NCBI RefSeq assembly: GCF_021216675.1
Contig: NZ_CP086120.1
Span: 3,594,501 to 3,658,500, forward strand
Source: Streptomyces gobiensis
Lineage (GTDB): Bacteria > Actinomycetota > Actinomycetes > Streptomycetales > Streptomycetaceae
Length of the DNA stretch: 64,000 bases
Reading direction: 5' to 3'
The translations under genes were made by a program, and so were the position numbers. Positions 1 through 64,000 of this stretch are shown here, piece by piece. The notes beneath the pieces were generated by a model. That model worked only from the letters and a program-made list of their open reading frames with translations, made no database searches and had not been told where the DNA came from. Numbering within the stretch: the stretch's first letter is position 1; every line of letters begins with the position of its first letter.

Positions 1-1
1 C

Positions 2-658
2 CGCGACTTCGCCCGCGCGTCCTTCCGCTACGGCCTGGCCCGTCACTACCCCGTCTACATGTCCACCAAGAACACGATCCTGAAGGCCTACGACGGCCGC
101 TTCAAGGACCTGTTCCAGGAGGTCTTCGACGCGGAGTTCAAGGACGAGTTCGACAAGGCCGGGCTCACCTATGAGCACCGTCTGATCGACGACATGGTGG
201 CCGCCGCCATGAAGTGGGCGGGCGGCTACGTCTGGGCCTGCAAGAACTACGACGGTGACGTCCAGTCCGACACCGTCGCGCAGGGCTTCGGCTCCCTCGG
301 TCTGATGACCTCCGTGCTGATGTCCCCCGACGGCCGTACGGTCGAGGCCGAGGCCGCGCACGGCACGGTCACCCGCCACTACCGCCAGCACCAGCAGGGC
401 AAGGCCACCTCGACCAACCCGATCGCGTCGATCTTCGCCTGGACCCGTGGTCTGGCCCACCGGGGCAAGCTGGACGGCACCCCCGAGGTCACCACGTTCG
501 CCGAGACTCTGGAGCAGGTCTGCGTCGACACCGTCGAGGGCGGCCAGATGACCAAGGATCTGGCCCGGCTGATCGGTCCCGAGACCCCGTGGCTGACCAC
601 GGAGGAGTTCCTGGACGCGCTCGACGAGGGCCTGAAGAAGAAGATGGCCGAGGTGTAA
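2..658 (+). CDS. icd: NADP-dependent isocitrate dehydrogenase, C-terminal part (truncated by window edge)
   Basis: Oxidatively decarboxylates isocitrate to 2-oxoglutarate in the TCA cycle. The frame is open from base 2, so the start lies outside the window. About 218 C-terminal residues are present. The segment reading [16 protein letters not shown], followed by a DDMVA stretch and a [10 protein letters not shown] segment, is typical of the eukaryote-like homodimeric NADP-IDH of about 405 residues found in Streptomyces. The gene ends in TAA and is followed after 18 bases by a strong hairpin, so its transcript probably ends there. The other TCA genes in the window (mdh, sdhBADC) are separate units. 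Confidence 0.95.
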
Positions 659-676
659 GCCGGACCGCATACAGGC

Positions 677-714
677 CGTTGGCCCGTCCTCTCCCCCGTG
701 AGGACGGGCCAACG
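677..714 (+). terminator. Rho-independent-type terminator hairpin after icd
   Basis: A perfect 15-bp stem has arms 677-691 and 700-714 around an 8-nt loop. It lies 18 nt after the icd stop. There is no T-run, which is usual for Streptomyces terminators. It also faces the end of the convergent gene at 771 and could serve both strands. Confidence 0.8.
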
Positions 715-770
715 CCGTATGTGCTCCGTACGTGACGTGCTCCTGCGTGACGTGCTGTACGTGATGTGGC

Positions 771-1145
771 TCAGTACGCGCGGAACATCGCCCAGGTGTT
801 CTTCCCCACCTTGCCGTCGGCAGCCAGGCCGTGGTCACGCTGGAACTTCTTGACCCACCGCTCGGTCTCGGGCCCGAAGATGCTGTCGACCTTCAGCGGG
901 TTACCGCCCTGCCACAGCTTGTTGATCAGGCACTGCACCTCCTTCACCCGCTTTCCGGTGTGCCCCCGCATGGTCAGTGCCTTCCCGCCGTAGTAGCCAC
1001 AGGACGCGGTGATGGAGACATCGCCGGACTGCTGAGTGGCGGGCTGGGCGGTGGTGCCGGCCTGGGCGGCCGGAGCCAGCGCGCCCGCGCCGCCGAGGAT
1101 GGCGGCGGTCATCGCACCGGCGACGATGCTCCTACGGATGTTCAT
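771..1145 (-). CDS. Secreted peptidoglycan-binding-like domain protein
   Basis: A 124-residue exported protein. Residues 1-29 form a Sec signal peptide (basic MNIRRS start, hydrophobic core, APAAQA-type cleavage site). The remainder is one peptidoglycan_binding_1-like domain, with VKEVQCLI, IFGPETERWVKKFQ and DGKVGKNTW segments. Two cysteines (near residues 49 and 72) could form a disulfide. The start is set by GGAGGAA six bases upstream; longer readings have no signal peptide. The domain closely resembles the extracellular part of the divergently transcribed XRE protein at 1491-2306, including both Cys positions. This suggests a shared ligand or competition for it, which is inference. Family membership is confident; the ligand is unknown. 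Confidence 0.85.
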   Translation of the reverse strand: MNIRRSIVAGAMTAAILGGAGALAPAAQAGTTAQPATQQSGDVSITASCGYYGGKALTMRGHTGKRVKEVQCLINKLWQGGNPLKVDSIFGPETERWVKKFQRDHGLAADGKVGKNTWAMFRAY

Positions 1146-1295
1146 GATGAGTTCCTCCCGTTTGGCGTTCCCCAGTTGTTGTTGGGGACCCTGTCGATGG
1201 GGCGGCGCGGGGTGGACCACGCCGCCCGTTGTGCGTAACCGAGATTGCTCGCCAATCGCATCCGCCGCCACAACAGACGGCTGGAGTGGGCCAAA

Positions 1296-1356
1296 CTGGG
1301 ATGTCCCAGGCCCTGACCTGCTGGGATGACTGCCGCGCGGATACCGTGCTGGGATG
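1296..1356. promoter_or_regulatory. Triple CTGGGATG direct repeats in a divergent promoter region
   Basis: The 345-bp gap 1146-1490 separates the secreted protein from the XRE operon. It carries CTGGGATG three times in the same orientation, at 1296-1303, 1321-1328 and 1349-1356. The first copy is part of a perfect palindrome, CTGGGA-TG-TCCCAG (1296-1309). The spacing of 25 and 28 bp and the position between divergent genes suit an operator for one of the neighbouring HTH proteins. No clear -35/-10 pair was recognised. Confidence 0.45.
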
Positions 1357-1490
1357 TGGGACAGCCATGAACGATGGCTGGAACGGATGGCCGATGGGGG
1401 CGGTACCCGCGCCGGGCGGTAGTTTTCGGGCATCGTTCCGAAAAAACCCGGACTTGACCGTGCCGGGTGCGGACGCGAATGGGGTGGAGC

Positions 1491-2306
1491 ATGTCGCGTT
1501 GGAAGGAGCTGCCGGATTCGCTGGACCAGCGAGTCCGTCAACTCGTCGTACAGATGCGGAGAATGAAGGATCACAGTGGGCTGAGCCTGGCCGCGCTGGC
1601 AGGACGGACCGCGTACAGCCGTTCGTCCTGGGAGCGTTATCTCAACGGCAAGCAACTGCCCTCACGTCAGGCTGTGGAGGAACTGGCCCGCGCCTGTGGC
1701 ACCGAGCCGTCCCGGCTGCTGGTGCTGCACGAAGTGGCGGAGCAGTCCTGGAACGGGGGGATGGAGACGACCGAGGAGACGACCGAGGAGACGACCGAGG
1801 AGACGACCGAGGAGACGACCGAGGAGACGACCGGGGAGACGGCCGGGGAGCCTGCCGCCGAGCCGGTGGCCGCGCCCGTGCCACATCGCCGTGGGCTGTG
1901 GGTGGCGCTGGCCGTGGTAGCGGTGTTCATCGTCGCGGGCGCCGGGCTGCTGGCCGCCCGGCCGTGGCAGCGGGAGGACACCCAACCGCCAGCCGAGGCA
2001 GCGGTGTTCGAGCACAAGCCGGGGCGTACCTACAGCTGCGATGTGACCCGCGAGAACGGCAAGCTCCACGCGGGCCGCAGCGATACGGACACGGCGTTGC
2101 TGGTGCAGGGCAGCGCCGGCTGGGAGGTTGTCGAGGCCCAGTGCCTGCTGGTCCACCACGGGTTTGAGCTCGGCGGTGTCGACGGCGTGTACGGGAACAA
2201 GTCCGAGCGCGCGGTCAAGCGCTTTCAGCGCGAGAACCGCGAGGAACATGGGCTGGTGGTCGACGGCAAGATCGGCCCGCATACCTGGAAGGTCCTCCGC
2301 GACTGA
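1491..2306 (+). CDS. Membrane-anchored XRE regulator with extracellular peptidoglycan-binding-like domain
   Basis: A 271-residue putative transmembrane one-component regulator. Residues 5-75 are a cytoplasmic XRE-type helix-turn-helix (SLAALAGRTAYSRSSWERYLNGK). It is followed by a Thr/Glu linker of ETTE repeats, a single membrane helix near residues 140-160 (LWVALAVVAVFIVAGAGLLA), and an outside domain with CDV, VEAQCLLV, VYGNKSERAVKRFQ and DGKIGPHTW segments. The outside domain is paralogous to the secreted protein at 771-1145. The ATG at 1491 follows GGTGGAG; an in-frame ATG eight codons earlier is less likely. The stop overlaps the next start as TGATG, implying translational coupling. The target genes are unknown. 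Confidence 0.85.
   Translation: MSRWKELPDSLDQRVRQLVVQMRRMKDHSGLSLAALAGRTAYSRSSWERYLNGKQLPSRQAVEELARACGTEPSRLLVLHEVAEQSWNGGMETTEETTEETTEETTEETTEETTGETAGEPAAEPVAAPVPHRRGLWVALAVVAVFIVAGAGLLAARPWQREDTQPPAEAAVFEHKPGRTYSCDVTRENGKLHAGRSDTDTALLVQGSAGWEVVEAQCLLVHHGFELGGVDGVYGNKSERAVKRFQRENREEHGLVVDGKIGPHTWKVLRD
1764..1835 (+). repeat. 12-bp tandem repeat encoding ETTE units
   Basis: Six head-to-tail copies of GAGACGACCGAG lie within the XRE gene, the last one diverged, and encode (ETTE)5-ETTG. The unit keeps frame, so copy-number change would alter only the length of the linker between the DNA-binding domain and the membrane helix. Confidence 0.9.
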
Positions 2307-3208
2307 TGCCCGAGAAGCTGGTGGAGTGCGAGCGGCTGGCGGAGGCGATGCGGGAGCTGCGCGCGGACAGCGGGCTGAGTCTGGCCGCGCTCGCCGAGCG
2401 CACCTCGTACAGCAAGTCCTCCTGGGAGCGCTATCTGAACGGCAAGAAGCTCCCGTCCCGGCAGGCCGTCGAGGAGCTGGTCCGGGTGTGCCGGGCCGAG
2501 CGGGAGGCTGTCCGGCGCTTGGGCGCCCTCTGGGAGCTGGCCGATGCCGCCTGGTCCGGACGGGGCGGCTGGGCCTCACCGCCACCGCAGCCGCAGCCGT
2601 CCGGCGCTACGGAACCTTCGGCGTCAGCGGCGTCAGCGGCATCGGGGCAGTCCGGGCAGTCTGGGCAGTCCGGGGAGTCTGCCCGGCGGGGTGGCTGGCG
2701 GGTGGCTGTACGGGGCCGCCGGGGGGCCGTCACCACGGTGCTGGCCGGGACGGGGGCGCTCACTGCGGTCGGGGCGGCCTTCGCGTTCGGCTTCCTCGGC
2801 AGCGCGTCGGGCGATGCTTCGCCATCGCCGTCACCGGCCCTGACCACCGGCTGCCGTGGGGCGGAGTGCACCGGCAAGGACCCCGAGCAGAACGCGTGCG
2901 GCGCCGCGCATGCTGACCCTGTGACGGTCGCCGAGTACCGGTCCGCCAGCGGGGCGCGGCTGGAGATCCGCTACAGCACGGTGTGCTCGGCGGGTTGGGG
3001 CCGTATCTGGAACGCGGATATCGGCGACCGTGTGCTGGTCACCTCTTCGGCTGATAAGAATGGTGCCTCTCAAGTCGCCCGGGTCGACGATGAATATGAC
3101 GCGGACGGCTATGTGTACACCCGTATGACGTGGGCTTCTGACCGTTCGGAGCTGCGGGCTTGTCTGCTGCCGAAGGACGGCGGGGAGCGCGAGTGCTTTC
3201 CTCCCTAG
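2306..3208 (+). CDS. Membrane-anchored XRE regulator with DUF2690 domain (first copy)
   Basis: A 300-residue protein with an N-terminal XRE helix-turn-helix (residues 10-75, SLAALAERTSYSKSSWERYLNGK), a Ser/Gly/Gln-rich linker, one membrane helix near 150-170, and an extracellular DUF2690 domain of about 110 residues. The DUF2690 signature is visible: CRGAECTGKDPE, a following Cys, an EIRYST segment and a CSAGWGRIW segment, with several cysteines likely in disulfides. It starts on the ATG that overlaps the upstream stop by one base. DUF2690 proteins are common in Streptomyces, often fused to an XRE domain, but their ligand is unknown. Here the gene forms an operon with the preceding XRE gene. 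Confidence 0.85.
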   Translation: MPEKLVECERLAEAMRELRADSGLSLAALAERTSYSKSSWERYLNGKKLPSRQAVEELVRVCRAEREAVRRLGALWELADAAWSGRGGWASPPPQPQPSGATEPSASAASAASGQSGQSGQSGESARRGGWRVAVRGRRGAVTTVLAGTGALTAVGAAFAFGFLGSASGDASPSPSPALTTGCRGAECTGKDPEQNACGAAHADPVTVAEYRSASGARLEIRYSTVCSAGWGRIWNADIGDRVLVTSSADKNGASQVARVDDEYDADGYVYTRMTWASDRSELRACLLPKDGGERECFPP

Positions 3209-3240
3209 TGGCACACTGGCACATGGGGGATTCACCACAG

Positions 3241-3267
3241 CACGTACAGCACATACAGCACGTACAG
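3241..3267 (+). repeat. 9-bp tandem repeat between the two DUF2690 genes
   Basis: Three units, CACGTACAG, CACATACAG and CACGTACAG, lie in the 77-nt spacer before the third XRE gene. They sit 13 nt upstream of its GGGGGAGG ribosome site. Whether they bind a regulator is unknown. Confidence 0.6.
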
Positions 3268-3285
3268 GGGGAGGAGGGGGAGGCA

Positions 3286-4353
3286 ATGCCTCGTTGGAGG
3301 GCGCTGCCGGAGGAGCTGGATCCAGAGATCCGTGAGTTCGCGGGCCAGATGCGACGTCTTGTGGACCGCAGCGGACTGAGCATCGCCGCGGTCGCGGACC
3401 GTACCGGCTACAGCAAGACGTCCTGGGAGCGCTATCTCAATGGACGGCTGCTCCCGCCGCAGGGGGCGATCTCCGCGCTGGCCGAGGTGACCGGCACAGA
3501 CGTACGGCATCTGGCGACCATGTGGGAGCTGGCCGAACGGGCCTGGAGCCGGGCCGAGATGCGGCACGACATGACGATGGAGGCCATACGGATCTCCCAG
3601 GCCCGGGAGGCGCTGGGGGCGTTCGAACCGGACGCCCCGGCGGCGAAGAAGAAGGCCAGGGGACGGGACAGGACGAAGCCGGTCAATGCCGCCACCCCGC
3701 TGCCGCCAGGCCCGGAGGAGACCGACTCAACCACGGTGCTCCGCCGTCAGTCCCGGGCTCCGGCGCAGCCGGTCGCGCCGCGGGACCGGCGGTACCACGC
3801 GCCGCAGCCGCCCGGCCCTGCCGGTCCTGCCACGCCGCCGCTCCAGGGCGGGGGCGGCCATCCCTCCGGCTCGCGCCGGGCGGGGATGTTCCTGGCGGGA
3901 GTGGTGGGCGCGCTGGCGGTCATAGGGGCCGCGGTGTTCCTCTTCGATCTGGGCGGCGGCGAGGACCAGGCCGCCGCGGAGCCGACGACGGCCCCCACGA
4001 AGCCCGCCCCGAAACTCCCGGCCGGGGTCAAGTGCTCGGGCGAGGACTGTGCCGGTGAGGATCCGGAGCTGATGGGCTGTGGCGGTCAGTACGCCGAGAC
4101 CACCTCCGACGCCATCTTCAGCGGCGCCTATATCGAGGTGCGGTACAGCGAGGTGTGCAAGGCGGCCTGGGCCCGGGTCACCGACGCCGCGCCGGGCGCC
4201 ACGGTGCGTATAACGGCCGACCAGAAGACAGAGGACAGCAAGGTCGGCGAGGACACGGACGGTTACACCAAGATGGTCGCCGCCAAGAACGCCGAGGCGG
4301 CTCGGGTCTGTCTGGAGACGGCCGTCGGCGCCGAGGGCTGCACCACGTCGTAA
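3286..4353 (+). CDS. Membrane-anchored XRE regulator with DUF2690 domain (second copy)
   Basis: A 355-residue paralogue of the previous gene. The XRE domain spans residues 10-80 (SIAAVADRTGYSKTSWERYLNGR). A long, basic then Pro/Gln-rich linker follows, with a membrane helix near 205-225 and a C-terminal DUF2690 domain (CSGEDCAGEDPE, IEVRYSEVCKAAWARV). The ATG at 3286 follows a strong GGGGGAGG; upstream in-frame ATGs would add an N-terminus absent from its paralogues. It is separated from gene 2306-3208 by 77 nt with a small tandem repeat, so it may have its own promoter. The three XRE proteins share the same helix-turn-helix and likely arose by duplication. Confidence 0.85.
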   Translation: MPRWRALPEELDPEIREFAGQMRRLVDRSGLSIAAVADRTGYSKTSWERYLNGRLLPPQGAISALAEVTGTDVRHLATMWELAERAWSRAEMRHDMTMEAIRISQAREALGAFEPDAPAAKKKARGRDRTKPVNAATPLPPGPEETDSTTVLRRQSRAPAQPVAPRDRRYHAPQPPGPAGPATPPLQGGGGHPSGSRRAGMFLAGVVGALAVIGAAVFLFDLGGGEDQAAAEPTTAPTKPAPKLPAGVKCSGEDCAGEDPELMGCGGQYAETTSDAIFSGAYIEVRYSEVCKAAWARVTDAAPGATVRITADQKTEDSKVGEDTDGYTKMVAAKNAEAARVCLETAVGAEGCTTS

Positions 4354-4437
4354 GGGCCGGCCCGAATAGGGGGCATGCGCGCCACGATCCGGGGCAGATG
4401 CTTTCACAACCCCCCACGGGTGCGGCACCGCGCGCCC

Positions 4438-4479
4438 GGCAGCCGCCCACGCTCCCCCCTCCTTGAGTGGGCGGCTGCC
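4438..4479 (+). terminator. Terminator hairpin between the XRE locus and mdh
   Basis: A perfect 13-bp stem (arms 4438-4450 and 4467-4479, GGCAGCCGCCCAC and its complement) surrounds a pyrimidine-rich 16-nt loop. It separates the XRE cluster from mdh. Confidence 0.7.
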
Positions 4480-4510
4480 CTGCGTGTCCGCGCGGGGGGA
4501 TGCACGATAG

Positions 4511-5584
<1,074 letters not shown>

Positions 5585-5604
5585 GGTTCCCTCCCCCCAG
5601 CCCC

Positions 5605-5820
5605 CTGTGCGCGGCTCCCCGCCACGCCGGGGGGGCTTCGCCCCGTTGCGGGGTGCTGTGGGTGGGTTTCCCCGTATCCCGCCCCTTCCCGCTGTGTCGA
5701 TATGCGGCTCCGCCGCGTGGCGGGGCTTTGCCCCGGGCCCCGGGGGTTTGCCGGGTGCGGGCCGGTGGCCGGGTGTTGTGCCCACCCACAGCCCCTCGCG
5801 GGGCTGCGAGTGCCCACAAC
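5605..5820 (-). repeat. Intergenic hairpin repeat, copy 1
   Basis: This copy reads on the minus strand and fills the 257-bp gap between convergent mdh and the LPMO gene. Its first module (5775-5820) has outer arms GTTGTGGGCA and TGGGCACAAC. Unlike copies 3 and 4, the inner stem is CAGCCCC/GGGGCTG. Next come a C-rich spacer, a second hairpin of the GGGGC...GCCCC type, then GGAAGGGGCGGGATA and GGGGAAACCCACCCACAG tracts shared with the other copies. Confidence 0.8.
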
Positions 5821-5841
5821 AAGGTGGAGCCCTACCCGCGG

Positions 5842-6360
5842 TCAGTTGCCGATGCGTATGTCGATGCAGGCGTAGAACGCGTTGGGGGTGTCGGCTATGT
5901 TCCAGACCGCGAGCACCTTCTGGTGGCCGCTGATGCCACCGAAGTTGACCTGGTGCGTGACGGTCTCGCCCGGCCGGGCGCCGCCGTCGTTGAACTCCGC
6001 GACCTTGGTGCCGCCCACGAAGTACTGCCAGGTGCTGGTGGCGTGCCGGGCGGTCAGCCGCCACTGGAATGACTGGCTGCTGCTGACGGGGGTGACGGGC
6101 CAGCCCTTGCTGTCGTCGTCCAGCTCGGCGAACCGTCCGTTGCCACCGCTGCAGCTCCGCAGGCCCTTTGGCCCTTCGACGCTCTGCGGCTCGTACTTTA
6201 TGTCGCCGCAGGAGACCGTTCCGGCTGCGCACTGGGCCTGGCGGGAGGGGGGTGAGTTCACATATCCGTGCGCGCTCGCCGGGCTGGCGGGCAGCGTGAT
6301 GACGAGGAGAGGGGCGACTGCCGCGCCGATCGCGACGGCCAGCTTCCTGTTCTTGTGCAT
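5842..6360 (-). CDS. Lytic polysaccharide monooxygenase, AA10 family (chitin-binding)
   Basis: A 172-residue secreted copper enzyme that oxidatively cleaves crystalline chitin or cellulose. Residues 1-30 are a signal peptide ending SPASA. Cleavage exposes His31 of HGYV, the first ligand of the copper histidine brace. The second histidine is in TARHATSTWQYF, and the C-terminal NAFYACID segment carries the usual axial aromatic. The start ATG at 6358-6360 follows AGGGAG. There is no extra carbohydrate-binding module, so this is a minimal single-domain AA10. Chitin is the likelier substrate, but residues alone do not settle it. A GH20 hexosaminidase at 42 kb could act downstream on chitin fragments. 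Confidence 0.93.
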   Translation of the reverse strand: MHKNRKLAVAIGAAVAPLLVITLPASPASAHGYVNSPPSRQAQCAAGTVSCGDIKYEPQSVEGPKGLRSCSGGNGRFAELDDDSKGWPVTPVSSSQSFQWRLTARHATSTWQYFVGGTKVAEFNDGGARPGETVTHQVNFGGISGHQKVLAVWNIADTPNAFYACIDIRIGN

Positions 6361-6513
6361 GCCAACTCCCTGATGGAGGCCGCCGCTCAAATGGGGGTTG
6401 AGGGCTTCGGCGGCCTCGTTGACTGTGGGGGGAGGCGAGTGGGTTCTTCACATCGCCAATTGGTCTAGACTTAACGATTGTCAGACCACCGTCAAGAGAC
6501 CAGGGAGGGCTGG

Positions 6514-7281
6514 TTAGAGCTGGTCGGTCGGACGGATCATCAGCTCGCAGATGGACACATGGCGTGGCCGGGTGACGATAAAGCCGATGGATTCCGCGAT
6601 ATCGCGGGCTTCGAGCCGTTCGATGGCCTTGGCGTCCAGCTCCCGCTGGATCTCCGGCCGGTTGTGGGTGCGCAGCTCCGTGACCGTGCTGCCGGGCTCG
6701 ATCACCGATACCCGGACGTGTCGTGCGGTCAGCTCCTGGCGCAGGCCCTCGCTGAAGGCACCCACGCCGAACTTCGTAGCGCTGTAGACCGCGCGGCCGC
6801 TCTTCGTGCGGCGGCCCAGTGTGGAGCCGACGTTGACGAGGTCCGCCACCCGGCGGTCGCCGTCGGTGGCGGCGCGGAGCAGATGGGGGATGGCGGCGTG
6901 GCTGGTGTACATCAGTCCGAGCAGGTTCACCTCGACCATCCGCTGCCACTCGTCCAGCTTGGCTTCCTCCGCGGGGCCGAGCAGCATCAGTCCCGCGTTG
7001 TTGACCACCGTGTCGAGCCGCCCGAGCTCGCTGACGGTCTGCTCCACGGCGTCGCGCGCCTGGTCCTCATCGGTGATGTCGGCCTGCCGTACCAGCGTGG
7101 CGTCGCCGCCGTCGCGCTGGATCCGGTCGGCCAGCCGGTCCAGACGATCGCGGCGCCGCCCCACCACAGCGACCGCCGCTCCCTCAGCGGCCAGGGCGAG
7201 GGCTGTCGCCTCACCTATTCCGCTGGTCGCTCCGGTCACCAGTGCCACGGTCCCGGACAGCCGCCGTGCTGTTTCTCCCAT
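6514..7281 (-). CDS. Short-chain dehydrogenase/reductase (SDR)
   Basis: A 255-residue classical SDR. The TGATSGIG nucleotide-binding motif is at residues 16-23. The NNAG motif, a Ser in NVGST and the catalytic YSATK follow. Arg residues in the GRRRDR segment after the second strand suggest NADP(H) preference. The ATG follows GGGGAGGG. The substrate cannot be deduced. The nearest relatives by motif are serine 3-dehydrogenase/YdfG-like SDRs. It is a single gene divergent from the D,D-carboxypeptidase. Confidence 0.85.
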   Translation of the reverse strand: MGETARRLSGTVALVTGATSGIGEATALALAAEGAAVAVVGRRRDRLDRLADRIQRDGGDATLVRQADITDEDQARDAVEQTVSELGRLDTVVNNAGLMLLGPAEEAKLDEWQRMVEVNLLGLMYTSHAAIPHLLRAATDGDRRVADLVNVGSTLGRRTKSGRAVYSATKFGVGAFSEGLRQELTARHVRVSVIEPGSTVTELRTHNRPEIQRELDAKAIERLEARDIAESIGFIVTRPRHVSICELMIRPTDQL

Positions 7282-7639
7282 AGGCCCTCCCCTGTGGAGT
7301 CGGTTTGCACCCCGAGGCCTACCCAGCCGCTACCGGTGGCGACCGTCCGTATGACCGGATCCAGACAGACCGGTGCCTCGTGCACATATGCGATAACTCA
7401 TGCGGCAGAGAGGTTCATTGGTGAGAGCCCCACTGCGCTCTACACTTCCGGGCTATACAGGCCAGCCGCTGGGCATCCCCGATATTGTGGGCATCCAATA
7501 CCTCTGGCGACGACGGCGGACCGAGGCGGCCGCGAACCGTGGCGGTTGTGGCGGCTATGGCGGTTATGGCGGCTGGGACGAATCTGACACGCCGACTGGG
7601 TACACCTATTGGCCTAAGCTGTTCACCCGAGGAGCCCTG
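7282..7639. other. Divergent intergenic region with a 9-bp GGCGGYTAT repeat
   Basis: A 358-bp gap between the SDR and the carboxypeptidase. It contains four 9-bp units of GGCGGTTGT/GGCGGCTAT type at 7541-7576. A reading frame runs through it in phase with the carboxypeptidase, but it lacks a ribosome site and precedes the signal peptide, so I treat it as non-coding. No confident promoter was seen. Confidence 0.5.
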
Positions 7640-8956
7640 GTGGATGTCCCCATTAGGGGAGTAAAGCTGTACGTTCACAGCGTGCCAAAGACTTTTCATA
7701 CCGCCGTCCGAATAACGGCAACTGCCGCGGCGCTGCTGCCCGCCCTGCTCGCCGGTGCCGTCCCCGCGTACGCGAAGGACACCGACGAGGCCAAACCGCC
7801 CGCCAAGATGTCCACGGTAGGGGGTGAACGGCTAGGCCGTCCCGGCACCCAGATAGAGCCGATCGACGGAGCCAAGGCGCCCAAGGTGCCAAAAGGGCTG
7901 ACCGCACGGTCATGGATCGTGGCGGACGCGGAGAGCGGAGAGGTACTGGCCGCGCGCAACGCGCACTGGCGGCTGCCGCCCGCCTCCACGATCAAGATGC
8001 TGTTCGCTGACACCCTGCTGCCCAAGCTCAGCAAGGACATGGAGCACACCATCCTGCCCGAGGACTTGGCGGGGCTGGGCGAAGGCAGCAGCTCGGTGGG
8101 CGTCAAGGAGGACTACACCTACAAGGTCGACGACCTATGGAACGGGGTGTTCCTCAGGTCCGGCAATGACGCGGTGTTCGCGCTGGCCGCGCTGAACGGT
8201 GGCGTGACGAAGACCGTGCGGGAGATGAACGCGCGCGCCAAGGAGCTGGGCGCCGGGGACACCCATGTGGTCAGCCCGGACGGCTACGACGCCAAGGGGC
8301 AGCACTCGTCCGCGTACGACCTGACGCTGATCGCCCGCTCCGGAATGCAGAACCCCGACTTCCGCAGGTACGCCTCGACCGTACGGGCGAAGTTCCCGGG
8401 CGGGTACAAGGACGAGGAGGAGAAGAAGAAGCGGGAGTACTTCGAACTCCAGACCACCAACCGGCTGCTCATCGGGGACTACGGCCTGGAGCCCTATGAG
8501 GGCTTGGCCGGAATCAAGAACGGCTACACCAGCAAGGCGGGCTTCACCTTCACCGGTGTCGCCCAACGCGGCGACCGGAAGCTGCTGGTGACGGTCATGC
8601 ACCCGGACAGCGGGCGCAACAGGGTCTACCAGGAGACGGCCAAGCTGCTGGACTGGGGCTTCAAGGCGGCCGGGAAGGTGCAGCCGGTCGGGGAACTGGT
8701 GCCGCCGGTGACCGAGCAGGAGGCCGTGAAGGCGGGTAACGGCAAGAACAGCGACGGTGACAAGGACGCGGTCGACAACACCGCCGTCGGCGGCGAGCAG
8801 GGGTCCGGCGGTTTTGGGATAGCCCTCGGCATCGCGGGCGCCACGCTGGTCGTGCTCGGAGCGGCGGCGTTCGCGGTGAACCGGCGCTGGCCCCTGCCCA
8901 TCGCGATCACCCGGGGAGCGCCTCAGCGATCTCGTCCTCCGGAGGAGCGGGGTTAG
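7640..8956 (+). CDS. D-alanyl-D-alanine carboxypeptidase (peptidase S11), membrane-anchored
   Basis: A 438-residue penicillin-binding D,D-carboxypeptidase that trims peptidoglycan stem pentapeptides outside the membrane. It has an N-terminal signal (hydrophobic stretch ITATAAALLPALLAGAV before AYA). The active-site tetrad STIK follows in PPASTIKML, SGN is in FLRSGNDAVF, and the third motif reads KNG rather than KTG in GIKNGYTSKAG. A C-terminal membrane helix (LGIAGATLVVLGAAAF) would tether it. The GTG at 7640 follows GAGGAG with good spacing; a GTG at 7682 is an alternative. Its 3' end overlaps the convergent BrkB gene by 50 bp. Confidence 0.9.
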   Translation: MDVPIRGVKLYVHSVPKTFHTAVRITATAAALLPALLAGAVPAYAKDTDEAKPPAKMSTVGGERLGRPGTQIEPIDGAKAPKVPKGLTARSWIVADAESGEVLAARNAHWRLPPASTIKMLFADTLLPKLSKDMEHTILPEDLAGLGEGSSSVGVKEDYTYKVDDLWNGVFLRSGNDAVFALAALNGGVTKTVREMNARAKELGAGDTHVVSPDGYDAKGQHSSAYDLTLIARSGMQNPDFRRYASTVRAKFPGGYKDEEEKKKREYFELQTTNRLLIGDYGLEPYEGLAGIKNGYTSKAGFTFTGVAQRGDRKLLVTVMHPDSGRNRVYQETAKLLDWGFKAAGKVQPVGELVPPVTEQEAVKAGNGKNSDGDKDAVDNTAVGGEQGSGGFGIALGIAGATLVVLGAAAFAVNRRWPLPIAITRGAPQRSRPPEERG

Positions 8957-9827
8957 GCCCCTCTCCCTCGCCTTCACCGCTGCTGTTCTCCGTCGCCGTC
9001 CAGGCGGCGCAGAACAGCAGCAGTTTCGTCATCAGGCTGATCCAGACGAGCAGCGCGACCGGCACGCCGAAGGCGCCATACATGTTCTTCGCCGCGACGC
9101 CCCTGAGATAGCCGCCGAGCAGCAGCTTCAGCAGCTCGAAACCGACCGCGCCCAGCAGCCCGGCCTCGATGACCACCCGCCGTGAAGGGCGTACCCCGGG
9201 CACCCGGGTCAGTACATACCAGAGCAGCAGGAAGTCAACGGCGACGGCCGCCACGACCGGGGCGGTCCGCAGCAGCCAGCCACCGGGCCCGGTCTGATCG
9301 ACGCCGAGCTGATCGGCAGCCCAGTCCACGGCCCCGACGGCGAAGGCCGAACCGCCCAGGGAGAGGATGCCCACCGTGCCGAGCCCGGCCAGCAGGGCCA
9401 GATCCTTGAGCTTGCCGAGGACGAGGTTGGCCCTCTCCTCCGGCAGCAGCCACACCTCGCGCAGACACTCCCGCAGCGAGCGGATCCAGCCCAGACCCGT
9501 GAACAGCAGCAGCACACCCGCGATCAGGCCGACCGTACGAGCGTTGTCGACCAGGGACTGAAGGGGGAGCTGATCGGAGATGCCCGGCACCTGATCGGCA
9601 AGCCACTCCTCCATCTGCGCGACCCGCCCCGGGGTGAGCATCGCGGCACCGATCGCGGCGGCGAGGGCGAGCATCGGGAAGAGCGCGAGAAAGCTGATGA
9701 AGGTGATGGCGGCGGCCAGCCGGGACCAGTGCGTGTGGTCGAGGCGCACATAGGTACGCCATAGATGCGACCGCATCAGACGAACGACCAGAGGTCCGAT
9801 AACGGGCTGCCGCGTCAACCAGTCCAT
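8907..9827 (-). CDS. YihY/BrkB-family integral membrane protein
   Basis: A 306-residue polytopic inner-membrane protein with about six hydrophobic segments (for example ITFISFLALFPMLALAAAIGA and GLIAGVLLLFTGLGW) and an acidic cytoplasmic tail. The sequence around SFLALFPMLAL and GAFGVPVALLVWI matches the YihY/BrkB family, once called ribonuclease BN in error. The function is unknown; transport or envelope roles are proposed for the family. It overlaps the 3' end of the carboxypeptidase on the opposite strand. Confidence 0.88.
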   Translation of the reverse strand: MDWLTRQPVIGPLVVRLMRSHLWRTYVRLDHTHWSRLAAAITFISFLALFPMLALAAAIGAAMLTPGRVAQMEEWLADQVPGISDQLPLQSLVDNARTVGLIAGVLLLFTGLGWIRSLRECLREVWLLPEERANLVLGKLKDLALLAGLGTVGILSLGGSAFAVGAVDWAADQLGVDQTGPGGWLLRTAPVVAAVAVDFLLLWYVLTRVPGVRPSRRVVIEAGLLGAVGFELLKLLLGGYLRGVAAKNMYGAFGVPVALLVWISLMTKLLLFCAAWTATENSSGEGEGEGPNPAPPEDEIAEALPG

Positions 9828-9887
9828 GGGCGCGTTTCTACCCCCACGCCCCGCCCTGCACCTGTTCCGACAGGCAGGATGCCAGGC

Positions 9888-10499
9888 TTACGGCGCCGGG
9901 GCCGCCGGGCGGCGGCCCAGATCAACTTGGTGCGGCACGGTCGTCAGCGGCGGGGGCTGACCCGGCTGGCCCCCGAAACGGAACTCCCGCTGAAGCCGCC
10001 AGACGCCGTCCTCGCCCTGCTCGTAGAGGGCGAAGCCGGTCGTGGTCCAGGCCGCCTCGAAGTCCGCCAGCTCCGCGTATGCCGTATCCATGGCCTCCTC
10101 GGCGATGCCGTGGGCGATGGTCACATGGGGGTGATACGGGAACTGCAGCTCCCGGGCGAGCGGGCCGTCGGCCGCCCGCACCCGTTCCTGCAGCCAGCGG
10201 CAGGCCGAGCCGCCCTCGACGACCTGGACGAAGACCACCGGGGAGAGCGGGCGGAAGGTGTCCGTGCCGGACAGCCGCATCGGGAAGGCGCGCCCGGCCG
10301 CGGCGACCGCGGCCAGGTGCTCCTCAATGACGGGCCGGGCCGCCGGGTCGACCTCGGTGGGCGGCAGCAGGGTGACATGTGTGGGGATGCCATGGGCCGC
10401 GGGGTCGCCGAAGCCCGCGCGCCGCTCCTGTAGCAGGCTGCCGTACGGCTCCGGGACCGCGATCGATACGCCGAGCGTGACGGTCCCCGCTGTCCCCAC
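9888..10499 (-). CDS. 2'-5' RNA ligase-like (2H phosphoesterase) protein
   Basis: A 203-residue cytoplasmic protein. The two catalytic H-x-T motifs of the 2H phosphoesterase superfamily are present as HVTLLPP (near residue 41) and HVTIAHG (near residue 124), at the usual spacing. Members hydrolyse or ligate 2'-5' or cyclic phosphodiester bonds. The physiological substrate in actinobacteria is not established. The GTG start at 10497-10499 follows AGGGAG. It lies 24 bp downstream of trpS on the same strand, so co-transcription is likely. Confidence 0.85.
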   Translation of the reverse strand: MGTAGTVTLGVSIAVPEPYGSLLQERRAGFGDPAAHGIPTHVTLLPPTEVDPAARPVIEEHLAAVAAAGRAFPMRLSGTDTFRPLSPVVFVQVVEGGSACRWLQERVRAADGPLARELQFPYHPHVTIAHGIAEEAMDTAYAELADFEAAWTTTGFALYEQGEDGVWRLQREFRFGGQPGQPPPLTTVPHQVDLGRRPAAPAP

Positions 10500-10523
10500 G
10501 GTGTCTCCCTTCCCCAGCTCCAG

Positions 10524-11690
<1,167 letters not shown>

Positions 11691-11719
11691 TCAGCATGCA
11701 AGATGAACGGAGCGCCGCG

Positions 11720-12949
11720 ATGTCCAGCGTTTCACCAGGCAAAGCAGCAGAGTTGATCACTACCGCTGACGCCCACACCGCGCACACCTACCATCCGCTG
11801 CCGGTCGTTGTCGCCTCCGCGGAGGGGGCCTGGATGACCGATGTCGAGGGTCGCCGCTACCTCGACATGCTCGCCGGGTATTCGGCGCTCAACTTCGGCC
11901 ATGGCCACCCACGGCTGATCGCCGCCGCCAAGGCCCAGCTGGAGCGGCTCACGCTCACCTCACGGGCCTTCCACCATGACCGCTTCGCGGCCTTCTGCAC
12001 CGAGCTGGCCGAGCTGTGCGGCATGGAGTCCGTACTGCCGATGAACACCGGCGCCGAGGCGGTGGAGACAGCGGTCAAAACGGCCCGTAAGTGGGGCTAC
12101 AAGGTCAAGGGCGTACCGGATGGCCAGGCGAAGATCATCGTCGCCGCCAACAACTTCCACGGCCGGACGACCACGATCATCAGCTTCTCCACGGATCAGG
12201 AAGCACGGGCGGACTACGGCCCGTACACCCCCGGCTTCGAGATCGTCCCCTATGGCGATCTGGCCGCGCTGGAAGCAGCTCTCGACAAGCACGGTGACCA
12301 CACGGTCGCCGTCCTGCTGGAGCCGATCCAGGGCGAGGCGGGCGTCCTCGTACCGCCGCCCGGCTATCTGCCCGGGGTACGGGAGCTGACCCGCTCCCGG
12401 CAGGTGCTGTTCATCGCCGACGAGATCCAGTCCGGTCTGGGCCGTACGGGCAAGACCTTCGCCTGCGAGCACGAGGGCGTCGTGCCGGACATCTACGTAC
12501 TGGGCAAGGCGCTCGGCGGCGGTGTGGTGCCGGTCTCGGCGATTGTGTCGTCCAACGAGATCCTGGGCATCTACCGGCCCGGTGAGCACGGCTCGACCTT
12601 CGGCGGCAATCCGCTGGCCTGCGCGGTGGCGCTGGAGGTCATCGCCATGCTGCGCAGCGGCGAGTTCCAGCAGCGGGCCACGGAGCTGGGCGACCATCTC
12701 CACCGTGAGCTGGGGCTGCTGGTCGGCACCGGCGCGGTCGAGGAGCTGCGCGGGCGCGGTCTGTGGGCGGGCGTGGACATCGCGCCCGCGCACGGCACGG
12801 GGCGGGAGATCTCCGAGCGGCTGATGGCCAAGGGGGTGCTGGTGAAGGACACCCACGGGTCGACGATCCGGATCGCCCCACCGCTGGTGATCAGCAAGGA
12901 GGACCTGGACTGGGCCCTGACCCAACTACGCGAAGTCCTGGCCGAGTAA
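11720..12949 (+). CDS. rocD: Ornithine aminotransferase (ornithine-oxo-acid transaminase)
   Basis: A 409-residue PLP-dependent class III aminotransferase that converts ornithine and 2-oxoglutarate to glutamate semialdehyde and glutamate, linking arginine catabolism to proline. The PLP region includes NTGAEAVETAVK, NNFHGRTTTIISFS, EPIQGEAGV, the Asp of ADEIQSGLGRTG and the Schiff-base Lys in LGKALGGG. The length fits the 400-410 residues of bacterial OAT. The ATG at 11720 follows GGAGCG. Other class III enzymes (acetylornithine or GABA aminotransferase) are possible but fit the motifs less well. It is monocistronic, followed by repeat copy 2. Confidence 0.9.
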   Translation: MSSVSPGKAAELITTADAHTAHTYHPLPVVVASAEGAWMTDVEGRRYLDMLAGYSALNFGHGHPRLIAAAKAQLERLTLTSRAFHHDRFAAFCTELAELCGMESVLPMNTGAEAVETAVKTARKWGYKVKGVPDGQAKIIVAANNFHGRTTTIISFSTDQEARADYGPYTPGFEIVPYGDLAALEAALDKHGDHTVAVLLEPIQGEAGVLVPPPGYLPGVRELTRSRQVLFIADEIQSGLGRTGKTFACEHEGVVPDIYVLGKALGGGVVPVSAIVSSNEILGIYRPGEHGSTFGGNPLACAVALEVIAMLRSGEFQQRATELGDHLHRELGLLVGTGAVEELRGRGLWAGVDIAPAHGTGREISERLMAKGVLVKDTHGSTIRIAPPLVISKEDLDWALTQLREVLAE

Positions 12950-12959
12950 GCCGAGAGCA

Positions 12960-13180
12960 GGGCTCCGCCCCCAGACCCCGAGGTGTTGTGGGCAGTCGTT
13001 CCGCAGGGCGTGGGGGCACCTCCCAGACGGAGTCTGGGGGAGGGTGGGCACAACACCGGCCACCGGCCCGCACCGGGCCAACCTCGGGGTCCGGGGCGAA
13101 GCCCCGGTTTCCGGGAAGGTGGGGGCACCTCCTGGGGGCACCTCCCAGACGGAGTCTGGGGGAGGTAGCTGGGGGAGGGA
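12960..13180. repeat. Intergenic hairpin repeat, copy 2 (interrupted)
   Basis: This copy is in the convergent gap between rocD and a binding-protein gene. The GTTGTG...CACAAC module (12985-13054) has lost one arm of its inner stem. A GGGGGCACCTCC...GGAGTCTGGGGGAGG hairpin replaces it. The same hairpin recurs at about 13122-13163, partly duplicated. The rest (C-rich spacer, GGGGCGAAGCCCC hairpin, TTTCCGGGAAGG) matches copies 3 and 4. Confidence 0.75.
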
Positions 13181-13248
13181 CAGGGGAACCCACCCCGGAA
13201 ACGGGGCCACCCCGCACCGTGCCCGCCCCTGCGCGGCACGCATACCGA

Positions 13249-14211
13249 TCAGTCGTCCACGCCCCAGAGCCACTTCTTCCAGATGCCCTCATTCTCCTTG
13301 GCCCACTTCTCCGCCGCACCCTCCGGCGACATCCCATCCCCGGCGATCATCTTCGCGACCGCGTTCTGCTCATCCTCGCCCCACTCGAAGTTCTTGAGGA
13401 ACTCCGCCGCGTTGCCGCCCTTCTTGGCGAAGTGGGCATTGAGGTACTTCTGGAGCTCGGTCTCCTGATAGCCACAGGCCGTCTTCTCGGCCTTGGCGTC
13501 ACACCCCGGGTAGTACTCGGGCAACCGGACCTCGGCGAGCCCGACCTCGGCCTCCACCCAGTGCGGTGTCCACCAGTAGGTGAGGAACGGCTTCTCCTTC
13601 TCGGCCCGCGTGCGGATCTTCTCCAGCTGAGCTTCCTCGGAACCGAGGTGTACCAGCTTGTAGTTGAGGTCCAGATTCTTTATGAGCGCCGCGTCCTGGG
13701 ACTTGAACGAGGGGTCTCCCTGGAACAGGACACCCTTTCCGTCGCTCTCCTGAGTACGGAACAGCTCCACGTACTTGTTGAGGTTCTCCCAGCGGGTGAT
13801 TTCCCGGTTCTCATCCGCCAGGTAGCGCGGAACAAACCACCCTATTCGGCCCGTAACACCCAGCGGCCCGCCGGGTACGACCGTCTTCTCCTTCTCCACA
13901 TACCGCTCGACCTGTTCGGGAAGGCCCCAGTCCTCAAGCACGGCGTCGGCCTTGCCCTCGCCAAGCGCCTTCCAGCCGTCCGCCTCCGTCATCTCCTCGA
14001 CGGTGACCTCATAGCCCAGCTCTTTCTCCAGGATGTACTTGGCCACAGCCGTATTGGCCTGCCCACCGGTCCACAGCGGGGCGACCAGCGAGACGGGCTC
14101 CTTCTTGGCTGCGGAGTCGGTCCCACAAGCGCTCAGGGCGAGCAGAGCGAATGCTCCGGTCCCGGCGACGAGGGCCCTGCGGGAGCACTTACCGGCGCGT
14201 ATAGCAAACAT
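13249..14211 (-). CDS. Glycine betaine/quaternary amine ABC transporter binding lipoprotein (third copy)
   Basis: A 320-residue OpuAC-type substrate-binding lipoprotein outside the membrane. Residues 1-29 are a lipoprotein signal with lipobox LSAC. The mature part has WTGGQANTAV, AVLEDWG, GRIGWFVPRYLADEN and TYWWTPHW segments. A Cys pair (PGC and ACGY) is shared with its two paralogues at 15.1 and 16.1 kb. The ATG at 14211 is preferred; a TTG seven codons earlier has no ribosome site. It is separated from the transporter operon by a plus-strand gene, so it is probably expressed separately. Aromatic residues fit a quaternary amine ligand, but the exact one is unknown. Confidence 0.88.
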   Translation of the reverse strand: MFAIRAGKCSRRALVAGTGAFALLALSACGTDSAAKKEPVSLVAPLWTGGQANTAVAKYILEKELGYEVTVEEMTEADGWKALGEGKADAVLEDWGLPEQVERYVEKEKTVVPGGPLGVTGRIGWFVPRYLADENREITRWENLNKYVELFRTQESDGKGVLFQGDPSFKSQDAALIKNLDLNYKLVHLGSEEAQLEKIRTRAEKEKPFLTYWWTPHWVEAEVGLAEVRLPEYYPGCDAKAEKTACGYQETELQKYLNAHFAKKGGNAAEFLKNFEWGEDEQNAVAKMIAGDGMSPEGAAEKWAKENEGIWKKWLWGVDD

Positions 14212-14424
14212 GTGCGTGTTTTCTTCAACCAATGGCAGGGGTGGGGGAAATACGCAAACTCTAACAGGGTCCGAACTGGCGTCTCCCCATGATTTTTAGG
14301 GTGATTTGCCCGCTTACCCACTACGGCAGCAACCGACACAGAGCATCCAGCGCCCCGCCGAAGGCGTGCTCAACCGGGGAAAATTGACATGTCCCTGGAC
14401 CAGTACGGCCGTAGGGTCACCATC

Positions 14425-14883
14425 ATGACCACACACGACCACACGCCCCGCATGGACTTCTTCAAGAACGCCCCAGAGGTCTACAAGGCCATGATCGCCC
14501 TCGACGCGGCCGCCCGTAAGGGCGTTGACCCTACCCTGGCCGAGCTGATCAAGATCCGCGCCTCTCAGCTCAACCACTGCGCGTTCTGTCTGAACATGCA
14601 CATCAAGGATGCCCGCAAGCAGGGTGAGACCGAGGAGCGGATCTACCTGCTGAGCGCCTGGGAAGAGGCGGGCGCGTGCTACACCGAGAAGGAGCGGGCC
14701 GCCCTCGCCCTCACCGAGGCCATCACCGTACTGACCGACGGCTTCGTGCCGGACGAGGCCTACGAGCGGGCCGCCAAGCACTTCGAGGAGCCGGAGCTGG
14801 CCCAGATCATCGCCATGATCTTCACCATCAACTCCTGGAACCGGATCGCCGTCACCACCCGGATGCCGCCAGAACTCGGCTGA
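14425..14883 (+). CDS. Carboxymuconolactone decarboxylase/AhpD-like peroxidase-family protein
   Basis: A 152-residue CMD-family protein. The alkylhydroperoxidase signature CAFCLNMHIKDARK, with its CxxC pair and downstream His, is at about residues 50-63. Such proteins reduce peroxides or act as thiol-disulfide partners; true decarboxylase activity is unlikely. The ATG at 14425 follows AGGG. An in-frame ATG at 14389 would add 12 residues but lies on a TTGACA that may be promoter. It sits alone between two leftward betaine-binding-protein genes, breaking that series. Confidence 0.85.
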   Translation: MTTHDHTPRMDFFKNAPEVYKAMIALDAAARKGVDPTLAELIKIRASQLNHCAFCLNMHIKDARKQGETEERIYLLSAWEEAGACYTEKERAALALTEAITVLTDGFVPDEAYERAAKHFEEPELAQIIAMIFTINSWNRIAVTTRMPPELG

Positions 14884-15058
14884 TATCCGACGCGCCCTAC
14901 GCGTCAGACAACCCTGCCGACTTTGATGACATGTACGGTGGCAGCTTTACCCGGAACTCCCAGCGCGGACGCGGCTGCGCGCTTCCACGAGTGGATAGGT
15001 CTTCATCGCACAAAATGTACACACCTGCGGGTCCGTGCACACTGTCCTGCGCGGGAAC

Positions 15059-16006
15059 TCAGCTCTTGGGGAGCCACTTGCGCCATACGTCGGTGTTGGC
15101 CGCTGTCCACTTGGCTGCTGCTTCCGCCGGAGGCAGCCCGTCGCCCTCGATCATCTTGGCGACCTCGTTCTGCTGCTGTGTGGACCAGCGGAAGTTCTTC
15201 AGAAACTCTGCCGCGTCGCCGCCGTTCTCCTCGAAGTCGGCGTTGAAATACTTCTGCAGCGGGGTGTTGGCATAGGCGCAGTCCGTGAACTTCTTCGGCT
15301 TGTTACAACCCTCCGCGTAATCCGGGAGCTTGACCTCCACCAGGTCCAGGTCCAGGTTCTTCCAGTGCGGCTCCCACCAGTAGGTGAGGAAGGGCTCCCG
15401 GGCCGCGTACTTCGCCTCGATCTCCTTGAGCAGACCCGCTTCGCCCTTGGTGGGCTTGATCGTGAGGTTCAGTTCCAGGTTCTTGATGAGGTGCGTGTCG
15501 TTTGAGGTGAAGGACTTGTCCGGGCCAAGGAATTCGCTCTTGAAGTCCTTCGCGTGCTTGTTGAGGTTCTTCCAGTCGGTGATTTCCGGGTTCTCGTCCG
15601 CGTAGTACCTCGGCACGAACCAGCCGATGTGCCCGGTGACTCCCAGGTCGCCGCCCTCGACAACGGTCTTCTTGTCGTCGATGTACTTCTTTTCCCGCTC
15701 ACGCTCGCCCCGCCAGTCCTCCAGAACCGCGTGCACCGTACCGTCGTTCATCCCGTCCCAGGAGTCTCCCGCGTTCATCTCCTCAGTCCTGACGCGGACG
15801 TTCAGCTCCTTCTCCAGGAGGTGCTGGGCCACGGCGGCATTGGCCTGGGCCCCGGCCCAGCTCGGCACCGCGATGGTGATCTCCTCGTATCCGGCGCCGT
15901 TCTTGTCGTCCCCGTCCCCGCCGGAGACGCACGCGCTCAGCACAAGCAGGCCGAGTGCGGCGGTTCCGGCGCCGATGGTGGTCCGTATCCGCTTGCTGTC
16001 ACGCAT
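15059..16006 (-). CDS. Glycine betaine/quaternary amine ABC transporter binding lipoprotein (second copy)
   Basis: A 315-residue OpuAC-family lipoprotein with lipobox LSAC near residue 26. It has a WAGAQANAAV strand, AVLEDWRGE, GHIGWFVPRYYADEN and TYWWEPHW segments, and the Cys pair GC...DCAY shared with the other copies. The ATG at 16006 follows AGGAGAGAAG. It is 135 bp downstream of the first copy on the same strand, but a strong hairpin in that gap could end or attenuate the upstream message. The permease-linked copy shares more contiguous motifs with this one than with the 13.2-kb copy. Confidence 0.88.
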   Translation of the reverse strand: MRDSKRIRTTIGAGTAALGLLVLSACVSGGDGDDKNGAGYEEITIAVPSWAGAQANAAVAQHLLEKELNVRVRTEEMNAGDSWDGMNDGTVHAVLEDWRGEREREKKYIDDKKTVVEGGDLGVTGHIGWFVPRYYADENPEITDWKNLNKHAKDFKSEFLGPDKSFTSNDTHLIKNLELNLTIKPTKGEAGLLKEIEAKYAAREPFLTYWWEPHWKNLDLDLVEVKLPDYAEGCNKPKKFTDCAYANTPLQKYFNADFEENGGDAAEFLKNFRWSTQQQNEVAKMIEGDGLPPAEAAAKWTAANTDVWRKWLPKS

Positions 16007-16060
16007 CTGGGAACTTCTCTCCTCTGGACAGACGGTCGGCAGCATCCCCCCACAACGGGT

Positions 16061-16091
16061 GGGCCCCGGAACGCACGGCGTTCCGGGGCCC
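16061..16091 (-). terminator. Hairpin between two betaine-binding-protein genes
   Basis: A perfect 13-bp stem, GGGCCCCGGAACG/CGTTCCGGGGCCC (16061-16073 and 16079-16091), encloses a 5-nt loop. It lies 50 bp after the first binding-protein gene and 54 bp before the second. It probably terminates or attenuates the betB operon, or protects the 3' end of the upstream message. Confidence 0.75.
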
Positions 16092-16141
16092 TCTCAGTGT
16101 GCGGCACTCAGCCGCGACGGCGCATCAGGCAGAAAAGCGGG

Positions 16142-17107
16142 TCACTTCTTCGGGAGCCACTTCTTCCAGGTGTCCTCGTTGTCCTTGATCCACTTGGCCG
16201 CCGCGTTCTTCGGGGACATGCCGTCGCCCTTAATCATCTTGGCGACCTCGTTCTGGTCCTCGGTCTCCCACTCGAAGTTCTTCAGGAACTCCGCCGCGTC
16301 GCCGCCGTCCTTGGCGAAGTCGGCGTTGAAGTACTTCTGCAGCATGAGGGTGTCGTAGCCGCACTCGGTCTTCTCCTTGGGCTCATTGCAGCCCTCGGTG
16401 TACTCCGGCAGCTTGACCTCGACCATGTCGATCTCGGAGTTCATCCACTGCGGGTCCCACCAGTAGGTGAGGAACGGCTTCTCAGCCTTGTAGAGCCGCT
16501 GGATCTCCTTGAGCTGGGCCGCCTCGCTGCCGGTCGGCAGGATCTTGTAGTCCAGCTTGTGGTTCTTGATGAGGTACTTGTCGTAGGAGGTGTACGACGG
16601 GGCCGCACCGATGAACTGGCCCTTGCCACCGGACTCGGACGTCTTGAAGTCGTCCTTGAAGTCGTTGAGGTTCTTGTAGTCCAGGACCTCGGGGTTCTTG
16701 TCCGCGTAGTACTTGGGGACAAACCAGCCGATGTGCCCGGTGACGCCGAGGCCGCCGCCCTTGACGACGGTCTTCTTGTCGTCGACGTACCGCTTGACCT
16801 TCTCCGGAGCGCCGCCCCAGTCCTCCAGGATCGCGTCGGCCTTGCCGCTGTTCAGGGCGTTGAACGCGACCGACTCGTCCATCTGCTCCTGCTTGACCCG
16901 GACGCCCAGCTCGTCCTCGAGGAGCTGGGCCGCCACCGCGGCGTTGGCCTGCGCGCCGACCCAGGACGGGACGGCGATGGTGACCTTCTTGGCACCCTTG
17001 CCATCGCCCCCCGCGCCGGTGTCGGCGGCGCCGCAGGCGCTGAGGGCGATCATGCCGAGCACGCCGGTACCGGCGATGAGGGACGTACGTATCAGTTTGC
17101 TGTTCAT
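16142..17107 (-). CDS. Glycine betaine/quaternary amine ABC transporter binding lipoprotein (first copy, permease-linked)
   Basis: A 321-residue OpuAC-type lipoprotein with lipobox LSAC near residue 25. Residues include WVGAQANAAV, AILEDWGGAPE, GHIGWFVPKYYAD and TYWWDPQW, where the adjacent Trp residues likely help form the aromatic box for a quaternary ammonium group. The Cys pair GCNEPKEKTECGY is conserved. I chose ATG 17107 because it starts a proper lipoprotein signal. An ATG at 17170 overlapping the permease stop as ATGA would put 21 non-signal residues first. Its position directly after the permease makes it the primary partner of the transporter. Confidence 0.9.
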   Translation of the reverse strand: MNSKLIRTSLIAGTGVLGMIALSACGAADTGAGGDGKGAKKVTIAVPSWVGAQANAAVAAQLLEDELGVRVKQEQMDESVAFNALNSGKADAILEDWGGAPEKVKRYVDDKKTVVKGGGLGVTGHIGWFVPKYYADKNPEVLDYKNLNDFKDDFKTSESGGKGQFIGAAPSYTSYDKYLIKNHKLDYKILPTGSEAAQLKEIQRLYKAEKPFLTYWWDPQWMNSEIDMVEVKLPEYTEGCNEPKEKTECGYDTLMLQKYFNADFAKDGGDAAEFLKNFEWETEDQNEVAKMIKGDGMSPKNAAAKWIKDNEDTWKKWLPKK

Positions 17108-17166
17108 GATGAGTCGTGCTCTTTCCTGTGGTGTGGTGGCAAAAATCCTGGAATGTATCGGTTCGT

Positions 17167-19200
17167 TCATCGGTGGTCCGGTGTACGGGCACCTGGTTGG
17201 GTGATCCGGTCGAGCATCAAGCCGAGGCAGACGATGGCGATACCGGCGGGCAGGCCGAGGGCCAGATCGCCCCTGGACAGCCCCTCGATCACATCGATGC
17301 CCAGGGCGCCGCCGCCCACCATGCCGGCGATGACCACCATGGACAGCACCAGCACCACGCCCTGGTTCACGGCGACCAGCAAGGCCTTACGGGCCAGCGG
17401 CAACTGCACCTGGCGCAGCTGCTGCCAGCTGGTGGCGCCCATCGAGCGGGCGGCCTCCACCGCTGCCGGATCGACCTGCTTGATGCCCTGGGCGGTGATA
17501 CGGACCACGGCGGGCAGGACGAAGACCACCGCCGCGGCGATGCCCGCGGTGCGGCCCACGCCGAACAGGGCGATCACCGGGATCAGATAGACGAACTGCG
17601 GCATGGTCTGCATGGTGTCGAGCACCGGCCGCAGCAGCCGCTCCACCCGCTCGACACGGGCGGCCACAATGCCGATCAGGAAGCCGAGCAGCAGCGTCAG
17701 CAGCAGACCCGCCAGCACCTGGGAGAGGGTGTCCAGCGACTTGGTCCACAGGCCCAGCGCACCGGCCACCGCCATGGCGGCGGTGGCGGTGAGCGCGGCC
17801 CGCCAGCGGCCCGCCACCCAGGCCAGCACGGCGACCAGCAGCAGCAGTGCCCACCACGGTGTGGCGTTCAGCCCGCTGCGCAGCGGGTTGAGGACCCAGA
17901 CGGTGAAGTTCTCCGCCCAGACGAGGGTGCCGCCGACCACCGGGATGCCCTCGCCGAGGTGCTCTTCGAACCACGCGATGGAGCTGTTCACGGGGTCGGC
18001 GATGTTCACGATCCACGCCGAGGGCCACTCCCGTTCCGCCAGCCTTGAGCCGACCGCGGCGAGCACGCCGCCAACCGCCGCGAGCCCGAGCCAGGACGGC
18101 CAGCCACGCAGCCGTGCGGCCCAGCCGGAACCGCCGCTGTGCTCGGTGGTCTCGGCCAGCTGCTCACCCGCGGCCGCGGTCGTACGGTCCAGCAGCACGG
18201 CGAGCAGCACGATAGCGATACCGGCGGCGAGCGCCAAGCCGACGTCCACCTGGCCGAGCGCGGTGTAGATCTCGTTACCGAGACCACCGGCACCGACCAC
18301 GGAGGCGAGAACGACCATCGACAGACACATCATGATGGTCTGGTTGAGGCCGAGCATCATCTCCTTGCGCGCCAGCGGCAGCCGGGCGGTCCACAGCCGC
18401 TGCAGCGGGCTCGCTCCGAGCGAGGCGGAGGCCTCCAGTGCGGCCGGGTCGGCGCCGCGCAGCCCCAGCGAGGTGAGCCGGGCCATCGGCGGAGCCGCGT
18501 AAATGACGGTCGCGATCAGAGCCGACGGCACTCCGATGTCAAAGAGGAGCACAAACGGCAGCAGATACGCGAACGCGGGCATCACCTGCATGGTGTCGAA
18601 CACCGGCCGCAGCATGCGGTCGCAGATGTCGGAGAGCCCAGCGGCGAGTCCCAGGAGCAGACCGAGGGCACCGGCGGCGGCGACGGCCACCGTCATCAGT
18701 GCCAGGGTCTCCATGGTCCGGTCCCACACGCCCAGCATTCCGCAGGCCGCGAAGACACCGAGTGCGGTACCGGCCGTACGCAGCGCACGCTTGCGCAGCC
18801 CGGCGCCGCCCGCGTACCAGGCGATCAGCGTGCCCATCACGGTGACGCCGATCCAGCTGAGCGACTCGAAGAGCTCAACCAGGCTGTACACCGAAGTTTC
18901 GGCGGCGTTGCTGATGTGCAGCAGGAAGTAAAGGAAGATCCAGTGCGTGGTGCGGTTGTCGATCAGCCAGTTGTTCAGGTCTTCCAGCGGGGCGCGCACA
19001 TCGTAGGTGAGCCCGCCCGGCCAGCCGCCGGAGCCGGTCACCACGGCGCTGACCACGACGAACAGGAACGTCACGGTGAGCAGCAGCCCCCGGGGGCTGT
19101 TCAGCAGCCGCGCCAGCGGTCCCGGGCCGGTCGCGGACACCGGCTGCGGTGCCGCGGCAGGCGGGGACTCGGGCTTGGTGAGGGTCTCAGCGGCGCTCAT
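17167..19200 (-). CDS. Betaine-type ABC transporter permease with two fused transmembrane domains
   Basis: A 677-residue membrane protein containing two complete BPD_transp_1 permease domains in one chain. Domain one spans residues about 170-350, with an EAA-like loop [17 protein letters not shown]. Domain two spans about 470-665, with the loop [19 protein letters not shown]. Usual ProW/OpuAB permeases have one domain and dimerise. Here a single polypeptide could supply both halves. Extra hydrophobic segments precede each domain. The start overlaps the ATPase stop (ATGA), indicating coupled translation. The two EAA loops differ, so the halves have diverged. Confidence 0.9.
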
Positions 19201-20315
19201 ACAACCGCCACCTCTCGGTCCTCCCCGTCCTCGGCCTCCCCGCCGTCGGCGTCCCGGTCCTCGGCTTCCTGGTCCACGTTCGCGACCACGGCGAGCAGCC
19301 GCTCATGGTCGACGATGCCGAGGGTGCGGCCGTTCTCGACGACACGGACGTGCTCGCCGCTGCGGGCCACGGCCTCGATCGCGTCGACGACCAGGGTGCC
19401 CGGTGCGACGGCCACGCCCGAGTCGGTCTCGGTGCTGCCGGCCGGGCGCATGGCGCGGCGTACGGTGATGACCTGCTCGCGCGGGACATCGCGGACGAAG
19501 TCCCGTACGTATTCATCGGCCGGGTTGGCGACGATCTCCTCGGGGGTGCCGAGCTGCACGATCTCGCCGTCACGCATGAGCGCGATACGGTCGCCCAGAC
19601 GCAGCGCCTCGGAGAGGTCGTGGGTGATGAAGACCATCGTGCGGCCCTCTTCGCGGTGCAGCCGGATGACCTCTTCCTGCATATCGCGGCGGATCAGCGG
19701 GTCAAGCGCGCTGAACGGCTCGTCGAAGAGCAGGACCTCGGGGTCGGAGGCGAGGGCGCGGGCCAGGCCGACGCGCTGCTGCTGGCCGCCGGAGAGCTGG
19801 CCGGGGCGGCGGTCGGCGAGTCCGTCCAGTCCGACCTTCGCCACCATCTCGGCGGCGCGCCGGCGGCGCTCGGCCTTGCCCATGCCCTGGATCTCCAGGC
19901 CGTAGGCGACGTTGTCGATGACGGTGCGGTGCGGCAGCAGACCGAAGTGCTGGAAGACCATGGCGGCACGGTGCCGGCGCAGCTCGCGCAGCCGGTTCTT
20001 GTCCATGGCGAGGACATCCTCGCCGTCGATCTCGAGCGTGCCGCTAGTCGGCTCGATGAGCCGGGTCAGACAGCGCACCAGCGTGGACTTGCCGGAGCCG
20101 GAGAGGCCCATCACGACAAAGACCTCGCCCTTGTGGACGTCGAAGGAGACATCGCGGACGGCCGCCGTGCAGCGGGTCTTCTCGCTCAGTTCGCCGGCGC
20201 TCAGCCCGGCGAGTTCCTTGTTGCCGGGTATCCGGCCGGCCTTGGGACCGAAGACCTTCCACAGATTGCGGACGGAGAACACCGGCTCGGTGGCTGCGGC
20301 TTCAGACACAGACAT
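19197..20315 (-). CDS. Quaternary amine ABC transporter ATP-binding protein (ProV/OpuAA type)
   Basis: A 372-residue ATPase subunit. Walker [10 protein letters not shown] is near residue 69, the Q-loop is [12 protein letters not shown], the signature is LSGGQQQR, Walker B is [12 protein letters not shown], and the H-loop is FITHD. The C-terminal 90 residues resemble the CBS-domain regulatory tail of OpuA/ProV, which senses ionic strength in known members, but only about one CBS unit is seen before an Asp/Glu-rich tail. Its start overlaps the oxidase stop (TAATG), and its stop overlaps the permease start. Synthesis, energising and transport genes are thus one translationally coupled unit. Confidence 0.92.
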
Positions 20316-21859
20316 TACGCAACACCTCCCGGTGTCAAGGACGAACTTTTCAACAGGTCAGCCGCCTTCTCACCGACCATGAGCACACCGATCATCGGGT
20401 TGACCGCGGTCATCGTCGGGAAGACGGAGGCATCCGCGATACGGATACCGGCCAGCCCCCGGATCTTCAACTCAGGGTCCACAACGGCGAGTTCATCGTC
20501 GGCCGCGCCCATCCGGCAGGTGCCCGCCGGGTGGTAGACGGTGTGCGCGACCTTGCGGGCGTACTCGCTGATCTCCTCGTCCGAGGTGACCTCCGGTCCG
20601 GGGCAGACCTCGCGCCCCAGCCAGGTGGCGAACGGCTCGGTCCTGGCGATCTCACGGGCGAGCTTGATGCCGTCGACCAGGGTCTGGGCGTCGTAGCCCG
20701 CCTCGTCCGTGAAGTAGCCGAAGTCAAGCGCGGGCTTGACCTCGGGGTCGGCGCTGGTGAGGTAGAGACGGCCACGGCTGCGCGGCTTGGGGATGTTGGG
20801 CGTCATCGACACCCCGTGCTCGGGCTTCTCATAGCCCAGCCGCTCGGGGTTGTCGGTGAACGGGATCTGGTAGAAGTGGAACATCAGATCCGGGCCCTTG
20901 AACTCCGGGTCCCGGCGGACGAACAGACCCGCGTCGGAGTCCATCGCGGAGTTCTCGGGGATCGGTCCGTCGGTCTCCCAGACGATGACCGACTCGGGGT
21001 GGTCGAGCAGGTTCTCGCCGACGCCCGGCAGATCGTGGGTCACCGGGATGCCCAGGGCCTCCAGGTCCTTCTTCGGCCCGATGCCGGAGTGCATCAGCAG
21101 CCGCGGGGTGTCCACCGCGCCGGCACAGACCAGCACCTCGCGGGCGGCCTCCACCAGGATCTCCTCGCCGTCCTTGGTACGGACGTGGACACCGGTGGCG
21201 CGGTCGCCGTCCAGCTCCAGCTTGTACGCCCAGGTCTCCAGGAGCAGATGAAGATTGGGGCGGTCACCGGCCTCGATATGCGGGTGGAGGTAGGCGACGG
21301 AGGCCGAGGAGCGCTTGTTGGTCTCCGGGTGGTACGAGAGGTCGAAGAAGCCCGCACCCTCATCGAAGGGCTGCTTGTTGAAGCCCTCAACCCGGGGAAC
21401 ACCGAGGGCCGAGACGGCCGCCTCGACCCAGTCGCGGGCGATGGCGTTCCGGTCCTTCTCGTCCACGGGAACGATGTTGTTGCGCAGCTTGCCGAAGTAC
21501 GGGTCCATCGCCTTGGCGTTCCAGCCTGCGGCGCCCGCCTCCTCCCACTCATCCCAGTCGGACGGCAGCGGCTTGAAGGATATGAGGGTGTTGTGCGAGG
21601 AGCACCCGCCCAGGACCTTGGCCCGGCTGTGCCGGATGTGGGAGTTGCCGTTCGGCTGCGGCGTGGTGGGGTAGTCGTAGTCGAGCTCGCCACCGAGCAG
21701 GCCGAGCCAGCGGCGCAGGGTCAGCACCTCCGGCTTGTCGATATCGGAGGGGCCGCCCTCGATGACGGCCACTGTGACGTTCGGATCCTCGGTGAGGCGG
21801 GAAGCGATGACAGAACCCGCCGTGCCGCCGCCGATGACGACGTAGTCGTAGCTGATCAT
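20315..21859 (-). CDS. GMC oxidoreductase, choline oxidase-like (choline to betaine aldehyde/betaine)
   Basis: A 514-residue FAD enzyme. The dinucleotide motif [17 protein letters not shown] is at residues 6-22. The segment [13 protein letters not shown] matches the covalent-FAD His of Arthrobacter choline oxidase, and the C-terminal active site has HPAGTCRMG with a later VNP Asn. These point to choline oxidation, with oxidase chemistry more likely than dehydrogenase. Product numbering could not be checked by alignment. The ATG at 21859 follows AAGGAGAG. It is 67 bp downstream of betB on the same strand, and its TAA overlaps the ATPase ATG. Confidence 0.88.
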
Positions 21860-21926
21860 GGGTGGGTGTTGCTCTCCTTGAGGGGTGAAGCGCGGGGATG
21901 CCTCGGGTTGTGCTGAGCGTCGTCGG

Positions 21927-23429
21927 TCAGCCGGCGAACCAGCGAACGGGGGAGGGACGCAGGTTCTCGTACACGTGCTTGGTCTCGCGGTACTCATCGA
22001 GGCCGGCCGGGCCGAGCTCACGCCCGACACCGGACTTGCCAAAGCCACCCCACTCCGCCTGCGGCAGATACGGGTGGAAGTCGTTGATCCAGATGGTGCC
22101 GTGACGCAGCCGTGCGGCCACCCGGCGCGCGCGGGCGGTGTCGCCGGAGAAGACCGCACCCGCGAGACCGTACTCGGTGTCGTTTGCCAGTTCTACCGCT
22201 TCGTCCTCGTTGGTGAAGGTCTCCACGGTGAGGATGGGCCCGAAGGTTTCCTCACGGATCACCTTCATGGCGCGGTGGCAGTGGTCGAGCACGGTCGGCG
22301 AGTAGAAGTAGCCGCTGGCCGGGCGGGCCTCGCTGGGCTTCGGGCGCTCACCGCCACAGCGCAGCGTCGCACCCTCGGCCAGTGCGGAGGCGACATACGC
22401 CTCGGTCTTGTCCAGCTGCTGCTGGGATACGAGCGGTCCGCACTCAACGCCGTCCTCGGTACCCCGGCCGAGCTTGATGAGCTGAGCGCGGCGGGCGAGC
22501 TCGGTGACGAACCGGTCGCGGACCGACTCCTCGATGATGAGGCGGCTGCCGGCGGAGCAGACCTGGCCGCTGTGGATGAAGGCGGCGTTGAGCGCCTGGT
22601 CGACGGCGGTGTCGAAGCCTTCCTCGGTGGCGCAGGCGTCGGCGAAGACCACATTGGGGTTCTTGCCGCCCAGCTCCAGGGCGACCTTCTTGACGGTGGG
22701 GGCGGCGGCCTGGGCGACCTTGACACCGCTGATGAGTCCACCGGTGAAGGAGACGAGGTCGACATCGGGGTGCTCGGCGAGCCGGGCGCCGACCGGGTTG
22801 CCCGCGCCGGTGACCACATTGCCGACTCCGGCCGGGAGTCCGGCCTCCACCAGGAGCTTCATCAGGTGGACGGTGGAGAGGGGGGTGACCTCGCTGGGCT
22901 TGATCACAAAAGTATTGCCCGCGGCCAGTGCCGGGGCGATCTTCCAGCTGGCCTGGAGCAGTGGATAGTTCCAGGGCGTGATCATCGCGCAGACGCCGAC
23001 CGGCTCGTGCACGACGACGCTGTGAACGTCCGCGCTACCCGCGTCGACCACCCGTCCGCCGGACTCGTTCATGACGAGGTCGGCGAAGTATCGGAAGGCG
23101 TTGGTGACGTCATCGACGTCGACCCGGCCCTCTTCGAGGGTCTTACCGGTGTCGCGGGACTCGATGAGCGCGATCTCCGCCCGGTCGCGCTGCAGCAGAT
23201 CGGCGACGCGGCGCAGCAGGGCGGCGCGCTCGGCGGTAGGGGTCTGCGGCCAGTCACCGGCGTCGAAGGCACGGCGGGCAGCGGCGATGGCGTCGTCGGT
23301 GTCCTCGGTGCCGCCCTCGGCCACGGTCGCGAGGATGCTGGCGTCCGCGGGGTCCAGGACGTCCCGGGTGTTACCGGCTGTGGCGGTTCGCCACACTCCG
23401 TCTACGTGAATGGTCTCGATTCCCGACAC
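21927..23429 (-). CDS. betB: Betaine aldehyde dehydrogenase
   Basis: A 500-residue NAD(P)-dependent aldehyde dehydrogenase that oxidises betaine aldehyde to glycine betaine. Family motifs are TPWNYPLLQASWKIAPALAAG (shortened here), FTGGLISG, the general-base Glu of ALELGGKNPN and the catalytic Cys in SGQVCSAGSR. EWGGFGKSGVGRELG near the C-terminus is typical of BetB/GbsA. The start is GTG at 23427-23429. It is the first gene of a leftward run continuing with the choline-oxidase-like enzyme and the ABC transporter, behind a half-site cluster that may be an operator. Confidence 0.92.
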   Translation of the reverse strand: MSGIETIHVDGVWRTATAGNTRDVLDPADASILATVAEGGTEDTDDAIAAARRAFDAGDWPQTPTAERAALLRRVADLLQRDRAEIALIESRDTGKTLEEGRVDVDDVTNAFRYFADLVMNESGGRVVDAGSADVHSVVVHEPVGVCAMITPWNYPLLQASWKIAPALAAGNTFVIKPSEVTPLSTVHLMKLLVEAGLPAGVGNVVTGAGNPVGARLAEHPDVDLVSFTGGLISGVKVAQAAAPTVKKVALELGGKNPNVVFADACATEEGFDTAVDQALNAAFIHSGQVCSAGSRLIIEESVRDRFVTELARRAQLIKLGRGTEDGVECGPLVSQQQLDKTEAYVASALAEGATLRCGGERPKPSEARPASGYFYSPTVLDHCHRAMKVIREETFGPILTVETFTNEDEAVELANDTEYGLAGAVFSGDTARARRVAARLRHGTIWINDFHPYLPQAEWGGFGKSGVGRELGPAGLDEYRETKHVYENLRPSPVRWFAG

Positions 23430-23464
23430 GTCTGCTTGCTGCCTTTCCTGACCGATTTGTTACA

Positions 23465-23488
23465 TGCCAGTCGCACTGGCAACTGGCA
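23465..23488 (-). promoter_or_regulatory. Three-half-site operator candidate upstream of betB
   Basis: A perfect inverted repeat TGCCAGT-CGC-ACTGGCA (23465-23481) is followed at once by another ACTGGCA (23482-23488). This places three identical 7-bp half-sites about 36-59 bp upstream of the betB GTG. The arrangement suits a dimeric repressor or activator (choline-responsive TetR/BetI, IclR and GntR types are possible). No regulator gene is adjacent. Confidence 0.55.
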
Positions 23489-23626
23489 CCCCTGCCCCGT
23501 CCTCTTCCTCTCATGTCAATAAAGCCGCCCTAAGTGGCCTTCCTCACGGTGGGGGTGCGCCATCAGTGGACGGAAAGTACGGTGAAAGGGTTATTTATCC
23601 CGGTATGAGCACCGGAGGGCTGAGAC

Positions 23627-24382
23627 ATGCCGAAGCGTTACGGTGCGTTTACGGGCGGTGTATGCGCCATAGCCCTGCTCGGCGCCACCCCCGCCGGGGC
23701 TGCCGTGGCGGACCTGGAGGACCTCTCGGGCCAGGAAATCGCCGACCGGTCGAAGAAGGCACTGGATTCCGCGGAATCCCTGCGCCTCACCCTGGAGCAA
23801 GGAGGGGATTTTCCCTTCACCATGAAGCTGGCGCTGGATGAGGACGACAACTGCGCCGGTTCCATCGACCGTGGGGAGAACGGCTCCGTAGAGCTGCTGA
23901 AACGCGGCCAAGTGGTCTGGATGAAGCCCGACTCGGCCTTCTGGAAGCATGAGATCGGCGGCGAACAGGGCGATCTCATCGCCCGGCTCTTCAAGAACCG
24001 CTATATCAGGGGCACTACCGATGACCCGATACTGGCGGCCGTGGCCGCCCCGTGCGATATGGCGGGCTTCCGCGCGGCGAGCGAGGACTCCGAGGATTCC
24101 CCGTGGAGCAAGGGGAAACAGACCACGGTCAATGGCCAGAAAGCGATGTCGATCAGCCGTCAACGGGACGGCACCCGCATCACCTTGTTTGTGGCCGCCA
24201 AGGGCAAGCCCTATCCGCTGAAGGTCGAACGGCAGGACGCGGTCCAGCGGGGCAGCCTGACGATCTCCGACTACGACAAGCCGGTCCCCGACCGGAGGCC
24301 CTCATCGAAGGAATCGGTAGACGTCTCCCAACTCCAGGACCACCTGCAACAACCCAAAGAGGCCGGAGAGTTCCTCCCCTGA
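23627..24382 (+). CDS. Secreted LprG/LppX-like protein (family member 1)
   Basis: A 251-residue exported protein. It has a signal peptide to about residue 26 (AIALLGATPAGAA). Next are an EIADRSKKALDSAESLRLTL helix, a DDNCAGSIDRGENG strand pair, a VVWMKPDSAFWK segment and a PYPLKVERQD segment. The layout (conditional helix, NCAG-type Cys, VxxxGxxWMK strand, PYPL near the end) resembles actinobacterial LprA/LprG/LppX lipid-carrier folds. The signal region lacks an obvious lipobox Cys. Related genes in this window are 48034-48849 and, more distantly, 50220-51077. The ligand and function are unknown. The ATG follows GGAGGG. Confidence 0.7.
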   Translation: MPKRYGAFTGGVCAIALLGATPAGAAVADLEDLSGQEIADRSKKALDSAESLRLTLEQGGDFPFTMKLALDEDDNCAGSIDRGENGSVELLKRGQVVWMKPDSAFWKHEIGGEQGDLIARLFKNRYIRGTTDDPILAAVAAPCDMAGFRAASEDSEDSPWSKGKQTTVNGQKAMSISRQRDGTRITLFVAAKGKPYPLKVERQDAVQRGSLTISDYDKPVPDRRPSSKESVDVSQLQDHLQQPKEAGEFLP

Positions 24383-24439
24383 CCCAGCGGAGCGGCTGAC
24401 CACCCCGGTCGCCGGAGGGTTTCCCCTAACCCACCCCTT

Positions 24440-24680
24440 CCCGAAACTGGGGGCTGCCGCCCCCAGACCCCAGCGTTGTGGGCAGTCGTTCCGCAGGGCG
24501 GAACGGGTGGGCACAACACCCGCCCACCGTCCCGCACCCGGCAAACCCCGGGGGCCCGGGGCGAAGCCCCGGTTACGGGAAGGGGCGGGATACGGGGACA
24601 CCCACCTGCGGCACCCCCGCAACGGGGCTAAGCCCCGCCACGCGGCGGAGCCGCATTGGGGGAGCCCCACCCAACCCCGA
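24440..24680 (+). repeat. Intergenic hairpin repeat, copy 3 (most complete)
   Basis: Module A (24475-24517) folds as GTTGTG-gg-CA-gt-CGTTCCGC-agg-GCGGAACG-gg-TG-gg-CACAAC, a long stem with two symmetric internal mismatches. Module B is CCGGGGC-GAA-GCCCCGG (24556-24572). Next come GGAAGGGGCGGGATACGGGG, then CAACGGGGCTAAGCCCCG and GCGGCGGAGCCGC tracts. It lies between the LprG-like gene and the small gene at 24717. Confidence 0.85.
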
Positions 24681-24716
24681 CATGCGGGCCGGGCCGTTTC
24701 GGCGGATTCTGACGGT

Positions 24717-24929
24717 ATGGCTGCGCCTATCATCGTGCACCCACCCTCCCCGTCCGGCGGCCGCCGGGTCACGACCCGGGCCGGGGAGATCCTGGGTCTG
24801 GCTCACAGCCAGCACGACCTGCTGGAATTCCTCCGGCGGGCCGGGCTGAGCGAGGACGACGCCGCTCTGGACGATCCAGAGCTGGTGGAGTGGCGCGGCG
24901 GTGGCCCGCTCAGTGGGTGGGGGACGTAG
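24717..24929 (+). CDS. Conserved small protein of unknown function
   Basis: A 70-residue cytoplasmic protein. An initial Ile/Val/Pro-rich strand is followed by RRVTTRAGEILGLAHSQHDL and LLEFLRRAGLSED, predicted as a strand plus amphipathic helices. I recall similar small proteins in many Streptomyces near the PPOX and metallophosphoesterase genes, but know no function. The ATG at 24717 lacks a strong ribosome site. Its last 20 bp overlap the convergent oxidoreductase gene. Confidence 0.65.
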   Translation: MAAPIIVHPPSPSGGRRVTTRAGEILGLAHSQHDLLEFLRRAGLSEDDAALDDPELVEWRGGGPLSGWGT

Positions 24930-25335
24930 CCGCCCAGCCGGACCAGCGCGTCACGGCGATCTCGATCACCGGGCCTTCCGGCGGCCGTTCCGCGTACTGC
25001 GGGTACTTCTCCGTGAGCAGGCGGACGGGCTCGGTGCGGGCGGAGCCCTGCAGGATCTGGGCCGTGCCGTCCGCGCGGACCCACCACAGCTCCGACCAGT
25101 CGTCGCTGTACAGATCCGCGAGCACGCATACGGCGCTGTTGGTACGGATGTTGCTCAGCCGCCGGAGGTGGAGATGCCTCTTGGGCTTGTCGTCGATCGC
25201 CGTGACCACCACATCGCCGCGCACCGCGAAGAGGATGGGGACTTGGTGCGGACGCCCCTCCTGATCCACGGTCGCCAGCCGCAGAACGCGCATCCTTTCC
25301 AGCCGTTTCCGTGCCTCTGCCTCTGGAAGCCGCAT
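24910..25335 (-). CDS. PPOX-class F420-dependent oxidoreductase-like protein (TIGR03668 type)
   Basis: A 141-residue flavin/deazaflavin-binding split-barrel protein. The start LPEAEARKRLERMRVLRLATVD, then GRPHQVPILFAVRGD, DDKPKRH and the later DWSELWWVRADGTAQIL strands match the pyridoxamine-5'-phosphate-oxidase-like fold named TIGR03668. Many relatives bind F420, which Streptomyces make; the substrate is unknown. ATG at 25333-25335 was chosen; a GTG two codons upstream is possible. Confidence 0.82.
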   Translation of the reverse strand: MRLPEAEARKRLERMRVLRLATVDQEGRPHQVPILFAVRGDVVVTAIDDKPKRHLHLRRLSNIRTNSAVCVLADLYSDDWSELWWVRADGTAQILQGSARTEPVRLLTEKYPQYAERPPEGPVIEIAVTRWSGWAATSPTH

Positions 25336-25413
25336 AGGCACGACCGTATCCCCGCGTCGTCCCCACGTCGGCGCGGCGGCACGGCGTGGCGGGCCTGGCC
25401 GCGCGCCGGCCGG

Positions 25414-26724
25414 TCAGGCCTGCTTGGCTGCGAGCTCCACCACGGTGATGTCGGCCTCGGCGCCCACCCGGACCGGCGGTCCCCAGGTGCCCGCGCCCCG
25501 TGTGACATAGAGCTGGGTGTCGCCGTAGCGCTCCAGCCCGGCGAGCGTGGGGTTGGCCAGGTCGGCGAGGATATTGCCGGGCCACATCTGGCCGCCGTGG
25601 GTGTGGCCGGAAAGTTGCAGGTCGACGCCCCGCCGGACCGCGTCATGGATCTGCACCGGCTGGTGGGCGAGGAGAACGGAGGCCCGGGAGATATCCCGGT
25701 CGCCCAGCGCCTTGTCGAAGTCCGGGCCGTCACCGTAGTTCTCGCCCGCGACATCATTGACCCCGGCGAGATCGAAGTGCCGCAGCTCCTCGCGCTCGTT
25801 GCGCAGGGGCCGGATGCCCAGCTCACGTACGTGGTCGACCCACTCCCCGGCGCCGGAGAAGTACTCATGGTTTCCGGTGACGAAATACGCTCCGTCGCGC
25901 GCCGTGAGCTGGGCGAGCGGCTCGGCGGCCGGGCCGAGGTTCGCCACGGAGCCATCGACCAGATCGCCGACGATCGCGATCAGATCGGGGCTGGTCTTGT
26001 TGATGATGTCGACGATGCGCTGGGTGTGCGCACGGCCGAGAATCGGCCCGAGGTGGATATCGCTGACCACGGCGATCCGGTAGCCATGGGCACCCCGTGG
26101 CAGCTTGGCCAGCGGAATCCGTACCCGCTTCAGCTTGGGCCCGGCGCCCACCACGCTGTACGCCCCGTATCCCACCGTCGTGGCGGCCACGGTGCCCGCC
26201 GTAACGGCGGCGGCTCGTGCGATGAACAGCCGCCGGGACGGCTGCGGCTGCATATCGCGCGAGCCGGCCGGGGCGGCGACCGCTGTCCTGCGCCGCAGGT
26301 CGACGCCGCCGCCCGCGGTACCGGCCGCGGTACCAGTTGCGGCGATGCTGCTCTGCCCCAGCGGCCCGAGCGACTCGGTCTCCCCGGTGACCGGCCGCCT
26401 CGCGTCGCGCCGCTCCAGCGCTCTGCGGACCAGTGGCCGCACCGGCTCCAGTACCAGCAGGGCCAGCAGCAGATAGACCAGCAGTGCGAACCAGAGGAAG
26501 CCCGGCCAGGCGAGTATCTGCTGGACGGGGAAGGGCATCCCCAGCCGCTCGGCCAGCTGGGCGCAGACGGCCAGCACCGGGAGGGCGAAGGCGAGGGCCG
26601 TGCCGATGCGGCGGTAGCCGCTGCCGGGGGCCGAGACATCGCGGACCAGCCGCCGCCAGAGGTACCAGTGCACGGTGCTGAAGACACAGAGGACCGACAG
26701 CGCGATCACGATGAAGATGGCCAT
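25414..26724 (-). CDS. Membrane-anchored metallophosphoesterase
   Basis: A 436-residue protein with four hydrophobic N-terminal segments (residues 1-15, 40-60, 70-95 and a Tat-like RRLFIARAAAVTAGTVAATTV near 168). A calcineurin-type phosphoesterase domain runs from about 200. Metal-binding motifs are in order: SDIHLG, GDLVDG, GNHEY and GHTHGG, all intact. The catalytic domain is probably extracytoplasmic or membrane-facing. The substrate is unknown; relatives include YkuE-type enzymes, some acting on UDP or lipid phosphates. It is 15 bp downstream of the small membrane gene at 26740, so co-transcribed. Confidence 0.9.
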   Translation of the reverse strand: MAIFIVIALSVLCVFSTVHWYLWRRLVRDVSAPGSGYRRIGTALAFALPVLAVCAQLAERLGMPFPVQQILAWPGFLWFALLVYLLLALLVLEPVRPLVRRALERRDARRPVTGETESLGPLGQSSIAATGTAAGTAGGGVDLRRRTAVAAPAGSRDMQPQPSRRLFIARAAAVTAGTVAATTVGYGAYSVVGAGPKLKRVRIPLAKLPRGAHGYRIAVVSDIHLGPILGRAHTQRIVDIINKTSPDLIAIVGDLVDGSVANLGPAAEPLAQLTARDGAYFVTGNHEYFSGAGEWVDHVRELGIRPLRNEREELRHFDLAGVNDVAGENYGDGPDFDKALGDRDISRASVLLAHQPVQIHDAVRRGVDLQLSGHTHGGQMWPGNILADLANPTLAGLERYGDTQLYVTRGAGTWGPPVRVGAEADITVVELAAKQA

Positions 26725-26739
26725 GCCCGGCTCCCCGCC

Positions 26740-26991
26740 CTACGGTTGATCGGCTGATTTCCGCAGCGCCCGGAGCCCCCGCAGGCCGATGATCCCGATC
26801 GCCGTGCCCAGCGCGAGGGAGGTGATCGCGAGCAGCAGATGCACCCAAAAGTACCCGGTGGGATTGCCCGCATCATCAAAAGCGAGCCCGCTGGTGTCTT
26901 TCCACAGGTTTTTCACGAACGTGATCCAGATGAACCAGGACCACACACCGAAAGCCAGGAGGAACCAGGACACGGGGCGACTGAGCTTCAT
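26740..26991 (-). CDS. SCO4848-family small membrane protein
   Basis: An 83-residue protein with two membrane helices (PVSWFLLAFGVWSWFIWITFV and FWVHLLLAITSLALGTAIGII) joined by a short polar loop WKDTSGLAFDDAG, and a basic tail. It matches the SCO4848 family of uncharacterised Streptomyces membrane proteins, typically next to this metallophosphoesterase. A joint role with the phosphoesterase is inference from neighbourhood. Confidence 0.85.
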   Translation of the reverse strand: MKLSRPVSWFLLAFGVWSWFIWITFVKNLWKDTSGLAFDDAGNPTGYFWVHLLLAITSLALGTAIGIIGLRGLRALRKSADQP

Positions 26992-27009
26992 GCCGCTCAG
27001 TATGCGCGA

Positions 27010-27057
27010 GGCTTCGCCGGACCATGAACCGGAAACCCGGCGTGGTCCGGCGAAGCC
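27010..27057 (-). terminator. Terminator hairpin after the serine protease
   Basis: A perfect 15-bp stem, GGCTTCGCCGGACCA and its complement (27010-27024 and 27043-27057), encloses an 18-nt loop. It is 34 bp after the protease stop and 19 bp before the SCO4848-family start, so it likely isolates the two transcripts. Confidence 0.8.
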
Positions 27058-27090
27058 GGCCGTGCGTGGTGGTGGTCGGCGGCCGGGCTG

Positions 27091-28104
27091 TCAGCTTGAC
27101 TGCGCTTCCTGGTAGAGCTTCTGGGCGTCATCGCCGAAGTACGGGCCGTACATCGTGTTCGGCCGGAAGTTGTACTTGAAGCTGTTCACCGAGGACTGCA
27201 AGCCCTTGCCCGTGGCCTCATCGAACGCGGTGAACCACGGACCGCCACTGGAACCGCCCGTCATATCGCAGGTCATCCCATGACTGCGGGTGAGCAGGAA
27301 GTCGCGTGAAGTCCTGCCGCCGCAGTAGATGAACTTCTCCCCGTCGTACGGAGCGGCGGCGGGGAAGCCGAAGGCGTACATGTCCTTGTTGTAGCCGGTG
27401 TTGAAGGCGAGGCCCTGACCACCGACGACATCGGTCAGCCGCTTGCCGTCCAGCGGGTTGACGACGGCGGCGCCGACGTCGTAGTTGATGTCCTCACTCG
27501 CCACCCACTGGGATGTGGCCAGCGTCTTGGCCGCCGTCCACTTGCCGTGCGGGGCCTGACCGTCGTGGTAGCCGGGCACGAACACCCAGTCGGTGTGCCA
27601 GTTGCCGTTCAGCTTGACGCAGTGCCCGGCGGTGATCACCGTACTGGCGTTGTCGCTGGTGACGGCGTTACCCGAGCAGGAGGCGCTACGGCCGTTGTAG
27701 GTGAAGAACACCCGTCCGGCGGTGGCGACGACATCACCGCCGCTCGTCCATGGCCCCCCACTTTCGGGAAAGGCCTGGCTCCCCACGGATTTCTTCGGGC
27801 TGATGGGGTCGATGGTCGCTCTGGCGCCGCTTGGCACGGCGGCCGAGAGCGCCGGGACATCGGCGCGGCTGACCGAGAGCTGATCGAGCGGAGTGGCCTT
27901 CCGCATCCGCTCGGCGGTCCAGTGACCACTGACCCGCTCCTGGGCGGTGGCCGATATCGCGGCGGATCGGGCGGATATGGAATCGGCGGAGGGATCTGCG
28001 GGCGAGGCCGGCGCTGCGCCGGCCGGGCTGGCCAGTGCCCCCGCGGTCAGCAGGGCACCAACGACGATCAGGGAACCGAGGGCAGAACGGGGATTGCGTT
28101 TCAC
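27091..28104 (-). CDS. Secreted trypsin-like serine protease
   Basis: A 337-residue exported S1-type protease. It has a signal peptide (VVGALLTAGALASPAGAA), a pro-region to about residue 120 and a catalytic domain with the triad TAGHC (His), INYDVGAA (Asp) and GGSSGGPW (Ser). Two Cys pairs (CSGNAV...GHC and YCGG...MTC) fit disulfides. The GTG at 28102-28104 follows AAGGAG; earlier ATGs lack a signal peptide. Related Streptomyces proteins are annotated as trypsin-like or glutamyl-endopeptidase-like. Specificity is not evident. Confidence 0.9.
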   Translation of the reverse strand: MKRNPRSALGSLIVVGALLTAGALASPAGAAPASPADPSADSISARSAAISATAQERVSGHWTAERMRKATPLDQLSVSRADVPALSAAVPSGARATIDPISPKKSVGSQAFPESGGPWTSGGDVVATAGRVFFTYNGRSASCSGNAVTSDNASTVITAGHCVKLNGNWHTDWVFVPGYHDGQAPHGKWTAAKTLATSQWVASEDINYDVGAAVVNPLDGKRLTDVVGGQGLAFNTGYNKDMYAFGFPAAAPYDGEKFIYCGGRTSRDFLLTRSHGMTCDMTGGSSGGPWFTAFDEATGKGLQSSVNSFKYNFRPNTMYGPYFGDDAQKLYQEAQSS

Positions 28105-28279
28105 GCGTGCTCCTTCTGCGACGGCCGCGTGGTGTGTGCCACGCGGGCGGTGGGGGCCGGGACGCGGGTTGGGCGGCCCGGGCAGACGAGGTGCGGATGC
28201 GGTGTGCAGAAGGAGAGGGTCCCACCGGAAACGCACGTGCGTCAGGACCACGTCAAGAGAAATGGCCGAAATCTACGCC

Positions 28280-28556
28280 CTATACCGGCACCAGCGGACG
28301 GTACGGCCCATCCGGCAGCTCGACCCGAACACAATCGCCCGACCGGACTTCACCGCCCGTACGCACGACTCCCATAACCCCGGCCTTACGGACGAGCCCA
28401 CCGCCCTCGTCCCGCCCCAACACCTGAGCCAGCAACCCACGTTGGTAGCGCGTCCCGCTCCACACCCAGCCCGGCCAGCAGCCGAATGCCCGCCCGTACC
28501 GGCTTGCCGAAGTTGTGCCCCTCATCCCGGCTGACCGCCACCACAGTGCCCGGCAT
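28280..28556 (-). pseudogene. MOSC-domain protein remnant (internal deletion and frameshift)
   Basis: The N-terminal fragment starts at ATG 28554-28556 (MPGTVVAVSRDEGHNFGKPV and GIRLLAGLGVERDA), like the first 35 residues of MOSC (molybdenum cofactor sulfurase C-terminal) proteins. The C-terminal fragment in another frame gives RYQRGLLAQVLGRDEGGG and GVMGVVRTGGEVRSGD, like the last 55 residues. The central 120 or so residues, with the catalytic Cys region, are missing. An intact gene would be about 660 bp and this is 277 bp. It lies 49 bp from the polyketide synthase stop, possibly a scar of that insertion. Confidence 0.75.
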
Positions 28557-28605
28557 CTGGTGGGACTCCCCTCATCGCACGACCGGCGGCCCGCTCGGCG
28601 TCCGG

Positions 28606-31600
28606 TCACTCTTGTCCTGTGGGTGAGCTCGGGAGGCTGCTCTGCGGGGCGGCGTCCGGGCTCTGGCTGATACCGAGGCGCAGCTGGATAATCTGCGCGA
28701 TATCGGCAACGGTACCGTTGCTGCGCAGGAGTTCCAGCGGGGGGATCTCGATCCCGTAGCGTTGGTGAATGGTGACCAGGACCTGGGCGCCCATCAGGGA
28801 ATCCAAGCCGTATTCGTCCAGGCGACGGTGGGGCTCGAGCTGCGATGGGTCCATATTGAGCGCGTCGGCGAGCAGTTGGGTCAGGGTGTCCATGAGGAAC
28901 GCCAGGGCTTCCTCACTGGACATGCTGGCGAGAGTGCGCGACAGCTCCTCCAAGCTGGGGGCGCCGGTCTGGCCCCGCGCCGGGACCAGATCCCGTACCC
29001 GAGGAGTGTCGAGCAGAGGGAGCAGTACGCTCATCCGCGCCCAGTCGCCCCGGATGACGGCCGTGACATTGGCCTGGGCGGCCAGCAGACGCTCCGCCGT
29101 GCTGAACGCCTCGCCCGGGGTGAGAAGTTCAATACCGAGGCCTGCCAGGGATTCGGTCAGTTCGCTGCGTACGACATAGCCGGTCTCTCCGATGGCTCCC
29201 CAGGCGAGGGCCTGTCCGCAGTTCCCGGACTGCTGCCGTTGCCGGACCAGCGCCTCAAGGTAGAGATTTCCGGCGTTGTACGGGGCCTGCTTGAGGTTGC
29301 CGAAGGTCGCGCTGTAGGAGGAGTAGAGCAGGAACAGATCGCACTCACGGTCCCGAGTGAGGGAGTCCAGGACGGCCGCTCCGCCCATCTTGGGCGCCAT
29401 CACGGCGGCGAGCCGGTCGTCACTGAGGTCGGCGAGCGGGGCGTCGTCAAGGTGCATCGCGCAGTGCACCGCCCCCCGCAGCGGGTGGCCGCTGGTATCG
29501 ATCCGGTCGACGATGTTCCGCATGGCTGCCGGATCAGCCGCGTCGGCCGCGTACGGGGTGGCCTGGACTCCGCGCTCGGCGAGCGCGGTGAGCAGGGGCG
29601 CGGCTTCTGGGGCCTCCGCGCCGCGACGGCTGACGAGGGCCAGATGACGGGCGCCCAGGTCGGCGAGCCAGGATGCGGTCGCGGCCCCGAAACCGCTTGT
29701 TCCACCGGTAATGAGGTAGGTGCCCTCCGCGTTCAGCCGGGGTGCCCGGAGGATCGGTTGGACCAGCGGGGGCTCATCCAGTGGGTCGAAGGCGACGATG
29801 ACCTTGCCGATGTGCCGGGAGCGCTGCATCAGGCGGAATGCCTCGTCCACCCGGGCGGCGGGGTAGACGCTGTGCGGCAGTGGGTGGAAGTCGCCGTCCA
29901 TGATGAGGTCGCTGACCTCGTCCAGCAGCGGGCTGAGCTGCAGCGGATCGTGGATCAACTTCATAAGGTTCACGCCGAAGAAGGCGATGTTGTTGTTGAA
30001 GGGGCGCAGCGGCAGCGGCTTGTTCTCGTACATGTCCCGCTTGCCGAGTTCCAGGAAGCGGCCCCCCGTCCGGAGCAGGCCCAGGCCACGTGCGATCGCC
30101 TCCCCGGCAAGGGAGTTGAGTACCACGTCGACACCCTGGCCCTCGGTGAGCTCCTTGACCTGTACGGCGAAGTCCAGGGTGCGGGAGTCCAGGACATGGT
30201 CGACGCCGAGGCCGTCCAGGAGAGCGCGCTTGAGATCACTCCCCGCTGTGGCGATCACTCGCGCGCCACGCGCCTTCGCATACTGGATGGCGGCCAGCCC
30301 GACCCCGCCCGCCGCGCCGTGCACCAGCACCGTCTCACCCGGGCGGAGCTGGGCCAGGTGCCCAAGGCTGTAGTGGACGGTGGCGAAGGCCACGGGAGCT
30401 GTGGCGGCCGCGGCGAACGAGATGTGCGGGGGCAGGCGCCACACGGCCCGTGCGTCGGCCATAGTGTGGCTGGCCAGAGCGGCCTGCGCCACACCGGCGA
30501 CCCGGTCGCCCGGTTTCAGGCCGATCACCCCTGGTCCGCACGCGGTGACGACACCGGCACACTCAAGACCGAGCCCCTCCTCGGGCGGGATACCGTCCAC
30601 GATTTCGCTCGGAAGCAACCCGGCGGACTGCATCAAGTCGCGGTAGTTGAGGGCTGCGGCACGCACCTCGATAACGACTTCTCCGGGCCCCGGCTCCGGC
30701 TGCCGGGTCTCCTCCCAGACCAGCTGGTACATCAGACCGGGGTTGCGCACCCGCAGCCGGAAAGGCGCGGTCCCCATGGGTGTCGGCCGCGCCGCGGGCC
30801 GTTCCCTCTCGCGGGGGACGAACCGGTCATGGGAGGTCAGAACGATCTCATCCTCGTCCGGCTGGCTGAGCAGTTCGCGTACGAGGCGCCGTGCGTCGGC
30901 CAACACGTCGGCGCTACGGTGCAGCATTACCCGGCGGTTGACCAGGTCCGGCTGTTCGTTGGCCAGGCAGCGCGCCACACCCCATGGGGCCGCGTCGGCA
31001 GGATGGGTGCACTCGCCGAGGACGGGGAGGGCACCGCTCACCCGGGTTACCAGCCACAGTTCCGCGGTGACGCCGCTGGGGAGATGTGCGCAGGCGGATG
31101 CGATGGCGCGCAGCGTGGCGGCGCGCCGGGTGGCCTGTGCCACCAGCTCCGCCGGTTCCCCGGGTGAGCTGCTGCTGAGGATCAGCGTGATGGAGACCGT
31201 GCTGGTGCTGAGGTCACCAAGGACACAACCCCAGTCCTGTGCGTCGGTGCTGGCGGGGGCGGTACGCACGGAAGTGCCGTCCGCTGCCAGCGTGTCGGCC
31301 ACGGCCGGGGCCAGCGGATCGGCTGCCGCGCCGTCCGTTCCCCCGCCGTCGGCTTCCGGGCTCTCGGCGGCGATGACAAACGCGGTGTCCGCCCGGCGGG
31401 CGGGGAGGCCGGAGGGTGGCTCGGGGCTGCCGGAAGGGGTGGCGGCGAGGAAGAGCGAGTAGTGGTCGCGAGCGGGTTCCTGGTCGTCGCCGGTCTGGAT
31501 CACTCCGGTGAAGCCGCACCGTTCCAGCAGGACGGGCCACTGATCGCGGGGCAGCAGCAGTGAGTCGGGGCGAAGAGCCGTGTCGGTGTTGCTGTAGAAG

Positions 31601-34600
31601 CTGTCCAGCGTGCCGAAGATCGGTGCCAGCGTCTCGGCGTCGTGTGTTTCGATGCCCAGCAGCTGGCCCCCCGGTGCCAGCAGGGTGGTCACCCTCCGCA
31701 GTGCGGCGTCCAGGTCTTCCGCCGTGTGCAGGGAGTTGGCGGCCACGACCAGATCGAAGCTGTGCTCCGCGTACCCCTGCTCGGCCGGGTCCGCGTCGAG
31801 GTCGAAGGTGCGGTACTCGACGAAGTCGTAGGCGATGAAGCGGCTTTGGGCACGGGTGAAGAACAGCGGGGAGATATCGCTGAAGTAGTAGCGGGTCCGG
31901 TCGGCGGGAAGCAGCGGCAGCAGGGCGGCGGCGGTGCCTCCGGTCCCCGCGCCGATTTCCAGTACACGCAGGGTACGGTCCGTCGGCCAGTGGCGCAGCA
32001 TCTCCGTCAGCAGCGCCTGGGCGAGGCGGCTGTGGAAGCGGGTGACAGGGAAGGTGTCGTAGAACTGCTCGAGGGCGGCCGCGGTGGCTTCCGAGGCGAT
32101 GAGCTCCAGTGGATCGACCGCCCCACGCAGCACCCCCTCGAGATGCCGCGCCTGCTGTGCTGCCAGCGCTGTATACGTGGCGCTCCATGGCAACGTGGTC
32201 AGCGTCTCACGCATGATGGCGCTGGTGGGGAACTCCGCCGCGGTCAGACGCCACTGGCCGTCGTGTTCCCCGGCGAGCACCCCGTGCCGCTCCATCAGCG
32301 GGGCGAGGAGGGCGATCAGACGGCGGTGCTGTGCCGACATACCCGCTGAAACGAGGTCATCCAGGGAGAACGGCCCGGCGGGGTCAGGCAGCAGGCCGGC
32401 GATGGCCGCCGCGAGGCTGCGGGCGGTGAGCTCCTTGTGGGGAGTGATGCCCGCCTCGTAATGAAAGTCCCGCCAGCCCTCGCGAAGCTCGGTGATCCGC
32501 TGCCGCGCCGCCGTGGCGATCCGCTCGGGGGAGGGCAGCGGGGAGGGCCCGCAGGGGGCACCGCTGTGTGGGGCCGCCCGCAGCACGGTGTGGCAGATGC
32601 TCAGCGGGGTGCGCTGGGCGGCCGTCAAGCGGCGCAGGCGGCAGCCTTCCAGCTGGGCCGTGATGGCGCCGTTGTCGTCGGTGAGGGTGATGTCCCAGCA
32701 CACCTCACCCTCCGTACGGGACCGTTCGCGGACCAGCACGGCTCCGGATTCGGCCGGAGTGCCCCACAGCCGTACCGAATCCATGGCGGCGGGCAGATAC
32801 GCGTGCCCTTCGGCCAGGCGCCGCGCCAGCAGGGGCGCCCCGGCTTGCAGCGCCCCGTCCAGGAGCGCCGGATGCACGGTGTACGGGTCACCGGGCGCGT
32901 CATGCCGATAGGTGGCCACCACCTCGTCCCCGCCCACCCGGATGTCCCGCAGCACTTGGAAGCTGGGGCCGTAGCGCAGCCCGGCCGCCGCGCAGGACGC
33001 GTAGTGCTCCGCGGCCTCGACCCGGCGTGGGCAGCGCTGTCGCAGCGTATCCAGGTCGAGGGGCGCCGGCTGCCGGTGCAGCTGGGACCGCACCTGTGCG
33101 CGGACGTGCGGGCGCGGGTCGCCGCTCTGGTCGCCGGTGTGGCTGTCGGTGCTGGTGATCGCCACCGTTCCGGCGTCCGGCTCGAAGGAGACCTGGGTGC
33201 GGACGCTGGTGGCATCGGCCCAGGGCACCACCAGGGCATTGCTGATGTCGAGATGCTCGATCTCCACCGGGCCGCCCAGCACCGCCCGTCCGGCGGCCAG
33301 TGCCATCTCCACAAACCCGGTGGCGGGCATGACGACGGACCCGGCCACCCGGTGGTCGGTCAGCCAGGGGACCAGCGGCGGCTCGATCGTTCCTTCCCAT
33401 ACCGGCAGTGGCGCGGGCAGCCGTTCGCCGAGCAGGGGATGCTGGAGCTGCCCGTTCCCGCTGGTGCGTACCCATGACTGCGGTGTGCCGCACCAGTGCC
33501 GTTCCCGCTGCCAGGGGTAGGCGGGCAGGTCGGCCACCCTTCCCGGGCGCGGGAAGTACCGGTTCCAGTCGATGTTGGCACCCGTGGCGATCAGGGTCGC
33601 CAGGGCGGTGGTGACCCCTCGCGGCCCGTCGGTGTCGCGGCGCAGCGTGGGCAGGACGGCCACCGTGCTCCAGGGGCGCTTCGCGGCGATCCGCCGCAGA
33701 TAGGTGCGGAGCACCGGATGGGGGCCGATCTCAAGGAAGATGTCCGCGCCGCCGTCGACAGCCCGCTCGACCGCCGGGAAGAAATGCACCGGCTGGCGGA
33801 TGTTGTGCCACCAGTACTCCGCGTCCAGTTCCGTTCCCCGAGCCCGCATACCCGTGACGGTGGAGTAGAACGGGATCGTGACGTGGGCGGGTTCCAGGTC
33901 GGCCAGCGCCTGGGTCAGGCGTTCTCGCTGCCCGTCCATGGCGCGGCTGTGGAAGGCGTAGTCCAGTCCCAGATCACGGAAGAAGACACCGCGTCTGTCC
34001 AGCTCCACGCCCAGGGCGGCCAGGGAGGCGGCGTCCCCGCTGATGGTCACATCCTGGGGGCTGTTGATTCCCGCGATCTCCAGCTTCTCCTGGTAAGAGG
34101 TGAGTTCGTCTTCCAGCTGTTCCGGTGCCAGTCCAACCGCCGCCATCCGCCCCGTACCGGCCGTGTCCGCCTGCACCCGGCTGCGTTCGGCGATCACCTG
34201 TGCCGCCTGGGCGAGGCTGAGGGCGCCGCTGGTGTGGGCTGCGGCGACCTCCCCGACGCTGTGCCCGAGCGCCGCGCAGGGCTCGACCCCATAGGCGCGC
34301 AGCATGGCCACCACCGCCACCTGGACCGTGAACAGCAGCGGCTGCGCGACCTCGGTGGCCGCGAGCCGCCAGCGTTCCGGCGCGGCGGCCAGCTCCTCCG
34401 CCACGGACCAGCCCAGAAGCGGCGTCAACTCCCTGTCCACCAACATCACCGTCTCGCGGAAGACCGTGTCCTGGGCGAGGAGGTCGGCGCCCATACCCGC
34501 CCACTGCGAGCCATTGCCGGAGAAGACGAATGCCACCCGACCGCCGGTCACGGCCTTGGCGGTAGCGCCGACCGCGTGGGCTTGGACTGCTTGCGACTCT

Positions 34601-36183
34601 CCCGGTGGCGCCTCCCCGGCGAGCGCGGTGAACTCCCGGGCGGCCTCATCCGGTGTCTGCGCCAGCACCACCGCGCGGTGCTCATGCTTGCCGCGCCGCA
34701 TACAGGAGGTGTACGCGAGGTCGTAGAACTCCTCCGGCGCGGCGGCCAACAGGCGCTGTGCGGTCTTGTTGACCGCTTCGGTCAGAGCCCCGGCCGAGCG
34801 CGCGGAGACCAGCACCGGGAGCCCTTCGGCGGGCGGCGTCCAGCTGTCCGCTTCCGGGCGGGAGGGTTCCGTACGGGGTGGCGCGGAGGTGAGGATGACG
34901 TGGGCGTTGGAGCCGCCGAAGCCAAAAGAGTTGACGCCCACGGTGGGCCGCTCGGTGGCGGGCAGGGCACGCGTGTCGCTGGTTACGCTCAGGCCCAGCC
35001 CGGTGAAGTCGATGTCCGGATGCGGCGGGTCCGCGTGCAGTGAGGGGGGCACCGTGTGGTGCCGCAGCACCAGCAGCGCCTTGCACAGTCCCGCCATGCC
35101 GGAGGCGGGCTCCAGATGGCCCACATTGGTCTTGACCGAGCCGATGGGCAGGGCACTGGCGGTACGGCGGATTCCCAGCGCACGGCCGATGGCGGTGGCC
35201 TCCAGCGGATCGCCGACCGGGGTACCGGTGCCGTGCGCCTCAAAATAGACCAGCTCGTCCGGGTGTACCCCCGATTCCGCGTAGACCCGGCGCAGCAGTT
35301 CCTCCTGTGCCACCGGGTTCGGCAAGGACAGGCCCATGGTCTTGCCGTCGCTGTTGGAGCCGCTGCCCAAGATCACACCATGGATCCGGTCGCCGTCGGT
35401 GAGGGCATCCCCGAGCCGCTTGAGCAGCACCATGCCGCCGCCTTCGGCCCGTACGAACCCGTCGGCGTGTGCGGAGAAGGCCGCGCACTTTCCCCGTACG
35501 GAGAGCATGGACGCCTGCGAGAAACCGACATAGTGGAAGGGGCTGAGCAGAATATTGGCACCACCGCACAGCGCCGCCCGGCTGGTGTTCGCCCACAGGG
35601 TGTGACAGGCACGGTCCAGCGCGACCAGCGACGAGGAGCACGCGGTGTCGATCGCCATGCTGGGGCCATGCAGGTCGAACGCGTGGGAGAGACGGTTCGC
35701 CGCGATGGACGAGGCGGCGCCCGACATGGTGTACGCGTTGACAGTGCGCAACGACGCCATTTGCAAGGCCCCGTAGGAGGCATCGGAGATGCCGACGTAT
35801 ACGGCGGTGTCCGACCCGGCCAGCGTCGCGGAATCGATGGCCGCGTCGTCCAGCGCCTCGGCGGTCAGCTCCAGCAGGAGCCGGTGCTGTGGATCCATCT
35901 GGGCCGCCTCCTTGGGGGAAATCCCGAAGTAGGCGGCGTCGAAACCCGTGATGTCGTCGAGGAAGCCACCCGCCGCGGTGTAGCTCCTGCCCGTACGGGG
36001 CATCGCGGTGTCGATATACCGCTCCCTCTGGAACCGGTCCGCCGGCACCTCGCTGACCAGGTCGCGTCCCTGCCGCAGCGCGACCCAGAGCTCGTCGAGG
36101 CCACTGATACCCCCGGGGAAGCGGCAGGCAGCCCCCACGATGGCGATCGCGCGTTCAGCCTCGGCGTCCTGGTGTCGACACAT
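28606..36183 (-). CDS. Highly reducing iterative-type type I polyketide synthase (KS-AT-DH-CMeT-ER-KR-ACP)
   Basis: A single-module PKS of 2525 residues. KS is at 10-430 (active Cys182 in DTACSSS, His317, KTNVGH with His356). AT is at 550-860 (GHSVGE, Ser642, and YAFH at 742-745). DH is at 915-1190 (His944 in TDHRVAG, Asp1109). A C-methyltransferase is at 1370-1580 (VLEIGAGTGGT). ER is at 1815-2130 (LVHGAAGGVG). KR is at 2150-2385 (GGTSGFG, Tyr2302, B-type LDD at 2245-2247). ACP is at 2425-2505 (Ser2462 in YGLDSL). Every catalytic motif is intact and there is no thioesterase or docking domain. The order is that of fungal highly reducing PKSs, so iterative assembly of a reduced, methylated chain is inferred. 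The ATG follows GAGGAGG. Confidence 0.93.
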   Translation of the reverse strand: MCRHQDAEAERAIAIVGAACRFPGGISGLDELWVALRQGRDLVSEVPADRFQRERYIDTAMPRTGRSYTAAGGFLDDITGFDAAYFGISPKEAAQMDPQHRLLLELTAEALDDAAIDSATLAGSDTAVYVGISDASYGALQMASLRTVNAYTMSGAASSIAANRLSHAFDLHGPSMAIDTACSSSLVALDRACHTLWANTSRAALCGGANILLSPFHYVGFSQASMLSVRGKCAAFSAHADGFVRAEGGGMVLLKRLGDALTDGDRIHGVILGSGSNSDGKTMGLSLPNPVAQEELLRRVYAESGVHPDELVYFEAHGTGTPVGDPLEATAIGRALGIRRTASALPIGSVKTNVGHLEPASGMAGLCKALLVLRHHTVPPSLHADPPHPDIDFTGLGLSVTSDTRALPATERPTVGVNSFGFGGSNAHVILTSAPPRTEPSRPEADSWTPPAEGLPVLVSARSAGALTEAVNKTAQRLLAAAPEEFYDLAYTSCMRRGKHEHRAVVLAQTPDEAAREFTALAGEAPPGESQAVQAHAVGATAKAVTGGRVAFVFSGNGSQWAGMGADLLAQDTVFRETVMLVDRELTPLLGWSVAEELAAAPERWRLAATEVAQPLLFTVQVAVVAMLRAYGVEPCAALGHSVGEVAAAHTSGALSLAQAAQVIAERSRVQADTAGTGRMAAVGLAPEQLEDELTSYQEKLEIAGINSPQDVTISGDAASLAALGVELDRRGVFFRDLGLDYAFHSRAMDGQRERLTQALADLEPAHVTIPFYSTVTGMRARGTELDAEYWWHNIRQPVHFFPAVERAVDGGADIFLEIGPHPVLRTYLRRIAAKRPWSTVAVLPTLRRDTDGPRGVTTALATLIATGANIDWNRYFPRPGRVADLPAYPWQRERHWCGTPQSWVRTSGNGQLQHPLLGERLPAPLPVWEGTIEPPLVPWLTDHRVAGSVVMPATGFVEMALAAGRAVLGGPVEIEHLDISNALVVPWADATSVRTQVSFEPDAGTVAITSTDSHTGDQSGDPRPHVRAQVRSQLHRQPAPLDLDTLRQRCPRRVEAAEHYASCAAAGLRYGPSFQVLRDIRVGGDEVVATYRHDAPGDPYTVHPALLDGALQAGAPLLARRLAEGHAYLPAAMDSVRLWGTPAESGAVLVRERSRTEGEVCWDITLTDDNGAITAQLEGCRLRRLTAAQRTPLSICHTVLRAAPHSGAPCGPSPLPSPERIATAARQRITELREGWRDFHYEAGITPHKELTARSLAAAIAGLLPDPAGPFSLDDLVSAGMSAQHRRLIALLAPLMERHGVLAGEHDGQWRLTAAEFPTSAIMRETLTTLPWSATYTALAAQQARHLEGVLRGAVDPLELIASEATAAALEQFYDTFPVTRFHSRLAQALLTEMLRHWPTDRTLRVLEIGAGTGGTAAALLPLLPADRTRYYFSDISPLFFTRAQSRFIAYDFVEYRTFDLDADPAEQGYAEHSFDLVVAANSLHTAEDLDAALRRVTTLLAPGGQLLGIETHDAETLAPIFGTLDSFYSNTDTALRPDSLLLPRDQWPVLLERCGFTGVIQTGDDQEPARDHYSLFLAATPSGSPEPPSGLPARRADTAFVIAAESPEADGGGTDGAAADPLAPAVADTLAADGTSVRTAPASTDAQDWGCVLGDLSTSTVSITLILSSSSPGEPAELVAQATRRAATLRAIASACAHLPSGVTAELWLVTRVSGALPVLGECTHPADAAPWGVARCLANEQPDLVNRRVMLHRSADVLADARRLVRELLSQPDEDEIVLTSHDRFVPRERERPAARPTPMGTAPFRLRVRNPGLMYQLVWEETRQPEPGPGEVVIEVRAAALNYRDLMQSAGLLPSEIVDGIPPEEGLGLECAGVVTACGPGVIGLKPGDRVAGVAQAALASHTMADARAVWRLPPHISFAAAATAPVAFATVHYSLGHLAQLRPGETVLVHGAAGGVGLAAIQYAKARGARVIATAGSDLKRALLDGLGVDHVLDSRTLDFAVQVKELTEGQGVDVVLNSLAGEAIARGLGLLRTGGRFLELGKRDMYENKPLPLRPFNNNIAFFGVNLMKLIHDPLQLSPLLDEVSDLIMDGDFHPLPHSVYPAARVDEAFRLMQRSRHIGKVIVAFDPLDEPPLVQPILRAPRLNAEGTYLITGGTSGFGAATASWLADLGARHLALVSRRGAEAPEAAPLLTALAERGVQATPYAADAADPAAMRNIVDRIDTSGHPLRGAVHCAMHLDDAPLADLSDDRLAAVMAPKMGGAAVLDSLTRDRECDLFLLYSSYSATFGNLKQAPYNAGNLYLEALVRQRQQSGNCGQALAWGAIGETGYVVRSELTESLAGLGIELLTPGEAFSTAERLLAAQANVTAVIRGDWARMSVLLPLLDTPRVRDLVPARGQTGAPSLEELSRTLASMSSEEALAFLMDTLTQLLADALNMDPSQLEPHRRLDEYGLDSLMGAQVLVTIHQRYGIEIPPLELLRSNGTVADIAQIIQLRLGISQSPDAAPQSSLPSSPTGQE

Positions 36184-36408
36184 ATGCGCGGCCTCCTCAT
36201 CGATGGCGGCTATGGCGGCTTCCTCGCCTCATTGGTGGCCGCACGGTGCTCCTTGGGAAGTGCCACAGCACGCTGTTCACTCAATCGAGGCGAGAGTTCC
36301 CGCTGGTTCCATGGCTCTTTCGAGTGGTTAGGGGGCAGCATCCCGGTGAGGGCCATGCCAGTGCTGTGGTGTCTTTCTGCCGACACTCGGCGCAGGAAGG
36401 AGCTCGCC
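36184..36408. promoter_or_regulatory. Divergent promoter region of the PKS and reductase genes
   Basis: A 225-bp gap, lower in GC than its flanks, between PKS (-) and SDR (+). CACAGCAC (36264-36271) and its complement GTGCTGTG (36361-36368) lie symmetrically within it. Both genes have good ribosome sites at its ends. Shared regulation from here is inference; no -10/-35 pair was assigned. Confidence 0.45.
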
Positions 36409-37515
36409 ATGTCAGTACTGTTCACCGGTGCCACCGGATTCCTCGGCAGCCGTCTCTTGCGTGAACTGCTCACCGAGGAGTCCGACGAAGCGATCACCGT
36501 CCTCGGTCGTGGAGCCCCCGACTCACTGCGCGACCGCGTGCGGACGGCCGTGTCCGGGGCAGGCACCCAGCCGCTCGCCCCAAGCGCGTGGGACCGCCTG
36601 CGCTACATCAGCGCCGACCTCACCTTGCCCCGACTCGGCCTCAGCGCGGGCGACCGCGCACGGGCGACCAAGGGCGTCAGGACCCTGTGGCACTGCGCCG
36701 GGCTGGTGGCTCTCCTGGGCGACCCGGCCCCCGTGTTCAAGACCAATGTTCTGGGGACCCGCGGCGTGCTTGAACTCGCCGATGAGGCGGTCGGCGCGCA
36801 TCTGCTGCACATCAGCACGGCCTTTGTCGCCGGCGGTCGGCGAAGTGGACACATCCTGGAGACTGACCTCAGTGAAGACGAGGGTTTCCAGACCTACTAC
36901 GAGGAGAGCAAGTACACGGCCGAACGCGCGGTCCATGCCTGGGCCCAGCGCAATGGCCGCACCGTTACCGTCCTGCGCCCCAGCCTGCTCGTCGACGACC
37001 GGGTCACCCCGCAAGGACTGCCAGGCCAGCCGCTTGACTTGCTCATCCAGCTCATCGACGGTGTGCTGCGCGACAAGGGGCATGAGGGTGACGGAGACAT
37101 CCATGTCGAGGGGATGCGATTTCGGCTGCGGGGCGATTCTGAGAGCGCCATCAACCTGGTCCCTGTGGAGTACGCGGCTCGGGCCATGGTGCGTATCGCG
37201 GCCCGCCGTTCCGGTGCGGGGGTGCGCACGGTGCATGTCACCCACCCGCACAACACCTCCTTCGAAACCACCCTGCGAGCCTTTGAGGCCCGCTATCCAG
37301 GACTGAAGGTGTCTTTGACGCCGACCGTCACCAACCCCACCCCATATGAGTCCGCTGCCATGCAACAAGCGTCGAATCTGCTCGCCATGGGCGCACATCA
37401 CCGCACCTACGACCGCGCGAACCTGCTCCAGCTCGTCGCCGACCTCCCCGACCCGCCCCCCATCAACAGCCAGTACCTGACCCGAGCCCTGACCCACCCC
37501 AAACCTGCCCCGTAA
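36409..37515 (+). CDS. SDR of the NAD_binding_4/thioester-reductase type
   Basis: A 368-residue extended SDR. The nucleotide motif TGATGFLGSRLL is at residues 7-18. A STAFVAGG strand and catalytic Tyr164-x3-Lys168 (YYEESK) follow, and the C-terminal half carries substrate residues. The start VLFTGATGFLG and the HISTAFVAG segment match Lys2/NRPS-type thioester reductases and fatty acyl-CoA reductases. These cut acyl thioesters to aldehydes or alcohols with NADPH. Next to a PKS lacking a thioesterase, it is a likely chain-release enzyme acting in trans, but a keto-reducing tailoring role cannot be excluded. The ATG follows AGGAAGGAG. Confidence 0.85.
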   Translation: MSVLFTGATGFLGSRLLRELLTEESDEAITVLGRGAPDSLRDRVRTAVSGAGTQPLAPSAWDRLRYISADLTLPRLGLSAGDRARATKGVRTLWHCAGLVALLGDPAPVFKTNVLGTRGVLELADEAVGAHLLHISTAFVAGGRRSGHILETDLSEDEGFQTYYEESKYTAERAVHAWAQRNGRTVTVLRPSLLVDDRVTPQGLPGQPLDLLIQLIDGVLRDKGHEGDGDIHVEGMRFRLRGDSESAINLVPVEYAARAMVRIAARRSGAGVRTVHVTHPHNTSFETTLRAFEARYPGLKVSLTPTVTNPTPYESAAMQQASNLLAMGAHHRTYDRANLLQLVADLPDPPPINSQYLTRALTHPKPAP

Positions 37516-37547
37516 TCTGCCACGCTGTGAGCACTCAGCCTCCCAGT

Positions 37548-37712
37548 GTTGTGGGCAGTCGTTCCGCAGGGCGGAACGGGTGGGCACAACACCCGGCCAC
37601 CGAAGCCGCACCGGCCACCCCCGGGGCCCGGGGCGACGCCCCGGTTTCCGGGAAGGGGCGGGCATAGGGGAAACCCACCCACAGCACGAGAACCCCGCCC
37701 CCCCCGGAACGG
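37548..37712 (+). repeat. Intergenic hairpin repeat, copy 4
   Basis: Module A (37548-37590) is identical in its 43-nt core to copy 3. It is followed by a shortened spacer, a GGGGCGACGCCCC hairpin and the GGAAGGGGCGGGCATA and AACCCACCCACAGCAC tracts. It lies between the convergent reductase and sdhB. Confidence 0.85.
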
Positions 37713-37720
37713 GGTCCTCG

Positions 37721-37752
37721 GCAACGCCAAAGCGCCGCAACGCCAAAGCGCC
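37721..37752 (+). repeat. 16-bp tandem duplication before sdhB end
   Basis: Two perfect copies of GCAACGCCAAAGCGCC lie directly head to tail, seven bp from the sdhB stop. This is probably a recent replication-slippage duplication. Confidence 0.8.
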
Positions 37753-37759
37753 GCCATCC

Positions 37760-38536
37760 TCAGAAGCGCCGCGTAATCAACGCTCGCTTAACCTCCTGAA
37801 TAGCCTTCGTAACCTCAATACCGCGCGGACACGCATCCGTGCAGTTGAAGGTCGTACGGCACCGCCAGACGCCATCCTTGTCGTTAAGGATCTCCAGCCG
37901 CTGCTCCCCAGCCTCGTCACGCGAGTCGAAGATAAAGCGGTGCGCGTTGACGATCGCCGCCGGCCCGAAGTACTGGCCGTCGTTCCAGAACACCGGGCAC
38001 GACGTGGTGCACGCGGCGCACAGAATGCACTTGGTGGTGTCGTCGAAGCGGGCCCGGTCCTCGTCGGACTGGTAGCGCTCGCGCGTCGGCTCGTTCCCGG
38101 TCGTGACCAGGAAGGGCATCACATCGCGGTACGCCTGGAAGAACGGCTCCATGTCGACCACCAGGTCCTTGAGGACCGTAAGGCCCTTTATGGCCTCGAT
38201 GGTGATCGGCTTCTCCGGGTTGATGTCCTTGATCAGCGTCTTGCACGCCAGCCGGTTACGGCCGTTGATCCGCATCGCGTCGGAGCCGCAGATGCCGTGC
38301 GCGCAGGAGCGCCGGAAGGTCAGGGTGCCGTCCTCCTCCCACTTGATCTTGTGGAGGGCGTCCAGGACGCGCTCCTTGGGATCAATCTGGAGGGTGAAGT
38401 CCTCCCAGTACGCCTCCGTCGCGGCCTCAGGGTTGAAGCGGCGGATCCGGAAGGTGGCCGTGATCAGGTGGTCGGCGGCAGCGGCAGCGGAATCATCCCG
38501 GCCCGCCTTGGCCTTGTCCATCGTTGGAGTTGCCAT
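37760..38536 (-). CDS. sdhB: Succinate dehydrogenase iron-sulfur subunit
   Basis: A 258-residue subunit that passes electrons from FAD to quinone in complex II at the membrane. The [2Fe-2S] cysteines are in RSCAHGICGSDAM and LAC. The [4Fe-4S]/[3Fe-4S] ligands are in CILCAACTTSCPVF and CRTTFNCTDACPRG. Its ATG overlaps the sdhA stop by one base (TGATG), so the last two genes of sdhCDAB are coupled. Confidence 0.97.
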   Translation of the reverse strand: MATPTMDKAKAGRDDSAAAAADHLITATFRIRRFNPEAATEAYWEDFTLQIDPKERVLDALHKIKWEEDGTLTFRRSCAHGICGSDAMRINGRNRLACKTLIKDINPEKPITIEAIKGLTVLKDLVVDMEPFFQAYRDVMPFLVTTGNEPTRERYQSDEDRARFDDTTKCILCAACTTSCPVFWNDGQYFGPAAIVNAHRFIFDSRDEAGEQRLEILNDKDGVWRCRTTFNCTDACPRGIEVTKAIQEVKRALITRRF

Positions 38537-40290
38537 CAGTACTTACGCTCCATCGGCTGGTAGCGGGTCTGGACGACCGGCTTGTAGTCCAGCCGGATCG
38601 ACTCGGTGCCGTCGTCGCCGACCTCGCGGTACGCCATCGTGTGGCGCATGAAGTTGACGTCGTCACGGTTCGGATAGTCCTCACGGTAGTGACCGCCGCG
38701 GGACTCCTTGCGGGCGAGCGCGGAGACGGCCGTCACCTCGGCCAGCTCAAGCAGGTTGCCCAGCTCGATGGCCTCCAGCAGGTCGGTGTTGAACCGCTTG
38801 CCCTTGTCCTGCACGCTGACGTTGAGGTACCGCTTGCGCAGGGCGGCGATCTCCTCGACCGCCTCCTTCAGCGTCTGCTCGGTGCGGAACACCATGACGT
38901 TCTTGTCCATGGTCTCCTGCAGCGCCGTACGGATCTCGGTGACCCGCTCGTTGCCCTTGGCGTCCCGCATCCGCTCAACCTGCTCGACCACGAACTTCTC
39001 CGGCGCCTCCGGCAGCTCGACGAAGTCCGCGCTCGAGGCGTACTCGGCGGCGGCGATACCGGCGCGGCGCCCAAAGACGTTGATGTCCAGGAGCGAGTTC
39101 GTGCCCAGACGGTTCGCGCCGTGTACGGAGACACAGGCGACCTCACCGGCGGCGTACAGGCCGGGCACCACCGTGGTGTTGTCGGCCAGCACCTCACCCT
39201 GGACGTTCGTCGGCATGCCGCCCATCGCGTAGTGCGCGGTCGGCTGGATCGGAATCGGGTCCGTGTAGGGCTCGATACCGAGGTACGTCCGGGCGAACTC
39301 GGTGATATCCGGGAGCTTCGCGTCCAGCTGCTCCGGCGGCAGGTGGGTCAGGTCCAGGAAGACATGGTCCTTGTCGGGACCGCAGCCCCGGCCCTCGCGG
39401 ATCTCGGTGTAGATGGAGCGCGAGACGACGTCACGGGAGGCGAGGTCCTTCATGACGGGCGCGTACTTCTCCATGAAGCGCTCGCCGTCCTTGTTGCGGA
39501 GGATGCCGCCCTCACCACGCGCACCCTCGGTCAGCAGGATGCCCATCTTCCAGATGCCGGTCGGGTGGAACTGGAAGAACTCCATGTCCTCCAGCGGCAG
39601 CCCCCGCCGCCAGGCCGCCGCCTGGCCGTCCCCGGTCAGGGTGTGGGCATTGGACGAGACCTTGAAGAACTTGCCGTTGCCACCCGAGGCGAAGATGACC
39701 GACTTCGCCCGGAAGATGTGGATTTCGCCGGTGGCCAGCTCATACGCCACCACACCAGCGGTCCGCTTGACGCCATCGACCTCGTTGAGGATCAGGTCCA
39801 GGACGTAGAACTCGTTGTAGAACTCCACGCCCTCCTTCACGCAGTTCTGGTACAGCGTCTGAAGGATCATGTGGCCGGTGCGGTCCGCCGCATAGCAGGA
39901 CCGGCGCACCGGGGCCTCACCGTGGTTACGGCTGTGGCCGCCGAACCGGCGCTGGTCGATGGTGCCGTTCGGTGTCCGGTTGAACGGCAGGCCCATCTTC
40001 TCCAGGTCGAGTACGGAGTCGATGGCCTCCTTCGCCAGGATCTCGGCGGCGTCCTGGTCGACCAGGTAGTCGCCGCCCTTGATCGTGTCGAAGGTGTGCC
40101 ACTCCCAGTTGTCCTCCTCGACATTCGCGAGGGCCGCGGCCATACCGCCCTGGGCGGCACCGGTGTGGGAGCGCGTCGGGTAGAGCTTGGTCAGCACCGC
40201 GGTGCGGCTGCGCTTCGTCGACTCAATGGCGGCGCGCATACCCGCGCCACCGGCGCCGACGATGACGGTGTCGTACTTGTGGATCTTCAT
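38536..40290 (-). CDS. sdhA: Succinate dehydrogenase flavoprotein subunit
   Basis: A 584-residue catalytic subunit of complex II. The FAD motif [16 protein letters not shown] is near residue 6. The covalent-FAD His is in [11 protein letters not shown], and the substrate regions [13 protein letters not shown] and [18 protein letters not shown] are intact. The length is normal for actinobacterial SdhA. ATG 40290 was chosen; a GTG three codons earlier is the alternative. It lies 20 bp after sdhD. Confidence 0.97.
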
Positions 40291-40310
40291 TGAGCTCACT
40301 ACCTCAGCCC

Positions 40311-40775
40311 TCAGCGGATGTTCGGGTCGAAGGTGAAGATCACCAGCGTGCCCAGCAGAACGGTGAACACCGTGGCGGTGTACAGCAGCATCTTCAGCCA
40401 GAAACGGGTGTTGTCCCGCTCGGCGTAGTCATTGATGATCGTGCGCAGACCGTTCGCGCCATGCAGCATCGCCAGCCACAGCATGAGCAGGTCCCAGGTC
40501 ATCCAGAACGGCGAGGCCCAGCGCCCGGCGACAAACGCGAAGCTGATCTTCTGCACACCGCCGTCCAGCACGAGCTGGATCAGCAGGTGGCCGATGACCA
40601 GGACGACGAGCAGGATGCCGGACAGCCGCATAAACAGCCAGCCGTGCAGCTCGAAGTTGGTCCGCGTCGCCTTCGGGGTCTTCCCGGTGCGGGCACGGGG
40701 CGGCTCGATGAGGGGCGCCGGGCGTTCCACGGAGGGAGTGCCGGACGGCTCAGTGATCTCGACGGACATCGTCAT
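40311..40775 (-). CDS. sdhD: Succinate dehydrogenase hydrophobic membrane anchor subunit
   Basis: A 154-residue membrane anchor with three helices ([36 protein letters not shown] and [19 protein letters not shown]) and His residues suitable for haem b (GHLLIQ, LHGANG). A Pro-rich cytosolic N-terminus precedes them. The ATG overlaps the sdhC stop as TGATG. With sdhC it holds the SdhAB head to the membrane and forms the quinone site. Confidence 0.93.
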
Positions 40776-41155
40776 CAGCTCCCGAAGACTTCGTGGAAGG
40801 CGTGCGACAGAACAGGCCAGAAGGCGCCTGCCATCAGCACGATCCAGATGCCCATCACGGTGTACAGCATCTGCTTCTGGTACTTGGCGCCCTTCGACCA
40901 GAAGTCCACCGCGACGACCCGCAGGCCGTTCAGCGCGTGGAAGAGCACAGCGGCGACCAGGCCGTACTCCATCAGGGCGACGAGGGGCGTCTTGTACACC
41001 GCGATGGTCTCGTCGTACGCCTCGGGGGAGACCCGGACAAGTGCGGTGTCGAGGACATGGACGAACAGGAAGAAAAAGATGAGGACACCGGTGACTCGAT
41101 GAGCCACCCACGACCACATGCCTTCCCGGCCGCGGTACAGCGTTCCAGCCGGCAC
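40775..41155 (-). CDS. sdhC: Succinate dehydrogenase cytochrome b556 subunit
   Basis: A 126-residue membrane subunit with three helices. The signature SWVAHRVTGVLIFFFLFVHV and the FHALNGLRVVAVD segment with a haem-ligand His are typical. The start is GTG at 41153-41155, seven bases after GGAGGG. It is the first gene of sdhCDAB, and the 135-bp upstream gap to the OHCU decarboxylase stop must hold the operon promoter. Confidence 0.94.
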   Translation of the reverse strand: MPAGTLYRGREGMWSWVAHRVTGVLIFFFLFVHVLDTALVRVSPEAYDETIAVYKTPLVALMEYGLVAAVLFHALNGLRVVAVDFWSKGAKYQKQMLYTVMGIWIVLMAGAFWPVLSHAFHEVFGS

Positions 41156-41290
41156 GGAAAAACCCTCCGGATGCGGGGAAAGGGCCTGCCGGCTTCGGTG
41201 TCGGTCGGGCCCGGCCGGGTACGGTCCACCGGCCGCCCGCCATCGTAGCGACGTGCTGTCGGTTCCCTAGCCCGGGGGGCTCAGATGTGA

Positions 41291-41863
41291 TCAATCAGGC
41301 ACGGACGGCCTACCTGCCGGACTGCCCGTCGGCCTGCCCGCCGACCTGCCCGTCGGGCTCCCTGCGGCGAGATCGCGTACAACCAGCCGCAGCAGCCTGC
41401 CCTGGGCGAGGCGGCGCAGCTCATCAGCGGTGATGGCGAGCTCCTGCTCGGCCTCATGGCCCAGTCTGGTGCGGATCCCGGCGAGTATTGCGTCCAGCCG
41501 TTCCTCGGGAGGTAAGCCGTCCAGACAGATCACGAAGGCATAACCAAAGCGGCTCTCATACGCTGCGTGTGCGGCCCGTAGCGCGGTGTGCGCGGCGAGC
41601 GCGCCCGGGCCCTCGGAAGGGTGCTGGGCCCCGGACTCGGCGGCCAGCGCCTCGGCCACATCCTGGTCGGTGAGGTCGTAGCTGGCCTCGTCGGCGGCGG
41701 CGAGCAGCGACTGGGGATCCGGATACGGCCGGTGGCCGGCGACCCGCCGCGCCCACCGGCGGCTGCCGCAGCAGGTGAGCAGGGTGGCTTCGGCGCTCTC
41801 GACAGCGGCGTTGTTCAGCTGGTCGAGCGGCGTCTCCATGCCGCGCTGGGTGGGGAGGCGCAT
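41291..41863 (-). CDS. OHCU decarboxylase (2-oxo-4-hydroxy-4-carboxy-5-ureidoimidazoline decarboxylase)
   Basis: A 190-residue enzyme of purine catabolism that makes S-allantoin from the product of hydroxyisourate hydrolysis. The helical family motifs LDQLNNAA, LLTCCGSRRWARRV, SYDLTDQDVAEALAAES, YESRFGYAFVICLDG and ILAGIRTRLG are in order. The C-terminus carries short SPTGRSAGRPTGSPAG-like Gly/Pro repeats absent from the core family. ATG 41863 follows GAGGAG. Other uricolytic genes (puuE, hiuH) are not in the window. Confidence 0.88.
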   Translation of the reverse strand: MRLPTQRGMETPLDQLNNAAVESAEATLLTCCGSRRWARRVAGHRPYPDPQSLLAAADEASYDLTDQDVAEALAAESGAQHPSEGPGALAAHTALRAAHAAYESRFGYAFVICLDGLPPEERLDAILAGIRTRLGHEAEQELAITADELRRLAQGRLLRLVVRDLAAGSPTGRSAGRPTGSPAGRPSVPD

Positions 41864-42045
41864 GGTCTCCTCGGTGGTCTCCTGGGGCAGGGGAACTGAT
41901 GAGACGGGGATGAGACGGTATGCGACCACCGTAACGACGCATCCCGGGCATCGTCCGACGGATGCGCGACTGCCACCCGTAAGGGAGATGGAGCGGGCGC
42001 ATAGCTGACGACTGACGTTTATGAAGAGGGGAATACCGTGGCTGT

Positions 42046-43689
42046 ATGGAACGTACGCGCCGGATGAGCCGGGTGAGCCGGAAGAAAGTCGCGCTGGGCG
42101 TGACCGCGCTCACCGCCACCGCCGTGGCCGGCGCGCTGACCGTCACCCAGCTCTCCGGCGACGGCCCGGCACGCGATACGGACCGCACCGCGCCACCGGA
42201 TGACGGGCGCCCCCGCGCCACCGCGCCGTCGGCCCCGGCGACTCCGGACAGCCCCCGGGTGGCGCCCGCCCCCGAGCCGCGCACCATCCCCGCCATCCGC
42301 GACTGGACCCCCGGCCGGGGCCCCGGCTGGGAGCCCGCGAAAGGCAGCCGGGTCGTCGCCGACCCGAAGGGCCCGCTCACCGATGAGGCACGGCTGCTCG
42401 CCCGCGAGCTGAAGGTCCGCTACTCACCCGGGCCCGCCCGCGCGGGCGACGTCGAGCTGGCACTGCGCACCGCGGCACCGGGCGGCCGTGAGGCGTATGA
42501 GCTGGTCACCGAGGACGAACGGGTGACCATCACCGGCGGCGCCGAGGCCGGGGTCTTCTATGGCACCCGCACCCTGCTCCAGTCCGTGCGCGATCGTGGC
42601 CGGATATCCGAGGGCGTCATCCGGGACCGGCCCGACCGGCCGCAGCGCGGCATGACGCTGGACATCGCGCGCAAGCACTTCAGCGCCGAGTGGATCGAGG
42701 CCCGGATACGTGAGATGGCCGACCTCAAGCTCAACCAGCTCCAGCTCCATCTCTCCGACGACCAGGCGTTCCGGATCGAGAGCGACAGCCACCCGGAGGT
42801 GGTCTCGGACCCGCACCTCACCAAGGCGGAGATACGCCGGATCGTCAAGCTGGCCGCCTCGCTCCATATCGCCGTCATCCCCGAGATCGACTCACCCGGC
42901 CACCTGGGCGCCGTACTGGCCGCTCACCCCGACCTCCAGCTGCGGGACGTCAATGGCAAGCCGGTGCGCGGCGCGATCGACATCGCCCAGCCGAAGGCCG
43001 CGCGGATCATCGACGACCTGCTCAATGAGTACGCCCCGCTCTTCCCCGGCACCTACTGGCATCTGGGCGGCGATGAGTACGCCGCGCTGTTCGCCCGTAA
43101 CCCGGAGGCCGCCCATCCCGGACTGCACCGGGCCGCTCAGCGCAAGTACGGCGACCGGGCCACCGTCCAGGACCTCGCCACCGGCTGGCTCAACGACCGT
43201 GCCGCCGTCGTACGCGGCCACGGCAAGACACCGCAGGTCTGGAACGACGGCATGCACCGGGGCGGAGTGGTCACCCCGCACCGTGACCGTGAGGTCACGT
43301 ACTGGACCGGCAAGGAGATAGGCGCCCGGGAGCCGGAGGAGTATCTGCGCGAGGGCTGGAACATCGTCAACCTGAACGACGAGTACCTCTACTACGTACT
43401 GGGCGAGCCGCACGACTTCACCTACCCGACCGGTCGGCGGATCTACGAGGAGTGGACCCCGGCCGTACTGCGCGGCACCAAGCCGGTCCCCGAGTCGATG
43501 GCCGGGCCGGACCGCATAGTGGGCGGGCGTTTCGCGATCTGGTGCGATCTGGCCGGTGCCCAGACCACGGAGCAGGTGGCTGAGGGGATCCGGCTGCCGT
43601 TGCGGGCGGTGTCCCAGAAGCTGTGGGACCCACGCGAGCCGAAGCGGAGCTGGGCTGACTTCAAGAAGCTAGCCGACCGCGTGGAGTGA
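42046..43689 (+). CDS. Beta-N-acetylhexosaminidase, GH20
   Basis: A 547-residue secreted glycosidase removing terminal GlcNAc from chitin oligosaccharides. It has an N-terminal signal or membrane stretch (VALGVTALTATAVAGAL), then a Pro-rich linker to about 85. The GH20 N-terminal domain follows, then the TIM barrel. The catalytic Asp343-Glu344 pair lies in WHLGGDEY; substrate residues are in DIARKHFSAEW, EIDSPGHLGA and WNDGMH. No lipobox was seen. It could process the products of the LPMO at 5.8 kb and extracellular chitinases. Confidence 0.93.
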   Translation: MERTRRMSRVSRKKVALGVTALTATAVAGALTVTQLSGDGPARDTDRTAPPDDGRPRATAPSAPATPDSPRVAPAPEPRTIPAIRDWTPGRGPGWEPAKGSRVVADPKGPLTDEARLLARELKVRYSPGPARAGDVELALRTAAPGGREAYELVTEDERVTITGGAEAGVFYGTRTLLQSVRDRGRISEGVIRDRPDRPQRGMTLDIARKHFSAEWIEARIREMADLKLNQLQLHLSDDQAFRIESDSHPEVVSDPHLTKAEIRRIVKLAASLHIAVIPEIDSPGHLGAVLAAHPDLQLRDVNGKPVRGAIDIAQPKAARIIDDLLNEYAPLFPGTYWHLGGDEYAALFARNPEAAHPGLHRAAQRKYGDRATVQDLATGWLNDRAAVVRGHGKTPQVWNDGMHRGGVVTPHRDREVTYWTGKEIGAREPEEYLREGWNIVNLNDEYLYYVLGEPHDFTYPTGRRIYEEWTPAVLRGTKPVPESMAGPDRIVGGRFAIWCDLAGAQTTEQVAEGIRLPLRAVSQKLWDPREPKRSWADFKKLADRVE

Positions 43690-43850
43690 GCCTGGCTCCC
43701 GGCTCCCGGGCCCGGGTCCGGACGGGGACGGCAGACTCAGGTCCCTTCCCCCAGCAGGAGGCATAGCACTTATGCGAGGAAGGATCAGGAAGTTCTCCTC
43801 TTCCAGAATGTGCCAAGCGAGGCGATCGTGGGGCACTGGCCAGGAAGGTA

Positions 43851-44159
43851 GTGGTACTCGTGAAAGAATTGCTGGAGGCGCTGGACGAAGCGTGGGATGA
43901 CGAGTCTGGATTCCTGGGAAAACTTCGGTCGCAAGAGTTCGATCAAGATGCAGGCGAAGCCTATGTGGCACTTCTCTCAAGAATTCCACCAATTGGTGAA
44001 ACCGTCGATTCGGCGCTAGTTCGGCTGATCTGGTTCGCCCCGATGTTCATTGAGTGGCAGATGGAAAGAGCGACGAATAATGAAGTAGAGGCTGCAAATC
44101 TGAAGCGTATCGCGGGCCAGGTTCAGGAAGCGGTTGCTGACGTTCTCGGAATCCCCTAG
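43851..44159 (+). CDS. Hypothetical acidic helical protein, lower GC
   Basis: A 102-residue soluble protein, predicted mostly helical and acidic (LLEALDEAWDDESGF at the start). No family was recognised. The base composition is clearly lower in GC than the neighbours, with AAA, GAA and ATT codons common, suggesting recent acquisition. AGGAAGG precedes the GTG at 43851; a GTG three codons later is possible. It starts the accessory stretch that runs to about 56.2 kb. Immunity-type proteins can look like this, but there is no toxin partner nearby. Confidence 0.6.
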   Translation: MVLVKELLEALDEAWDDESGFLGKLRSQEFDQDAGEAYVALLSRIPPIGETVDSALVRLIWFAPMFIEWQMERATNNEVEAANLKRIAGQVQEAVADVLGIP

Positions 44160-44445
44160 CGTCGTGCGGTAAGCGTCAGGGCGTCGTTGAGGCTGAACGT
44201 GAAGACCGGCGCGACCGCTGAGTAAGCAGGGCGCTGTGCACGCTCTGCAATGTGACTCTTGGGGCAGCATGTGGTGGCTGCACCACACCCCAGCGGGCCT
44301 GCCGTCGTCGCTACGGCGTGTCCTCGGGCCGGCCGACAGCAGGCTGATTAGGGAACTGCCTCGGAGTGTACATTCGGTGCGGCAGAAGGGCAGTGCCTTG
44401 CCGGTTTGACGGAGCTTGCGAAGTGAAGGTGTGGGTGGAGCTCAC

Positions 44446-45678
44446 TTGAACACCACGGTAGTGCTGGTCAACGTCCTTGTTGTGGCGTCTGTTGCGGTGT
44501 CGTTGAGTTCAGGGCCGCATGTGGGGGAGCGGAATTCGAAGAGGGTAGGGTCTCTGAGCCGCTGGAGTGGACCGGCAGTCGTGCTTGCCGTAGTGACAGG
44601 GATGATTTTCCTGAATCAGGTGTTGTTTACCATCTATGTCGTGCGGGTGCACAGCAGTGATGTGTCATTCATTGCTCGGTATTTTCCCGAGGGGTGGTTC
44701 GCGCTCGCGGACGGTAACCCGGTGCTGCAGTGGCTGGCGGTGCACTTCCCTTTCCCCGAGCTTCTCGCGCCTTCCGTGTTGCGGGTGCAGGCCTTTCTGG
44801 AACTGCCCTTCGTGATCTTCGCGTTCCTCGTGGTGCTGCGATGGCTCGACCCCCGCCTGTACCGCAGGACGGCCCAGTCCTCCCTGGCGTGGGCGGCATC
44901 GGCCTCGTACACCGCGGCGTTCTGCGCGGTGGAGTGGGATCTCCGTAATCCTTACACGGTCGATGACATCATCATCAGGGTGATCGCGGCGCTGGTGACG
45001 CCCCTCTTTGCCGCCCGGCTGGCGGACCGGGAGCGAGCGGAGAGTGGTCAGCGGCTCTCTGTCGTCCAACTGCTCCTTTTCTTTGTGTCTCTGGGGGCCT
45101 TGGGGTATCTGGTCCTCACGGTCTATGAGACCGCTCTGCTCTACAACCTGGGCAAGCTGGGGGACAGTTGGCCTGGAGCGGTTATCGCGTTGGGTGTGCT
45201 GGCCGCTGCCCGGCTGGCGGCGGGGAGGGTGAGGAAGCCGGCGAGGGCGGGCACTGCGGTGGCTGTGGTCGGTTACGGTCTGCGGCGGTGGCTCGCCCTG
45301 TTCTTCGTACCTGCTCTTGCGATCCGGTACGGCGTCACCTTCGGCACGCCGGTGCTGGCGGCTGGGGCCGGATGCCTGATCGCCGTGGTGGCCGTCATGC
45401 TCGCGGTTCGGGACGGGCGGAGGGAGGCTCTGCGGCACGGCGTGGCTCTGCGGCTGCCGCTGCTGGCGGCGCAGTTCGTGCTCGCCGTGGTGGCGGGGTC
45501 GGCCGCGGCGTACGCAGCTGTTCGGTTGCTCCCGGGCCGCAGCTACTACGAGGCTGGGCTGCTTCAGGGCGCTGTGGCGTTCCTGATCGTGGGGATTGGA
45601 GTCTGTGCGGCTACCGACGTATGGCTGCGTGGCAGGAGTCTCGCTGAACGTGATGGCGCAGTGGTCGGCACCGCATGA
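44446..45678 (+). CDS. Polytopic membrane protein of unknown function
   Basis: A 410-residue integral membrane protein with about ten hydrophobic segments (for example VVLAVVTGMIFLNQVLFTIYVV and LPLLAAQFVLAVVAGSAAAY). The TTG at 44446 follows GGTGGAG; upstream TTG and GTG codons have poorer sites. No transporter or enzyme signature was found. A VHFPFPELLAP loop and an ARLADRERAESGQRL cytoplasmic loop are the only polar features. Confidence 0.7.
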   Translation: MNTTVVLVNVLVVASVAVSLSSGPHVGERNSKRVGSLSRWSGPAVVLAVVTGMIFLNQVLFTIYVVRVHSSDVSFIARYFPEGWFALADGNPVLQWLAVHFPFPELLAPSVLRVQAFLELPFVIFAFLVVLRWLDPRLYRRTAQSSLAWAASASYTAAFCAVEWDLRNPYTVDDIIIRVIAALVTPLFAARLADRERAESGQRLSVVQLLLFFVSLGALGYLVLTVYETALLYNLGKLGDSWPGAVIALGVLAAARLAAGRVRKPARAGTAVAVVGYGLRRWLALFFVPALAIRYGVTFGTPVLAAGAGCLIAVVAVMLAVRDGRREALRHGVALRLPLLAAQFVLAVVAGSAAAYAAVRLLPGRSYYEAGLLQGAVAFLIVGIGVCAATDVWLRGRSLAERDGAVVGTA

Positions 45679-45900
45679 GGTGAAAGTGCTATACGAACAG
45701 GATTCATCTAAGGGCCTCGTGCACGGTTGACTAATAGCGCGTCGGTAACGCGATCCTCACCGAGCTCATCGCAGTGAACGCCGGTCAGTACGCCCTCGTC
45801 GGTATCGCCGCAGCCCCCTCATCGGCTACCGCCACCTCTCAGCCCCCGCCCCTGTGCTGCCGACGGCACCCGCCCGCCGGAGCTTACGGGGGGCCAGTCC

Positions 45901-47376
45901 TCAGTTCCCGTAGTAGAGGCGTTCCAGGTCGATGAGCTGGACTGTGGTGTCCGTATCGGCGATCCGGCGGAGTTCTTCGGTGAAGCCCGCGCCGCTGAAG
46001 CACAGCAATCGAGCGCTCTGCGCCCGGATGTCGCCGCGTTTGCGGAGCAGCTCGCGGATGTGTTGGAGGCGTTGCAGGTGGCCGACGCCCATTTTCTCCT
46101 GCCACTTTGCTTCGCCAATGGCGAGCAGGTGTTCCCGGTCGCCGTCATCGCGGCCGAAGACTGCGACATCGACTTCGTGGTTCGTCTTCGCCGCTGCGTC
46201 GTTGATGGTCCCGGCGGCAACGCGCGAGGGGTAGCCGCCGCAGGTCTCGGGGGACGCGTACCAGCGGGCCCACTGTCTGCACATGGTCTCGAAGTGTGGT
46301 CCGGCGACTTTACTCAGGAAGGCCGGACGGGTGCGGTGCCAGATGGAGTGCGCGCGACCGGGCCGTTCCAGGTCGCCCCAGGCGGGACGCATCACGGCGT
46401 GGTAGAAGGTGACCAGTGGTTCGGCGATGCGGTAGGCGGAGCGGTTCTTGCGGAACGCATCGGTCTCATGGCTGACCATGCCGACGTCTTCGAGGACACC
46501 GAGCGGGTGGGCCAGGTCAGTGGACTTGCGGGCGAGGTAGTTCGCGATGCCGCTGCGGGTGGCATTGCCGTCGGCGATAGCCGCCAGCACGGAGTGATAG
46601 AGCGCGGTGTCGCGTAGGTCGGGTTCTTCGGCCAACAGGTAGCGGGCTTCCCGGAAGAGCGGGCGGCCGGGGTTGAGGACCGCGCGTACGACCCAGTCGT
46701 CGAAGTCGTCCGGGCCCTGAGGGGTATCGCCCTGAGTGAACTCACGTCGGTAGGCGGGGGTTCCGCCCACGATCGCGTTGGTGAGCGCTGCGGTATGAAG
46801 GTCCGTGATGCCCCAGAACTCTGCCGCGAGGCGGAAGTCGAGGGTGGGAACGATCAGGTCGAGACCGGCCCGTCCGCGCAGCGGGGCGTTGCCGGCCAGC
46901 AGTTTCCCCATGAAGGACAGGGCGGAGCCGCACAGCAGCAGACGCACAGGGGTGTTGGTGTGCTGGGCTGCCGGGTCGAGGGCGCGCTGAATCAGTGAGG
47001 GCAGTGCGGGAGTGGTCCGCGCGAGGAAGGGGAACTCGTCGATAACGACGGTGGTCGGTCCATCCACGGCGATGCGCATGAGCCGGGAAATGGCCTCGTC
47101 CCAGTGGGTGAAACGGAAGGGGATCGGCTCCTCGAGGTGAGCCGCGAGGGCGGCACCGAACTGTCGCAGCGCATCGGCCTCGGTGGTCTCGGTCGCGGTG
47201 AACAAGAACCCGCCGGTGGCCCGCGTAAGGGCGTCCAGGAGGAACGTCTTGCCCTGGCGGCGTCGTCCGGATACGACGCCAAGTGTGGCCTGGGGTGCCT
47301 CGTACGTCGCGAAACGGGTCAGCTCCGACCATTCGAAGTCGCGGTCGAACATTTCCGTTGGCTTGGCCACCGCCAT
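45901..47376 (-). CDS. AAA ATPase with C-terminal PD-(D/E)XK-like (DUF234-type) domain, paralogue A
   Basis: A 491-residue protein of the Arch_ATPase/DUF234 type. Walker A is SGRRRQGKTFLL near residue 40, Walker B is TTVVIDEFPF, and a sensor-like LLLCGSALSFMG follows. A winged-helix region (ATRSGIANYLA) precedes the C-terminal domain, where NHEVDVAV and LLAIGEAKW form a D...E-x-K nuclease-type motif. These proteins are common in archaea and actinobacteria and poorly understood; nuclease activity is inference. It is paralogous to 54378-55868. ATG 47376 was chosen. An inverted repeat around a TATAAT lies just upstream. Confidence 0.83.
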   Translation of the reverse strand: MAVAKPTEMFDRDFEWSELTRFATYEAPQATLGVVSGRRRQGKTFLLDALTRATGGFLFTATETTEADALRQFGAALAAHLEEPIPFRFTHWDEAISRLMRIAVDGPTTVVIDEFPFLARTTPALPSLIQRALDPAAQHTNTPVRLLLCGSALSFMGKLLAGNAPLRGRAGLDLIVPTLDFRLAAEFWGITDLHTAALTNAIVGGTPAYRREFTQGDTPQGPDDFDDWVVRAVLNPGRPLFREARYLLAEEPDLRDTALYHSVLAAIADGNATRSGIANYLARKSTDLAHPLGVLEDVGMVSHETDAFRKNRSAYRIAEPLVTFYHAVMRPAWGDLERPGRAHSIWHRTRPAFLSKVAGPHFETMCRQWARWYASPETCGGYPSRVAAGTINDAAAKTNHEVDVAVFGRDDGDREHLLAIGEAKWQEKMGVGHLQRLQHIRELLRKRGDIRAQSARLLCFSGAGFTEELRRIADTDTTVQLIDLERLYYGN

Positions 47377-47395
47377 CGCCACCATCACCACCTTA

Positions 47396-47426
47396 GATAG
47401 GTGCGCTTATTATAACTGTACCTATC
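47396..47426 (-). promoter_or_regulatory. Operator-like inverted repeat around a -10 box, paralogue A
   Basis: Arms GATAGGT (47396-47402) and ACCTATC (47420-47426) flank a 17-bp AT-rich core. On the minus strand the core contains TATAAT. The site is 20-50 bp upstream of the ATPase start, so a bound protein would block the promoter. Confidence 0.6.
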
Positions 47427-47449
47427 CATTTTCGCCTGTATGGACTCGG

Positions 47450-47623
47450 CTATGGTCCCTGCGAACCGGGTGATTCCTCCGGGATGCGGGGTCCGGCCAG
47501 GCAGGGCTGTTGGTGGCAGAGCTGCTCAACGGCGGATTCGTAGCGCTCCTGCCAGAAGAGCAGGCTCACCAGGATGTGGCGTACTCGCGGGATCGGTGGG
47601 TCCTGCGGGTAGCGGAGGCCCAT
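47450..47623 (-). CDS. Possible small protein (57 residues)
   Basis: A short reading frame with a good ribosome site (GAGGAG, six bases before ATG 47621-47623). It encodes MGLRYPQDPPIPRVRHIL, then VSLLFWQERYESAVEQLC. GC is high at third positions and the helix VRHILVSLLFWQERYESAVEQL looks like protein. No family is known. It could be intact or the remnant of a larger gene. It lies upstream of ATPase paralogue A on the same strand. Confidence 0.35.
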   Translation of the reverse strand: MGLRYPQDPPIPRVRHILVSLLFWQERYESAVEQLCHQQPCLAGPRIPEESPGSQGP

Positions 47624-48033
47624 GTTGACTCCTCGCGCCTGACTCGCCTTGCGTCCTCAGCAGATGCGAAGCCGGTAAAAGAAGCGGGCCGGAGCGCGGA
47701 GCGCTAACACACCAATTCCGGGAACGAGGCCCGGTCGAGAGGTTTCTAACGCCCAACTCTGGGAGGGGTTGCGCGGATGAGTGATGCCGTGATGTGAGGA
47801 GCGGCACGTCTGGGAGGCGTGATGCTCTCGTGCCGGCAGCCGCTGGGGAAATGAGGGCCGGCTGACGTTTCCGCGACTCCAGAGGTTCTGTTGTGGGTCT
47901 CCGGCCGAGGGGTGGGACGCGTGGGCGAGAGAAGCCTGCGGGACGCCCGTAGCAGATGTTGTCAGGGCCTACCCCGTTGTTCGGGCAACAGCCCGTTACC
48001 GCAGTCGAGTTGGCCCCTGAGGAGGGATCGAGC
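47624..48033. other. 410-bp intergenic stretch, nothing recognised
   Basis: This lies between the small minus-strand frame and the lipoprotein at 48034. No convincing gene, repeat or strong hairpin was seen. The lipoprotein ribosome site GGAGGGA is at its end. Confidence 0.5.
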
Positions 48034-48849
48034 ATGGCGGGAATACGTCCGGGACGGGTGCGCGCGGTAGGGCTTTGTCTGGTGGCAGGGCTGCTGGTGG
48101 GGTGCAGCAGCGGGAACGTGTCGTACTGGGAGTCGTCCCCGGTGGTAGGCGATGCCGTTGGTGAGTGGGTGCCCAAGAAGCCGCCGCGGCCGCCCGGGGA
48201 GCGCACTGCGGAGGAGGCGTTCTCTCTGCTCAGAGAGTCGGACTCGATGCGGCTGTCGATCTCGATGAACGCACCGCGGATGCGGGCGCGGTTCTCGCTG
48301 CACGCCGACCGGGACGGCAACTGCGCGGGCACCTTCGACATGGGTCGGATGCAGCGGGGGGACGTGATCAGGGTCGCCGGTGAGGACACGATCTATGTGC
48401 GCTACACCGACGAAGCGCTCGCGGAGTGGCGCAAAGAGGCCGCCCGGCGCGGGCCCGAGGTCAGCGCGCGGGCGAACAAGCGCACGGCACTGGCGCGCGG
48501 CAAGTATCTGAAGATGCCAGCGGATTCCGGAGCCTCGCAGGGCCAGTGCGACCTTGACAAGGCGCTGTCGTCCGTACCCCGGGACGGTAAGGGGGCCCGG
48601 CAACGGCCTGTCGTCGAGCGGAACGGCGAGCGGGTCATCCCGGTGCGCGGCCCCGAGGGTGACGAGGACCTGACGATGTACGTGGCCGCCGAGGGCAAGC
48701 CGTACATCCAGTTCATGGAGGGCGAGTACAAGGGTGCCGAGATGAAGATTGAGTTCTCGCAGTATGGCAAGCCCGTGCGCGCCGTGGCGCCCCCGGCATC
48801 CCAGGTCCTCGAGATCCAGGTGGGCAACGGCGGGCTGCTCGACGCCTGA
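48034..48849 (+). CDS. LprG-like lipoprotein (family member 2)
   Basis: A 271-residue lipoprotein. The signal ends in lipobox LVGC (Cys24). It has an AEEAFSLLRESDSMRLSISM helix-strand, DRDGNCAGTFDMG, a VIRVAGEDTIYVRY strand and TMYVAAEGKPYIQFMEG near the C-terminus. The order of segments (conditional helix, NCAG Cys, V...G...YV strand, GKPY) matches 23627-24382, which is unlipidated. The fold is probably of the LprA/LprG/LppX lipid-binding type, but the function is unknown. The ATG follows GGAGGGA. Confidence 0.7.
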   Translation: MAGIRPGRVRAVGLCLVAGLLVGCSSGNVSYWESSPVVGDAVGEWVPKKPPRPPGERTAEEAFSLLRESDSMRLSISMNAPRMRARFSLHADRDGNCAGTFDMGRMQRGDVIRVAGEDTIYVRYTDEALAEWRKEAARRGPEVSARANKRTALARGKYLKMPADSGASQGQCDLDKALSSVPRDGKGARQRPVVERNGERVIPVRGPEGDEDLTMYVAAEGKPYIQFMEGEYKGAEMKIEFSQYGKPVRAVAPPASQVLEIQVGNGGLLDA

Positions 48850-49349
48850 GGCCTGCCTGTTTCGCGCAACCTCCTGACATTCCCTTCCGCTCAGTCTTGT
48901 TGATTGACGGTGACCCAGATCTGCTGACAGCCAGTGGCGACGGCTAGATTCGTGAAAGCAGGTCGGCATCCGGGGATTCGAGCTCGGTAATGCAGCGGCC
49001 CCCTTGGTTCTGTCCGAGGGTGGACCAGGACTTGCTTCCTGGACCATCCGACGGCCAGGCGTCGTCGAGGCTAAGAGTTGACCTGCCAGCGCCGACCGCG
49101 CCACTTAGGCGGCCCTCCGGCTGCTTCGCCCGGCCCGAGGTCAGACGCATGATCGAGGATCTCGGCCATGACTGCGACTGCTAACCGACTACGCGGGACC
49201 GTTGCCGACAGCCTGCCCTGCCGCCAGGCCAGCGTACGGTCCCCAGAGCGCGACCGGCCCCACACCGGGCAGAAGCCCCGGAGTGGGGCGGGTGCCCGTA
49301 TCATGAGCCGGAGCAGGGAGTGACCGGCGTCAGCGGGGAGGTTCTCATC
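48850..49349. other. 500-bp stretch with a possible gene remnant
   Basis: There is no intact gene. On the minus strand, 48944-49084 reads as a protein-like tail (WSTLGQNQGGRCITELE and SPDADLLSRI, then stop) without a start or ribosome site, which may be the 3' remnant of a lost gene. The 3' end of the stretch carries the GGGGAGG site of the antitoxin gene. Confidence 0.35.
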
Positions 49350-49547
49350 ATGAGCGCAGCAGAACCCGAACATCCAATCTATCCGCCATTCCGGCCGCGG
49401 CTTACAGCCGAGGAACTGCTGGCCGCGAAGAACACGCAGCCGATCAAGTCCTTGGAGGACCTGAAGGCAGACACCTTCGAATCCGACGAGGAACTTGAGG
49501 AATTTCTCGCCTTCACCTACGCCGAACGTCGGCGCGACGTCGCCTGA
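49350..49547 (+). CDS. Putative antitoxin of a PIN-domain toxin-antitoxin pair
   Basis: A 65-residue acidic protein. A Pro-rich N-terminus is followed by RLTAEELLAAKNTQPIKSLEDLKADTF and an Asp/Glu-rich DEELEEFL helix, which could wrap a toxin. No DNA-binding fold is obvious. It lies ten bases upstream of a PIN-domain gene, the standard layout of vapBC-type modules. The ATG follows GGGGAGG. The assignment rests mainly on neighbourhood. Confidence 0.65.
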   Translation: MSAAEPEHPIYPPFRPRLTAEELLAAKNTQPIKSLEDLKADTFESDEELEEFLAFTYAERRRDVA

Positions 49548-49557
49548 AACGACTGCC

Positions 49558-49962
49558 ATGCAACCCGTAGTCCTCGACACCGACGTCGCCTCGCTCGCCC
49601 ACAAGGGCAAGCTTTCTGGCCCGCTGGCCACTCGCCTGATCGGCCGCAAGCCGCTGATCAGCTTCGTCACCTTCGGCGAGCTCACACAGTGGATGGAAAT
49701 TCGTGACTGGGGCAATCGTCGCCGCCAGGAGCTCGCCGACTGGCTCTCCGGTATCCCTGTCCTGCCCGGTGACGAAGCTGTCGCCGCAACCTGGGGCAAG
49801 CTGTCCGCCGCTGGGAGGAAGGCCGGGCGGCCACAGCCGACGAACGACATGTGGGTCGCTGCCTGCTGCCTTGCCTACGACCTCCCGCTGGCTACCTTGA
49901 ACCTCAAGGACTACGCCTACTTTAAGGACCACTACGACCTCCGCATCCTCGGCGAGGAATAG
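49558..49962 (+). CDS. PIN-domain ribonuclease toxin (VapC-like)
   Basis: A 134-residue PIN-domain protein. The four acidic positions are visible: VLDTDVAS (first Asp), FGEL (Glu), NDMWVAA (Asp), and LNLKDYAYF replacing the usual D-x-D/F with KDY, a common variant. VapC toxins cleave tRNA or rRNA and are held by the upstream partner. The start is 10 bp after the antitoxin stop, so co-translation is likely. The target RNA is unknown. Confidence 0.85.
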   Translation: MQPVVLDTDVASLAHKGKLSGPLATRLIGRKPLISFVTFGELTQWMEIRDWGNRRRQELADWLSGIPVLPGDEAVAATWGKLSAAGRKAGRPQPTNDMWVAACCLAYDLPLATLNLKDYAYFKDHYDLRILGEE

Positions 49963-50219
49963 CCCAACGGGCATGGTTCGGTGGCGGCATCACTGATGCA
50001 ACGATCGCGGATTCCGGCAGATAGGCACTAACGCCGGTTTGTTGTCGAATACAGACCTGACTGCGAAATTTCCTTCAGTAATGCGTATACCATCGCGTAG
50101 TCGGCGGGGCCATGTGGATCCAGACGTCAATATGGTGGCGGCACGCGGTGTTCGCCTATTTCTCCTGTATCATCCAGCGCACGTACCAGATGGTACGCCG
50201 GGCAAAGAATGGGCATGGA

Positions 50220-51077
50220 ATGAACATCCGCTTCAGATTCGTCGCGCTGGTTTTCCCTTTTTCTTTTTCGCTGATCGCCTGCTCCACGCAAGAGAACCAA
50301 GCGGATCCAGCTGAGTCGAAAATCCCCGAAGTGAAGAAAGAGCAAATATCGGAGCCGAAGACTCCAGAAGACTTTCTTGACCGCGCTGAAGAGGCGATGG
50401 GAGGAGAGAAGGGCTGGATGTTCAGGGTGAAGGGAAACGAGGGTCTCGTCCTGCAAGGGCAAGAGAACACGGCTTCCTACAAAGCCACGGTAAAACGAAC
50501 CCAGGAGCCTGAAGCCTTTCATTCACAAGGGACCATCACCACCAGCAAAGGAAAAAACAAGCCGGAAGAGATCTTTGTGATCGGCGGCACAGCTTACATC
50601 AGAGAAGGAGGCGAAGGCTGGAAACAAAGCCCCCTCTCCGATCCAGAGACGAAGAACAAAGTAGAAGACCCAGTGATGGCCATCGAAGCCTTCCGTCAGT
50701 ACCTGAAGGGATCGGCGGATGATGTCACCTTGGCGAAGAGAGACGGGGAGGTTCAACTCCAAGTCGGCGTTTCTTCAAAGAAGTTGCCGGAGGTCCAGGA
50801 TAGGGCCTTCGTAGAGAAGGCGGTGCGGGAAATGGAACCCACCTTGGAGCAACTCAAAAAGGCCGGGGTTCCGGTAAATAAAACGCAGCTCACGCTGTCC
50901 CGGCTGGAAGAGACACTAGTCTTGGATGCCAAAACGCACCAGATAAAAACCCACCAGCTAAAAATTAGCTTTCTCATCCCCTATGGGGGTCAGAGCATTA
51001 CTTACAAGCAGGACGTAAAAGAGGAGATGCAGGGCGTATTTGACGGGGCTATCAAGCTTCCCGCAGGCGTGAATTGA
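50220..51077 (+). CDS. Low-GC lipoprotein, distant LprG/LppX-like (family member 3)
   Basis: A 285-residue lipoprotein with signal RFVALVFPFSFSLIAC (lipobox LIAC). It is Lys/Glu-rich, unlike any other gene here. It has a PEDFLDRAEEAMG helix, a VLQGQENTASYKA strand, an IFVIGGTAYIREGGEGWKQ strand pair and an ISFLIPYGG C-terminal strand. The layout suggests an LppX/LprG-like lipid or ligand carrier. GC content is strikingly low for Streptomyces, so transfer from a lower-GC host is likely. The ATG at 50220 has only a weak ribosome site, and earlier in-frame starts are possible. Confidence 0.65.
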   Translation: MNIRFRFVALVFPFSFSLIACSTQENQADPAESKIPEVKKEQISEPKTPEDFLDRAEEAMGGEKGWMFRVKGNEGLVLQGQENTASYKATVKRTQEPEAFHSQGTITTSKGKNKPEEIFVIGGTAYIREGGEGWKQSPLSDPETKNKVEDPVMAIEAFRQYLKGSADDVTLAKRDGEVQLQVGVSSKKLPEVQDRAFVEKAVREMEPTLEQLKKAGVPVNKTQLTLSRLEETLVLDAKTHQIKTHQLKISFLIPYGGQSITYKQDVKEEMQGVFDGAIKLPAGVN

Positions 51078-51091
51078 CAACATAGGGAGAC

Positions 51092-51325
51092 ATGGCACCC
51101 CTATTTGTCCTCGCAGCGTTGACTGTTGCCGTTGTCCTGCTCCGGCCCGCAATGGGTCGCTGGCACATTCCGGCGGGTCCCGCTTGGGAGGCCGCCTGTG
51201 CGCCGACCAACATCCCGCCTGGTGGCCGTCCCGGCTTCCCGTTGGGTGGTCGACCTCGCAGGCGGTGGCACTCAACTCCCCGTGACTGCTCGGACATCTC
51301 GTTCTACCTCGAACCCTCTCCGTAA
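51092..51325 (+). CDS. Possible small exported protein
   Basis: A 77-residue frame starting at ATG 51092 six bases after AGGGAG. A hydrophobic N-terminus (APLFVLAALTVAVVLL) is followed by a Pro/Gly/Arg-rich part. GC3 bias is weaker than in sure genes and no family is known. It immediately follows the low-GC lipoprotein. Confidence 0.3.
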   Translation: MAPLFVLAALTVAVVLLRPAMGRWHIPAGPAWEAACAPTNIPPGGRPGFPLGGRPRRRWHSTPRDCSDISFYLEPSP

Positions 51326-51369
51326 GGCCCGGACCCGGACACCGCTCCGGGAGGGGTGTCGTCGCAGGT

Positions 51370-51450
51370 CGGGCCGGATCCGGGATGGCCGGGGACCGGT
51401 GGGGCCGGGCCAGGTCCCGGTGGGCCGGGGGCCGGTGGGTCGGGGGGCTT
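51370..51450 (+). repeat. G-rich degenerate repeats upstream of the winged-helix gene
   Basis: A stretch of GGTGGG-CCGGG-type units (about 15 bp period, three or four imperfect copies) with many G-runs of three or more on the plus strand. It can form stable hairpins or G-quadruplexes. It is 200 bp upstream of the gene at 51646. Confidence 0.45.
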
Positions 51451-51645
51451 AGGTAAGGACTGGGGGACAGGACCTCCCATCCCACCCACCCTCCGCAAGT
51501 CGTCACTCGGACGGGTGACTTGGGGGCGAACGTGGCTTTGAGGGTGTTACGTTCGGCGACGACAACACCACACAAGTACGGCCCCAAGCCGGGATTGCCG
51601 TCCCGGGCAAGGGGCCTGACCGATCAGGAAGAAGAGAGCTTCCCG

Positions 51646-52503
51646 ATGGCTGTAGCCCAGGTTAACGTGCCTGCCTCCGGAGTGATCCACGTCCGGTCGC
51701 GGCTGACCGAGAAATTTACGATCCTGGCCAACCGGCTGGCCCAGCGCCCCGGCAGCGCGGTGACCGTCGGCGTCGCCGTGTACCTCATGTCCGTTCAGGA
51801 CGGGCGGCCTGTCACCATCGAGGCGCTGTGCGACCACTTCGACGAGGGGGAGACCCGGATCTCCCGGGCGTTGAACGAGTTGGAGGCCGAGGGCTGGCTG
51901 GAGCGCCGGATCGAGCGGGGCGAGCAGGGTCGGCTGCGTACGCGAACGTTCGTCTACGACGACCCAGCCGCCCCTGCGGGAGCGGGAGCCGGGGCTGAAC
52001 CGGAGGCTCCGCCCGTGCCCGAGCCGCAACCCACGCCCGAGCCGCAACCCACGCTCGAGTGCGAGCCGGAGCCCCAGCGGGACCCCGATCCGGAGCCGGA
52101 GAGCGAAACGCAGCCCGACCCCGAGCCCAAGCGGGCCAGTCAGCCAGCCATCGGGGTCCTGGCCGCTCTGCGCACGCACGACCCCCGGCTCAGCCTCTCC
52201 CAGCGGGAGATCGACCAGCTCGGCCCGGACGTCGACGCCTGGTTCGACCGTGGCGCCTGGCCCACCGAGATCATCGACGCCCTCGTCACCGGCCTGCCCG
52301 ATCATTTCAAGGGCGGCCGTCCGGTCGGCCTGCTCGCCTACCGCCTGCGCACCCTCATCCCACCCCAGGGCCCGGCCCCCTTCGCACCCAGCCGCACATC
52401 ACTCCCCGTCCTCCTCCAGGAATGCCCCGGCTGCGACCGGCCCTTCCGCTCCCCCACACCTGGCTACTGCCGCGATTGCCGGGGCGACGGCATCGCGAAT
52501 TAG
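51646..52503 (+). CDS. Winged-helix DNA-binding protein with Pro/Glu-rich linker
   Basis: A 285-residue protein. The N-terminal 90 residues form a MarR/plasmid-initiator-like winged helix (FTILANRLAQRPGSAV, VTIEALCDHFDEGETRISRAL). Next are a PEPQPTPEPQP-type linker, a helical region (REIDQLGPDVDAWFDRG), and a C-terminal CPGCDRPF...CRDCRG zinc-ribbon-like motif. Many Streptomyces carry this family in several copies, in my memory. The roles are unknown, perhaps transcriptional. The ATG follows GAAGAGAG. Confidence 0.78.
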   Translation: MAVAQVNVPASGVIHVRSRLTEKFTILANRLAQRPGSAVTVGVAVYLMSVQDGRPVTIEALCDHFDEGETRISRALNELEAEGWLERRIERGEQGRLRTRTFVYDDPAAPAGAGAGAEPEAPPVPEPQPTPEPQPTLECEPEPQRDPDPEPESETQPDPEPKRASQPAIGVLAALRTHDPRLSLSQREIDQLGPDVDAWFDRGAWPTEIIDALVTGLPDHFKGGRPVGLLAYRLRTLIPPQGPAPFAPSRTSLPVLLQECPGCDRPFRSPTPGYCRDCRGDGIAN

Positions 52504-52529
52504 CCGCGCACGTATCCGGAGGCACCGCC

Positions 52530-52868
52530 ATGCCGTACACCGTCATTAATGACAGCCACTGGTGGGTCCAGGACCCCGAATCGAAGTTCTACAACCAGAT
52601 GCACACCGAGGAGGGCGCGGACTTCCCGCTGACCGAAGAGGGCGAGCGGGGCAGCGAGCACCTCATCAACTACCCGACTCAGTACGCCAAGGCGCTTGTC
52701 ATCAACTTCAACCGGTGGCCAGCCGTCCCCGGCCGCGGCGCCGGCATCTTCCTGCACGTCAACGGGCGGGGCGCCACCGCAGGCTGTGTCTCGGTCCCAC
52801 GCGCGACGATGGACCGGATCATGAGCTGGATCAAACCGGGCAGCAAGCCCAGGATCGCCATCGACTGA
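52530..52868 (+). CDS. Truncated L,D-transpeptidase-like (YkuD) protein
   Basis: A 112-residue fragment matching only the C-terminal half of Streptomyces L,D-transpeptidase-family proteins, which are usually 220-260 residues. The catalytic region is intact: IFLHVNGRGATAGCVSVP, with a His and catalytic Cys. The signal peptide and N-terminal half are missing. Even so, the ATG has a strong GGAGG six bases upstream, so the fragment could be translated as a small cytosolic protein, or it is a decaying gene. It starts 26 bp after the winged-helix gene. Confidence 0.72.
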   Translation: MPYTVINDSHWWVQDPESKFYNQMHTEEGADFPLTEEGERGSEHLINYPTQYAKALVINFNRWPAVPGRGAGIFLHVNGRGATAGCVSVPRATMDRIMSWIKPGSKPRIAID

Positions 52869-52875
52869 ACCGGGT

Positions 52876-52906
52876 CTGCCGGGATCCGGCAGCACACCCC
52901 GGTGTG
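52876..52906 (+). terminator. Double hairpin terminator
   Basis: Two adjacent stems, CTGCCGG-gat-CCGGCAG (52876-52892) and CACACC-cc-GGTGTG (52893-52906), start 7 bp after the L,D-transpeptidase fragment. They also face the end of the convergent membrane protein gene. Confidence 0.6.
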
Positions 52907-52955
52907 TATGGCCGGGCCTGGATCGGGGCGCTCCGCCAGGGTGACGGGACGCTGC

Positions 52956-53507
52956 CTACGCTGCTGATCGGGTACCGGCTGTCGCTGATGCGGAGGCGAG
53001 GACGAGGAAGCTGCTCATGCCGTAGAAGAGGGCCGGACCTGCGGCAAAGATGCGGTTCTGGTCTTTGTGCGCCTGGTGGAATTCGTCCCGGGTGAGCGGC
53101 ACTCGCTCGCTCTGCCTCGTGTCATTGTTCCAGCGCGTGTAGTAGTAGCCGTCTTCGTCGGCGTGCGCATCCTGGGCATCGCTGGCCGCGGTCGCGATGC
53201 CCAGGACCGCCAAGCAGAGGATGAGCCCATAGGTGAACTTCATTACGCGTGGCAGGAGCCCCACGTACCTGACGAGCCGTCCGGCGTTTTCGGGGCCCAT
53301 CAGCACAGCCCCAACCCCAGAAATGAGGGTGCGGATGAGGGCGGAAGCGAAGACCGGGAAGACGAGGATGAACAAGCCGATCACGAGCCCCGACGGTACG
53401 ACCGGCTCGCCGGGCAGCCATGTCGCGCACACGAGCAGCAGTTCCGCACCGCAGAGAGCCAATGCCAGGACGAAGTGCACTCTGTAGCTGCCCTGCAGCT
53501 CCGGCAT
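52956..53507 (-). CDS. Four-helix membrane protein of unknown function
   Basis: A 183-residue membrane protein. Hydrophobic segments are at the N-terminus (VHFVLALALCGAELLLVC), near 43-60, 88-105 and at the C-terminus (ALFYGMSSFLVLASASA). An extracytoplasmic or cytosolic loop is rich in Asp and Tyr (DEDGYYYTRWNNDTRQ). No family was recognised. ATG 53505-53507 follows GGGGGT. Confidence 0.6.
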   Translation of the reverse strand: MPELQGSYRVHFVLALALCGAELLLVCATWLPGEPVVPSGLVIGLFILVFPVFASALIRTLISGVGAVLMGPENAGRLVRYVGLLPRVMKFTYGLILCLAVLGIATAASDAQDAHADEDGYYYTRWNNDTRQSERVPLTRDEFHQAHKDQNRIFAAGPALFYGMSSFLVLASASATAGTRSAA

Positions 53508-53668
53508 ACCGGTACCCCCACTCGCGAGATGTTGTCAGCGCACCCTAGCGGGGCGGCTTCCTCGCGTTCCTCGTACCGGTGCGGTGATGGCGGTGAGCGT
53601 GTCCGCTGCGATCTTGCAGTGTGGACGGCGGGTGGCGAAGGCGGCGATGCGGTGGCGATGTGTGTGGA

Positions 53669-54262
53669 CTATGGGCGCAGGTGGGCTAGGAGACCATCCC
53701 CAGCTGGGTAAGGGCGCTCCTCGGGGAGCAGCCCGGCTGCGGCGTCCAGCTCGCCGTGGCGTACCAAGGTGTGGATCTCATGGGCGAGGGCCGTCACGTC
53801 GGTGATGGTGACCGTCCACTCGTCCGCGTAGCGGCGTGCCGCCTCGCCGGAAAGGCCGAGCTGGATTGACCGGTGAGGCAGCGGCCGCAGGTGCAGGTCA
53901 CGCTCGGGGTCCCACTGCACCCGGGCCGGGGCGCGCTTCAACTCTCGTTGCCAGGCGGCACGGTCGGGGTGCAGGCCGTGTGCGTAGTGCGACAGGCATG
54001 CGTGGCGCAGTGCCCACTCGAACCCTTCTCGGGTGATCTCCACTGCCAGGACGGTCTGCTGGTCCTCTTTTGTGGCCCAGCCGCAGCGGTACATCATCCA
54101 CAGGAATGACGGTTTGATCCAGGTCATCCGGTCTCGCTTCCAGGCGGCCGGGAAGCGGCCGTCGCGCGCTGCGGGAAGGCCGATGTGCGGGTCGTACGCC
54201 TGGTAGACGGTGACCGTGGATGTCGTGTGGAGGGCACGGACGTTGTGCTTCTGTTCTTCCAT
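53669..54262 (-). CDS. DUF4291 family protein
   Basis: A 197-residue soluble protein. The segments VTVYQAYDPHIGLPAARDGRF, MTWIKPSFLWMMYRCGW and RVQWDPERDLHL are hallmarks of DUF4291. Members occur across bacteria and fungi with no firm function; some authors suggest ADP-ribosyltransferase-like relations. Trp and His are plentiful. ATG 54260-54262 was chosen. It lies 116 bp downstream of ATPase paralogue B on the same strand. Confidence 0.88.
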   Translation of the reverse strand: MEEQKHNVRALHTTSTVTVYQAYDPHIGLPAARDGRFPAAWKRDRMTWIKPSFLWMMYRCGWATKEDQQTVLAVEITREGFEWALRHACLSHYAHGLHPDRAAWQRELKRAPARVQWDPERDLHLRPLPHRSIQLGLSGEAARRYADEWTVTITDVTALAHEIHTLVRHGELDAAAGLLPEERPYPAGDGLLAHLRP

Positions 54263-54377
54263 GGCCGCCAGGCTGACCCAGGAGCCGTGGGCAAACCATT
54301 GATTTATGGCGTACCCGTCTGCTGTAGGTGGGCGGGGCGGGATCCGCTCTCGAGCCCGCAGCGCCGCCTTCGGACCG

Positions 54378-55868
54378 CTACGAGCCGCTGTAGAGGCGGT
54401 TCAGGTCGACGAGGCTTACCTCGCCGCGGTCGGCGGCGGCGTGGAGGTCCGGGGTGAAGCCCACGCCGCTGTAGCAGGCGGGGGTGGCGTGGCTCGTGTC
54501 CACGCCCTTGGCGGACAGCAGGTTCAGGATGTGGCGGAGGCGTTCGAGGTGGGGCAGGTCCATGACCTTGTGCCATTTCGCTTCGCCGACGGAGAGCAGG
54601 ATGCCCTGGTCCTGGTCGATGGCACCGTGGACGACGACATCGAGTTCGTGGCTGGTGCGGGCCTCGGGGTCGGCGACTGTCCCTGAAGCGACTTGGATCG
54701 GCATGCCGCCGAACGTGGCCGGGTCCGCGTGCCATTCCACCCACTCGCGGCACAGCTGCTCGAAGTGCGGGCCCACGACTTTGCTGAGGAAGGTGGCCTG
54801 GCTGCGTTCCCAGACTTCGGCGGCGCCGCGCCTGCGGCTGAGCAGGGCGGACTCGGGGCGTACGACCGCGTGGTGGAAGGCGATCAGTGGCTCGGCGACG
54901 CGGTACGTGGTGCGGTTCTTGCGGAAGGCGTCCGGCTCGGCGGTGAGGAGGCCGCAGCTCTTCAGGACCGTGAGGGGGAGGGAGATGTCGGTGGCCTTGC
55001 GGCCTACGGTGCTGGCGATGCCCCCGCTGGTGTGGTTGCCGGTGGCCACTGCGGACAGGACGGAGTGGTACAGGGAGCGGTCACGGAGGTCCGGCTCGGC
55101 TGCCAGCAGGAACAGGGCCTCGCCGTAGATGGGGCGGGCGGGGTTGAGCACGGTCCGGCAGACCCAGGCGTCGAAGTCGTCCGGCCCTTCGGGTACGTCG
55201 TCGTCGGCGAACTCCTGGCGGTACGCGGGGGTACCACCCACGATCGCATGGGTGAGGACGGCCAGCCGTGGATCGTCGATGCCCCAGAACTCGGCCGCTT
55301 CCCGGTAGCCGAGGGAGTGCACGACAAGGTCGAGTCCGGCCCGGCCATAAAGGGGTGATGTCCCGGACAGCAGCCCGCCCATGAACGACATCGCGCTGCC
55401 GCACAGCAGGATGCGCGGGTGCCGCCGCAGATGGCGGCCGGATCGCACGCCGATGGCCGCCTGTAGCTGTGAGGGCAGAGCGGGTGCGTTCCGTACGAGG
55501 TAGGGGAACTCGTCGATCACTACGGGGACAGGGCGGTCCGCCGCCAGATCGAAGAGCAGTTCCAGTGCCTCCTCCCAGCTCGCCGGCCGATGGGGGACGG
55601 CGGCACCCGTGTAGCGGGCGACCGCGTCGCCGAGCAACTGCAGTGATTCGGCTGCTGAGGCTTCGACGGCCGCGTAGTAGAACCCGCCGGTGGCCTCGGC
55701 AAGCGCCTGGAGCAGGAAGCTCTTTCCCTGACGACGCCGCCCCGAGATGACCCCCAGACGTGGCCCGGCGCCCGCACCCGTCGCGAAGGCCGTCAGCTCG
55801 CTCCACTCCCACTCCCGGTCGAACATGTCCGACGGTTTGGGCAGGTCCTGCGCTGCGGGCCGAGCCAT
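54378..55868 (-). CDS. AAA ATPase with C-terminal PD-(D/E)XK-like (DUF234-type) domain, paralogue B
   Basis: A 496-residue paralogue of 45901-47376. Walker A is SGRRRQGKSFLL, Walker B is VPVVIDEFPY, then ILLCGSAMSFMGGLL. The C-terminal nuclease-like motif is SHELDVVV with ILLSVGEAKW. Identity to paralogue A is highest in the ATPase core. Its upstream region differs completely, carrying a near-perfect 37-bp palindrome instead of the GATAGGT repeat. The ATG follows GGGAGG. The two paralogues sit at opposite ends of a roughly 10-kb accessory block. Confidence 0.85.
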   Translation of the reverse strand: MARPAAQDLPKPSDMFDREWEWSELTAFATGAGAGPRLGVISGRRRQGKSFLLQALAEATGGFYYAAVEASAAESLQLLGDAVARYTGAAVPHRPASWEEALELLFDLAADRPVPVVIDEFPYLVRNAPALPSQLQAAIGVRSGRHLRRHPRILLCGSAMSFMGGLLSGTSPLYGRAGLDLVVHSLGYREAAEFWGIDDPRLAVLTHAIVGGTPAYRQEFADDDVPEGPDDFDAWVCRTVLNPARPIYGEALFLLAAEPDLRDRSLYHSVLSAVATGNHTSGGIASTVGRKATDISLPLTVLKSCGLLTAEPDAFRKNRTTYRVAEPLIAFHHAVVRPESALLSRRRGAAEVWERSQATFLSKVVGPHFEQLCREWVEWHADPATFGGMPIQVASGTVADPEARTSHELDVVVHGAIDQDQGILLSVGEAKWHKVMDLPHLERLRHILNLLSAKGVDTSHATPACYSGVGFTPDLHAAADRGEVSLVDLNRLYSGS

Positions 55869-55882
55869 ACGACCTCCCGGTC

Positions 55883-55919
55883 TCTTAGAGGTGTACTTCT
55901 AAGAAGTACACCTCTAAGA
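55883..55919 (-). promoter_or_regulatory. Perfect 37-bp palindrome upstream of ATPase paralogue B
   Basis: Two 18-bp arms (TCTTAGAGGTGTACTTCT and its exact complement) flank one central base. It begins 15 bp upstream of the start codon, just before the GGGAGG site. It could be a high-affinity operator for autoregulation or a hairpin controlling translation. CTTAGAGG is absent from the paralogue A promoter. Confidence 0.8.
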
Positions 55920-56237
55920 ACGAGCCCGCATGTCCCGGGACACGGGCGTGATGACCTGATGGTCAGCTCCACCAGGGACGTCGGTGGCGACGTACGGATC
56001 GAGTCCCGTCGGGTCCTGGTCTACCTTGGGGGCGACCGCAGTGACTTCGTCACTGCGGTAAGAACCTCGCTGATCTGCAGGCCGCCCGGTGGGAGTGTTG
56101 AGGACGGTGAATGGGATGCGGTTTTCGCGCAGTTGAGGGGGCGACCCCGGTGGTGGGGGATGGCATGTCCGCGACTAATCTGGCGTTGTCCTCGGCGCGG
56201 TTCCGCGCCCTACTCAGAGCTCTTGGGGGCGCTTGCT
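55920..56237. other. 318-bp divergent gap between ATPase paralogue B and the PLDc_N gene
   Basis: No gene with a ribosome site was found. A frame runs through it in phase with the PLDc_N gene, but the protein sequence is not family-like until 56238. No promoter was assigned. Confidence 0.4.
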
Positions 56238-56648
56238 GTGCTCAGATATCTGCCGTTCCTCCTCATCCTGGTGTTGTGGCTTTATGCCTTTATCGACTGC
56301 GTACTCACGCCGGAGGAGGAGGTCCGGCATCTGCCGAAGGTGGTCTGGGTCATCATCGTGCTGCTCTTCGGTCAGGTGCTCATCGGTCCCATCGCCTGGC
56401 TCGCGGTGGGTAAGGAGCGCCGTGGGTCCGTGGGGAAGAAGGGCAGCACTCCGTCGGAGTGGCACCGTAACTACGGCCCCACGCCAGTGCCTCCGGACGA
56501 CAACCCGGACTTCCTCAAGTCGCTCCGCGAGGAGAACAAGAAGGACGAGAGGCTGCTCAAGGACTGGGAAGCGGATCTGCGCCGTCGCGAGGAGCGGCTT
56601 CGTCGTGATGATGACGGGACGGAGGAGGGTAAGTCCTCCCAGAGTTGA
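56238..56648 (+). CDS. PLDc_N-domain membrane protein
   Basis: A 136-residue protein with two N-terminal membrane helices (LPFLLILVLWLYAFIDCVL and VVWVIIVLLFGQVLIGPIAWLAVG) separated by the EEEVRHLPK loop typical of phospholipase D nuclease N-terminal (PLDc_N) proteins. A soluble, Glu/Arg-rich tail predicted as coiled coil (LREENKKDERLLKDWEADLRR) follows. No nuclease domain is present. The GTG at 56238 was chosen because the family starts here. Confidence 0.8.
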   Translation: MLRYLPFLLILVLWLYAFIDCVLTPEEEVRHLPKVVWVIIVLLFGQVLIGPIAWLAVGKERRGSVGKKGSTPSEWHRNYGPTPVPPDDNPDFLKSLREENKKDERLLKDWEADLRRREERLRRDDDGTEEGKSSQS

Positions 56649-56665
56649 GGCTGTTTGTCGCTGGT

Positions 56666-56694
56666 GAGGGGCGGGGCCGTTGGCTCCGCCCCTC
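56666..56694 (+). terminator. Terminator after the PLDc_N gene
   Basis: Stem GAGGGGCGG/CCGCCCCTC, extended by GCC/GGC after a single mismatch, closes on a 3-nt loop, 18 bp after the stop. Confidence 0.75.
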
Positions 56695-56855
56695 GTGGCG
56701 GTTATGCCCCCGGGTGGGGGTGCGGCCGTGAAGGAGCAGGTAGAGGGTGTGCAGGGACTCTGGGGATGTGAACCGGTTGGCGGTCTTGACGTGAGAGAAA
56801 TGTGCAAGAGGTGGGGCCGGAGGGGCCCAGGGGTCCGCGATCCCGGACAAGCGAA

Positions 56856-56933
56856 GACGGCCGGGGTCGCCACCCCCCACAGGAGAGACCCCGGCCGTCG
56901 TCGAGTACGGACTGCACAGGCAGGTCCGTACTC
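56856..56933 (+). promoter_or_regulatory. Tandem strong hairpins in the leader of the sigma-factor operon
   Basis: Hairpin 1 is a perfect 13-bp stem GACGGCCGGGGTC (56856-56868 with 56887-56899), with a loop containing AGGAG. Hairpin 2 is a 10-bp stem GAGTACGGAC (56903-56912 with 56924-56933). They are followed by a minimal frame MCYAAATS (ATG 56956-56958) behind AGGAG. The layout (hairpin, hairpin, tiny Cys-containing peptide) recalls leader-peptide attenuation. Confidence 0.5.
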
Positions 56934-56955
56934 CACTCAGCGCCAGGAGCCCACA

Positions 56956-56982
56956 ATGTGTTACGCCGCAGCTACGAGCTAG
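56956..56982 (+). CDS. Possible leader peptide MCYAAATS
   Basis: An eight-codon frame, ATG to TAG, 6 bases after AGGAG. It precedes a run of GTACA-rich repeats (GCAAGTACA twice) and the sigma-factor gene at 57105. It might be a leader peptide sensing charged tRNA-Cys or translation rate, but could be chance. Confidence 0.3.
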   Translation: MCYAAATS

Positions 56983-57104
56983 GCTGCAAGTACACCTGCA
57001 CGTACAGATGCAAGTACATCTACTGGCCGGTCCGGCATGGACGTGGGTGCACCCTAGGCCGTACGGTTCTGCTCTGCATCGATAATGGTCGAAGGTTGAA
57101 CAGG

Positions 57105-57815
57105 ATGGCGCGCCCGGCCAGGGGCGTGATCGGGCCACCACGTCGCGAGGTAGGGCAGGACGACAGCGTGCAGGGGGACGACGCGGAGCTGACCGCGGCA
57201 GTGCGTTCGGCGCAGAAGGGGGACGAGTCCGCCTTCCGCACCGTCTATCGCGCTGTCCATCCCCGGCTGCTCGGCTATGTACGGACTCTGGTTCCCGATG
57301 CCGACGCCGAGGACGTCGCCTCTGAGGCCTGGCTCCAGATCGCCCGCGACCTCGGCCGCTTCTCCGGCGACGCCGACCGGTTCCGGGGCTGGGCGGCACG
57401 GATCGCCCGCAACCGTGCCCTGGATCACATCCGTGCCCGGGGCCGCCGTCCGGCCAGCGGCGGGGACGAGAGCGAGCTGACCGGGATGCCCGATGGCGCC
57501 GATACTGCCGATGAGGCGCTGGAGGCGCTGGGCACCGGACGCACCATGGCCTTGATCTCCCAGCTGCCCCGCGACCAGGCCGAGGCGGTGGTCCTCCGGG
57601 TGGTCGTCGGGCTGGACGCCAAGAGCGCGGCACAGGTGCTGGGCAAGCGGGCGGGCGCTGTCCGCACCGCGGCGCACCGTGGACTGCGGAAGCTCGCGGA
57701 GCTACTGGACGGCCATGACGAGGCCGATGGGGCGGATGGGACCATTCCTGATCAGCGGCAGGACCAATCTTGTGGTGTGACGGAAAAGGCCGCGCGGACG
57801 CTGAGGGAAACGTGA
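57105..57815 (+). CDS. ECF-type RNA polymerase sigma factor
   Basis: A 236-residue extracytoplasmic-function sigma factor. Region 2 has FRTVYRAVHPRLLGYVRTLV, the DAEDVASEAWLQIARDL core helix and RFRGWAARIARNRALDHIR for -10 contact. Region 4 has ISQLPRDQAEAVVLRVVVGLD and AQVLGKRAGAVRTAAHRGL for -35 contact. The Asp/Gly-rich tail after region 4 is longer than usual. ATG 57105 follows GAAGG. The stop overlaps the start of the membrane partner (TGATG), the usual sigma-regulator coupling. The signal is unknown. Confidence 0.92.
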   Translation: MARPARGVIGPPRREVGQDDSVQGDDAELTAAVRSAQKGDESAFRTVYRAVHPRLLGYVRTLVPDADAEDVASEAWLQIARDLGRFSGDADRFRGWAARIARNRALDHIRARGRRPASGGDESELTGMPDGADTADEALEALGTGRTMALISQLPRDQAEAVVLRVVVGLDAKSAAQVLGKRAGAVRTAAHRGLRKLAELLDGHDEADGADGTIPDQRQDQSCGVTEKAARTLRET

Positions 57816-59032
57816 TGGCCGACGACCGGTATAGCTGGCTGGATGAGGAGGCCGCGGAGCGGCTGCTGCGCGGGCAGCCGGTCGATGCCGCAGCGGCGGA
57901 GTACGCCGGACGACTCGCGGAAGCCCTCGAAAACATCGCGGTGACCTGCCCCTCGAAGAGTGAGCTCCCCGGCGAGGCCGCCGCGCTGGTCGCCTTCCGG
58001 GACGCCCGCAGCCAGATAGTGCACAGCGGTGGTCTGGAGCCGCGTTCCGGGCGGGGCCTACGCGCGTTGCGGCTGTCCGGCCGCCCGCTGCGGGCGGGGC
58101 TCGCTGTGGCACTGGTGGGCTGCACGATCGGCGGGGTCGCGGTGGCCGCCACGACCGGTGCGCTGCCTTCGCCGTTCGGCGGCGGTGGCGGCGCGAAGCC
58201 CGCGTCGAGCACGGCGTTGCCGGACGGGCCGAGAAACGGTACGCCGCAGTCCGCCCCCCATGGGCCGAGCGCTTCTGCCGGGCAGCACGGCGGACATACG
58301 CACCCGGACGGTGATCCGGACTCGGACAAGAAATCCGCGGGCTCTGGTCAGTCCGCCGACGGTGACAACCGTGATGCGGCCGGTGCGGACCGCGATGAGG
58401 ACGGCAAGCAGCCCGGTGCCGCTGGTAAGAACGGTAAGCCGCTGGTTTCCGGGAAGCCTGACAAGGCCGTGCTGGCCGCCCTGTGCAAGGCGTATGCGAA
58501 CGGCAAGATCGACGAGAGCGAGCGCAGACGCCTGGAAGAGGCGGCGGGCGGCTCCACCAAGGTGCACGGCTTCTGCCAGCAGCACGGTGGTGGTTCGGGA
58601 AACTCGCGGAGCTCGGGGAGCTCGGGTAACACCGGCGACTCGGGCGGCTCCAAGGGCGAGAACAAAGGCGAGAAGAAGCGCGAGAACAAAGGCGGCGGCG
58701 AGCGCGGTGACGCCCGCGGCGGCGAGAGCGGCGGCGACAGGCAGGCTCGCTCCGACCGGGCACATGGCAACGGCGGCCGCCCAGGCGGTGGCGACGCTGG
58801 CCGCCCCGCCGCTGGCGGCCAGGGTGCCCGGCACGGTGGTGGTCAGGGCCGTACGTACCGTGGTGACGCCAGCGCCGGTCAGCGCGGCGGCCCCAAGAGT
58901 GCCGCCAAGAGCGCTGACAAGGGCGGCCCCAGGAGGGCATCTGCCAGTGACCCTGCCAGCGCGCCGGGCGCGAGCCCGGAGCCCACAACCCCCGCGCCCG
59001 GCTCGGAAAAAACTCCGCGCTCCAAGGTGTGA
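57815..59032 (+). CDS. Putative anti-sigma or regulator-type membrane protein with low-complexity tail
   Basis: A 405-residue protein. The N-terminal 90 residues are soluble and helical (YSWLDEEAAERLLRGQPV). One membrane helix is near 90-110 (AGLAVALVGCTIGGVAVAA). An extracellular region rich in Gly, Asp, Ser and Lys follows, with one folded part carrying two Cys (AALCKAYANGKID and VHGFCQQHGG). No zinc anti-sigma signature was seen. The start overlaps the ECF sigma stop, so a regulatory partnership is likely but is inference. Confidence 0.78.
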   Translation: MADDRYSWLDEEAAERLLRGQPVDAAAAEYAGRLAEALENIAVTCPSKSELPGEAAALVAFRDARSQIVHSGGLEPRSGRGLRALRLSGRPLRAGLAVALVGCTIGGVAVAATTGALPSPFGGGGGAKPASSTALPDGPRNGTPQSAPHGPSASAGQHGGHTHPDGDPDSDKKSAGSGQSADGDNRDAAGADRDEDGKQPGAAGKNGKPLVSGKPDKAVLAALCKAYANGKIDESERRRLEEAAGGSTKVHGFCQQHGGGSGNSRSSGSSGNTGDSGGSKGENKGEKKRENKGGGERGDARGGESGGDRQARSDRAHGNGGRPGGGDAGRPAAGGQGARHGGGQGRTYRGDASAGQRGGPKSAAKSADKGGPRRASASDPASAPGASPEPTTPAPGSEKTPRSKV

Positions 59033-59197
59033 CACTTTTTGCGGGCCCGGCGCAGTAAAGAGTGAGCCGACTGGTCATCGGCGAGCGCGCCACCCGAGGT
59101 TCCCCCCGTACCTACGGGGTCGCGCGACGGCGCGGGCGGGATACGTTCCCCCGATTCCGCCCGCGCCCTTTCTTCTCTCCCCCTGACCGGGGAGGGC

Positions 59198-60136
59198 TCA
59201 GCTGTAGACGATGACCTTGTCGCCCGGCTTCACCGCGTTGAAGACCTGGGCGATTTTCTCTTTCTGCCGGACATTGACGCAGCCGTGCGAGGCCCCGTTG
59301 TAGCCGGTCGCCGCGAAGTCCGCGGAGTAGTGCACCGCCTGGCCGCCGCTGAAGAACATCGCGTAGGGCATCGGGGTGTCGTAGAGAGTCGAGTGATGGT
59401 GTCGGCTCTTGAAGTCAACCTTGAAGGTGCCCTCCCGGGTCGGGGTGTACTGCGAGCCGAAGCGCACATCCATCGCCGAGATGACCTTGCCGTCAACCAT
59501 CCACGCCAGCGTCCGGCTCTCCTTGCTGATACACAGCACCCGGCCGGACAGACAGCGCGGATCGGGATTGCCGACCGGGAAGCTCGTCTGTGGGTACAGC
59601 TGTTCGCGCGTCGGCTCGCTGGTCTGCTTCCGCAGCGCTGCCCAGGTGGCCTCGGTGACCGTCCCCGTCTGTGCCAGGCCCTGCCTCTTCTGCAGCGCCT
59701 GTACGGCAGCCGCCGTGAACGACCCGTAGTAGCCCGTGGCATTGCGGTTGAACAGCCCCAGTTGCTGAAGCCGTGCCTGCACCTCCCGCACCGCCTCGCC
59801 CTCGCTGCCGTTGGTCAGCAGCGGGACGTTCTTCATACCGGGCGTCGGTGCTGGCCTCGGTGGCGTCGGCGCTGGTGCCGACCGCTCCGTCTGCGCTGGT
59901 CGCGCTGTGAGAGGTGTCTGTGGTGGCGGCTGTGTCCGCCGCTGCGTTGGTGCCGGTGTCGGCGGCGGTGCCGGCATCGGGCTGGCCGGGCTGGTGCTCG
60001 CGGACAGAGCCGTTCCGTCCTTGCCGTATGCCCCGTTGTCCGCCGCCCGCGCGTTGCATCCCACGGTCAGCGCCAGCGCGGCGAGCCCCGCCAGCGTCCC
60101 CAGTGTCCGACTGCGTCTGTTCGGAATCCCCGTCAT
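59198..60136 (-). CDS. L,D-transpeptidase lipoprotein with peptidoglycan-binding domain
   Basis: A 312-residue lipoprotein. The signal ends in lipobox TVGC. A Pro/Thr-rich linker to about residue 95 is followed by a peptidoglycan_binding_1 domain ([15 protein letters not shown] to TWAALRK) and a YkuD domain. The catalytic motif [22 protein letters not shown] holds the conserved His and Cys of SHGC. It makes 3-3 crosslinks in peptidoglycan or anchors proteins. ATG 60134-60136 follows GGGGGAG. It is divergent from the mutase. Confidence 0.92.
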
Positions 60137-60335
60137 TCCAGCTCCCCCTGCATCCCCGCTCTCTCGGCCAGGCAGACGCCCTGTGCCCCCTATCGGTTCC
60201 CTGACCCGCCGGTCGATACTCGCCCGTAACCCTTGTGGGCAACGTCGCGCTACAGTCCGCAGCGAAGGGGCGCAGCAACGGCGCGCAGAGCATGGGCGCA
60301 GCGCATGGGCGAGGCGAAACGGGAGGCGGACCGCC

Positions 60336-61916
60336 ATGGCACGCGTATCGGAGTCCGGGCAGCCGATCGAGCCGGTCTACGGGCCGGACGCGCTGACCGG
60401 CTGGGACCCGGCCGAGAAGCTGGGTGAGCCCGGCTCGTACCCCTTCACCCGCGGTGTCTACCCCTCCATGTATACCGGCCGTCCCTGGACGATGCGGCAG
60501 TACGCGGGATTTGGCACCGCCACCGAGTCCAATGCCCGCTACCGGCAGCTGATTGAGCACGGCACCATGGGCCTGTCGGTCGCCTTCGACCTGCCCACCC
60601 AGATGGGCCATGACTCGGACGCGCCGATCGCCCATGGCGAGGTCGGCAAGGTCGGGGTCGCCATCGACTCCATTGAGGACATGCGGGTGCTGTTCGGCGG
60701 GATTCCGCTTGACCAGGTGTCCACCTCGATGACGATCAACGCCCCCGCCGCGCTGCTTCTCCTGCTCTACCAACTCGTCGCTGAGGAGCAGGGCATTCCG
60801 TCCGGAAAGCTCACCGGCACCATCCAGAACGATGTGCTCAAGGAGTACATCGCCCGTGGCACCTATATCTTTCCGCCCAAGCCGAGCCTGCGGCTGACCG
60901 CGGATATCTTCCGGTACTGCAAGGCCGAGATTCCCAAGTGGAACACCATCTCGATTTCCGGCTACCACATGGCCGAGGCCGGGGCGACGCCCGCGCAGGA
61001 AATCGCCTTCACCCTCACCGACGGTATGGAATACGTCCGTACGGCGATCGCAGCCGGTATGGACGTGGATGACTTCGCGCCCCGGCTCTCCTTCTTCTTT
61101 GTCGCCCGTACGACATTCCTGGAGGAAGTGGCCAAGTTCCGGGCGGCCCGCCGGATCTGGGCCCGCCTCATGCGGGAGGAATTTGGCGCGCGCGATCCCA
61201 AGTCGCTGATGCTGCGCTTCCACACCCAGACCGCGGGGGTGCAGCTGACCGCACAGCAGCCCGAGGTGAACCTGGTGCGCGTCGCCATCCAGGGCCTGGG
61301 AGCGGTGCTGGGCGGTACCCAGTCGCTGCACACCAACGCCTATGACGAGGCCATCGCCCTGCCCACCGACAAGTCCGCCCGGCTGGCGCTGCGTACCCAG
61401 CAGGTGCTGGCCCATGAGACAGACGTCACCGCGACCGTCGACCCCTTCGCGGGCTCCTACGCCATCGAGTCCATGACCGATGACGTCGAGCGGGCCGCCC
61501 TCGACCTCATCCAGCGGATCGAGGAGCGAGGCGGCGCGGTCAACGCGATCGAACAGGGCTTCCAGAAGGGCGAGATCGAACGAAGCGCCTACCGCGTCGC
61601 CCAGGAGACGGAGGCGGGCGAGCGGGTCGTCGTCGGCGTCAACCGCTTCCAGCTCGCCGAGGAGGAGCCGTATCACCCCCTGCGGGTCGACCCGGCCATT
61701 GAGCGGCAACAGGCCGAACGGCTCGCCAGGCTGCGCGCCCAGCGTGACCAGGCGGCGGTGGACGCCGCACTCGCCGAGCTCACGAAGGCCGCGCAGGGCA
61801 CCGGCAATGTCCTCTATCCCATGAAGAGAGCCCTCAAGGCCAGGGCGACGGTCGGCGAGGTATGCGACACCCTGCGCGAGATCTGGGGCGCCTATGTCCC
61901 GGTGGACGCGCTGTGA
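60336..61916 (+). CDS. Acyl-CoA mutase large (catalytic) subunit, methylmalonyl-CoA mutase family
   Basis: A 526-residue TIM-barrel catalytic subunit without the C-terminal B12-binding domain, so it needs a separate cobalamin protein not in this window. Substrate regions are [24 protein letters not shown], the [16 protein letters not shown] strand with an Arg, [11 protein letters not shown] and [14 protein letters not shown]. The Tyr (QYAGF) and Arg (IARGTY) match positions used by methylmalonyl- rather than isobutyryl-CoA mutases, but numbering is unverified. ATG follows GGGAGG. Its stop overlaps the amidase GTG. Confidence 0.9.
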
Positions 61917-63319
61917 CCGGGCAGGGGACCGGGCGGACAGGGCTCGCGGAGCAGGCGCGGGCACTGGCCGCCGGTGAGGTCACCGCCCGCGAACTCGTCG
62001 ACGAGGCCCTGGCCCGTATCTCCGCCAGCCAGCCCACGCTCAACGCCTTCAAGGTCCTGCGCACCGAAACGGCACCCGCCGAAGCGGCCGCCGCCGACCG
62101 GCGGCTGGCGGCGGGGGAGCGGCTGCCGCTGTTAGGAGTGCCGGTCGCGGTCAAGGACGACACCGATATCGCCGGTGAGCCGACCGCGTTCGGCTGCCCC
62201 GGTGACTTCCCGGTCAAGACGGCGGACGCCGAGGCCGTACGGCGACTTCGGGCGGCCGGTGCGGTCATTGTCGGCAAGACCAACAGCCCGGAGCTGGGCC
62301 AGTGGCCCTTCACCGAGGGCCCGGCCTTCGGCGCCACCCGCAACCCCTGGCATACGGGCCACACCCCCGGCGGTTCCTCGGGCGGCTCCGCGGCCGCCGT
62401 CGCCGCCGGTCTGGTCCCGGCCGCGCTGGGCTCGGACGGCGCCGGTTCGGTCCGTATCCCCGCGGCGTGGTGCCATCTGGTCGGTATCAAGCCGCAGCGC
62501 GGCCGGATATCCACCTGGCCGGACCCGGAGGCCTTCAACGGCATCACCTGCCACGGCCCGCTGGCCCGTACCGTCGCCGACGCCGCGCTGCTGTTGGATG
62601 TGGCCGACGGCAATGTGGACGGCGACCTGCACAGGCCGCCACCCATCGAGGCGCTGGCCGCCGCGTCCCGCGACCCCGGCAGGCTCCGGATCGCGCTCTC
62701 CACCCGGATGGCCTTCACGGCCACCCCGAAGCAGCTCGACCCCCTCGTACGCGCCGCCGTCACCGCCCTCGCCGAACGCCTGGCGCGCCTGGGCCACGAG
62801 GTGGCGGAAGCCGACCCCCACTACGGCCCCATCGGCCTCACCTTCGTTCCCCGCGCCACGGCCGGCGTCCGGAGCTGGGCCCAACGCGCCCCCGACCAGG
62901 CGCTGCTGGACCCCCGTACGCGCGGCGCCGCCCGCACCGGCCGCCTGCTGGGCGGCCCCGTCCTCCGGCTGGCCCGGGCCGCCGAGGCCCCGCTGCACCG
63001 CCGCGTCGGCGCGATCTTCCGCCGTTATGACGTGGTCCTCGCCCCTACGACGGCCACCCCGCCACCCCGCATCGGCGCACTGGCCGGACTGTCCGGCTGG
63101 CAGACGGACCGCACGATGATCGCCCACTGTCCGTACGCCTGGCCCTGGAACGTCCTGGGCTGGCCGGGCATCAACATCCCGGCGGGCCGCACCCCGCAGA
63201 ACCTGCCGCTGGGCGCACAACTCCTCGGCCCCGCGAACAGCGAACCCCTCCTCATCTCCCTCGCCGCTCAGCTGGAGGCCGACCAGCACTGGCAGCACCA
63301 CTGGCCCCGGTGGGAATGA
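61913..63319 (+). CDS. Amidase-signature family enzyme
   Basis: A 468-residue amidase. The Ser-cis-Ser-Lys triad is visible: Lys81 in VPVAVKDD, Ser155/156 in [10 protein letters not shown], and Ser179 in [10 protein letters not shown]. The GAGS variant replaces the usual TGGS. It hydrolyses an unknown amide; GatA is unlikely because gatB/gatC are absent and the length and context differ. The GTG start overlaps the mutase stop by 4 bp (GTGA), so the pair is co-translated. The link between an acyl-CoA mutase and an amidase is unexplained. Confidence 0.87.
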
Positions 63320-63486
63320 GTCTTCTCAGGATTTTCAGATTCTCAGAAGAAGCGTTGAACGCCTCCGATCCCGCCTGCGTACTGATGGCTGTAGGGAGAC
63401 ACCAAAGGGCAGTCCTTCGCCCCCTCGCCGCAGTGGATCTGTGCACAGCAGCACACTGCAACTGCCCGGCGGTGTCTCCCCTCTCT

Positions 63487-63522
63487 CTTGTCTGAGCGCT
63501 TGTCTGAGCGCTTGTTTGAACG
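63487..63522 (+). repeat. 12-bp tandem repeat, three copies
   Basis: Units CTTGTCTGAGCG, CTTGTCTGAGCG and CTTGTTTGAACG lie in the gap after the amidase, directly beside the end of the leftward gene at 63524. The last unit has diverged. Confidence 0.85.
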
Positions 63523-63523
63523 G

Positions 63524-64000
63524 TTACTTCCGTCCCGTCCGCCGTCCCGTCCGCAGGGCGCGTGCCCTGCGGACCGTACGGCGGAGCGCGGGGCTGCGGG
63601 CCAGGAAGGAGAGCCGGGAGGGGAGGCCACCGGGCAGGCCCAGGGAGGCCAAACGGCGCTGGGTGAAGTATCGCCGGGTGCGTGGTGTGAGCTGAGCGGA
63701 CAGATAGCGCTCGGCTGCCGCGCGGGACGCCGGGTGCACCGTGGGCTGCATACAGAAGGCGACGGCCCTGAGCAGACCGCCGAGCTGGGCGGGGTCCTCG
63801 TACAGGCGTGGCTCGCGCACTCCGGGCAGCAGCGCGTCCGCCACCGTCAGCGGTATCCGGTCACCGTTCTCATACGGTGTCAGCTCGCCCAGCAGCGGTT
63901 CGGTGCCGGTCCGGATGACCGGCAGGCCGTAGAGGCAGTGCGCGATCAGCAGGGCGGTGGTAGGCCGCCCGATGACCACCGGGGGACGTAGCCGCTCATA
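63524..64000 (-). CDS. Unidentified protein, C-terminal 158 residues (truncated by window edge)
   Basis: The frame is open at the right edge. Visible residues include PPVVIGRPTTALLIAHCLYGLPVIR (shortened here), a TPYENGDRIPLTVADALL segment and a very basic tail (RRTVRRARALRTGRRTGRK). The pattern RP(T/S)TALLIA...GLPVIRTG...PY.N..RIP resembles the C-terminal part of polysialyltransferase- or glycosyltransferase-type proteins, a weak match from memory. The start and catalytic half lie outside the window. Confidence 0.5.
   Translation of the reverse strand, partial: YERLRPPVVIGRPTTALLIAHCLYGLPVIRTGTEPLLGELTPYENGDRIPLTVADALLPGVREPRLYEDPAQLGGLLRAVAFCMQPTVHPASRAAAERYLSAQLTPRTRRYFTQRRLASLGLPGGLPSRLSFLARSPALRRTVRRARALRTGRRTGRK

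What the first reader, a model, noticed from the sequence alone, without database searches (positions are those of the whole stretch)
771..4353. Envelope-sensing module: secreted domain protein plus three membrane-anchored XRE regulators
The three XRE proteins share an almost identical HTH (S-x-W-E-R-Y-L-N-G), one membrane helix and different extracellular domains. One is a peptidoglycan-binding-like domain and two are DUF2690. The secreted protein encoded divergently is paralogous to the first ectodomain, including Cys spacing, VxxVQCL, GxxxTExxVKxFQ and DGKxGxxTW. A regulator facing a soluble copy of its own sensor domain suggests ligand competition or a decoy. Direct transmembrane one-component XRE signalling from peptidoglycan would be new to my knowledge.
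Basis: partly seen in the sequence, partly recalled or inferred. Interest (0 to 1): 0.7.

Follow-up and report, generated by a model that had tools for sequence, protein, structure and literature searches.

The report
Membrane regulator pair controlling secreted proteins
In soil bacteria of the genus Streptomyces, two membrane-anchored DNA-binding proteins with outward-facing sensor domains sit next to, and very probably control through a newly found DNA site, a gene for a small secreted protein whose identity changes from species to species, suggesting an undescribed way to turn cell-surface conditions into secretion.

Summary
The window encodes a secreted PG_binding_1 protein, divergent from an XRE-TM-PG_binding_1 protein, an XRE-TM-DUF2690 protein and a second XRE-TM-DUF2690 protein, between icd and mdh. 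Comparison with 81 further loci redraws the unit. The module is the pair XRE-TM-PGB + XRE-TM-DUF2690 (adjacent in 80 of 82 loci) plus a divergent small secreted protein. The third XRE is a separate neighbour of mdh (27 of 30 loci) and lacks the control site. The intergenic region holds a composite operator (GGGAYGTCCC-N5-YTGACCTGC plus GGGACG repeats), found in 76 of 82 loci, at a fixed distance from a core promoter of the secreted gene. Of 93 such sites, 72 have a secreted-protein gene 74-225 bp away (random positions 1.2%). The secreted protein falls into 12 sequence clusters (PG-binding, I36 inhibitor-like, amylase-inhibitor-like and others), so the decoy idea does not hold generally: the secreted gene looks like the target. 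Unlinked copies of the operator also sit before secreted-protein genes; this genome has exactly two exact sites, both so placed. Binding, activation and the peptidoglycan signal are inferred. Membrane transcription regulators as a class are already known.

The parts
771..1145 (-). secreted PG_binding_1 protein (124 aa, signal peptide, two Cys): the cargo of the module
1239..1272 (-). core promoter of the secreted gene, TGTGGC-N18-GCAATCTCGG
   Evidence: TGGC-N18/19-GCA at a fixed distance from the operator in 62 of 86 non-redundant sites, shuffles 0.5%
1295..1357 (+). 63-bp composite operator: palindrome CTGGGATGTCCCAG (1296-1309), TGACCTGC block, further GGGA[C/T]G repeats
1491..2306 (+). xrePG: XRE HTH - TM - PG_binding_1 ectodomain, 271 aa
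1539..1715 (+). HTH_31 domain of xrePG
1902..1958 (+). transmembrane segment of xrePG
2124..2297 (+). PG_binding_1 ectodomain of xrePG
   Evidence: SleB PGB domain 6tci, rmsd 1.0
2306..3208 (+). xreD1: XRE HTH - TM - DUF2690 ectodomain (six Cys), 300 aa, start overlaps the stop of xrePG
2864..3163 (+). DUF2690 ectodomain of xreD1
   Evidence: model pLDDT 95.7
3286..4353 (+). xreD2: XRE HTH - TM - DUF2690, 355 aa; neighbour of mdh, judged not part of the module

Best explanation
The locus is a three-gene envelope-to-secretion module. Two co-expressed, single-pass membrane XRE regulators (xrePG with a peptidoglycan-binding-type ectodomain, xreD1 with a six-cysteine DUF2690 ectodomain) hold their HTH domains inside the cell and bind a shared composite operator in the divergent promoter region. 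The operator lies at a fixed distance upstream of the core promoter of the small secreted protein, centred about 65 bp before the transcription start if TGTGGC is the -35 element, which suits an activator contacting RNA polymerase. When the ectodomains meet their signal (most plausibly cell-wall glycan or a change in the wall), the pair changes transcription of the secreted gene, and of unlinked secreted genes with the same operator. The secreted protein is the output and is exchanged among families between species. Shown by sequence: architecture, topology signals, pairing, operator, promoter spacing, cargo exchange, orphan sites. Inferred: that these XREs bind the operator, that they act as a pair, that the effect is activation, and that the ligand is peptidoglycan.
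For: Pair adjacent in 80 of 82 loci. One TM segment in all, and a more positive cytoplasmic flank in 79 of 82 xrePG and 83 of 87 XRE-DUF2690 proteins; even ectodomain Cys number in 81 of 82 and 86 of 87. Operator PWM above 15 in 76 of 82 upstream regions against a maximum of -18 in 193 control windows; most of the 31 loci without the exact palindrome, not used for training, also score above 15. TGGC of the promoter at 32.5 nt from the palindrome centre in most sites; TGGC-N18/19-GCA in 62 of 86 against 0.5% in shuffles. 72 of 93 operator sites have a signal-peptide ORF starting 74-225 bp away (commonest 118) against 15 of 1257 random positions, in 12 sequence clusters. Genome-wide, only two exact composite sites in 5.69 Mb, the second before an unlinked secreted PG-binding repeat protein. 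28 of 30 genomes with an exact site carry the pair against about 39 of 169 others, Fisher p about 1.5e-13. In another family of the order, the pair co-occurs with operator-like sites next to secreted protein genes in three of four cases. xreD2, with the same kind of HTH but outside the module, has no such operator.
Against: No binding or expression data; another factor could read the operator. 21 of 93 sites have no secreted gene that passes the simple caller. Six of 82 loci score below the operator threshold (one, L054, has it with an indel; one, L063, has it next to a relocated secreted gene). The sign of regulation rests on site geometry alone. The DUF2690 fold had no confident match to a known binding domain. 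Counts treat loci as independent although they share ancestry. Presence of the pair per genome was judged by me from the hit table, so the 39 of 169 is approximate.
Confidence: 0.68

Rival explanations
1. Decoy or ligand competition: the secreted PGB protein competes with the xrePG ectodomain for the same wall ligand and feeds back on the regulator.
For: Same Pfam family and Cys arrangement in the window; PG-binding proteins are the largest cargo family.
Against: About 30 operator sites have unrelated cargo (I36-like, amylase-inhibitor-like, others) while the regulator keeps its PGB ectodomain; the secreted domain is not specially close to its own ectodomain.
Confidence: 0.12
2. RodZ-like morphogenetic proteins: the HTH domains bind a cytoskeletal or division partner, not DNA, and the proteins shape the wall.
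For: RodZ is also HTH - TM - extracytoplasmic domain (own knowledge); ectodomains look wall-directed.
Against: No HTH_25 or DUF4115 match at E up to 1; strongly kept recognition helix; conserved operator beside the genes; accessory distribution.
Confidence: 0.07
3. The operator belongs to another regulator or sigma-factor system, and the XRE pair is co-located but controls something else.
For: The conserved core promoter does not resemble the housekeeping consensus (own knowledge); no binding data.
Against: Exact operator sites are concentrated in genomes with the pair (28 of 30) and keep to its divergent promoter region; the two genomes without it hold a DUF2690 remnant (L151) or another XRE ORF nearby (L152).
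Confidence: 0.13
4. Same module, opposite sign: the pair represses the secreted gene and its signal relieves repression.
For: Many XRE proteins are repressors (own knowledge); the operator is large and repeated.
Against: The palindrome centre lies about 33 bp upstream of TGGC at a fixed distance, outside the core promoter.
Confidence: 0.25

Closest known systems
Transmembrane transcription regulators (TTRs; survey PMC10269533; ToxR as the classic case)
   Same: DNA-binding domain, single TM helix and extracytoplasmic domain in one protein; single-pass members are the commonest kind.
   Different: Here two XRE-type TTRs with different ectodomains form a conserved pair with a defined operator and an exchangeable secreted cargo. 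The main text of the survey has no mention of peptidoglycan, HTH_31 or Actinobacteria; its supplementary tables were not read.
XRE-DUF397 pairs of Streptomyces (PMC10364602, PMC6262351)
   Same: Paired genes with an XRE regulator, several copies per Streptomyces genome.
   Different: DUF397 partners are small proteins; here both members are XRE proteins with TM and ectodomain.
RodZ
   Same: Cytoplasmic HTH, one TM, extracytoplasmic domain (own knowledge).
   Different: Different HTH family, no DUF4115, and a linked DNA operator here.
SleB-type peptidoglycan-binding domain (PG_binding_1; 6tci)
   Same: Fold of the xrePG ectodomain: rmsd 1.0 over 69 columns, 36% identity.
   Different: Found here as the ectodomain of a regulator instead of the anchor of a hydrolase.

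Membership tests
Transmembrane transcription regulators | DNA-binding domain plus at least one TM region in one protein | tested here: met
   HTH_31 and one TM segment in all 82 xrePG proteins by hydropathy
Transmembrane transcription regulators | controls transcription from the membrane | not testable with these tools
   conserved operator is indirect evidence
XRE family (HTH_31) | match above the curated cut-off, XRE fold | tested here: met
   59.6, 56.6 and 56.1 bits against 27; Foldseek to 3f6w, C.AhdI and lambda-type HTH
PG_binding_1 domain | match above cut-off and fold | tested here: met
   47.8 bits against 23; 6tci rmsd 1.0
PG_binding_1 domain | binds peptidoglycan | not testable with these tools
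   family name only
RodZ | HTH_25 domain with DUF4115 | tested here: not met
   neither listed at E up to 1 for any of the three XRE proteins
XRE-DUF397 pairs | small DUF397 partner gene | tested here: not met
   partner is XRE-TM-DUF2690 in 80 of 82 loci; no DUF397 match in P0001-P0004

The most novel reading that the evidence does not exclude
A dedicated pair of transmembrane XRE regulators, one with a peptidoglycan-binding ectodomain, senses the cell wall directly and switches on a fixed promoter behind which Streptomyces species exchange small secreted effectors (wall-binding, protease-inhibitor-like, amylase-inhibitor-like, lectin-like), i.e. a plug-in secretion cassette for wall defence or competition.
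Probability: 0.35. Interest if true: 0.82.

Novelty: new variant of a known kind. Interest (0 to 1): 0.68.

Why it matters
It gives a testable operator, promoter and target set for an apparently undescribed family of membrane regulators, a candidate role for the orphan domain DUF2690, and a route by which filamentous soil bacteria could couple the state of the wall to secretion of small disulfide-rich proteins without a kinase or anti-sigma factor. The exchange of cargo behind a constant regulator and promoter also offers a way to find new secreted inhibitors and wall-binding proteins by searching for the operator.

Tried and rejected
Four-gene unit: rejected, since xreD2 goes with mdh and lacks the operator. 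Decoy as general mechanism: weakened by cargo exchange. Further sites in this genome with up to 3 mismatches: 27 inexact hits against 22 for the reversed control, so no regulon members beyond the two exact sites can be claimed. PDB sequence search for DUF2690: no solved relative; Foldseek and VIA-align gave only low-confidence matches (best E 0.059, best Z 6.5), so no function was taken from them. A first all-against-all of neighbouring ORFs timed out. Literature: no paper holds GGGACGTCCC together with Streptomyces; DUF2690 occurs in one unrelated fungal list; other searches gave nothing on such regulators. One-mismatch hits in conserved coding sequence (L159, L166, L167) were treated as chance.

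Full report
Observation. The window lies in a 5.69-Mb genome of the Streptomyces group (the named relatives are all Streptomyces). Between icd (ends at 658) and mdh (4595-5584) there are four genes as described: a secreted PG_binding_1 protein on the minus strand (771-1145) and three XRE-TM proteins on the plus strand (1491-2306, 2306-3208, 3286-4353). The first XRE has a PG_binding_1 ectodomain, the other two DUF2690. The first two XRE genes overlap by one base. This genome has only two DUF2690 domains, both here, and eight PG_binding_1 matches, two of them here.

Which genes belong together. A search with the first XRE found related HTH proteins in most of 199 genomes of the genus; about a third have a clear relative of the whole protein (my count from the table), and 22 more loci came from named genomes. 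In 82 loci (81 plus the window) the XRE-TM-PGB gene is followed by an XRE-TM-DUF2690 gene in 80, in varied surroundings, most without icd or mdh. The third XRE (xreD2) has its own distribution: 27 of 30 fetched relatives lie within 1.5 kb of mdh. The window therefore holds a three-gene module that happens to sit beside xreD2 and mdh.

Topology. All 82 xrePG proteins and 87 XRE-DUF2690 proteins have one strong hydrophobic segment; the HTH-side flank is more positive in 79 and 83 of them; the ectodomain Cys number is even in 81 and 86, and six Cys are found in 71 of 74 DUF2690 ectodomains. This is what an N-in, C-out protein with extracytoplasmic disulfides would show. The AlphaFold model of xrePG gives an XRE fold and a PGB fold close to SleB. 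The DUF2690 model is confident (pLDDT 95.7) but has no clear solved relative.

The divergent slot. In 43 of 82 loci a PGB protein is encoded divergently, usually 190-450 bp upstream. In many of the others the slot holds a different small secreted protein. Pfam places one family in Inhibitor_I36 (2.5e-15), one just under the cut-off for alpha-amylase inhibitors (24.6 bits against 25), and several match nothing. The secreted PGB proteins mostly resemble each other best, not an ectodomain of the regulator (39 of 43). A changing cargo beside constant regulators argues that the secreted gene is the target.

The operator. The window region 1145-1491 contains CTGGGATGTCCCAG. The palindrome GGGACGTCCC occurs in 41 of 78 non-redundant upstream regions, where shuffles give practically none, and is followed by a conserved TGACCTGC block and GGGACG repeats. 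A 63-bp weight matrix scores above 15 in 76 of 82 regions, against a maximum of -18 in 193 control windows; most loci without the exact palindrome, hence outside the training set, pass as well. In the window the composite pattern is found once, at 1298-1321, without mismatch.

The promoter. In the direction of the secreted gene, TGTGGC-N18/19-GCAnTCTCG follows the palindrome. TGGC-N18/19-GCA is found in 62 of 86 non-redundant sites (shuffles 0.5%), with TGGC at one or two neighbouring positions about 32 nt from the palindrome centre. In the window it is 1239-1272 on the minus strand. If TGTGGC is a -35 element, the palindrome is centred near -65, a place that suits an activator; this is inference.

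Targets elsewhere. The composite pattern was scanned over 199 genomes. Exact sites away from the regulator genes were examined: most have a signal-peptide ORF about 100-140 bp away on the expected strand. Over all 93 sites, 72 have such an ORF at 74-225 bp, against 15 of 1257 random positions. This genome has two exact sites only: the window and 2.88 Mb, where the site precedes a 148-aa secreted protein of PG-binding-like repeats, a relative of the cargo in other species' modules, with no XRE relative found near it. Of 30 genomes with an exact site, 28 carry the pair, against about 39 of 169 others (Fisher p about 1.5e-13); the two exceptions contain a DUF2690 remnant or another XRE gene near the site.

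Outgroup. In a different family of the same order the pair is kept but the upstream operator was not found; weaker operator-like sites lie near the pair, and in three of four cases a secreted gene starts 144-206 bp from the site (two look by eye like ricin-B-type lectins, one is a PGB protein). The fourth has no obvious secreted gene.

Negative control. xreD2 has the same kind of HTH, but 420-bp regions upstream of 30 xreD2 genes score at the background level.

Mechanism and limits. The best reading is a membrane regulator pair that controls secreted proteins through this operator. That these proteins bind it, that they act together, the sign of the effect and the ligand are not shown. Relatedness of the genomes means that counts overstate independence. 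The secreted-gene caller is a simple rule (start codon, ribosome site, hydrophobic segment, AxA, third-position GC), checked only against random positions; cluster counts come from this rule and from a BLAST threshold.

Known and new. Transmembrane transcription regulators are widespread and mostly single-pass (PMC10269533), so a membrane-bound one-component regulator is not new as a kind. I found no paper in the library on this operator, on DUF2690 regulators, or on XRE proteins with PG-binding ectodomains; the library lacks most subscription journals, so this is not proof of absence. I rate it a new variant of a known kind.

Noticed in passing
window 1766-1835: A 12-bp tandem repeat (GAGACGACCGAG) encodes a TEETTEE linker between HTH and TM in xrePG; the linker is variable and lacks this repeat in the relatives shown.
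   Followed up: no
window 5842-6390 (-): ORF that looks by eye like a secreted AA10-type chitin-binding monooxygenase (HGYVNSPPSR after the signal peptide), just beyond mdh.
   Followed up: no
window 59633-59800 (-): Strongest PG_binding_1 match of the genome (68.7 bits, 392-aa open frame), far from this module; the composite operator occurs only once in the window.
   Followed up: no
L052, L053 and L170: Some loci carry an additional XRE-TM gene (L052, L053) or a second operator with its own secreted gene (L170), suggesting local duplication of cassettes.
   Followed up: partly
window 3208-3286: The short gap before xreD2 holds imperfect CACGTACAG repeats, possibly a separate regulatory element of the mdh-linked XRE.
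   Followed up: no
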